Virus record (IMG/VR): IMGVR_UViG_3300027741_000213
Location: 1 to 28,046 of that record
DNA length: 28,046 bases
Source of the DNA: a virus
Strand: one strand, 5' to 3'
Part shown: positions 1 through 28,046 of the stretch, in pieces
Numbering within the stretch: the stretch's first letter is position 1
Layout of the letters: each line of letters starts with the position of its first letter
The notes under the pieces: generated by a model
Told to the model about the DNA's origin: nothing
Seen by the model: only the letters and a program-made list of their open reading frames with translations
The model's database searches: none
Position numbers and translations under genes: made by a program

Positions 1-1
1 G

Positions 2-736
2 TTCGCTAAGAGAGCAGGATCTGAAGGTACATCTGTTACACAACTTGCCGGTGGTGCTAATTTAGGTGAATTGACAGATCTGTTATACTTTGTTAAGAAG
101 CTATATAAGTCTCTTAAAGTACCGACTTCAAGATTAAACCCCGATGATCCATATAAGGATGGCGCTGATATTCTTCGTGAGGAATTAAAGTTTGCACGTT
201 TTATTATTCGTCAACAGCAGCGATTTGCAGCTGGTCTAAAAAACGGATTTACTACTCATCTCAAGCTTAGAGGTCTCATGGAAGAGATGAGGCTTAAGGA
301 ACATCAACTTGATATTCATTTTAACGTACCGACAAATTTTTATGAATTAAGAGAAAATCAAAAATTTCAGCTTAAAGCTGAAAATTTTAATAGTATTACT
401 CAAAGTGACTTTGTGTCAAAGACATACGCTCAAAAACGCTATCTTGGTTGGTCTGATACTGATGTTATGGCGAACCGCGAGTTCTTACGTAAGGATAAAG
501 AGTTACAATGGGAATTAGCACAAATTGAAAGTAATGGTCCGGACTGGCGTGAAGTTGGAGAATTAGTTGGTGCTGAAGCGGGAGCTGGTGGGGGGGGAGG
601 CGGTGGAGGTCTAGGTGCAGCAGCTCCAGGCTCTGAAGCACCTCCTGAATTCGGTCCAGCTCCTACAGAGACAGCTCCTGAAACCGCTCCTGGTGGTGCA
701 GCAGCTCCTCCAGCCGGTGAAGCTCCTCCTGCTTAA
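2..736 (+). CDS. gp20: Portal vertex protein, gp20-like (5' end outside the window)
   Basis: This is the C-terminal part of the T4-type portal protein, the dodecameric head-vertex ring through which DNA is packaged and to which the neck binds. The reading frame is open from base 2, so the gene starts upstream of the window. Translation begins FAKRAGSEGTSV and continues through LPGG-like 'LAGGANLGELTDLLYF' and 'KKLYKSLKVPTSRL', which matches the conserved gp20 segment. A TTG at 71 is internal and not a real start. After about residue 165 of the visible part, the tail turns into a poly-Gly run and a Pro/Ala/Glu-rich low-complexity extension ending at 736, which is not part of the T4 core fold and is probably disordered. 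The next gene starts 17 nt downstream from its own late promoter. Confidence 0.93.
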   Translation, partial: FAKRAGSEGTSVTQLAGGANLGELTDLLYFVKKLYKSLKVPTSRLNPDDPYKDGADILREELKFARFIIRQQQRFAAGLKNGFTTHLKLRGLMEEMRLKEHQLDIHFNVPTNFYELRENQKFQLKAENFNSITQSDFVSKTYAQKRYLGWSDTDVMANREFLRKDKELQWELAQIESNGPDWREVGELVGAEAGAGGGGGGGGLGAAAPGSEAPPEFGPAPTETAPETAPGGAAAPPAGEAPPA

Positions 737-738
737 TC

Positions 739-746
739 TATAAATA
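739..746 (+). promoter_or_regulatory. Late promoter TATAAATA before the 754 gene
   Basis: Perfect match to the T4 late promoter octamer, 7 nt before the ATG at 754. T4-type late transcription starts about 6 nt past the octamer, which would leave a leader of only about 2 nt. Confidence 0.75.
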
Positions 747-753
747 ATAGTAT

Positions 754-1833
754 ATGGATTGCTCTGCTATAACTCCGATTTCTGCTTTTCAGAGCACAAA
801 TCTCAATTCTAAAATTGATTCCTTTTCACGACTTGGTGATAGAATAACGCGTGCTATGGGTGCACCGATGATTAATATTGAAATCCATCAAGATCAATTA
901 TTTGAAAATATTTCTATAGCCTGTGAAATGTTTGCTAAGTATGCAGGTTATACGGAAGAGTATCTTGTTTTTAATTCTGATTTATATGTTGATCATAAGG
1001 GTATAAAGCTTGACGACCTGTTTAGTATCTCACCTGACTTCAATAAAACAACAGTACCTGTTAATACTGTTTATGCTGCGACATCAACGATACCTGCTAG
1101 CTTCTTTAGCTCTTCACCTACACTCTCTTCTGTTTATTCTAGCGGTATATTTGTTAATCAAATTCTAACAACTACAGATTATTTGAGTGTTATTAATTTT
1201 AATAGCTTAGTAGCTGTTACATTTAAACCATCTAATAATAATAGACAGCAACTAGTCAATAGTTTTGACTATGACACAATGTCATATAGAAAGGTTATTG
1301 ATGTCTTTAATTTTGAAGAAGGGACATCTGATGGTGTTAATACTCTGTTTACTATTGAACAGACATTAGCTCAACAGACTTATTTTAGTTACGCAATGGG
1401 TAACTATGGATTTGATCTTATTAGCTGGTATACATTAAAGAACTGGCTTGGTGTTAGAGAGAAGATGTTAGCTATCAGACGATATTTTACTTTTGATCCT
1501 CGTACACAATATCTTACTATGAATCCTCCACCTCGTACCCCCGGTTCAGGTAGTAGATTCTGGGGCACTTTAGCCTGTTATGTTGAACGTCCACTCAGAG
1601 ATATTATTAAAGAGCAGTGGGTATATCAATATGCCCTTGCTTTATCAAAAATTGCTGTTGGTAATGTTCGTGGTAAATTTACAGGTACAACAATGTTCGG
1701 AGGCGGTCAAATAAACTATAACGATCTTTTAAGTCAAGGTCTAGCAGAGAAAGAAAAGCTTGAAGAAAAACTCTACACAGGTGGAGCTACAGCATTTGGA
1801 GATGGTGCACCTCCTATGTTCTTTATTGGCTAA
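754..1833 (+). CDS. Virion structural protein between portal and gp4 (unnamed)
   Basis: A 359-residue protein in the head-gene operon. I do not recognise it as a named T4 gene product. Its central part contains the stretch 'NIEIHQDQLFENISIACE' (residues about 41-58) followed by 'YAGYTEEYLVF', a pattern I associate with T4-like virion structural or neck proteins; that association is memory, not a search. There is no signal peptide or membrane segment. The C-terminus is Gly-rich. The start is supported by a perfect late octamer 7 nt upstream; there is no Shine-Dalgarno. Its stop is 1 nt before the ATG of the gp4-like gene. Position suggests a portal- or neck-associated role. Confidence 0.75.
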   Translation: MDCSAITPISAFQSTNLNSKIDSFSRLGDRITRAMGAPMINIEIHQDQLFENISIACEMFAKYAGYTEEYLVFNSDLYVDHKGIKLDDLFSISPDFNKTTVPVNTVYAATSTIPASFFSSSPTLSSVYSSGIFVNQILTTTDYLSVINFNSLVAVTFKPSNNNRQQLVNSFDYDTMSYRKVIDVFNFEEGTSDGVNTLFTIEQTLAQQTYFSYAMGNYGFDLISWYTLKNWLGVREKMLAIRRYFTFDPRTQYLTMNPPPRTPGSGSRFWGTLACYVERPLRDIIKEQWVYQYALALSKIAVGNVRGKFTGTTMFGGGQINYNDLLSQGLAEKEKLEEKLYTGGATAFGDGAPPMFFIG

Positions 1834-1834
1834 A

Positions 1835-2290
1835 ATGATACCGCTTCAAAAAAATAATAAATTTAAACAAGGTTATTTTAAACCTAAAAACCCATCAAAA
1901 TATGTTGGTAAAGAGCAGCCTGTTTATAGATCAGGTTGGGAGTTAAAATTCTTTCGTTGGTGTGATGATAATAATAATGTCGTAGAGTGGGCAAGTGAAG
2001 CTGTAATTATCCCATATCTAAGTCCAATAGATAATAAAATTCATCGATATTACACTGATGGAATTGTTGCTATAAAAGAGAATGAATATATTAAAAAATA
2101 CATTATAGAAATAAAGCCAAGCACACAAACTGTAGCTCCGGTGAAGGGTAAGAAACGAAATTCAACCATGGTTTACGAGACAGCAAGATATGCACAAAAT
2201 ATGGCAAAATGGGACGCAGCTCGTAAATACTGTTCTAAACACGGTTATTCATTTTTAATATTAACTGAAAAAGAGTTAGGTATTAAATAA
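1835..2290 (+). CDS. gp4: Head completion protein, T4 gp4-like
   Basis: A 151-residue protein, close to the 150 residues of T4 gp4, which finishes filled heads before tail joining and has a TnsA-like endonuclease fold. Visible family features are the N-terminal 'GYFKPKNPSKYVG', 'VYRSGWELKFFRWCD', 'VVEWASEAVIIPYLSP', 'HRYYTDGIV' and 'YIIEIKPS'; the Glu of WEL, the Asp of YTD and the E-x-K of IEIK fit a PD-(D/E)xK-type site. The frame stays open upstream to 1760, but the ATG at 1835 lies 1 nt after the previous stop and gives the family length, so I choose it. No separate promoter is seen; it is probably co-transcribed with the gene before it. Confidence 0.85.
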   Translation: MIPLQKNNKFKQGYFKPKNPSKYVGKEQPVYRSGWELKFFRWCDDNNNVVEWASEAVIIPYLSPIDNKIHRYYTDGIVAIKENEYIKKYIIEIKPSTQTVAPVKGKKRNSTMVYETARYAQNMAKWDAARKYCSKHGYSFLILTEKELGIK

Positions 2291-2293
2291 ATA
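2286..2293 (+). promoter_or_regulatory. Possible late promoter AATAAATA upstream of gp21
   Basis: Late-type octamer overlapping the gp4-like stop codon. It lies 27 nt before the gp21 ATG, farther than most in this window, so it would give a leader of about 21 nt. Confidence 0.5.
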
Positions 2294-2320
2294 ACCACTA
2301 AACAATAAGTATTTATATCT

Positions 2321-2986
2321 ATGTCCTTACGCTTACTCGTCGAGACCCCAGCACCTGAAGAAGAATTTGAATATATTCTTACTGAGAAAAATCTCAAAGG
2401 TGGGCAATCACAACTAATCATTAAAGGACCTTATATGGAATGTGAAATGGTTAATAAGAATCAACGCATCTATACCGAATCTGATATGGCAAGAGAAGTT
2501 GACCGTTACGTTAACGAAATGGTTAATACAAAGAGAGCGCTCGGTGAATTAAATCACCCTGCTTCAGCTGAGGTTGATCTTGAAAGAGCCTGTCACATGG
2601 TTACCTCTCTTCGTAAGGATGGTAAAACAATTTACGGTGAATCAATTGTACTTTCTACACCTACTGGACAAATCGTTCGTTCACTTATTAATGACGGTGT
2701 AAAGGTTGGTATGTCAAGTAGAGCTCTCGGTCAATTATCCGAGGAGTCAAATGGTATTAACCGTGTAAATGAAATGCGTCTTATCGCTGTTGACTGTGTT
2801 GCTGACCCAAGCTGCCCAAGAGCATTTGTTAACGGTATTCTCGAATCAAAGCAATTTGTAATCGCACAAGACGGGAGATTGGAAGAAGTTTACGAAAAAT
2901 TTTCTAATAGTCTCAAGAGTTTACCACGTTACGATGTAGCAACATATTTGAGAGAACAGATACTTTCTTTCCTATCGAAACTATAA
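2321..2986 (+). CDS. gp21: Prohead core protease, gp21-like
   Basis: A 221-residue serine protease of the T4 gp21 family (T4 gp21 has 212 residues) that matures the prohead by cleaving scaffold, capsid and internal proteins, typically after (L/I)xE. Catalytic elements are visible: the His in 'GELNHP' (H79) and the Ser in 'VGMSSRALG' (S132/S133), with the conserved 'KGPYMECEMVNKNQRIY' early in the protein and 'AVDCVADPSCP' near residue 157. It sits in its T4 position, ahead of scaffold and capsid genes. The start at 2321 gives the family length; the upstream octamer is 27 nt away and no Shine-Dalgarno is present. Confidence 0.93.
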   Translation: MSLRLLVETPAPEEEFEYILTEKNLKGGQSQLIIKGPYMECEMVNKNQRIYTESDMAREVDRYVNEMVNTKRALGELNHPASAEVDLERACHMVTSLRKDGKTIYGESIVLSTPTGQIVRSLINDGVKVGMSSRALGQLSEESNGINRVNEMRLIAVDCVADPSCPRAFVNGILESKQFVIAQDGRLEEVYEKFSNSLKSLPRYDVATYLREQILSFLSKL

Positions 2987-2989
2987 ATA
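2982..2989 (+). promoter_or_regulatory. Late promoter TATAAATA before the 3000 gene
   Basis: Perfect late octamer overlapping the gp21 stop, 10 nt before the ATG at 3000; predicted leader about 5 nt. Confidence 0.75.
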
Positions 2990-2999
2990 ATTTATAATT

Positions 3000-3689
3000 A
3001 TGCCACTCACACCTAAACAGCAAGACGCAGAAAATAAAAGAAAAGCATATCTTCTTGCCACTATAGCAGCTAAGCAAGAAGCACTCAAAGCTCCCGAAGA
3101 AGCACTCAAAGCTCCCGCAAGTGATGATGAAGAAGCTGGTGAAGAGTCTGATAGTGTAGAGGGTAAACTCGAAAGTATTGCACATCCTGAACACACAGCA
3201 GATGATTTAACCGATTGCCTTAATGAAAATGAAATTCGTACAAATGACAAACAATTTGATATTTTACATAATGTAGTTCGTGAAGCTATGGCTGCAGCAT
3301 ATAAAGGTATACCTTTTGATGCTGATGGTGAATTAATAAATGCTGCTAAGCACGCTGGATTAAGACTTGCTGCAGATCAAATGGATAGTCTTAAAGATCT
3401 CATCCAAGTATATACAAATGTTGTTGATGAATATAAAGGCGAGAGTTATGAAGATGCTGAAGAAAAGAAGCACGCATGGAGACCTTCATGTGATTGTCCG
3501 TCATGTCAAGCAGCTTACGCAAAGGAAAATGAGCGTCGCAGAAAAGCCGGTCTTAGTCACGAATCAACACAGATTACTAACTTTATTAAGGCCGTTTCTC
3601 AAAAAAATTACGCCTCAGCTAATAAGTATTTACAAGGCGTAGTTGAAGGTAAATTAAAGCGTACAATCAGCAAGGTCGTCAATAAATAA
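3000..3689 (+). CDS. Probable prohead core component
   Basis: A 229-residue charged protein between the protease and main scaffold genes, where T4-like phages carry small core proteins. The first 65 residues are Ala/Lys/Glu-rich and include a 7-residue tandem repeat (QEALKAP, EEALKAP) encoded by a 21-nt direct repeat, followed by an acidic linker. The middle is helical, then comes 'CDCPSCQAAY' (near residue 165), which could bind a metal. The C-terminus 'FIKAVSQKNYASANKYLQ' followed by a basic tail resembles the end of T4-like prohead core proteins; I infer a core role from this and the location. A minus-strand open frame over the first part is a shadow. It is preceded by a perfect late promoter. 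Confidence 0.75.
   Translation: MPLTPKQQDAENKRKAYLLATIAAKQEALKAPEEALKAPASDDEEAGEESDSVEGKLESIAHPEHTADDLTDCLNENEIRTNDKQFDILHNVVREAMAAAYKGIPFDADGELINAAKHAGLRLAADQMDSLKDLIQVYTNVVDEYKGESYEDAEEKKHAWRPSCDCPSCQAAYAKENERRRKAGLSHESTQITNFIKAVSQKNYASANKYLQGVVEGKLKRTISKVVNK
3076..3117 (+). repeat. Tandem 21-nt repeat in the core protein gene
   Basis: Two adjacent identical 21-nt units (3076-3096 and 3097-3117) encode two QEALKAP/EEALKAP-type heptapeptides. Length change here would keep the frame. Confidence 0.85.
3681..3688 (+). promoter_or_regulatory. Late promoter AATAAATA before gp22
   Basis: Late-type octamer overlapping the stop of the upstream gene, 6 nt before the gp22 ATG; predicted leader about 1 nt. 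Confidence 0.7.
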
Positions 3690-3694
3690 TTTAT

Positions 3695-4579
3695 ATGGAA
3701 AAAAATATCAGCCAAGTCCTCAAAGAAGCCACAAAGGATATCCTAACAGAAGACGTCCTTAAGGAAATTCAAGAAGCCTTTGATGCTTCAGTTAGCGAAA
3801 AAGTCGCCCTTCACGTTGAGAAGGCTTTAACTGAGCAGGATGAAGATTATGCTAAGAAGCTCGAACATCTTCTTGAGGCCCTTGATGCCGACCACACAGC
3901 CAAGCTCAATAAGGTTGTTACGGCTTTAGACGCTGATCGCACAAACAAGCTCAAGACTGTTATTGAGAAGTACGAAACAGCTCTTACAAATGAAGCTGCT
4001 AATTTTAAAAACACATTAGTTGATCAGGTTTCAAATTATCTTGATCTCTATCTCGAAGAAAAGATTCCCGCTACAGAAATCCAGGAAGCAGTCAACAACA
4101 AGCGTGCTAACTCCGTTCTTGATGAAATTCGTGGTATCCTTGCCGTTGATATGGCTCTTGCACAAGAGTCAATTCGTGAGGCTGTAGTTGATGGTAAGAC
4201 AAAAATTGATGAAGCTGCTGGTCAGCTTGAAGTCGCTAATAAGCGTGTTTCCTCCTTAACCGAGGAACTAAACAAAGTTAAGTCTGCTCTTATTCTCGAG
4301 CAAAAGGTCTCAAGCCTTGATGACGAGAAGAAGGCTTATATGAAGAAGATGCTTGGTACAAAGAGTGCTAAGTTCATTGCTGAAAACTTTGATTATACTC
4401 TCGGTTTATTTGAGAAGACCGAAGAAGAGCGACTCAATAGCCTCAAGAACGAAGCCATCAATGAATCTGTTGCAACAACAGTTGATCGCCCCGTTATCGA
4501 GGAATCCGTTACCAAGACAGTTGAAAGCGAAGAAGCTCCAATCTTCAACGTTTACATGTCAGAGCTTGGTAAGTATTAA
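3695..4579 (+). CDS. gp22: Prohead core scaffolding protein, gp22-like
   Basis: A 294-residue, strongly helical, Lys/Glu-rich protein with long coiled-coil potential: residues about 40-110 repeat 'ALDADHTAKLNK' and 'ALDADRTNKLKT', and residues about 150-210 form another helix. T4 gp22 (269 residues) builds the internal scaffold around which gp23 assembles and is destroyed by gp21. The location immediately before the capsid gene and after the protease fits. The C-terminus contains a short Thr/Val/Glu-rich tail ending 'NVYMSELGKY', as in T4-like gp22 proteins. It starts 6 nt after a late octamer. There are several (I/L)xE sites, compatible with proteolysis. Confidence 0.88.
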   Translation: MEKNISQVLKEATKDILTEDVLKEIQEAFDASVSEKVALHVEKALTEQDEDYAKKLEHLLEALDADHTAKLNKVVTALDADRTNKLKTVIEKYETALTNEAANFKNTLVDQVSNYLDLYLEEKIPATEIQEAVNNKRANSVLDEIRGILAVDMALAQESIREAVVDGKTKIDEAAGQLEVANKRVSSLTEELNKVKSALILEQKVSSLDDEKKAYMKKMLGTKSAKFIAENFDYTLGLFEKTEEERLNSLKNEAINESVATTVDRPVIEESVTKTVESEEAPIFNVYMSELGKY

Positions 4580-4597
4580 TTTTTATTAAAAGGATTT

Positions 4598-4616
4598 AAA
4601 GGAAAGATTTTCCTTT
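4598..4616 (+). promoter_or_regulatory. Hairpin in the gp22-gp23 spacer
   Basis: Perfect 8-bp inverted repeat AAAGGAAA/TTTCCTTT with a 3-nt loop, followed about 10 nt later by a smaller palindrome GGGTATTACCC. No T-tract follows, so it is not a classical terminator; it could be an mRNA-stabilising or processing structure upstream of the capsid gene. The 105-nt spacer has no obvious late octamer. Confidence 0.5.
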
Positions 4617-4684
4617 GCTAGTTGAGGGGTATTACCCTTGAACAGTAATTATAGGTCGACACAAACGAAAGAAATATTAAAACT

Positions 4685-6181
4685 ATGTCAAATATTCGTC
4701 CCTCACAGTCTTACATCGATGTCAATCGCGCACAGGCTCTCTTAGAAAAGTGGAACCCAGTTCTTAACTATACTTCTGAGAACGTCGCCGCAATTGAAGA
4801 CGATCACACACGTCTCAATACCGCCATCCTCCTTGAAAACCAGGAGAAGTGGTGCTTTGAGGCTAATAATGCATCAGGTGGTACAGGTGGTGTTTTCAGT
4901 GGTGGTACAATTGGTGCCGGTAATTACGGTAACCAGTTCCCTTCACAGAACGACAGCTCTTACGCTCCTGGTGATGCTCGTCTTCCAAAGATTCTCATCC
5001 CGATGATCAGACGTACATTCCCTGAGCTCATCACTAACGAAATCGTTGGTGTTCAGCCCATGAGTGGTCCAGTCGGACTCGCATTTGCACTCCGTTATAA
5101 GTACGAAGGTACACCTCTCGGTGCTACCTCTTCTGGTCTTGATGCCTCTGGTGCAAGCCCTGCTGGTCCTCAGCAGGCTCTTGCCAACACAGGTACCGAA
5201 CTTGGGTATCAATATCTCGATTCTCGCTTCACCGGTACATCCGCTGGCGCGCTTTCAGGTCTTGGTACAAACTCTGCATTCCCTATTCCTGCACAGGATC
5301 AGGGTGTTGCTCAGCTCCTTAGCCAGTTCGAACTCACATCCAACATTCCTCAGATCGTTGTCTCCTTCGAAAAGACAGCAGTTGAAGCCGGTACACGCCG
5401 TCTTGCAGCTCGCTGGTCTGTCGAACTCGAGCAGGATCTTAAGAACATGAACGGTATCGATATCGATACTGAGCTCACAAACGCTATGTCTTATGAGCTT
5501 CAGGCCGAAATCGACCGTGAAATGATCATCCGTATGGTTCAGACAGCTCTCAATGCCGGCTACGGCACTGGGTACTCCATCTGGTCCCCTGCTTCCGCAG
5601 ACGGTCGTTGGTTGGTTGAGCGTAATCGTGACTTCTATCAGAGACTCATCATTGAGGCTAACCGTATTGCCGTTCGTAACCGTCGTGGTGCCGCTAACTT
5701 CATCGTTGGTACACCTCGCGTTTGCGCAATCCTTGAAATGCTCCCTGAATTCCAGTGGGTACCTGTTCAAGGTAACGTCAACACACAGCCCGTTGGTGTT
5801 GCAAAGGTTGGTTCGCTTGCCGGCCGTTTCAACGTCTACCGTGATACACGTACAGAAGCTCAATACGAAGCTAACGCCGGGGGTAACCTTGGTGGTAAGA
5901 ACGGATTCCCATCCGGAACAACTCGTACTGCTCGCCTCGACTACGCCCTTCTCGGTTATAAGGGTCCTGAGTTCTATGACACCGGTATCATCTACTGCCC
6001 ATACATCCCTGTTATGGTTCAGAGAACAATCGGTCCTAACGACTTCAGTCCCCGCGTTGGATTGCTTACCCGCTATGGTGTTGTCGATAATATCTTTGGT
6101 GCAAACCTCTATTATCACGTCATCATCCTCCAGGGTCTTGGCACGGCGTTTACGCCTTCCACTCAGTCGGTTTATTTTTAG
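4685..6181 (+). CDS. gp23: Major capsid protein, gp23-like
   Basis: A 498-residue HK97-fold major capsid protein of the T4 gp23 family (T4 521 residues). Recognisable parts are 'PKILIPMIRRTFPELITNEIVGVQPMSGPVG' (given here only by its ends: PKILIPMIRR near residue 101, VGVQPMSGPVG near 121), the 'ARWSVELEQDLK' segment near 242 and a C-terminal region with 'YCPYIPVMVQRTIGP'. The N-terminal prodomain has a candidate gp21 site, L49-L50-E51. Codon use differs from most neighbours: many C-ending codons and CGT/CGC arginines, as expected for the most highly translated gene. The start is 105 nt after gp22. A strong terminator follows. Confidence 0.95.
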   Translation: MSNIRPSQSYIDVNRAQALLEKWNPVLNYTSENVAAIEDDHTRLNTAILLENQEKWCFEANNASGGTGGVFSGGTIGAGNYGNQFPSQNDSSYAPGDARLPKILIPMIRRTFPELITNEIVGVQPMSGPVGLAFALRYKYEGTPLGATSSGLDASGASPAGPQQALANTGTELGYQYLDSRFTGTSAGALSGLGTNSAFPIPAQDQGVAQLLSQFELTSNIPQIVVSFEKTAVEAGTRRLAARWSVELEQDLKNMNGIDIDTELTNAMSYELQAEIDREMIIRMVQTALNAGYGTGYSIWSPASADGRWLVERNRDFYQRLIIEANRIAVRNRRGAANFIVGTPRVCAILEMLPEFQWVPVQGNVNTQPVGVAKVGSLAGRFNVYRDTRTEAQYEANAGGNLGGKNGFPSGTTRTARLDYALLGYKGPEFYDTGIIYCPYIPVMVQRTIGPNDFSPRVGLLTRYGVVDNIFGANLYYHVIILQGLGTAFTPSTQSVYF

Positions 6182-6190
6182 CCTGTATCT

Positions 6191-6205
6191 CCTTGTACTA
6201 CAAGG
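6191..6205 (+). other. Short palindrome after the capsid stop
   Basis: CCTTGTA, one base, TACAAGG: a 7-nt inverted repeat 10 nt past the stop codon, foldable as a 5-bp stem with a 5-nt loop. It sits upstream of the true terminator hairpin. Confidence 0.55.
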
Positions 6206-6241
6206 ATTTATAATAAAAATACACAAAAGTCAAATAAAGAG

Positions 6242-6272
6242 CCTCGCGAAGAAATTCGCGAGGTTTCTTTTT
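6242..6272 (+). terminator. Intrinsic terminator of the capsid gene
   Basis: 9-bp perfect GC-rich stem CCTCGCGAA/TTCGCGAGG with a GAAA tetraloop, followed by TTTCTTTTT. A clear rho-independent terminator that ends the head operon. Confidence 0.93.
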
Positions 6273-6306
6273 ATATATCAAACCTACAACGCAGACCGTT
6301 TACATG

Positions 6307-6314
6307 CATAAATA
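6307..6314 (+). promoter_or_regulatory. Late promoter CATAAATA of the GIY-YIG gene
   Basis: Late-type octamer exactly 5 nt before the ATG at 6320; the predicted start site is the A of the start codon. Confidence 0.72.
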
Positions 6315-6319
6315 TTCTT

Positions 6320-7102
6320 ATGAAAGAATATCTGTTATATATTACGAAGAACAATATCAATAACAAAATTTATGCAGGCAAACATATAGGGTACAAATCT
6401 GATTCATATATTGGCTCAGGCCCAACTTATTTTCTCAAAGCAGTCAAAAAATATGGCAAAGAAAACTTTACACGTAGATGGCTTAAAATCAGAATCAATA
6501 CAGAAGAAGATTTAAATAGACTCGAACGTCGATTAATTCGTATACTCAAGCATTATTGGAGAAATAATTGTTATAATATTCATGAAGGCGGAACAGGTGG
6601 TGATCCTTGTAAATATTTTTCTTACTATACTAGACAGGAGATTAATAAGCGTATTTCTGAAAGTAAGAAACGACAATATGAACGAGGTCAAACCTATAAT
6701 CAGTTGATTGGTAGAAAAAAACAAAGCATTACATTAATCACAAAAAATAATCGAAACGGTGACTTTTATAACGAAATGCTAAAAAAGCAAAAAGATAAAG
6801 GTCGTCGCCTATCTATTCGAATAAAGGAACAGGGTCTAACGGAGAAAGAAAAACAAAGAAACCATGCTAATATGCTTAACGGTAAATATAAGCTCGAATA
6901 TACTATTACCTTACCAGATGGTACATCATTTACATATAAGCATAACTCTAGAAATTTTATGCGTATGCATAATGTAGAAGGACATATATTTGCAATAATA
7001 AACAAAAAAGGTGAATACAGGGTTAACCGTAGAACAGTTAAAACAAAGCATAATTACCCTGTAGGTACTATATTTAAAATGATTAAAATATTTGTACGCT
7101 GA
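6320..7102 (+). CDS. Free-standing GIY-YIG homing endonuclease (Seg-like)
   Basis: A 260-residue protein with an N-terminal GIY-YIG nuclease domain: 'YLLYIT' (residues 4-9) and 'IYAGKH' (17-22) form the two signature strands, followed by 'YIGSG', a helix 'FLKAVKKYGKENF', and a Glu-containing helix 'LNRLERRLIRIL' that should supply the metal-binding Glu. After 'NIHEGGTGGDP' comes a NUMOD3-like basic segment 'INKRISESKKRQYERG', typical of DNA-binding tails. The rest is basic and Asn-rich. T4 carries related Seg endonucleases between conserved genes, where they spread into phages lacking them. It lies between the capsid terminator and the next virion gene, with its own late promoter, and has higher A+T than its neighbours, consistent with mobility. 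Confidence 0.9.
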   Translation: MKEYLLYITKNNINNKIYAGKHIGYKSDSYIGSGPTYFLKAVKKYGKENFTRRWLKIRINTEEDLNRLERRLIRILKHYWRNNCYNIHEGGTGGDPCKYFSYYTRQEINKRISESKKRQYERGQTYNQLIGRKKQSITLITKNNRNGDFYNEMLKKQKDKGRRLSIRIKEQGLTEKEKQRNHANMLNGKYKLEYTITLPDGTSFTYKHNSRNFMRMHNVEGHIFAIINKKGEYRVNRRTVKTKHNYPVGTIFKMIKIFVR

Positions 7103-7104
7103 TG

Positions 7105-7112
7105 AATAAATA
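7105..7112 (+). promoter_or_regulatory. Late promoter AATAAATA before the 7120 gene
   Basis: Late-type octamer just after the endonuclease stop, 7 nt before the ATG at 7120; predicted leader about 2 nt. Confidence 0.7.
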
Positions 7113-7119
7113 TTGATAT

Positions 7120-7623
7120 ATGGCATACGAAACCAATTTAAACTATTCACCAAATATTGCATCTGTTAACAGCTCTACTGTTACTGCGTTAGGTTACGCT
7201 GCAACAATTAAAATATCGGCTAGTGCAACAACACTTGGTACTTCACTTCCTGACGAAGACCTCACATTATCCGTTCGTCTTAGCGGTAATAGTGACGGTG
7301 TTTCATTAAGTGCTAGTAGCCTTACAAGCATTACTCTTACATTAAGCTCACCTACAGCTCTAACAACCCCCCAAGTATGGCCAGGTAATATCGCTGCATC
7401 AACATTTAGACCTAGCGCTAGTGCAACTCTTACTGTTACATTCCCACAAAGAAGTTTATTAACAACATCCATTAGCCTTAGTGCAGGATCAGTAAATACT
7501 GTCCTTGACTCTGCAAAAGCATCTGTTATCGATAACTTCTTCTACCTCACCGGTAGTCCCGATGTTTACCATCAAGTTCGTACAACAGGTGGCCATGCCA
7601 ATCTTCAGGCATATCTCGGTTAA
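7120..7623 (+). CDS. Small beta-rich virion protein, possible capsid decoration
   Basis: A 167-residue protein dominated by Ser, Thr, Leu, Ala and Val, with alternating hydrophobic strands ('LTLSVRLSG', 'SITLTLSSP', 'ATLTVTFPQ', 'TSISLSAG') that suggest an all-beta, immunoglobulin-like or jelly-roll domain. It has almost no Lys or Glu, which is unusual for an abundant soluble enzyme and more like a virion surface protein. The C-terminus 'YHQVRTTGGHANLQAYLG' is more polar. I do not recognise the family. Its position right after the capsid gene (with an endonuclease between) and its late promoter suggest a head decoration protein; this is inference. A strong terminator follows 27 nt after the stop. 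Confidence 0.75.
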   Translation: MAYETNLNYSPNIASVNSSTVTALGYAATIKISASATTLGTSLPDEDLTLSVRLSGNSDGVSLSASSLTSITLTLSSPTALTTPQVWPGNIAASTFRPSASATLTVTFPQRSLLTTSISLSAGSVNTVLDSAKASVIDNFFYLTGSPDVYHQVRTTGGHANLQAYLG

Positions 7624-7644
7624 TAAAAAGTATACATATATAAT

Positions 7645-7674
7645 AAAAAAGAGGAGCTTCGCTCCTCTTTTTTT
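7645..7674. terminator. Bidirectional intrinsic terminator
   Basis: 7-bp stem GAGGAGC/GCTCCTC around TTC, flanked by six A on the left and seven T on the right. It can act in both directions and separates the convergent head block (+) and modification operon (-). Confidence 0.95.
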
Positions 7675-7695
7675 GTTACAACACTACAACAAATT

Positions 7696-8622
7696 TTACT
7701 GGCCCATTGTCTTCTTTGTATAGACGTTCGTATTAATCAACTTATCAGGGATCAGGTCATTCCTACTAGCACGAGTAGGGTTAATATCTAACGACCCACG
7801 ACGTGAATAAAGAAGTGTAACACAACAATCAGATACTTCTTCATGAGACATAATGACATTGTAAAGCTTCTCAGCACAAAATTCATGAAATTCATTAACC
7901 TCACGCAATGAGGCAATTTGCTTAAAGAGTGATGTAGGTTTAACTCTAAACCCATTCTTTGTTACAATATGAATGTATGCTGCACCGGTATCCTTCTGCT
8001 TAGTGTGACGGCAGCGTGAGCGAAGAGCATTTGTAAACCACTTATCAGATACAGGTTCACTATCTTCAGGATTAATTTTATAAAATTCTAGATGATCTTG
8101 CTGAGCAGAATAATCAGTTACCTCGATAGTATTAGATACATCTAATAGCTCCCAAAAGAGATCCTTATAATCATTAACAGGATCAAAAGAACGCTCATCA
8201 GAACCTGATTCATAAAATTTAACCTGTACGGGTGTTCCGATAACTTGTGTGAGATCGTCGGTAATTTGTTGTTCGTAATTACTAATAGCTTCACGAACCG
8301 TGTCACCCATCTTACACATATCAAAAGAATTAAAGTAAAGCTTGGCTGACTTTGACTCTACCATAAATTCAGAGCTCGATGGGTATGTATATTTTACAGT
8401 ACCAGCAATAGGGTAACCGTTATTAAGAAGAAACGTCGCTTCATGACAATGCCAGGTGTCAAATCCTACAAACTCATCTCCCTTAATACCGTGATCCTGT
8501 CGAGCAAGAATACGAGGCATGGGATTGAGAAGTGACGGATCAAACTTCTCCGTATAAACGGCATATGAAGCTGATGATCCTAGTGTTTTAGATGCAATAT
8601 CGGTTAGGTTGGTTGTTGACAT
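7696..8622 (-). CDS. queF: NADPH-dependent preQ0 reductase QueF (7-cyano-7-deazaguanine reductase)
   Basis: A 308-residue long-form QueF (E. coli type, about 282 residues) that reduces the nitrile of preQ0 to the aminomethyl group of preQ1. The QueF motif 'ESKSAKLYFNSF' is at residues 89-100. The catalytic half has 'LRSRCRHTKQKD', with the expected thioimide Cys (C204) and Asp (D211), H246-E247 in 'EFHEFC', and the C-terminal signature 'LYSRRGSLDINPTR'. All key residues are present, so the enzyme should be active. It is the last gene of a five-gene minus-strand operon, 4 nt after the kinase gene. In a phage with a DpdA-like transglycosylase, the likely product is preQ1 for DNA modification, though tRNA queuosine supply is also possible. 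It ends before a bidirectional terminator. Confidence 0.95.
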   Translation of the reverse strand: MSTTNLTDIASKTLGSSASYAVYTEKFDPSLLNPMPRILARQDHGIKGDEFVGFDTWHCHEATFLLNNGYPIAGTVKYTYPSSSEFMVESKSAKLYFNSFDMCKMGDTVREAISNYEQQITDDLTQVIGTPVQVKFYESGSDERSFDPVNDYKDLFWELLDVSNTIEVTDYSAQQDHLEFYKINPEDSEPVSDKWFTNALRSRCRHTKQKDTGAAYIHIVTKNGFRVKPTSLFKQIASLREVNEFHEFCAEKLYNVIMSHEEVSDCCVTLLYSRRGSLDINPTRASRNDLIPDKLINTNVYTKKTMGQ

Positions 8623-8626
8623 AAAT

Positions 8627-9181
8627 TTAATTTAGCTTTAGTTTAATCGCTTCCATTCGCTCTTCAACTGTTCCTTTTAGTCGAACGAGTTTATTTTTTA
8701 ATAAATTATCCCCATATGAAACAATTACTTGTTCAAATGTTTCAATTATCTTATTACGAAATTCTACATCTACGCTTCTCTCCCCATCATCAACAAGCGC
8801 TACATCATACGGGTCTGTATAAAAAACTACATCATACATTGGTATAAGCTTCTCAAAGACATGCTTACTGTAATCAAATACCCACTTAGATACACTACCC
8901 TCTATGTGAAGATACCCTGTATAACATACACCATCGAGAATACAGCGATCAAATATAGCCCCCTTTGTCTCCCTAAATCTCAGTACATTCTCAATATGTT
9001 TATTAATAATTAGACACTGAGTCAAACCTGTACCCTGCTCATTAATCGGCACATTAAACTCCCTCCTGACAAGTCTAGTCACCTCCGGAACATACTCGTA
9101 TCGATCACCATAATGATCCCTACATGCAGTTAATAATGTACTCTTGCCCGTTGACTGAGCACCTGAAAAACTTATAAGCAT
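8627..9181 (-). CDS. P-loop kinase/ATPase of NadR (AAA_28) type
   Basis: A 184-residue P-loop protein. Walker A is 'GAQSTGKST' (residues 7-15), followed by 'VPEVTRLV' typical of the NadR-like group, 'IFDRCILDGVCY' (D78-R79, the DRxxxD-type motif) and a lid-like 'DDGERSVD' near 131. These are the hallmarks of the NadR-type ribosylnicotinamide kinase or deoxynucleotide-kinase-like family; the substrate cannot be read from sequence. It is inside the modification operon between the DUF1599-type gene and queF, suggesting it handles a nucleotide, a modified base precursor or its phosphorylated form. Alternatives are a nucleotide-salvage kinase or an NAD-related kinase. No Shine-Dalgarno is visible. 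Confidence 0.82.
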   Translation of the reverse strand: MLISFSGAQSTGKSTLLTACRDHYGDRYEYVPEVTRLVRREFNVPINEQGTGLTQCLIINKHIENVLRFRETKGAIFDRCILDGVCYTGYLHIEGSVSKWVFDYSKHVFEKLIPMYDVVFYTDPYDVALVDDGERSVDVEFRNKIIETFEQVIVSYGDNLLKNKLVRLKGTVEERMEAIKLKLN

Positions 9182-9196
9182 ACTATTATTGTAGTA

Positions 9197-9544
9197 TCAC
9201 TTCGCCCACTTGCTACGATTAACAATCTCAGCAATAATACTATAAACAGAAATATCTAAAAAAGCATCAAAGACAGATTCATTAGCTGATTCGAGACTGT
9301 TCTTTCTAAGAACAAGATTAATCAAACGCTGTAATTTATCATTAAGTCTTACAACAATAGCTGATATGGAAGCTTTCCTCTCTTCTGCGGTATTTAAAGA
9401 AGAGCCGAGTGAAATATTCCCCGGACCATAATCAAACTGCTTCTTACAAAATGTAAGATAGTGATCGTGCTGAATCTTCTTAAACTCTGCACAAGTCAGA
9501 GGGTATTGTGTTTCAATTGCGTTTACTATTTCGTCTATGCTCAT
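9197..9544 (-). CDS. DUF1599 / nucleotide-modification-associated (Nmad1-like) protein
   Basis: A 115-residue all-alpha protein. Segments 'FDYGPGNISLG' (37-47), 'RLNDKLQRLINLV' (66-78) and 'SVFDAFLDISVYSII' (90-104) match what I remember of the DUF1599 family, named 'nucleotide modification associated domain 1' because it occurs with phage hypermodification genes. The biochemical role is not established to my knowledge; the fold has been compared with all-alpha NTP pyrophosphatases, which would fit removal or steering of a nucleotide pool. A TTG 9 nt upstream (9553) is in frame, but the ATG at 9544 is the better start. The gene overlaps the formyltransferase end by 32 nt, indicating tight co-expression. 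Confidence 0.78.
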   Translation of the reverse strand: MSIDEIVNAIETQYPLTCAEFKKIQHDHYLTFCKKQFDYGPGNISLGSSLNTAEERKASISAIVVRLNDKLQRLINLVLRKNSLESANESVFDAFLDISVYSIIAEIVNRSKWAK

Positions 9545-10088
9545 AATTGTCAAAAAACTTATACCATACAGCGCTAGCTAGAGAATGGAGACCTCTAATA
9601 ACTTCTTCTTCTGTTAAACCCTGAATATTAATTGCATGATCGTGTATGATTTTACCGGCATCTACCTCTGGTACAACTTCATGTATAACAACACCGGCTA
9701 TCTTATGACTAGCTTGTACAGCTCGTACTTGTGGATCCTTACCCCTAAGCTCAGGGTACATTGTTATAAGACCAGGGTGTAAATTATAGATCTTATACTT
9801 CTTACAAATCTCTTTTGGAATTATTCTAAGATAACCGTGAAGAGTAATAAGTGGATCCTTAAACGGTTTTAATGCCTTCTTATAATCACTAACAGAAGGG
9901 TTCTTAGGTATTACTACCCAATTCAACTTACCTTCATTAAGCAAATTTTTCAAGTGTGGCTCAATACCCTCAATACCTTGTCTATTAGTAATAATAGCAT
10001 CAGGGATACGGTTGTAATGAACTATTAAATTGGTTATCTCAGAACCTGTTCGGCTAAAGAATACAATCCAAGGATAATCTATCGACAT
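9513..10088 (-). CDS. PurN-like formyltransferase
   Basis: A 191-residue formyl_transf_N domain protein that would move a formyl group from 10-formyl-tetrahydrofolate to an amine. The catalytic triad of the family is intact: N102 and H104 in 'YNLHPGL', and D143 in 'EVDAGKI'; the linking segment 'YPELRGKDPQVRAV' is typical of GART-type enzymes. PurN itself has about 200 residues, so it is a single-domain enzyme, not a methionyl-tRNA formyltransferase (no C-terminal OB domain). It overlaps the dpdA-like gene by 10 nt. Next to dpdA and queF the most attractive substrate is the aminomethyl group of preQ1, free or in DNA; this is inference. A purine-synthesis role is the alternative. Confidence 0.88.
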   Translation of the reverse strand: MSIDYPWIVFFSRTGSEITNLIVHYNRIPDAIITNRQGIEGIEPHLKNLLNEGKLNWVVIPKNPSVSDYKKALKPFKDPLITLHGYLRIIPKEICKKYKIYNLHPGLITMYPELRGKDPQVRAVQASHKIAGVVIHEVVPEVDAGKIIHDHAINIQGLTEEEVIRGLHSLASAVWYKFFDNYEHRRNSKRN

Positions 10089-10897
10089 AAAATTTTCTTA
10101 AACATTTTAGTATTATAATCTATAATTTCCATCTCATCCTTTGTAACTTCGTGATCAATTAAATCAGCTAGTTTTGTAGACGGTTTTGTTGGTAAACCAT
10201 AATCAGCATCGTACCGTAATCCATGCAATGCTGCAACAATAGGGTTACTTGTATCACAGCTTACAATATTAAAGATATTGTGATTAATGTAATAGCGGAA
10301 TTCTTTAGCTAAAGAGCAGCCAAGTAGATGATGTGGTTTATTCCAATTCCAAATACCTTTTTCAATGAGCTGACTAATAAAACGCTGACGACCGGTGCAC
10401 CATTGATCAAGCTTCGTATAACCTTCACCTGTTGTATTATAATATGAAAAATCAAAACTAATAGCAATTATATCAGCATGATCGGACATAAACTTATAAC
10501 AATCTATAAGCTCCTGCCAGGTTTTACCCTGTACCGCACCAATTGCTTTTGTTATGCAATGTTGCTTAATTTCTGTAATTCGTCCTGTTGATATCCACTC
10601 TACATAACTCCTTCTAGTCTGTTCACTATCTTCAAGAACATCCGGTACAATAAACATATTCGGCTTAAGATCGATAGTAGCATTAAAGAACTTTTCACTA
10701 TCAAACGCATGACCTAGTTCAAAGATTGAGTTATCAAGAAGAACCTCTCTGTTATATACCTCTCGCGCTGTCTTAAAATATTGATAATATTTTGGATGTG
10801 ATTCAAAGAGATGCACTAAAGCATAATCAAAATCATTATAAAGTGTTGAAGTCTGTAGAATCGAAATCGGTGATTCATGTGATACTTTAATTAGCAT
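10079..10897 (-). CDS. dpdA: DpdA-like DNA-guanine transglycosylase (TGT superfamily)
   Basis: A 272-residue protein with a degenerate TGT TIM-barrel pattern: 'LLDNSIFE' (53-60; D55 aligns with the Asp of DSGGFQ), 'VPDVLED' (84-90), 'AVQG' (121-124, like GIVQG), 'ISFDF' (146-150), 'LLGC' (191-194, like GGLAVGE) and 'CDTSNP' (214-219; D215 placed like the catalytic nucleophile). Canonical TGTs are about 370 residues with a Cys3His zinc site, absent here, so it fits the shorter phage DpdA subfamilies rather than tRNA TGT. Such enzymes exchange guanine in DNA for a 7-deazaguanine. It is the first gene of the operon with queF and a formyltransferase. I see no clear promoter in the 36-nt divergent spacer to the gp5-like gene. 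Confidence 0.82.
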   Translation of the reverse strand: MLIKVSHESPISILQTSTLYNDFDYALVHLFESHPKYYQYFKTAREVYNREVLLDNSIFELGHAFDSEKFFNATIDLKPNMFIVPDVLEDSEQTRRSYVEWISTGRITEIKQHCITKAIGAVQGKTWQELIDCYKFMSDHADIIAISFDFSYYNTTGEGYTKLDQWCTGRQRFISQLIEKGIWNWNKPHHLLGCSLAKEFRYYINHNIFNIVSCDTSNPIVAALHGLRYDADYGLPTKPSTKLADLIDHEVTKDEMEIIDYNTKMFKKILCR

Positions 10898-10911
10898 ATT
10901 ACAATTTTATG

Positions 10912-10919
10912 TGTAAATA
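10912..10919 (+). promoter_or_regulatory. Possible late promoter TGTAAATA before the gp5-like gene
   Basis: Imperfect late octamer 14 nt before the ATG at 10934, in the spacer between divergent genes. Confidence 0.5.
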
Positions 10920-10933
10920 ATCGTATATCAACT

Positions 10934-13789
10934 ATGGATTATCCAAAATATTTTGGCAACTATCTAGCGATTGTCGTACAAAACAATGACCCCCAATATC
11001 GTGGCCGTGTAAAGGTATTTGTACCTCACATCTCTCCTTCTGTATATAAAAACTGGATAGAGAACTCAAAGGATACGCCTGCAAAGGATAAACTAATAAA
11101 ATTTATAGGTAATAATGTAGGTAGTGATCTTACGGATGTTATTGAGGATTTAAAACTTATATTACCATGGGCTGAGGTTACAGCTCCAATCGCCGGAGCT
11201 GCGAGTGCAGGCAGATACCACGCAGCATCAAAACAAGCAACAACAAGTGATAGTTCAAACCGTGATTATCATTATACAGAAAGCAGTACAAGCTTTGCAC
11301 AAAATATTGACAATATAGGTGAAAAACCAGGTAACATTTATGATCAAGCAATTGTTAATTTAAGCGATGCTTTTAATAATCCTCAGCTTACTAATGCAAA
11401 TAATGTTAATAAATTAAGTTATAATTATACACCGGAATGTTATAGTAATAGTGCTAAAGGATCGTTCGCTATACCTAATGTTGGAGCTCACGTCTGGGTT
11501 TTCTTTAATGAAGGTGACCCATTAAAGCCTGTAGTATTTGGTGTATCGTATGGTGCTTCTGATTGGAGTAGTATATTTGATGCAGCACCTGGTCAACCAG
11601 GAATAGATTACCCAGGTGAATATGAAAATGATTCAAAAGGTACACAATCAATAAATGCCGAAACTTATCGTAACAAATATGTTATTAATCAAAAAGGAGG
11701 TACATTAGCGTTTGTTAATACAGATAATCGTGAAATTTTAAAACTTACACATTATTCAGGATCATTTAAAGAATTTAATAACCAGGCAAATGTAGAGCTT
11801 GCTACAAATAATGATCAGAAACTCGTACTGGGTGATTTATTTGATACAGTTCGTGGATCACGTAATAATTTTACTCAACGTGATAGTGATGTCATTATTC
11901 ATGGCGATCATTATAGAAAAGTTGGTGATTTAAATGTTGTTCTCTATAAGAACTGGAAACAACTAATGGATCCTATAGCTGATATTAAGCAGTTATTTGA
12001 CATCAGAAGAACTAGCGGGATGACATCAGGTGTTAATAGCTTAATAAAGCTCAACGGAAAAGGTCAATCGCAAAGTGGAAGTTTTGCTCCTTGTCCAGTT
12101 TGTGCCCCTATAGGAGATACAAATTCAAAAGCTGGAATGTTTTTAAATTTATCTAGTAAGGCTCTTCAAGCTACAGGTGCAACGTCACATTCCAATAATA
12201 TAGGTGGTGATATGGTAGGTAGTTTTAAATCCCTTTTATTCTCAGGTCTTCAGTCTGGGTTTTCACCATCACTACTTAAAAGTTTTCCAGGTGCATTTAT
12301 ACCTAGTATACAATCGTTTACGGGGATAATTCCTGCAAAAGCTATACCAGGATTAGGTAGCATAACATGTACTGATGGTTCAACCATTCCTAATAGTATA
12401 GGTAGCCCTTTAGGTAAAACATGCCCGGCCTGCGGGGGTTCAGGCCTGAGTCCGAGTTCCTTTAATGGAGTATGGGCACGTGAAACAAAAAAATTTATTG
12501 ATTTACCTCAAAAAATAGCTGCCATTATACCACAGCTTGCGAGACTCGAGGCTCAAATGGGTCTCGGTGGTTCAGAAATTGTTGAAATTACAAAACATAA
12601 AATAGAAACGATTGGAACAGTAATGAACGACTGGGGTGCTATTCGTGTTGATCCTAAGGGTAAGATGGAGGATGCTTATATTCAGGTCCAGCCAGGCGGT
12701 ACTCTTATAGTAAAAAAAGAGACACCTCTTATTGAACAGGTACAGGTAGATGATTTACCTGGTGGTACATATACGCTTAATGTCTGTAATAAATATAATG
12801 TATTGGTAGGTGCAGGTGGTTTAAATTTAAAGTCCTATGGTGTAGTGAATATTGTAGGTGCTATGACTAATATTGCCGGTGAGCAAGTTAATATCGGTAG
12901 TGCTAATGAAGTTAATATCGATGGTGGTCGTAGATTAAGTCTCGTCGGTGATGTTGTGAGTATAAAACAGCGTTATGGTGAACAAATATTAATTGATGGT
13001 AGTATAGGTATTACTGGTAATGTTTATGTTAAAGGCGGTATATACGCAGAAGGCCGTGTATCTACACACGAGCTTGAAGCTCCTCATTCTATTCAACAGA
13101 CACATAAATCTAAAGTTACAGGTAACCCGGTACCTGATATGTGTAACGGTACCGGGTTACCTGTTGATATAAAGGGTAATTTTGATCTTCAATCTGCAAT
13201 TACAGGTGAATTAAATCCAACAACACTTAAACCCGGTAAGGCAATTTTTATGGGATATACAGATCCTGGTTCATATGTAGGCTGGGTACCTGAACTCTCC
13301 GTTGTAGGATATATAGAAGCAGGTACTTATATGGGATCTAATTTAGGTGGCTCTCTTTATACAACAAATAGGATACCCGTATACAGTTATGGTTTTCCAG
13401 TTGTAGGGCTCGGTGCAACACTTGCAGATAGCCCAACACAAGAATTACCACCTCGTCAAGACTTACGTACAACTCCCGTACAAACAGGTTTTACAGGGTT
13501 TACATATCAAATGGCACAGCTTCAAAATAATACAGATGGTAATATAAGAGGTCTACCAAGAAAAACAATTATTGCTAAACTTATAGCACAACAACAACCG
13601 CTTCAAGCCGGAGCTACAGAATTTCCAATTATTAATTTTGGACTCGGTTCACACCGTGATTGTACTGTTATGGCAGATCATTCTCATAGCTATGTAGAAG
13701 GCCATACCGGCACAAATCATGATATACGTACCTCTGCAGCTTCAAATCTCGGAGCCCGTGCTAATATATCACAAAGCAAGGGAGGCTAA
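10934..13789 (+). CDS. gp5: Baseplate hub/spike protein, gp5/VgrG-like
   Basis: A 951-residue spike protein. The N-terminus 'YFGNYLAIVVQNNDPQYRG' with 'RVKVFVPHISPS' is the gp5/VgrG OB-fold, continued near residue 180 by 'AIPNVGAHVWVFFNEGDP' and 'PVVFGVSYG'. A long middle holds paired Cys motifs, CPVC (about 388-391) and CPACGGSG (about 497-504), resembling zinc knuckles. From about residue 560 a beta-helix begins ('DWGAIRVDPKGKMEDAYIQ', then short repeats such as 'VNIVGAMTNIAG' and 'VNIGSANEVNIDGG'), as in needle tips. The C-terminus has 'MADHSHSYVEGH', an HxH metal-site candidate as in P2 gpV-type spikes. No lysozyme domain of T4 gp5 type is recognisable. It ends 1 nt before a convergent gene. 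Confidence 0.85.
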   Translation: MDYPKYFGNYLAIVVQNNDPQYRGRVKVFVPHISPSVYKNWIENSKDTPAKDKLIKFIGNNVGSDLTDVIEDLKLILPWAEVTAPIAGAASAGRYHAASKQATTSDSSNRDYHYTESSTSFAQNIDNIGEKPGNIYDQAIVNLSDAFNNPQLTNANNVNKLSYNYTPECYSNSAKGSFAIPNVGAHVWVFFNEGDPLKPVVFGVSYGASDWSSIFDAAPGQPGIDYPGEYENDSKGTQSINAETYRNKYVINQKGGTLAFVNTDNREILKLTHYSGSFKEFNNQANVELATNNDQKLVLGDLFDTVRGSRNNFTQRDSDVIIHGDHYRKVGDLNVVLYKNWKQLMDPIADIKQLFDIRRTSGMTSGVNSLIKLNGKGQSQSGSFAPCPVCAPIGDTNSKAGMFLNLSSKALQATGATSHSNNIGGDMVGSFKSLLFSGLQSGFSPSLLKSFPGAFIPSIQSFTGIIPAKAIPGLGSITCTDGSTIPNSIGSPLGKTCPACGGSGLSPSSFNGVWARETKKFIDLPQKIAAIIPQLARLEAQMGLGGSEIVEITKHKIETIGTVMNDWGAIRVDPKGKMEDAYIQVQPGGTLIVKKETPLIEQVQVDDLPGGTYTLNVCNKYNVLVGAGGLNLKSYGVVNIVGAMTNIAGEQVNIGSANEVNIDGGRRLSLVGDVVSIKQRYGEQILIDGSIGITGNVYVKGGIYAEGRVSTHELEAPHSIQQTHKSKVTGNPVPDMCNGTGLPVDIKGNFDLQSAITGELNPTTLKPGKAIFMGYTDPGSYVGWVPELSVVGYIEAGTYMGSNLGGSLYTTNRIPVYSYGFPVVGLGATLADSPTQELPPRQDLRTTPVQTGFTGFTYQMAQLQNNTDGNIRGLPRKTIIAKLIAQQQPLQAGATEFPIINFGLGSHRDCTVMADHSHSYVEGHTGTNHDIRTSAASNLGARANISQSKGG

Positions 13790-13790
13790 A

Positions 13791-14324
13791 TTACCCTTTA
13801 AATATACTTTTATTTTCCAAAATAAAAATTGTAAAATATGCGTATGATTGAAAAATAGGTACCTGTTCTAAATTAAAAGCATTTTCATATAAATTATTAA
13901 TATTAATATTTTCTCTTACAAATGTCCCTATACATTCACCATCTATAGGGTACACACCTTTTTGTAGAAGGCTATAACAGTTTTTACATGTAAGACCGTA
14001 TTCATGTATTATACTTTCGTATCTCCTTTTAGAGATATCCAGCGGATTAGTATTGAAATTACTAAACTGAGTTAGAAGAGGTGAAAAATAATTTTTTGGT
14101 GTAATTTTTATTCCTCTAAAGCACATTACTTCCTTTTCTTTTTTTGGTAAATAATGAACATAATCTTTTGCATTTAAATATTCTTTAAGATTTAATCGAG
14201 CTTGGTCGTAGGCATTTTTAATTTGAAAGCCAAGAATACAAAACGGGTATTCGTTATCCTTCAACATATAAAAATTTTTAGCACTAGGTAGCTCTGATAC
14301 CAGATCTATATCAATTAAATTCAT
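13791..14324 (-). CDS. Hypothetical protein
   Basis: A 177-residue protein I do not recognise. It is rich in Asn, Ile, Phe and Tyr, with 'LTCKNCYSLLQKGVYPIDGEC' as the only notable patch (written here as CKNC and GEC, near residues 113-132), which could form a small metal site. There is no signal peptide or clear membrane span; the C-terminus 'AYFTIFILENKSIF' is hydrophobic. It is convergent with, and 1 nt from, the spike gene. It is very AT-rich compared with the structural genes. It lies downstream of two other small minus-strand genes (36-nt gap), probably one transcript. Confidence 0.65.
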   Translation of the reverse strand: MNLIDIDLVSELPSAKNFYMLKDNEYPFCILGFQIKNAYDQARLNLKEYLNAKDYVHYLPKKEKEVMCFRGIKITPKNYFSPLLTQFSNFNTNPLDISKRRYESIIHEYGLTCKNCYSLLQKGVYPIDGECIGTFVRENININNLYENAFNLEQVPIFQSYAYFTIFILENKSIFKG

Positions 14325-14360
14325 AAGTCAAATTATATGACTTATTCTTATATAAATCTA

Positions 14361-14762
14361 CTAATTAATGTGCTTTACAGTTTCAAATACCTTTGTAAGG
14401 AAAAAGATTAAAAAAGATGAACATGTAGCGATTGCTGCAGTAAGAAGATTAGCGCGAAGTTGATGTGCGCCATGTTCTTTTATTTTTGTTCGTTCGAACT
14501 CATGAGATATCTGATATGATATATTATTAAAGCGTTCGTTAACAATTGCTGTAATATTATCGAATTTTAATCCCATTTCTGTATCAATAGAATGAATATT
14601 ATTGACAATGCGTTCTTCAAACGCATCTAATCTTTCATTTAAGCTTGTGACTTGATTAGTTAATGACGGTGCACCGTTTCCTTGATATATAGTCTTATAA
14701 AGAGTGTCTACATCATTTCTTAGTTTTCTAATTTCATTGAGATTCATTTCGTCAAAGCTCAT
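14361..14762 (-). CDS. Coiled-coil protein with C-terminal membrane anchor (XhlA-like)
   Basis: A 133-residue protein. Residues about 5-100 form amphipathic helices with coiled-coil heptads ('LNEIRKLRNDVDTLYK', 'VTSLNERLDAFEERIVNN'), then a membrane segment at about 106-126 ('LLTAAIATCSSFLIFFLTKVF') is followed by a short polar tail. This topology is that of XhlA-type haemolysin/holin-associated proteins and of some phage membrane-anchored lysis regulators. Function is inferred only from topology. A late-type octamer (AATAAATA, 14780-14787) lies 17 nt upstream of the ATG. Neighbours are small hypothetical genes between the spike and fibre genes, where lysis genes can occur. Confidence 0.7.
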   Translation of the reverse strand: MSFDEMNLNEIRKLRNDVDTLYKTIYQGNGAPSLTNQVTSLNERLDAFEERIVNNIHSIDTEMGLKFDNITAIVNERFNNISYQISHEFERTKIKEHGAHQLRANLLTAAIATCSSFLIFFLTKVFETVKHIN

Positions 14763-14779
14763 AATGTTAATATTTTAAA

Positions 14780-14787
14780 TATTTATT
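14780..14787 (-). promoter_or_regulatory. Possible late promoter AATAAATA before the 14762 gene
   Basis: Late-type octamer on the minus strand, 17 nt before the ATG, overlapping the end of the upstream gene. Confidence 0.45.
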
Positions 14788-15016
14788 TAACCTGAAACGA
14801 ATATGATAGAATACCACGTGGTAATGTATAAACTTTACCAAAATGTTTACCTTGTCTGTCCCTAACAATAATTGTGAGCTTATCACTAGTGATTACAGGC
14901 CCGTTGATTATTTCAACATCACCAAGGGTAATTTTAAAGCTGATTACACCCTTTTCTACATCAAAAACAGAGAGAGTGTTAGCATTAGAAGCAACAGCAG
15001 AGTAAATTTTCGCCAT
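14783..15016 (-). CDS. Small hypothetical beta-rich protein
   Basis: A 77-residue protein with alternating strands ('VISFKITLGDVEII', 'KLTIIVRDRQGK', 'GILSYSFQVK') and no Cys, suggesting a small beta barrel. I do not recognise the family. The strand choice is supported by a perfect late octamer TATAAATA exactly 5 nt before the ATG at 15016; the + strand frame over the same stretch has no such signal. It is divergent from the tail fibre gene (58 nt). It may encode a minor virion component. Confidence 0.72.
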   Translation of the reverse strand: MAKIYSAVASNANTLSVFDVEKGVISFKITLGDVEIINGPVITSDKLTIIVRDRQGKHFGKVYTLPRGILSYSFQVK

Positions 15017-15021
15017 ATTGA

Positions 15022-15029
15022 TATTTATA
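15022..15029 (-). promoter_or_regulatory. Late promoter TATAAATA of the 15016 gene
   Basis: Perfect octamer 5 nt before the ATG at 15016; the predicted transcript begins at the start codon itself. One of the cleanest leaderless examples in the window. Confidence 0.82.
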
Positions 15030-15054
15030 AAAATATGGTAATTAATGTTAAGTT

Positions 15055-15062
15055 GATAAATA
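15055..15062 (+). promoter_or_regulatory. Late promoter GATAAATA of the tail fibre gene
   Basis: One mismatch to the late octamer, 12 nt before the fibre ATG at 15075. Confidence 0.65.
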
Positions 15063-15074
15063 ATTTAGTATAGT

Positions 15075-18000
15075 ATGCCTAGCAATTCCATTACAAAACT
15101 TATAATAAGAAGTGGTCCTGATCGTGATCGACAGAACGTCGCACTTAATCAAGCTGAACCTGGCTTTACCATAGATACAAAAAGACTTTTTATAGGAGAT
15201 GGTATAACACAAGGTGGTATATCAATAGCAACAAAGAATCTCGGTTTTGTTAGTACACTTACAGGTACGGGTGTAGGTAGTCTTAATGGTTTATCTCAGA
15301 CAGCCGTCAAAGCAACATCTGGAGCTATAATAGGAGACTTACTATATGATCAAAGAACATCCACACTATTTACACTAACAAGCTATAGCACCCCATCACT
15401 TACTGCCTATAGTGCAACACCGGCACTATCTAATTTTGCGCCATATACAGTAGGTGCATCAGTTGATTATACACAATTCGATAATAATGTACCTATTCAT
15501 ATTAAACCAGGTGGTATCACACAAAAGGAAATAGCCCCCGGTGTATTTACAGGTGGCGCTCTTCAGGGCGGTGGTGGTAGTATTGTCACAATTGCTAACA
15601 ATAAAGTAACAGATGCAATGTTGGTTAATATGCCAGCAAATAGTGTTAAGGTTAATAATACCTCTAACGCAACCTCACCTACCAATCTTACGCTCAATAC
15701 AGGACAGTTTGTTGGTCGTATCGGTACAAATCTTGCAGCTATCACATTAGCAAGTACAGGTGGTATAACATTTAATAACAATACAACTACAAATACATTA
15801 ACGATTTCATCCGTATCACCTCTTCCAATTGCAGGTGGTGTAATGCAGGGTATTATTGATAGTAATACGTATGTTATAACTCAATCTACGAGTCCGAGTT
15901 ATAGTTATCAAGTAGCTAATAAAGGATATGTAGATAACCTCGTAGATAACCTCGCAAGTCTTCTTTCCTGTGTTAATGTTACATATGTTACATATGTTAC
16001 AACAAACTCTGCACCTACAACAAGCTTTGCACCTACAACAAGCTTTGTACCTATAACAAGCTTTGTCTTTGTACCTATAACAAACTTTGTACCTATATCA
16101 GGTGGTACAATGACAGGAGATCTTTCTGGTACTAATGTATACGTTTCAGGAGTTGTTGCCCCAGGCAGTAAGATTTCCACAGGCGATGCAGGGGTTGAAA
16201 TTGGTCTTAATAGAACAGCAAGCGGTAATTCCTATGTCAATTTTTATTCAAATACAGGAAGCTATAGCTCTAAGATTTTAAGACAATCTGGTTCATCAGG
16301 TAATTTTAATATAATTAATACAGGGTCCGGTGGCATATGGTTGACAACAGATAGCAGTCTTGTTAACCCACCTGGTATTTTAATCAATGCCTCTAATAAT
16401 GTTGCAATTGGTGCAACGAGTGTAGGGAGCGGTTTAAAGCTAGATGTAGCTGGTGCCATTAATAGCTCAATAGTAGGTACCGGAGGAAGAGAAAAAAATA
16501 TAACATTACAAAATACTGGTGTTGGATATACAGCATCATTTGGATTGAGAACAGGTGTTAATACTTTTTCTATTAAAGATGAAGCTGCAGGTGTTGAGCG
16601 TTTAATTATCGATAGCACCGGTAATATAGGTATAGGTGTTGTACCGATCGCTAGTTTAACTGTTTCAGGTAGTATTAGTGCAAGTAATTCACTCTCAGCT
16701 GCAAATATTATAGTATTAAGTGCACCGAGTACCGGCACACACGCAACCAACAAACAGTATGTTGATAGTAAATTCTTACCCCTATCAGGAGGTACTCTAA
16801 CTGGAGAAGTCTCAGCTGGTGCAAATAGAATATATGCAAACAGTATACCTGTTAATATCTATGAATTAGCGAATAAGCAGTACGTTGATAATGCTGTATT
16901 AGGTGCTACAAATGGTGGGGCAACACAAAGCTGGGTATATACAAATTTTGTGCCATTGACAGGCAATACTACTATTACAGGTAATATATCTGCAGGTAAT
17001 AATAGATTTTACGCAACCAATCAACCAACAAGCAATTCCGAATTAGCTAATAAAGCATATGTAGATACAGTAGCCCTCGGTGCTGTTTCAAAGGGATATG
17101 TTGATAGTAAGTTTTTACCTCTTTCAGGTGGTATAATGACAGGTGATATTACCCTAGGTTCAAATAAAGTTACATCAACTTATGACAACTCAACGGATGC
17201 AACAGGTAATACACTTACTAGAAAAACATATGTAGATACAAAGCTATCTCTTACCGGTGGTACAATGACAGGAGATATTATACTTGGTATAAACAAAGCT
17301 ATTTCGACTTACGATAACGCAAATGATTTAACAGGTAATACACTTACTAGAAAGACATATGTTGATGGTAAAATTTCAACTGAACGTTCATATAATAACA
17401 ATACGTTCTTACCGCTCGCCGGTGGTACAATGACGGGTGATGTTAATGTTCAAAGTGTATATACCGCTAATACGACACCTACAAATAATAATGAATTGAC
17501 TAGTAAGATATATGTAGATAGTCAGGTTATTAACGCTACACCTACAGGTATGGTTGCATTCTTTGCAGTATCTAATACTAATACAGCCCCGTCAGGGTGG
17601 TTAAAGGCAAACGGAGGTTTAGTTGATCGTGCAACATATCAGAATCTCTGGAATTCCTTGCCAAAAAATGGCACAGGTACAAATACTATATGGGGTAAAG
17701 CAACTGATGGATCAGCACTTGGTAGTGGTGGTAAATTCCGGTTACCAGATTTAAGAGGTAAGTTTATTAGAGGTTGGGCAGACCCTGACACGGGTACATC
17801 GCCAATCGATACCGGATCTGCTGGTTTACCTGGATACGACAGTGGTAGAGTATTTGGTATTGACCAATTAGATCAATTTCAAGGGCATTATCATAGTGGA
17901 GAGTTTACATCAACAGGAATAACTGGAATTACCACCAGTACATATGCTGCGAACAAAGACGGGTTAGACCATCTTCATTATGCTGGTCAGCATCAAACCT

Positions 18001-18146
18001 TAATTACATCAGTTAATAGCTCTGGTAAGGCTACAGTAAATGGTGTAATTACGTCACCATCAGCTGATGGTACTAATGGGGCACCTTACTATGGAACAGA
18101 AACACGACCAAAAAATGTTGCTCTTCTTGCATGTATTAAATACTAA
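15075..18146 (+). CDS. Tail fibre protein with C-terminal collar domain
   Basis: A 1023-residue fibre. The N-terminus 'LNQAEPGFTIDTKRLFIGDG' matches the small beta domain found at the start of Mtd-like tropism determinants and many fibres. The shaft is Ser/Thr/Asn/Gly-rich with repeated 'YVDSKFLPLSGG' and 'GGTMTGD' units (about residues 345, 575, 690, 730, 785), plus a duplicated segment around 'TGNTLTRKTYVD'. The C-terminus carries a phage tail collar domain: 'GMVAFFAVSNTNTAPSGWL', 'FRLPDLRGKFIRGW', then a His-rich 'FQGHYHSG' and 'HLHYAGQHQ', which in T4 gp12-like fibres bind metal. It probably binds the host receptor. The next gene looks like its assembly factor. It has its own late promoter and opens the fibre transcription unit. 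Confidence 0.9.
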   Translation: MPSNSITKLIIRSGPDRDRQNVALNQAEPGFTIDTKRLFIGDGITQGGISIATKNLGFVSTLTGTGVGSLNGLSQTAVKATSGAIIGDLLYDQRTSTLFTLTSYSTPSLTAYSATPALSNFAPYTVGASVDYTQFDNNVPIHIKPGGITQKEIAPGVFTGGALQGGGGSIVTIANNKVTDAMLVNMPANSVKVNNTSNATSPTNLTLNTGQFVGRIGTNLAAITLASTGGITFNNNTTTNTLTISSVSPLPIAGGVMQGIIDSNTYVITQSTSPSYSYQVANKGYVDNLVDNLASLLSCVNVTYVTYVTTNSAPTTSFAPTTSFVPITSFVFVPITNFVPISGGTMTGDLSGTNVYVSGVVAPGSKISTGDAGVEIGLNRTASGNSYVNFYSNTGSYSSKILRQSGSSGNFNIINTGSGGIWLTTDSSLVNPPGILINASNNVAIGATSVGSGLKLDVAGAINSSIVGTGGREKNITLQNTGVGYTASFGLRTGVNTFSIKDEAAGVERLIIDSTGNIGIGVVPIASLTVSGSISASNSLSAANIIVLSAPSTGTHATNKQYVDSKFLPLSGGTLTGEVSAGANRIYANSIPVNIYELANKQYVDNAVLGATNGGATQSWVYTNFVPLTGNTTITGNISAGNNRFYATNQPTSNSELANKAYVDTVALGAVSKGYVDSKFLPLSGGIMTGDITLGSNKVTSTYDNSTDATGNTLTRKTYVDTKLSLTGGTMTGDIILGINKAISTYDNANDLTGNTLTRKTYVDGKISTERSYNNNTFLPLAGGTMTGDVNVQSVYTANTTPTNNNELTSKIYVDSQVINATPTGMVAFFAVSNTNTAPSGWLKANGGLVDRATYQNLWNSLPKNGTGTNTIWGKATDGSALGSGGKFRLPDLRGKFIRGWADPDTGTSPIDTGSAGLPGYDSGRVFGIDQLDQFQGHYHSGEFTSTGITGITTSTYAANKDGLDHLHYAGQHQTLITSVNSSGKATVNGVITSPSADGTNGAPYYGTETRPKNVALLACIKY
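15979..16001 (+). repeat. 9-nt tandem repeat in the fibre gene
   Basis: TTACATATG occurs twice in tandem followed by a partial third copy, encoding VTYVTYVT. In-frame unit length. Confidence 0.85.
16011..16088 (+). repeat. 18-nt tandem repeat in the fibre gene
   Basis: Four copies of an 18-nt unit of the form GYACCTAYAACAARCTTT (16011-16028, 16029-16046, 16047-16064, 16071-16088) with a 6-nt insertion before the last. The first two are identical. They encode APTTSF, APTTSF, VPITSF and VPITNF, a hinge-like linker whose length could vary without frameshift. Confidence 0.9.
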
Positions 18147-18161
18147 GATATAATATACCTA

Positions 18162-18515
18162 ATGAAGGTATATAACTATCATCCTGAAAGTTTTATTCTT
18201 ACGAGTATCGAGGAAGCAGCTGAGGATCCGTTAAGACCTGATGAATACATACTACCTGATTATTCTACTACAGTTATACCTCCGGAGATAACAGATAAAC
18301 AGTATCTTGTTTATAATGAAACGGATAAAGAATGGGTTATAAAAGACTACCCTAGACCACCTTATTATGAATTGCGTAGAAGAAATTATCCTTCAATTTT
18401 TGATTACATTGATGGAATCGTAAAGAATGATCAGGTTCAAATTAATAAGTATATAGAACAATGTAATGCTGTTAAAAAAGCATTTCCAAGGCCTGAACTT
18501 GATTATGAGATTTGA
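18162..18515 (+). CDS. Tail fibre assembly-like protein
   Basis: A 117-residue protein right after the fibre gene (15-nt gap). The N-terminus 'MKVYNYHPESFILTS' with 'EDPLRPDEYILPDYSTTVIPP' (here shown by its parts EDPLRP and ILPDYSTTVIPP) has the pattern of tail fibre assembly proteins (Tfa/DUF4376 type): a beta domain that starts by naming the fibre tip, then 'RRRNYPSIFDYIDGIV' and a helical C-terminus 'NKYIEQCNAVKKAFPRPE', also frequent at the end of such proteins. The likely role is chaperoning or capping the fibre C-terminus. There is no clear late octamer; it is probably co-transcribed with the fibre. Confidence 0.75.
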   Translation: MKVYNYHPESFILTSIEEAAEDPLRPDEYILPDYSTTVIPPEITDKQYLVYNETDKEWVIKDYPRPPYYELRRRNYPSIFDYIDGIVKNDQVQINKYIEQCNAVKKAFPRPELDYEI

Positions 18516-18747
18516 AAATAAATTTAATGAAATTTTAGAAGCGTTCGATGGTACGGCTCCTGGACTCTCACCAAAGCAGGTAGCTGGTATAAGAACTACA
18601 AGTCAAGGAATGACGAATGGTGATAATAATACTGCGACATTTAATCAACCTAAAGAAATAGATGGCAACTTTCTCCCATCTAGAAAGCAAATTATAGCAC
18701 AGAGAAAAAAAAAGAAACGGAAATCATTCTTCCCAAGGAAAGACTAG
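18505..18747 (+). CDS. Small basic hypothetical protein
   Basis: An 80-residue protein starting at the ATG at 18505, which overlaps the stop of the preceding gene by 11 nt; an upstream in-frame ATG at 18466 would give 13 more residues but lies deep in the previous gene. The N-terminus 'MRFENKFNEILEAFDGTAP' is helical and the C-terminus is very basic ('RKQIIAQRKKKKRKSFF'), suggesting nucleic-acid contact. The N-terminal tract 'FNEILEAF' contains an I-L-E site and resembles the short tags on other late proteins here. Its 3' end overlaps the convergent phosphoribosyltransferase gene by 24 nt. Confidence 0.65.
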   Translation: MRFENKFNEILEAFDGTAPGLSPKQVAGIRTTSQGMTNGDNNTATFNQPKEIDGNFLPSRKQIIAQRKKKKRKSFFPRKD

Positions 18748-19191
18748 CCAGCAATCTGAAGGAAATTTTTCAGCATAGTAGTCAGGTATAAATTTTGTAT
18801 CTTCTTTTATACAAAGAGTAGCTACCCGAATATTTTCTAGACCATATTGATGTTTGAGAAGATCAACAATATGAAGTAAAGTGTCTCCGGTATCAGAAAG
18901 ATCATCCACAACGAGTACGTTTTTACTCTTATAATTGCAAATATCTACCCCTGGATCCTGAAAGGCAACGAAACCACTTGTATGTAAATTATCGTCAGTA
19001 TAGCTCTGAATAGTATAATTAAAAAACGGCTTAACGTTAAATTTATAAGCCATAAGGACAGCTGGAATCAACCCACCTCTACCAACGCCTACTATAGCAT
19101 TAGGTATATAATCAGCATCAATTAATTGCTGTTCAATTACAGAAAGATTATGATGCACATTATGCCAGTGCACGTGACATTGTTTAGACAT
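18724..19191 (-). CDS. Purine-type phosphoribosyltransferase
   Basis: A 155-residue type I phosphoribosyltransferase. The PRPP loop is 'VLVVDDLSDTGDT' (residues 92-104), preceded by the 'GVGRGGLIPAVLMAY' loop (35-49) and ended by 'DCWLVFPWEE', the C-terminus seen in Gpt/HGPRT-type xanthine-guanine phosphoribosyltransferases. It would join a purine base to PRPP to give the nucleoside monophosphate. In a phage with 7-deazaguanine genes it could salvage guanine released by base exchange; that link is inference, as the gene is 8 kb from the operon. Start choice: the only ATG compatible with family length. No late octamer or Shine-Dalgarno is visible upstream. Confidence 0.85.
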   Translation of the reverse strand: MSKQCHVHWHNVHHNLSVIEQQLIDADYIPNAIVGVGRGGLIPAVLMAYKFNVKPFFNYTIQSYTDDNLHTSGFVAFQDPGVDICNYKSKNVLVVDDLSDTGDTLLHIVDLLKHQYGLENIRVATLCIKEDTKFIPDYYAEKFPSDCWLVFPWEE

Positions 19192-19228
19192 GAAGCTATT
19201 TTAACTACAATCTAATAATAATCAAATA

Positions 19229-19594
19229 TTACTTTTTACTATTATGAGCATCTTGAAGAGCTTTATTAATGCTATGACAATACACTACAGCATCTTCGTA
19301 CTTTCCGCTACTAACTAATTCATGAAGCTTATTAATATCTTTCTTTATCTTTCTCTGAATAGGTGTTTCGTTTGCTTCTGATCCACTAGGTGATAAATTG
19401 CTTACTGTCGCTTTATCGCCAAATGCACCTTGAACACCTTTATTACCGTTAGGTAGAATACTTCTCGAACTATTATTAGCAGTCATCAGAGGACTATATC
19501 TTTTAGTAGCCTTATTACCAGGTAACTCAGTAGAAGAATCATTATAATTCTCAGCTAAATATTGTTCGTAGATTGCATAGACATCTTTAACCAT
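19229..19594 (-). CDS. Tagged late protein of unknown function
   Basis: A 121-residue protein I do not recognise. It begins 'MVKDVYAIYEQYLAEN', one of a set of short N-terminal tags shared by unrelated late genes here, with gp21-type sites I-Y-E and L-A-E. The middle is Ser/Asn/Gly-rich and probably disordered; the C-terminal 45 residues form helices ('IQRKIKKDINKLHELV', 'YEDAVVYCHSINKALQ'). A late octamer CATAAATA lies 12 nt upstream of the ATG. A virion-internal or core role is inferred from tag and promoter. Confidence 0.68.
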   Translation of the reverse strand: MVKDVYAIYEQYLAENYNDSSTELPGNKATKRYSPLMTANNSSRSILPNGNKGVQGAFGDKATVSNLSPSGSEANETPIQRKIKKDINKLHELVSSGKYEDAVVYCHSINKALQDAHNSKK

Positions 19595-19606
19595 ATATAC
19601 TAATTA

Positions 19607-19614
19607 TATTTATG
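19607..19614 (-). promoter_or_regulatory. Late promoter CATAAATA before the 19594 gene
   Basis: Minus-strand late octamer 12 nt before the ATG at 19594; it overlaps the ATG of the divergent gene at 19612. Confidence 0.62.
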
Positions 19615-19884
19615 AATCTAACCATCAAAGAGAAGAAAGAATATATGGTTAAAACAATTAAAAAATTTTGGTTTGGTTATAAAGTCTGTGAAGGGTGTTC
19701 TTCTTTAGTTTATGAAGAAGTAGGAGTGTGTCCTATATGCAAAGTATATAGGTTTGATAATACTAAGAAAACCGTACACAAAATAGCTGAAAAGATGTTA
19801 ACGGATGAATTCTTTATTCTTCCTGAAGAATGTACTGCGAGCGCCTCAAAGGGGTATAGCGATTTAAATTCTGAGAAAGAATAA
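19612..19884 (+). CDS. Zinc-ribbon hypothetical protein
   Basis: A 90-residue protein with two CxxC pairs, 'CEGCSSLVYEEVGVCPIC' (about residues 26-43), forming a classical zinc ribbon, and a basic N-terminus 'KEKKEYMVKTIKKFW'. Small zinc-ribbon proteins in T4-like phages are often transcription or translation factors, but the family is not recognisable. It is the only + strand gene in this stretch, divergent from the 19594 gene by 17 nt and overlapping the convergent 20038 gene by 71 nt at the 3' end, so one of the two C-termini may be shorter in reality. Confidence 0.62.
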   Translation: MNLTIKEKKEYMVKTIKKFWFGYKVCEGCSSLVYEEVGVCPICKVYRFDNTKKTVHKIAEKMLTDEFFILPEECTASASKGYSDLNSEKE

Positions 19885-20038
19885 CAACATTCTCCATCAT
19901 CTCTTTCTTCTTATCCTTATTCTTTTCTCTCTTAGCAGCTAGATATGTATCAATAACCATATCTGATGTTACAAGAACAGTACTCTTGTGTTCAATATTA
20001 GCTGTCATAGTGCTCCCGGTTTTTGAAGTCGCCCTCAT
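19814..20038 (-). CDS. Small hypothetical late protein
   Basis: A 74-residue protein, basic in the middle ('AAKREKNKDKKKEMMEN'), not recognised. The start at 20038 is supported by a late-like octamer ATTAAATA (20044-20051) exactly 5 nt upstream. An internal ATG at codon 11 is possible. The 3' end overlaps the zinc-ribbon gene by 71 nt. Confidence 0.6.
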   Translation of the reverse strand: MRATSKTGSTMTANIEHKSTVLVTSDMVIDTYLAAKREKNKDKKKEMMENVVILSQNLNRYTPLRRSQYILQEE

Positions 20039-20043
20039 AGAAA

Positions 20044-20051
20044 TATTTAAT
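20044..20051 (-). promoter_or_regulatory. Late-like promoter ATTAAATA of the 20038 gene
   Basis: Two mismatches to the consensus octamer, but at the exact 5-nt distance from the ATG seen at the other leaderless genes. Confidence 0.52.
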
Positions 20052-20084
20052 CTATTTTAGAGACGAGTTTGAAGTGATCAAGCT

Positions 20085-20447
20085 TTACTTCTTTGACCAC
20101 TGACGGTGCTTCTTGAACACCTTTGACATGACTTTCGATATGACGTCATCCTCACAACAACCATGAATGAGGGAAGTAATTTCGTGAGCTATACTATCAA
20201 TTTCACGAACATCATCTTTAACAATCTTATCTACCTTAACCCAGTTTTTAGCAGGAAGTTGCTTTTCCTTCTTTTCTTCAGCAGCTTCTGTGCCACCTAG
20301 TACTGGTCTAATGGTAGAAGGGGCTGTAGGTGTTGTTGGTGTTGAAGAAGGCTGCTGACCGGTAATCATCGGTGTAGTAATATTGGGTGTAACAGTAGGT
20401 ACACTCTCATTATAAAGATTAGCTATAATTCTACTATCTCTAAGCAT
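20085..20447 (-). CDS. Tagged late protein with Pro/Thr linker
   Basis: A 120-residue protein with three parts: an N-terminal tag 'MLRDSRIIANLYNES', a Pro/Thr-rich linker (about residues 17-55) and a helical C-terminus with 'IHGCCEDDVISKVMSKVF'. Family unknown. The tag resembles those of the 19594, 22665 and 23148 genes (a D-S-R-(I/L)-(I/L) core), although here no (I/L)xE site follows. A late octamer CATAAATA lies exactly 5 nt before the ATG. Likely a virion-associated or core component by inference. Confidence 0.68.
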   Translation of the reverse strand: MLRDSRIIANLYNESVPTVTPNITTPMITGQQPSSTPTTPTAPSTIRPVLGGTEAAEEKKEKQLPAKNWVKVDKIVKDDVREIDSIAHEITSLIHGCCEDDVISKVMSKVFKKHRQWSKK

Positions 20448-20452
20448 ATTAT

Positions 20453-20460
20453 TATTTATG
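20453..20460 (-). promoter_or_regulatory. Late promoter CATAAATA of the 20447 gene
   Basis: Octamer 5 nt before the ATG at 20447, overlapping the stop codon region of the upstream gene; leaderless start predicted. Confidence 0.75.
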
Positions 20461-21619
20461 CTGCTACAGATGTTCCCTTGATGAGATTGATTTGTTTAGG
20501 GATAAGCTCACCTGAAGCATTTCTTATTTGAAAAGTGAAAACGTGCTGTTTTGACTTTGATGTCTGATCTGCTGGTGCATTAGGATCAGGTGTTGCTGTA
20601 TCCGTTGTTGTAGTTACGATAATATCAGCACCTTTTCTCTTTTCTCTAACCCCAGGCCCGTGATAATATGGGTACTGAATCTTGACGTTATGTATTCTAC
20701 CTAGGAATGTATGCTTTAAATTTTCTAGAGTCGTTATATCGTAGGCTTCGTATTCATCTTTTGCTTTACCGCGGACATAGTAATAACCGTAATCAATTGC
20801 CGATCCAAGATAATCTAAAAGTACCTTTTCGTCATACCCTGTAACCTGCTTTGCTTCTTTTTCTCCATATACAACTTGCTTCATATATGCTTCAATACCC
20901 TGAGCAACCTTTGTCTTATCGAGCTTTGCTGCAGCAAAAAGTTTGTCAGCGACAGGGTTAGGATTTGTGATAACGGTATTATTCTTCAATTCGAATGTAT
21001 TGCCTATACCGTTATTGGCGATTGTCTTACCACCTGAAGCCTTCAGTGAGATATAATATTCTTTTCCTGTATTGTCTATAAGTGTTATATCCGCGATACT
21101 TGGACCGACATTCTGCGGTTCACCTGTTAATTGTCTTTTTACAAGTTGACCGAATCCTGTCTTTGAATCAACAAATGTTATATCCCTACCAGCAACTTCT
21201 TTTATAGCTTTAAACAGAGGATTGGCTGCCTGAAGTTCAGGTGTCATATTTGCTTGTATCTCTTCTGCTTTTTGTCTTTCAAAGGCCATACCAGCGTTTG
21301 ACATAGCTCCACCTGTTAAGATGACGTAGTGCTCGGCGTTATTATCATACACAACAACATACGTTGGATACTTCGAAGACTTACTTTCCTTTTCAGCAGT
21401 CTCCGTCTTCTTAGGAACAACTTTAACTAACTTAAGTTTTAATAAATCAAAAGCAGCACGAACATCATCTTCTGTAACTGCGTTCTTTTCTTTCGGTGAG
21501 ATTCTTATCTCTCCTCGCTTTCCACCTCTTGCTATAGCCTCAGGATCTAAAACATCAGTTAAACCTCTTATTATGTCTGCATTTGTACGCTCTTTTATAA
21601 ATCTATTAAAAGGAATCAT
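20456..21619 (-). CDS. Large late protein with possible PD-(D/E)xK-like core
   Basis: A 387-residue protein, not assigned to a named family. It starts 'MIPFNRFIKERTN', which resembles the capsid-targeting leader of T4 internal proteins (M-K-T-Y-Q-E-F-I-A-E) with an I-K-E cleavage candidate. The central part contains 'NAGMAFERQKAEEI' (about residues 108-121), 'RDITFVDSKTGFGQ', 'SIADITLIDNTGKEYYISLKAS' (written as SIADITL and YYISLKAS, about 172-195): a helix with Glu, then Asp and an S-x-K strand, the outline of a restriction-endonuclease-like fold with Ser instead of the usual Glu. The last 60 residues are beta-rich after a Thr/Asp/Pro linker. A late octamer AATAAATA lies 8 nt before the ATG. 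The nuclease idea is tentative. Confidence 0.6.
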   Translation of the reverse strand: MIPFNRFIKERTNADIIRGLTDVLDPEAIARGGKRGEIRISPKEKNAVTEDDVRAAFDLLKLKLVKVVPKKTETAEKESKSSKYPTYVVVYDNNAEHYVILTGGAMSNAGMAFERQKAEEIQANMTPELQAANPLFKAIKEVAGRDITFVDSKTGFGQLVKRQLTGEPQNVGPSIADITLIDNTGKEYYISLKASGGKTIANNGIGNTFELKNNTVITNPNPVADKLFAAAKLDKTKVAQGIEAYMKQVVYGEKEAKQVTGYDEKVLLDYLGSAIDYGYYYVRGKAKDEYEAYDITTLENLKHTFLGRIHNVKIQYPYYHGPGVREKRKGADIIVTTTTDTATPDPNAPADQTSKSKQHVFTFQIRNASGELIPKQINLIKGTSVAA

Positions 21620-21627
21620 TCTATACG

Positions 21628-21635
21628 TATTTATT
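21628..21635 (-). promoter_or_regulatory. Late promoter AATAAATA of the 21619 gene
   Basis: Late-type octamer 8 nt before the ATG; predicted leader about 3 nt. Confidence 0.68.
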
Positions 21636-21672
21636 GTCTATAACAATAAAACAAGAGAATTTCAAGGGCTCC

Positions 21673-21948
21673 TTAGTTCTTCCTATGTTTAAACCAATAG
21701 TATAAGAGTACAAAAGAACTAATAATACCAGTAAGATAATTGAGAAACCACCAGAGTCCGAAAACATTGGTAATCATATAGATCATACCAAATACATATC
21801 CTGATAATCCTAGAAAAATCATTGATGGTGAAAGATCGGAAGATGATTTTGTTTTTATAATTTTTATAATTTGGGGGATATAACATGACATAAACGATAA
21901 TGTCATAATAGCACCGGATATATCACGAATTAATTCTTTACCCATCAT
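21673..21948 (-). CDS. PQ-loop / SemiSWEET-like membrane protein
   Basis: A 91-residue three-helix membrane protein. Helix 1 ends in 'SFMSCYIPQIIKIIKTKSS' with the P-Q pair at residues 25-26, helix 2 is 'SMIFLGLSGYVFGMIYMI' and helix 3 'LTGIISSFVLLYYW', followed by a basic tail 'FKHRKN'. Length, three segments and the PQ motif match SemiSWEETs, which dimerise to transport sugars; other PQ-loop proteins move amino acids or act as chaperones. This is an unusual cargo for a phage. Two consecutive ATGs (21948, 21945) are possible starts. There is no late octamer upstream, so it may be expressed early. Confidence 0.82.
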   Translation of the reverse strand: MMGKELIRDISGAIMTLSFMSCYIPQIIKIIKTKSSSDLSPSMIFLGLSGYVFGMIYMITNVFGLWWFLNYLTGIISSFVLLYYWFKHRKN

Positions 21949-22017
21949 ATTAGTATATTATATTACTAATGTAATATAGCTACACTTTTTATGAGCTTTA
22001 AATATAAGCAACTGTCT

Positions 22018-22665
22018 TTATTTGTTTTTCTTTGGCTTATAATTGTACTTAACTTCTGACTTCTCAACACCCTTCATGCATTTTGTAAACTCACGAACCT
22101 TAGCAGCTGTATTATGCTTACCAATTCTCTTATTACATACAGCACCGGCTAGAGCTTGTTGCTTCTTTGTAACCTCCTTAACCTTCTCCTGTACTTCCTC
22201 CCCCTCATGGTGTTCGTCATTAGAACCATCAGCCCAGACAGATTGTGCCCATTGATGGAATTGATCTTCTGTCCAATAGCCACCCTTTACCGCCTTATAG
22301 GCATCCCAGAACGGGGTATCCCTAAAGTCAGGCTCATATTGATTCATAACGTTCTCAAGCTCTGAAGCCTCTCTATCATAACGCTCATCATCAGTTTCTT
22401 CTGCGTCTTCTTCAGTATGCTCTATATCTTTCTCCTGTTTGTAGCCGGTTTCCCAGTCATTGGCTTCTTGGGTACCGGGTTGATGGGGGTTAGAAGCTTT
22501 TTTACCGGATTCCATCTCCCATTTAGCTGCCCGACGACCATGTTCTACATGATCAGTAGGGTTAACCTTCTTTTGCCAAGGAACTTCTCCAGCATAATTT
22601 TCACAATCCTCAGACTTAAAGCTATTACAATAAGCCTCAAAAATTAAATTCTCGTCGTTAGTTAT
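22018..22665 (-). CDS. Tagged acidic late protein with apparent ATA start
   Basis: The frame from 22665 to 22018 encodes about 215 residues. The first ATG is at 22515, but the 50 codons upstream read as convincing protein: after ATA comes 'TNDENLIFEAYCNSF', closely similar to the 'NKDSRLLFEAY' start of the neighbouring gene, then 'YAGEVPWQKKVNP'. No ATG, GTG or TTG occurs in this extension; ATA at 22665, 3 nt after the upstream stop, is the best candidate. The rest is acidic (E/D-rich about residues 75-105) with 'PFWDAYKAVKGGYWTEDQF' and a basic C-terminus 'YNYKPKKNK'. Function unknown. The tag contains an I-F-E site. A sequencing error at the start codon is an alternative. Confidence 0.65.
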   Translation of the reverse strand: MTNDENLIFEAYCNSFKSEDCENYAGEVPWQKKVNPTDHVEHGRRAAKWEMESGKKASNPHQPGTQEANDWETGYKQEKDIEHTEEDAEETDDERYDREASELENVMNQYEPDFRDTPFWDAYKAVKGGYWTEDQFHQWAQSVWADGSNDEHHEGEEVQEKVKEVTKKQQALAGAVCNKRIGKHNTAAKVREFTKCMKGVEKSEVKYNYKPKKNK

Positions 22666-22668
22666 ATA

Positions 22669-23148
22669 TTAAAGAAAACCTGGGGTTGCGTCTTCATCAC
22701 CATTCATGTCTTCTTCGTCCTCAGTATCATCAGCACCATTTGGAACCTCGTTACCCTCACCCTTTTTCTTACTACCTACAGCCTTCTTAATAGCGGAGGC
22801 TGCTTTCTTTGGATCATAATCATTACCGTAAATCTTCTTCATGTGTGTTTCCATGTGCTTGGCAAGTCCCTCTTCATCCTCAACCTTATCCTTGAGAATG
22901 TGGTGTACAACATGGGCAGCACCGTGATAGTGGGATTGAGAGTGTTTAGACTTCTTCTCTTCATCCGCAGGCATACACTTTGGACACTTACCACATGTAC
23001 AGCCTTGACCGCATATACCCTCTCCAGCGTCTTCTCCCTTCTTCATAGAGGAACTATTTAAACCGGACATTTTTTGTGGTCCTGGGAGATAGATGTTCTC
23101 CATGATATTCTGGTAAGCTTCAAACAAAAGACGGGAATCTTTATTCAT
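22669..23148 (-). CDS. Tagged Cys/His-rich late protein
   Basis: A 159-residue protein starting 'MNKDSRLLFEAYQNIMEN', with L-F-E and I-M-E sites. A further in-frame ATG 13 codons upstream (23187) is rejected because the late octamer lies between them, 8 nt before the ATG at 23148. Next comes a Cys cluster, 'CGQGCTCGKCPKC' (about residues 47-59), likely to bind metal, then a His-rich helix 'HSQSHYHGAAHVVHHIL' and an acidic tail. Family not recognised. It is 3 nt upstream of the ATA-start gene, so the two are probably co-transcribed. Confidence 0.75.
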   Translation of the reverse strand: MNKDSRLLFEAYQNIMENIYLPGPQKMSGLNSSSMKKGEDAGEGICGQGCTCGKCPKCMPADEEKKSKHSQSHYHGAAHVVHHILKDKVEDEEGLAKHMETHMKKIYGNDYDPKKAASAIKKAVGSKKKGEGNEVPNGADDTEDEEDMNGDEDATPGFL

Positions 23149-23156
23149 ATATAGAT

Positions 23157-23164
23157 TATTTATT
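23157..23164 (-). promoter_or_regulatory. Late promoter AATAAATA of the 23148 gene
   Basis: Late-type octamer 8 nt before the ATG; predicted leader about 3 nt. It decides the start codon of this gene. Confidence 0.7.
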
Positions 23165-23230
23165 GTCTCTATTACATTTTCCTGCATTACCCTTCATCCA
23201 TCTACCGGCCCAGAAGGTTTTCTTTACAAG

Positions 23231-23301
23231 CTACCCCGCATGGATTTGAACCATGAATGTCAGTGCCAAAAACTGAAGTGTTACCGTTACACCACAGGGT
23301 A
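23231..23301 (-). tRNA. tRNA-Gln (anticodon TTG)
   Basis: Complete cloverleaf on the minus strand: acceptor TACCCTG/CGGGGTA (one G-T pair), D stem GTGT/ACAC with a GG-containing loop, anticodon stem TCAGT/ACTGA with loop TTTTGGC, T stem CATGG/CCATG with loop TTCAAAT, discriminator G. CCA is not encoded. Confidence 0.92.
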
Positions 23302-23325
23302 AGTTAAATCCGGAAGTTAAAATGG

Positions 23326-23398
23326 CTGCCGAGGTAGGATTTGAACCTACGACCTAGGAGTTAACAGCTCCCCGCTACTACCGCTGAGCTACTCGGCA
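23326..23398 (-). tRNA. tRNA-Asn (anticodon GTT)
   Basis: Complete cloverleaf on the minus strand: acceptor TGCCGAG/CTCGGCA, D arm with AGCGGTAG loop, anticodon stem GGGAG/CTCCT with loop CTGTTAA, variable AGGTC, T stem GTAGG/CCTAC with loop TTCAAAT, discriminator G, no encoded CCA. Its GUU anticodon is of the queuosine-modified class. Confidence 0.94.
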
Positions 23399-23453
23399 TT
23401 ATGTGGTTATTTTAATTGTATCTATCTATAATGCAATGCCTATTTTTCTTAAT

Positions 23454-23488
23454 TCTGACCTCATCAATACAGTTAGAATGAGGTCAGA
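23454..23488. repeat. 11-bp inverted repeat next to the tRNA remnant
   Basis: TCTGACCTCAT (23454-23464) is the exact reverse complement of 23478-23488, with a 13-nt loop. The right arm contains the 3' acceptor strand of the tRNA remnant. No T-tract follows on either strand, so it is not an obvious terminator. Confidence 0.8.
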
Positions 23489-23527
23489 GAAGGGTTCGAA
23501 CCTTCGAACTCGAATTTAAGTTATTCG
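23481..23527 (-). pseudogene. 3' remnant of a tRNA gene
   Basis: The minus strand shows a perfect T arm (GAAGG, TTCGAAC, CCTTC), a 5-nt variable loop, an anticodon-like arm CGAAT/ATTCG with loop AACTTAA, and an acceptor 3' strand TCTGACC. No matching 5' acceptor (GGTCAGA) or D arm is found upstream on that strand: the HNH gene occupies that place and its stop codon lies in the anticodon-like loop at the edge of this arm. U33 is replaced by A. It looks like a tRNA truncated by endonuclease-gene insertion. Confidence 0.65.
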
Positions 23528-24051
23528 TAGCTTTTAAGACCGAGACTTTTTCTCCCTTTGCCTTTATTTTTACCAGCAAATGTAGGCAACAATGCATCAC
23601 AATTATGGCATATCATACGTAAATTGATAGGTAAATTATTTGCTGCATTCCCGTCGATATGATCGACTTGAAGAGGAATAGGTTGATTGTTCCAATCTGT
23701 ATTATTGCAAATTTTGCAGATATGACCTTGTCGTTCTAAAAGAATCGCTCTAATACGCCGACGATACTTTAATTTACCGTGATCGAATTCTCTATCTCTA
23801 GATAATTGCTTTTGATCATATCTATATCTACCTCTACAGGTCGGTGTACAGAAGGGATTACCTTTACTGTATTTGTCGCGTCTGTATTCCTTCTTACATT
23901 GAGTGCATACCGCTATAATATGTCGTAAACCTGATTCATTTCGCTTCTTATATGTTTTTTCATAAATTTCAGCGTAACTCTTTTTAGCGCATTGCTTACA
24001 TCTAAGTCCCTTTGCGGTTAAAGGTATACTACAATCTCTACATACTCGTAT
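23521..24051 (-). CDS. HNH homing endonuclease with apparent ATA start
   Basis: About 176 residues from an ATA at 24051. The N-terminus would read M-R-V-C-R-D-C-S-I-P-L, exactly how such zinc-finger HNH proteins begin. Zinc pairs: C4/C7 with C18/C21, C49/C52 with C68/C72, and C112/C115 with C148/C151 bracketing the HNH core 'QVDHIDGNAANN' (D130, H131, N135-N139) and 'RMICHNC' (H149). It ends 'GKNKGKGRKSLG' plus a short tail. Between the upstream in-frame TAG and codon 146 there is no ATG, GTG or TTG, so it is easily missed. A late-type CATAAATA lies 8 nt before the ATA. It sits in the tRNA cluster, next to a truncated tRNA. It may be a start-codon mutant, a true ATA starter or an assembly error. 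Confidence 0.8.
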   Translation of the reverse strand: MRVCRDCSIPLTAKGLRCKQCAKKSYAEIYEKTYKKRNESGLRHIIAVCTQCKKEYRRDKYSKGNPFCTPTCRGRYRYDQKQLSRDREFDHGKLKYRRRIRAILLERQGHICKICNNTDWNNQPIPLQVDHIDGNAANNLPINLRMICHNCDALLPTFAGKNKGKGRKSLGLKSYE

Positions 24052-24059
24052 TACGCTAA

Positions 24060-24067
24060 TATTTATG
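24060..24067 (-). promoter_or_regulatory. Late promoter CATAAATA of the HNH gene
   Basis: Late-type octamer 8 nt before the proposed ATA start; predicted leader about 3 nt. The other endonuclease gene (6320) has the same octamer. Confidence 0.6.
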
Positions 24068-24113
24068 GCAACCGCGGCGGATATTGTAACTTTTTTATTC
24101 TACCGCTTTAAAA

Positions 24114-24200
24114 TGGTGGGTCATCTAGGTAACGCTCCTAGCCAGTTCATTGAACATCGGATTTACAGTCCGAGCTATGTCTTTAATAGTATAATGACCC
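24114..24200 (-). tRNA. Aberrant tRNA-Tyr-like gene (anticodon GTA, encoded CCA)
   Basis: The minus strand has a perfect 7-bp acceptor GGGTCAT/ATGACCC, discriminator A and encoded CCA, anticodon stem TCGGA/TCCGA with loop CTGTAAA (GTA), a long variable arm GTTC/GAAC as in bacterial tRNA-Tyr, and a T stem CTAGG/CCTAG. But the T loop is AGCGTTA instead of TTCRANY and the D region (CTAT, TAAAGAC, ATAG) lacks G18-G19 and is offset by two bases. Either a degenerate tRNA or one with unusual elbow contacts. Confidence 0.65.
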
Positions 24201-24255
24201 GTAAAATCATATACAACAAATTATAGATAAAAGCTATACTAATCAAGCTAAAATT

Positions 24256-24528
24256 TTAGCCACCGGCAATAGCTGGCATGATTGAGATCTCATCAGATTC
24301 TTTAACAGTAGTATGAATGCCTTGAAGAAAGCGAATATCTTCCCCGTTAACAAAGATATTAATAAAATTTCTAATAGAACCATCTTCAAAACACAGACGC
24401 TCTTTTATTCCAGAATATCCTAACTCAAGATTGTTAATGAGCTCTAGAACCGTAGTACCTGAAACAATAACACTATCTACATTATTGGTAAGCTTACGAA
24501 GAGGAACTGGAATGAGAATAGAAGGCAT
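24256..24528 (-). CDS. CysO/MoaD/ThiS-like sulfur-carrier protein
   Basis: A 90-residue beta-grasp protein ending in Gly-Gly ('IMPAIAGG'), the hallmark of sulfur carriers whose C-terminus is adenylated and thiocarboxylated by an E1-like enzyme. Start 'ILIPVPLRKLTNN', the middle 'FINIFVNGEDIRFLQG' and the end closely follow mycobacterial CysO and its relatives rather than molybdopterin MoaD proper. No E1-like (MoeB/ThiF), JAMM protease or CysM-like partner is in this window, so host or distant phage enzymes would be needed. A -10-like TATACT lies 8 nt before the ATG. Possible roles: sulfur donation for cysteine or tRNA thiolation, or ubiquitin-like conjugation; none can be decided here. Confidence 0.88.
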   Translation of the reverse strand: MPSILIPVPLRKLTNNVDSVIVSGTTVLELINNLELGYSGIKERLCFEDGSIRNFINIFVNGEDIRFLQGIHTTVKESDEISIMPAIAGG

Positions 24529-24594
24529 AATAGAAGAGTATATAATAGAATATTAAAAAAGCTACCCTTCAGTCGTAGGCCCGGTGCGAAATTA

Positions 24595-24876
24595 TTAAAC
24601 TACAATCTCCCACTCCTTACCCTGATAGCCCATAGCGTATTGGCCCCAGAAGCCGGACTCTACAAGCTCATTCTTATAGATATTAAAGAGTTCTATCTCA
24701 TAGGTCTTAAACGGATAATGGCCAGGGATAACAATACAATAGAGCTTATTCTTAAAAGAAGCCTTTAGGATCTTAATAGCCGGGGACCCGTAATCTAGGA
24801 CCTTCTGTAAAACCTTATCCGGAATCTCGGAAACGAAGATACAATAACTCTGTTGAAACAATTCGGATTTAATCAT
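24595..24876 (-). CDS. Small hypothetical protein
   Basis: A 93-residue protein, not recognised, with mixed alpha/beta pattern ('YCIFVSEIPDKVLQKVLDYG', shown here at its 20-residue limit, then 'LYCIVIPGHYPFKTYEIEL'). The C-terminus 'FWGQYAMGYQGKEWEIVV' is aromatic. It lies 66 nt upstream of the CysO-like gene. The sequence before the ATG is AGGGTATG, one of the few places with a G-rich patch directly next to a start. Confidence 0.6.
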   Translation of the reverse strand: MIKSELFQQSYCIFVSEIPDKVLQKVLDYGSPAIKILKASFKNKLYCIVIPGHYPFKTYEIELFNIYKNELVESGFWGQYAMGYQGKEWEIVV

Positions 24877-24886
24877 ACCCTATATA

Positions 24887-25018
24887 TTATTTTCTCCTCT
24901 TACCGGCGTCCGATCGCTGGGCACGGACTTTTGACCCTGCCTTGCGTTGACCGGCTGCAATGGCCTTGTTTAAAGATTTAACAGATGAAGTACCAATAAT
25001 TCTATTCTTTGTTGTCAT
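24887..25018 (-). CDS. Small basic protein, early-promoter type
   Basis: A 43-residue Lys/Arg/Ala-rich protein starting at the ATG at 25018 (M-T-T-K-N-R-I-I-G), ending 'QRSDAGKRRK'. The frame is open to an ATG at 25132, which would add a hydrophobic stretch, but a perfect -10 TATAAT (25025-25030) lies exactly 6 nt before the inner ATG, the spacing of the other early genes here. Function unknown; basic composition suggests nucleic-acid binding. Confidence 0.55.
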   Translation of the reverse strand: MTTKNRIIGTSSVKSLNKAIAAGQRKAGSKVRAQRSDAGKRRK

Positions 25019-25024
25019 GTGTTC

Positions 25025-25030
25025 ATTATA
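25025..25030 (-). promoter_or_regulatory. TATAAT -10 element 6 nt before the 25018 gene
   Basis: Perfect sigma70-type -10 at the spacing that puts the transcription start on the ATG; the -35 region is not convincing. Confidence 0.5.
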
Positions 25031-25132
25031 ATAGATGAAAGAAATAAAACTGCTAGCTAAAAATAAAAATAATATGTAATTGTCTTTAACCTCGCAAGGT
25101 AATCCCCGCGCTCGGAGGCCTCGGTTTAACAT

Positions 25133-25336
25133 ACCCTGAAAAACCTATATAGGAATTTTACATAAATTTTATAAAAAAAATTTCCTAAAGATTTTGGCAT
25201 GGGTCTATCCTATCCCACAACCCCTTTTTCCATATCTATAAATTCCCGTACCTGGGTTTCTATCCCCCTGGGGGTTTCTATAACCCATATAGGGATTCCT
25301 AAACCCACTCCCTTTTCTAAACCCCCTATCGTGTTC
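25133..25336. other. Gene-free low-complexity spacer
   Basis: No gene visible. On the + strand it is C/T-rich (purine-rich on the minus strand), with a palindrome CCTATATAGG (25144-25153), CCCCCTGGGGG (25264-25274), a 10-nt direct repeat GGGTTTCTAT (25254-25263 and 25272-25281) and an A-tract at 25173-25180. It lies between minus-strand genes and may be a transcript leader or a regulatory site. Confidence 0.5.
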
Positions 25337-25447
25337 TCAATCTAAAGCCTTCAAGAAGATAACTATCAATAAGGCGAGTACTATCATCCAGGTTGGAAGC
25401 AGACACACAGTAATCAAGAGAGCTAGAATAAAGAAGAACACCTTCAT
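25337..25447 (-). CDS. 36-residue membrane peptide
   Basis: Starts 'MKVFFFILALLITVCLLP' and is almost wholly hydrophobic up to 'FLKALD', with one or two membrane passes split by 'PTW'. Its ATG overlaps the stop of the secreted-protein gene (ATGA), so translation is probably coupled. Longer upstream starts in this frame only shadow that gene. Function unknown; a lysis or envelope role is possible. Confidence 0.6.
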   Translation of the reverse strand: MKVFFFILALLITVCLLPTWMIVLALLIVIFLKALD

Positions 25448-25770
25448 CGTTGAATAATAATGACCTGGGGTTGGGGTTGTTGAATGACCTGTTGGTAAAC
25501 TGGTTGTTGGTAGGTAGGTGTTAGAAGAGAGGCTCCTGCTACCACTCCAAAGAGTGCCCACCCAAGACCATTTGGAATACCCGTACCACACCATCCGTTA
25601 TTATATCCATACCCTCCATAACCACATCCATTAACATTAACATTCCTTGTAACATTCACCGTACTATTGTAGGAGTTATGATAGGGGTGGTAGCCGGAAT
25701 TTTGGTTACCCCAATGAGGGTTTGCTAATGTGGTGGAGATGAGAAGAAGAAAGACAAGAATGTTTTTCAT
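25444..25770 (-). CDS. Secreted Gly/Tyr/Asn-rich protein
   Basis: A 108-residue protein with a clear signal peptide 'MKNILVFLLLISTTLA', predicted cleavage before N-P-H-W. There is no lipobox Cys. The mature part is Asn/Gly/Tyr-rich ('GCGYGGYGYNNGWCG') with two Cys that could pair, a hydrophobic stretch 'GLGWALFGVVAGASLL' and a Gln/Pro-rich end 'YQQVIQQPQPQVIIIQR'. Such composition suggests an envelope- or surface-associated protein made late. A late octamer AATAAATA lies exactly 5 nt before the ATG. Its stop overlaps the start of the 36-residue membrane peptide. Confidence 0.75.
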   Translation of the reverse strand: MKNILVFLLLISTTLANPHWGNQNSGYHPYHNSYNSTVNVTRNVNVNGCGYGGYGYNNGWCGTGIPNGLGWALFGVVAGASLLTPTYQQPVYQQVIQQPQPQVIIIQR

Positions 25771-25775
25771 AGTAA

Positions 25776-25783
25776 TATTTATT
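25776..25783 (-). promoter_or_regulatory. Late promoter AATAAATA of the 25770 gene
   Basis: Late-type octamer exactly 5 nt before the ATG; leaderless start predicted. Confidence 0.72.
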
Positions 25784-25787
25784 CGTA

Positions 25788-26141
25788 TTAGTTTTTAAGC
25801 CAGTTATTAATTGCCTCTGTACAGACCTGGGCCTGGAAGCCGCGTCCAATCTTACCCTCGTACTCAAGATTGAGGTCATTACAAATAGTCTGAAGGAGTT
25901 GTAGACCGTAGATGCCCTGAAGCTCTTTTACCATCGTACCCTCATTCCAGATTGATCCCTTATAGCTACCATCGGACTTATGCTTACGAATGAATCGGTT
26001 TTGGATGTCTTCAGGGAAGTTCTTCAGGATTGATGATTCCCAAATTGTATGTCCATCGTGACCGATTGTCTTAAGAAGCTCTTTGATCATGGGCTTCATT
26101 GATTCATCAAATCGAACTACTGGTGTCTTCTTTGTCTTCAT
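25788..26141 (-). CDS. Hypothetical protein
   Basis: A 117-residue protein, soluble, basic at the N-terminus ('MKTKKTPVVRFDESMK') and helical ('MIKELLKTIGHDGHTIW', 'LQLLQTICNDLNLEYEG'), ending 'CTEAINNWLKN'. I do not recognise a family. It belongs to a run of small minus-strand genes at the right of the window. No late octamer before the ATG. Confidence 0.65.
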   Translation of the reverse strand: MKTKKTPVVRFDESMKPMIKELLKTIGHDGHTIWESSILKNFPEDIQNRFIRKHKSDGSYKGSIWNEGTMVKELQGIYGLQLLQTICNDLNLEYEGKIGRGFQAQVCTEAINNWLKN

Positions 26142-26161
26142 ATTAATATATTGTTAAAATG

Positions 26162-26410
26162 TTAGTCTGTTGGGTAATCTGTTACTGCTGTCAATGGTTC
26201 AAAGGTATCCAGATCCTTCTTTACTCGATTGTATTGATAATTGATCTCATTCTGAAGGGTAGTATTATCAGAAGATTCCCGAGCCCAATCCATAATACCG
26301 ATCAATACCCCGGTAGCCAAAGCATATCCAAATTCATTACCCTTCATCTTCTCTAAATCCAGGATCAGGTTTACGAGGTCGTTAGCGGTTTTGTTGTTCT
26401 TATTTTTCAT
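26162..26410 (-). CDS. Small early-type protein (MKNKN family leader)
   Basis: An 82-residue protein starting 'MKNKNNKTANDLVNLILDL' and continuing 'ALATGVLIGIMDWARE'. It shares the first codons (ATGAAAAATAAGAAC) and upstream promoter with two other genes to the right, but the rest is unrelated to them. The upstream in-frame ATG at 26431 is rejected because the -10 element lies between the two. Function unknown. Confidence 0.68.
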   Translation of the reverse strand: MKNKNNKTANDLVNLILDLEKMKGNEFGYALATGVLIGIMDWARESSDNTTLQNEINYQYNRVKKDLDTFEPLTAVTDYPTD

Positions 26411-26416
26411 ACATTC

Positions 26417-26445
26417 ATTATGGCGGATCATCCTAGGAACCGCAA
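26417..26445 (-). promoter_or_regulatory. Sigma70-like early promoter, TTGCGG-N17-CATAAT
   Basis: -35 at 26440-26445 and -10 at 26417-26422 on the minus strand, 17-bp spacer, 6 nt from -10 to ATG (GAATGT). Confidence 0.68.
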
Positions 26446-26447
26446 GC

Positions 26448-26657
26448 TCAAAAGTTCGGATTCTCGTCGACGAAGTTCTGAATAGCCTCGAAGATATGGG
26501 GAACCTCTACAGCATATCCGTCGACGGTCTGAAGGCGACAATCAACGAGCTTTCCGTCTTCATTAAAGTCTTCGATGTATCGATAGTCTGTACCTTCGTA
26601 TTCAACGATCCAGTCTTCAGAGGTAATGTTGTGGGTGTCTTTGGATTTTATTTTCAT
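26448..26657 (-). CDS. Small early-type acidic protein
   Basis: A 69-residue acidic protein starting 'MKIKSKDTHNITSEDW' and containing 'EYEGTDYRYIEDFNEDGK' and 'VEVPHIFEAIQNFVDEN'. Longer starts up to 26747 overlap the upstream gene and are rejected; a TATACT -10 lies 6 nt before the ATG at 26657. Family unknown; small acidic early proteins of phages often inhibit host enzymes. Confidence 0.66.
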   Translation of the reverse strand: MKIKSKDTHNITSEDWIVEYEGTDYRYIEDFNEDGKLVDCRLQTVDGYAVEVPHIFEAIQNFVDENPNF

Positions 26658-26663
26658 ACGATC

Positions 26664-26669
26664 AGTATA
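26664..26669 (-). promoter_or_regulatory. TATACT -10 element before the 26657 gene
   Basis: Followed by GATCGT and the ATG, the same layout as at 26899. The -35 (TGGAGG at 17 bp) is weak. Confidence 0.55.
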
Positions 26670-26694
26670 ATTGGAATCAGTTTGAACCTCCAGC

Positions 26695-26892
26695 TTAAAC
26701 GGCCTGGGCGTACGACTCATGCGTCTTCCAAAGGTTGCGCATCTCAAGTCTCAGCTTGTTGTACTCCTTAGCCCGATCCAAATCGGACGTGAAGTTAGCC
26801 ATCCTTTCGTAATACTCTTCCAAGAGCTTGGCAGCTCCGGTTACGTTGTCGTAGTACTCGTTTACCTCTTCTAGTGTGTTCTTATTTTTCAT
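26695..26892 (-). CDS. Small helical early-type protein, paralogue A
   Basis: A 65-residue helical protein starting 'MKNKNTLEEVNEYYDNV'. Its second half ('AAKLLEEYYERMANF' and 'YNKLRLEMRNLWKTH') aligns with the next gene ('AAKVIQAYYTKLAER' and 'FNFIRLEMRNLRQC'), so the two arose by tandem duplication. The start at 26892 is supported by the promoter 6 nt upstream; the longer frame to 26946 is rejected. Function unknown. Confidence 0.72.
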   Translation of the reverse strand: MKNKNTLEEVNEYYDNVTGAAKLLEEYYERMANFTSDLDRAKEYNKLRLEMRNLWKTHESYAQAV

Positions 26893-26898
26893 ACAATC

Positions 26899-26927
26899 AG
26901 TATAAGGGAATTTGAAAGGAACTTCAA
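26899..26927 (-). promoter_or_regulatory. Sigma70-like early promoter, TTGAAG-N17-TATACT
   Basis: -35 at 26922-26927, -10 at 26899-26904, spacer 17 bp, then GATTGT and the ATG. Confidence 0.75.
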
Positions 26928-26930
26928 GCC

Positions 26931-27122
26931 TCAATCTCTGATGCATTGGCGAAGGTTGCGCATCTCAAGCCTGATGAAGTTGAAGTCTTTGGACATCTGT
27001 GGGTTTGTCTCAGCCGTACGCTCGGCGAGCTTTGTGTAGTAGGCTTGGATGACCTTAGCGGCCTCGTCAACCTGTGCGTATGTGTATCCTTCTGCCGTCT
27101 TTACTGTGTTCTTATTTTTCAT
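26931..27122 (-). CDS. Small helical early-type protein, paralogue B
   Basis: A 63-residue helical protein starting 'MKNKNTVKTAEGYTYAQ' and ending 'RLEMRNLRQCIRD'; tandem paralogue of the gene at 26892. The shared N-terminal five codons and the conserved RLEMRNL block stand out, while the middle has diverged. Function unknown. The promoter lies immediately upstream. Confidence 0.74.
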   Translation of the reverse strand: MKNKNTVKTAEGYTYAQVDEAAKVIQAYYTKLAERTAETNPQMSKDFNFIRLEMRNLRQCIRD

Positions 27123-27128
27123 ACATTC

Positions 27129-27157
27129 ATTATGGCTTCAGGAGCTAGGACACTCAA
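27129..27157 (-). promoter_or_regulatory. Sigma70-like early promoter, TTGAGT-N17-CATAAT
   Basis: -35 at 27152-27157, -10 at 27129-27134, spacer 17 bp, then GAATGT and the ATG at 27122. Confidence 0.75.
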
Positions 27158-27181
27158 GCGGAAAGTATTTTGAATTCCGGC

Positions 27182-27210
27182 TTGAGGTGCCGGGGGTGGG
27201 CCCTTATAAT
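27182..27210 (+). promoter_or_regulatory. Sigma70-like promoter on + strand, TTGAGG-N17-TATAAT
   Basis: -35 at 27182-27187 and perfect -10 at 27205-27210 with a 17-bp spacer, firing to the right, divergent from the promoter at 27129-27157. The two -35 regions lie in an inverted repeat CTCAAGC/GCTTGAG. Four bases past the -10 region begins an ATG with a 13-codon frame. Confidence 0.72.
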
Positions 27211-27212
27211 GA

Positions 27213-27254
27213 ATGGACAATAAGAGAAGGGACGTTGAGCAGGGTCCAGGTTAA
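27213..27254 (+). CDS. Possible 13-residue peptide
   Basis: ATG close behind the + strand promoter, reading M-D-N-K-R-R-D-V-E-Q-G-P-G then TAA. The beginning (ATGGACAATAAG) resembles the ATGAAAAATAAG start of the early genes, so this may be a decayed or minimal copy of the same module. Confidence 0.3.
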   Translation: MDNKRRDVEQGPG

Positions 27255-27530
27255 AAACAGCTCGATAGTCCGATAAGACGGATGTATGTTAGTTAGCTAG
27301 CCCTACCTAGATGTCCTCACATCTAAGAAACTCACTTCAAAAGAAGAGATTGCCTAGATAGACTTCATATCATTTAAAACACTCACAAATTATTCACTTG
27401 CTAACTTTGAAGAATGCATATAGATTAAAAGAATGCAAGAAATCTGTATATATAACTTTAGTAAGTTACATAGAAAAAACCTTGAGAAAAAAAACTCGTA
27501 GAAAAACTGTGGGTATATTAAGTATATAAT
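27255..27530 (+). other. Gene-free region downstream of the + promoter
   Basis: No gene seen. It contains a hairpin TAGATGT, CCTC, ACATCTA (27308-27325) and becomes very AT-rich toward 27530. It is the leader of whatever the 27182 promoter transcribes; a small RNA or a long leader for the 27531 gene are both possible. Confidence 0.45.
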
Positions 27531-27716
27531 ATGATGTACGTAGATAAGAATGGTAAGACATTGGAGTTAAATGACGTAGTAAAGGTACCCAATCACCCAT
27601 ACCCTATGAAGATAGATAGACTACTAGTAGACCAGCTTATACACATTGTAGATAATGACGTAGAACATGAAGACTATCAGTTTATTATAAAGTCTGAGTG
27701 TGTAGAGAAGATCTAA
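27531..27716 (+). CDS. Small hypothetical early-type protein
   Basis: A 61-residue protein starting 'MMYVDKNGKTLELNDVV' (two adjacent ATGs, 27531 and 27534), then 'VPNHPYPMKIDRLLVDQ' and 'DYQFIIKSECVEKI'; a small beta-rich fold of the KOW or SH3-like kind is possible but not established. The sequence before it is TATATAAT directly abutting the ATG. Its stop overlaps the next ATG (TAATG). Confidence 0.65.
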   Translation: MMYVDKNGKTLELNDVVKVPNHPYPMKIDRLLVDQLIHIVDNDVEHEDYQFIIKSECVEKI

Positions 27717-27793
27717 TGGATATAGTAAGTGATATAGTAATACCAATAGGTGGGTTACTGGCCTATTACTTCTACTTTAAAGTTCGCCGGTAG
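27716..27793 (+). CDS. 25-residue membrane peptide
   Basis: Reads 'MDIVSDIVIPIGGLLAYYFY' followed by F-K-V-R-R and a TAG: a single hydrophobic helix with a basic C-terminus, the positive-inside pattern of a one-pass membrane peptide. Its ATG overlaps the preceding stop (TAATG), which indicates coupled translation. Function unknown. Confidence 0.55.
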   Translation: MDIVSDIVIPIGGLLAYYFYFKVRR

Positions 27794-27806
27794 ATTCAGA
27801 TTCCTA

Positions 27807-27835
27807 TTGCCAGTTCCTTATAGTTTCTCCATAAT
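27807..27835 (+). promoter_or_regulatory. Sigma70-like promoter, TTGCCA-N17-CATAAT
   Basis: -35 at 27807-27812, -10 at 27830-27835, spacer 17 bp, 7 nt (AGGGGAA) to the ATG at 27843. A G-rich patch touches the start codon. Confidence 0.65.
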
Positions 27836-27842
27836 AGGGGAA

Positions 27843-28025
27843 ATGACAAATAAGAAAGACCTTATAGATACCTACGAACTCTCAGAAAAAACTGGTGAGT
27901 TTGTAGATTGGCTTCTAGATACTATTAGAGATAGAATGCATCAGTGTAGTAAGTTAAAGGACTTCAAAGGCATGGGTCAATTGAACAGCCTATATGATGC
28001 CATCCAACATAAGCTAGAAGAATAA
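27843..28025 (+). CDS. Small helical early-type protein
   Basis: A 60-residue helical protein starting 'MTNKKDLIDTYELSEKT', with 'FVDWLLDTIRDRMHQC' and 'MGQLNSLYDAIQHKLEE'. The frame is open to 27750, but the promoter just upstream of 27843 decides for the inner ATG. Its M-T-N-K-K start echoes the MKNKN starts of the minus-strand early genes. Function unknown. Confidence 0.68.
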   Translation: MTNKKDLIDTYELSEKTGEFVDWLLDTIRDRMHQCSKLKDFKGMGQLNSLYDAIQHKLEE

Positions 28026-28046
28026 GCTTGTAGTTCCTTCTTAGAA

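Follow-up and report, generated by a model that had tools for sequence, protein, structure and literature searches.

By what means certain phages exchange all the guanines of their DNA is an unsettled question, and it is raised by a five-gene cassette on the window, a 28,046-nucleotide stretch of viral DNA (IMG/VR record IMGVR_UViG_3300027741_000213) that is a fragment of a genome. Judged by their sequences, the enzymes of the cassette are relatives of known enzymes (Table 1). Most likely, the cassette makes an altered guanine and places this base in the phage DNA. We regard it as likely that it represents a DpdA3-type 7-deazaguanine DNA-modification module with a preQ1-derived product, a judgement that concerns the module and its product and leaves the possible nucleotide-level step aside.

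Table 1. Genes of the cassette and a phosphoribosyltransferase gene on the window
Feature	Position	Strand	Remarks
DpdA3-type guanine transglycosylase (predicted)	10079..10897	-	272 aa, compact TGT barrel, no zinc site
GART/PurN-fold formyltransferase, candidate (d)preQ1 formyltransferase (DpdN-like)	9513..10088	-	
Nmad1 (DUF1599) small helical protein	9197..9544 (or TTG start at 9553)	-	
AAA_28 P-loop kinase (NadR / thymidylate-kinase-like), candidate dNMP kinase for modified nucleotide	8627..9181	-	
QueF, bimodular, predicted NADPH-dependent preQ0 -> preQ1 reductase	7696..8622	-	
Xanthine/guanine-type phosphoribosyltransferase	18724..19191	-	Pfam Pribosyltran 3e-17; XGPRT model 4e-20, below cut-off

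An earlier note on this DNA had described a compact minus-strand operon with overlapping genes, which is borne out by the coordinates of the reading frames and by the recurrence of the cassette. All five reading frames are open and complete on the minus strand (7696-10897), and adjacent genes either overlap or are separated by gaps of 4-15 bp. The five genes recur in identical order at about 106 IMG/VR loci (some contigs being counted twice), a four-gene version that keeps the order is found at many more, and homologues of the transglycosylase are encoded on more than 540 IMG/VR stretches. Because the gene order recurs across IMG/VR loci, the cassette is not a chance arrangement. The cultured Flavobacterium phage vB_FspM_immuto (MW353175-7, immuto in the following) encodes dpdA, the formyltransferase, the kinase, and queF in the same order as the window (44%, 40%, 31%, and 35% identity, respectively) but has no Nmad1 gene. 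The suggestion of a distinct five-gene variant is therefore true in a weak sense, the Nmad1 gene being the only extra.

The AlphaFold (AF2) model of the transglycosylase has a pLDDT of 94.7, and the 30 best PDB matches found with Foldseek are all tRNA-guanine transglycosylases (TGTs; best E 5e-8, TM 0.68). The bacterial DpdA 7ui4 was also matched (E 2e-4). As modelled, the protein has the TGT-type (beta/alpha)8 barrel and falls inside the TGT superfamily, in agreement with its initial reading as DpdA-like. The residues named in that reading are present and conserved; across 36 DpdA-like sequences, D55, D86, G124, and D215 are invariant and Q123 is almost invariant. Judged by motif, D55, D86, and D215 would correspond to D102, D156, and D280 of the TGTs. 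The CxCx2C...H zinc site of tRNA TGTs is absent from the translated sequence, as had been said before.

The transglycosylase clusters with the protein of the Campylobacter firehammervirus CP220 (43% identity over 95% of the length) and not with DpdA1 (phage 9g) or DpdA2 (phage 7-11). The latter are TGT-related phage transglycosylases as well, but their sequence kinship to the window protein is weak, and the phage 9g and 7-11 groups were not among its matches at E 1e-3. The CP220-type proteins form the subfamily named DpdA3. Protein charge was considered as a hint of DNA binding and dropped, the difference in median pI (5.6 for DpdA3, 6.3 and 6.9 for DpdA1/2) being too weak. In CP220, a kinase of the same family as that of the cassette (36% identity) adjoins the transglycosylase gene but, unlike in the window, neither a formyltransferase nor QueF is encoded beside dpdA. 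For Campylobacter phages, dADG has been described as the modified base (PMC6884629), and in the Campylobacter firehammerviruses every dG is reported to be replaced by a 7-deazaguanine (PMC10273834, citing Crippen 2019).

QueF matches the NCBIfam QueF (4.9e-50) and Pfam QueF_N (6.6e-23) profiles, scoring below the NCBIfam equivalog cut-off (171 vs 293 bits), and the Vibrio QueF structure 3bp1 (2e-76). Its catalytic residues C204, D211, H246, and E247, already listed as complete in the earlier note, are invariant in 16 sequences together with the ESKSxKLY NADPH motif. The preservation of these residues and the match to Vibrio QueF make the proposed preQ1-type base reasonable. Plain preQ1 is however an incomplete description, because the formyltransferase argues for N-formyl-preQ1. 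The latter enzyme matches Pfam Formyl_trans_N (1.7e-14) and GART structures in the PDB (6.5e-18), and its Asn-x-His...Asp residues (N102, H104, and D143) are invariant in 18 sequences. With its catalytic residues intact, the altered base is probably formylated preQ1 rather than plain preQ1. DpdN is the name of a dPreQ1 formyltransferase, of which the cassette protein is a candidate relative.

The formyltransferase could instead be an auxiliary enzyme of purine synthesis (PurN), in which case the DNA base would be plain preQ1. Its best solved matches are GAR transformylases, and dpdA, kinase, and queF remain in relatives that do not have the formyltransferase gene. However, dpdA is immediately followed by this gene in the majority of loci, its product scores 49 bits, far under the PurN cut-off of 150 bits, and among the named phages of the phage collection this type is found with dpdA only in immuto, while a fifth formyltransferase match in the collection, MT836440, resembles bacterial PurN. 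A role in purine synthesis is thus unlikely. It is far more improbable still that the cassette raises the queuosine content of host tRNA and does not modify DNA. Although QueF and preQ1 feed tRNA queuosine and the phage encodes a Q-type tRNA (tRNA-Asn with a GTT anticodon), the transglycosylase does not have the tRNA-TGT zinc site, and its nearest counterparts come from phages whose DNA is reported to be fully modified, and neither a nucleotide kinase nor a formyltransferase has a role in tRNA queuosine synthesis.

The assignment of the small protein to DUF1599 had to be shifted to other evidence. The window protein itself is below the Pfam cut-off (E=0.017, 15.9 bits vs 25 bits), and its presumed membership in the Nmad1 (DUF1599) family is based on the scores of its relatives (1.8e-4 at best) and on the structural agreement with Nmad1 proteins in BFVD. 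It also matches phrog_1485 (1.2e-11), and a PDB fold search gave no match. Comparison with MazG/PRA-PH profiles gave no match, nor did the positive control of MazG against PRA-PH, and Pfam MazG was not found in the contigs of 19 relatives. The small protein could not be tied to the MazG-type pyrophosphohydrolases, the profile comparison being uninformative in view of the control, and this counts against the nucleotide route considered below.

In the proposed pathway, preQ0 would be made by FolE, QueD, QueE, and QueC, whose genes lie at other places in genomes of this kind, and would be converted to preQ1 by QueF. The DpdA3 transglycosylase would swap guanine for preQ1, and the formyltransferase would formylate the aminomethyl arm, yielding 2'-deoxy-7-(formylamino)methyl-7-deazaguanosine. 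Replacement of guanine may be whole or large-scale and would shield the phage DNA from host nucleases, and the guanine freed by DpdA might be salvaged by the phosphoribosyltransferase. The analysis shows the gene content, the folds, the conservation of catalytic residues, and the linkage, from which the chemistry, the sequence of the steps, and how far guanine is replaced are deduced. The earlier note had the base or its precursor taken from the host. This is unsupported, and host supply was rejected as the default, because long contigs of close relatives (DpdA 81-90% identical) encode FolE, QueD, QueE, and QueC at a distance of tens of kb from the cassette. In distant relatives these genes are inside the dpdA cluster. 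For example, immuto encodes QueD, QueE, and FolE near dpdA, and its cluster includes a phosphoribosyltransferase homologous to that of the window; preQ0 genes also adjoin DpdA1. The search for queC, queD, and queE beyond the window was thus successful in the long contigs of relatives, but QueC is absent from L006, a contig of 45.7 kb from the same virus (identity 99.995% across 20.8 kb) that is longer than the window yet still a fragment.

The NadR-type call for the kinase is in line with matches to Pfam AAA_28 (3e-16) and to NadR and thymidylate kinases in the PDB (6e-7 to 7e-6), and Walker A and the LID-like basic motif DDGxRS are conserved. Homologues are encoded within 5 kb of DpdA3 in 92 of 97 dereplicated loci and in none of 23 DpdA1/2 controls, the profile having been built from DpdA3-linked kinases and the loci not being independent because the cassette genes are co-inherited. 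A separate Walker-A scan found a P-loop protein in 104 of 129 IMG/VR loci and in all four named lineages, compared with none of 25 DpdA1/DpdA2 loci. The kinase is the partner that persists when the formyltransferase, QueF, or both are absent from the locus, which is new here. Among 50,697 phage records the kinase type is present in 21, all from Campylobacter or Flavobacterium phages and including every close DpdA3 record. In MA9V-3 and Youna2, P-loop proteins that have no BLAST kinship to the cassette kinase adjoin the distant homologues; a scan for relatives of the Youna2 type found none. Roughly 5% of the DpdA3 loci have no kinase. No such kinase is nearby in a clade of DpdA3 loci (L229, L239, L247, L255, and L268), nor in L072, and a T4-type dNMP kinase as a substitute was not found elsewhere in the kinase-less contigs. 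NTP-pyrophosphohydrolases adjoin dpdA in loci of the immuto type (in immuto a PRA-PH-type enzyme upstream of dpdA), and the DpdA3 loci examined contain no fusion protein joining DpdA3 to a kinase or pyrophosphohydrolase.

The association of the kinase with DpdA3 loci, and its absence at DpdA1/2, suggest that the base is exchanged on dGMP, followed by phosphorylation and polymerisation, in contrast to the accepted route at the DNA level. The P-loop proteins of MA9V-3 and Youna2 and the NTP-pyrophosphohydrolases beside dpdA point the same way. In such a route, dGMP and preQ1 would give d-preQ1-MP and guanine, and the cassette kinase and the host NDK would produce the triphosphate for the polymerase. 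We tentatively propose that the DpdA3 proteins are mononucleotide transglycosylases and that, through the usually adjacent kinase, a modified dNTP is used by the phage polymerase and not dGTP. In some lineages a dGTP-consuming pyrophosphohydrolase might assist, and the phosphoribosyltransferase might recycle the guanine. Exchange on free nucleotides before replication is a real possibility, and so, to a similar degree, is action of DpdA3 on finished DNA, as is assumed for DpdA1 and DpdA2, with the kinase and the pyrophosphohydrolase serving dNTP supply or being genes captured with the operon; we give the two routes about equal weight. Phages frequently encode nucleotide kinases and MazG-type enzymes that serve general dNTP supply. 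To our knowledge, every characterised TGT relative acts on nucleic acid, the solved relatives of DpdA3 all on tRNA or DNA, and the kinase is missing from some DpdA3 loci. DpdA is also classed in the literature as an enzyme acting at the nucleic acid level (PMC12783734). Points against action on finished DNA are that the kinase is linked to DpdA3 loci but absent beside the DpdA1/2 controls and that it persists without formyltransferase or QueF, and full replacement of guanine is more readily explained via the nucleotide pool. In the Z-genome (2-aminoadenine) the base is changed at the monophosphate, and phosphorylation and polymerisation follow (PMC12783734). The likeness to the nucleotide route is one of working only, because the enzymes are unrelated and PurZ builds the base on dGMP, whereas DpdA3 would swap it.

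The kinase linkage thus poses the direct question whether DNA or dGMP is the substrate of a transglycosylase family that is common among viruses in IMG/VR. If dGMP is used, an entire branch of the DpdA enzymes would be misfiled as DNA-modifying, and the cassette would be a self-contained gene set for a modified dGTP, of use in DNA chemistry. If true, the nucleotide route would account for the complete replacement of guanine and would be a guanine counterpart to the Z-genome pathway.

The five genes lie where the earlier note had placed them, as tightly packed and complete minus-strand reading frames, in a window that is an entire IMG/VR record (28,046 bases) and almost certainly a piece of a larger T4-like genome. 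Contigs of relatives reach 80-230 kb, and the same virus is also represented by a longer contig, L006 (45,750 bases, 99.995% identity across 20.8 kb). No near DNA match was found in 50,697 phage records. All 19 gene starts checked in the window (19/19) lack a Shine-Dalgarno core within 20 nt, a pattern known from phages of Bacteroidota. ATAAATA boxes, which resemble the T4 late promoter, lie mostly on the same strand just upstream of gene starts, with overall no excess over chance (17 against 15.8 expected). Because none lies inside the cassette, there is a hint that the cassette is not a late operon. The window also contains a homing-endonuclease gene and two tRNA genes (Table).

Features of the window and of sequences compared with it
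Feature	Location	Remark
DpdA-like transglycosylase	window 10079-10897	minus strand
Formyltransferase	window 9513-10088	minus strand
DUF1599-like (Nmad1-type) protein	window 9197-9544	minus strand
Kinase	window 8627-9181	minus strand
QueF	window 7696-8622	minus strand
Homing endonuclease (phrog_314)	window 6320-7102	1.3e-19; immediately follows major capsid gene
tRNA-Gln and tRNA-Asn	window 23230-23398	tRNA-Asn anticodon GTT, queuosine-type tRNA
ATAAATA boxes	window 740, 2983, 3682, 6308, 7106, 14780, 15022, 15056, 19607, 20453, 21628, 25776	
Second AAA_28 kinase	L172 (relative) 5830-6579	adjoins queE
Nmad1 relative	L275 (Microcystis phage Mel-JY01) 5791-6345	184-aa ORF
Rejected formyltransferase candidate	L276 (MT836440) 4417-4989	apparently an ordinary purN

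Pfam and NCBIfam searches with the 272-residue transglycosylase returned nothing meaningful. Its AlphaFold model is a confident barrel (pLDDT 94.7), and the structure search upheld its description as DpdA-like: the 30 best PDB matches are all tRNA-guanine transglycosylases (30/30, E from 5e-8), and bacterial DpdA (7ui4) is also a significant match. D55, D86, and D215 are invariant across 36 homologues. Among named phages, Flavobacterium phage immuto (44%) and the CP220-group Campylobacter phages (43%) carry its nearest relatives. In Campylobacter firehammerviruses dG is wholly replaced by 7-deazaguanine derivatives (PMC10273834), and the Campylobacter phage modification was given as dADG in a paper that recognised no DpdA there (PMC6884629).

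In the formyltransferase, a GART-family enzyme, N102, H104, and D143 are invariant. The DUF1599 protein is helical and of Nmad1 type, and the bimodular QueF, matched by Vibrio QueF at 2e-76, keeps all catalytic residues and the ESKSxKLY motif. The name DpdA3 for the transglycosylase subfamily reportedly comes from Cui et al. in 2023, who are also said to have described formyl-dPreQ1 and to have predicted a formyltransferase, DpdN. An Nmad1 relative in Microcystis phage Mel-JY01, which has no DpdA match, adjoins a SAM synthase and has an IMP dehydrogenase gene close by. MT836440 was rejected as a source of a phage formyltransferase; it resembles a bacterial chromosome fragment.

Single-sequence and profile scans gave 68 close loci and more than 540 family stretches in IMG/VR and three stretches of the transglycosylase family in bacterial MAGs, and a scan seeded with distant members gave 80 further loci. 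HMM searches found the order dpdA-formT-Nmad1-kinase-queF at 106 loci and the order dpdA-formT-kinase-queF at about 60, counted as loci and not as independent viruses, with certain contigs present twice. The Nmad1-bearing cassette is the commonest form among the IMG/VR loci fetched, a sample ranked by likeness to the window. Locus L239 has a tandem pair of dpdA3 genes. The core cassette is already present and annotated in the cultured phage immuto; the present study adds the systematic kinase linkage and the precursor genes of relatives.

The cassette kinase matches NadR and thymidylate kinases. After dereplication at 90% identity, 92 of 97 DpdA3 loci have a homologue of it within 5 kb (21 of 26 loci after dereplication at 70%); none of the 14 DpdA1 and nine DpdA2 control loci has one. 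A scan for the Walker A motif alone, free of bias to the cassette kinase family, was positive at 104/129 DpdA3 loci and in 4/4 named lineages, and at 0/15 DpdA1 and 0/10 DpdA2 loci, a few of these controls being near-identical. The kinase still adjoins dpdA where the formyltransferase is missing (L043, L046, L049, L051-L053) and where both formyltransferase and queF are missing (L061, L065, L066, L068, L073, CP220). Only 21 records of the phage collection contain a kinase of this type; they are all from Campylobacter or Flavobacterium phages and include all 18 close DpdA3 records; the remaining three are two separate segments of phage IBB_35 and CC_R7, whose copy lies beside a dUTPase. In Chryseobacterium phage MA9V-3 and Weizmannia phage Youna2, the gene before the distant DpdA homologue encodes a P-loop protein (an AAA_18 protein and a weak match to thymidylate kinase) with no BLAST kinship to the cassette kinase. 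A second AAA_28 kinase is found next to queE in the window phage's relatives, and next to dUTPase in Campylobacter phages (L190). Also encoded near dpdA are a MazG/PRA-PH enzyme in immuto-type loci (Pfam 3e-10, PHROG 5e-28; for L161 and L191, the MazG-like sequences were picked out by motif and then served as seeds, so that their HMM matches are not independent), an HD-domain protein upstream in CP220, and an inorganic pyrophosphatase within the cassette of L059.

QueD and FolE are encoded in 12 and QueC in 13 of 18 long contigs of relatives, which also include QueE-like radical-SAM genes; for L172 the precursor genes were read completely. All four share a single cluster in the immuto-like branch, together with a PRTase and a PRA-PH pyrophosphohydrolase. 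The earlier proposal that the host supplies the precursor is therefore unsupported.

Because the kinase persists at dpdA whichever substituent is made, the substituent itself is probably not what it acts on, and a modified dNMP is its simplest substrate. This suggests that guanine would be exchanged on dGMP and the modified dNMP then phosphorylated by the kinase, a route comparable in logic to that of the 2-aminoadenine phages. The same persistence speaks against exchange by DpdA3 on the nucleic acid itself, which nevertheless deserves equal weight because the literature treats DpdA as acting on nucleic acid (PMC12783734), the solved relatives of the transglycosylase all act on polymers, and some loci do without the kinase. 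A T4-like clade with the gene set dpdA-formT-queF-queC (L229, L239, L247, L255, L268) and locus L072 have no cassette-type kinase near dpdA, and contig-wide searches found no substitute in them. The kinase position in this clade holds an 84-120-aa protein, DUF3310-like by eye. The modification module and its preQ1-derived product, which is probably formylated, are held with higher confidence than either route. Exchange on dGMP, if true, would explain the complete replacement of guanine.
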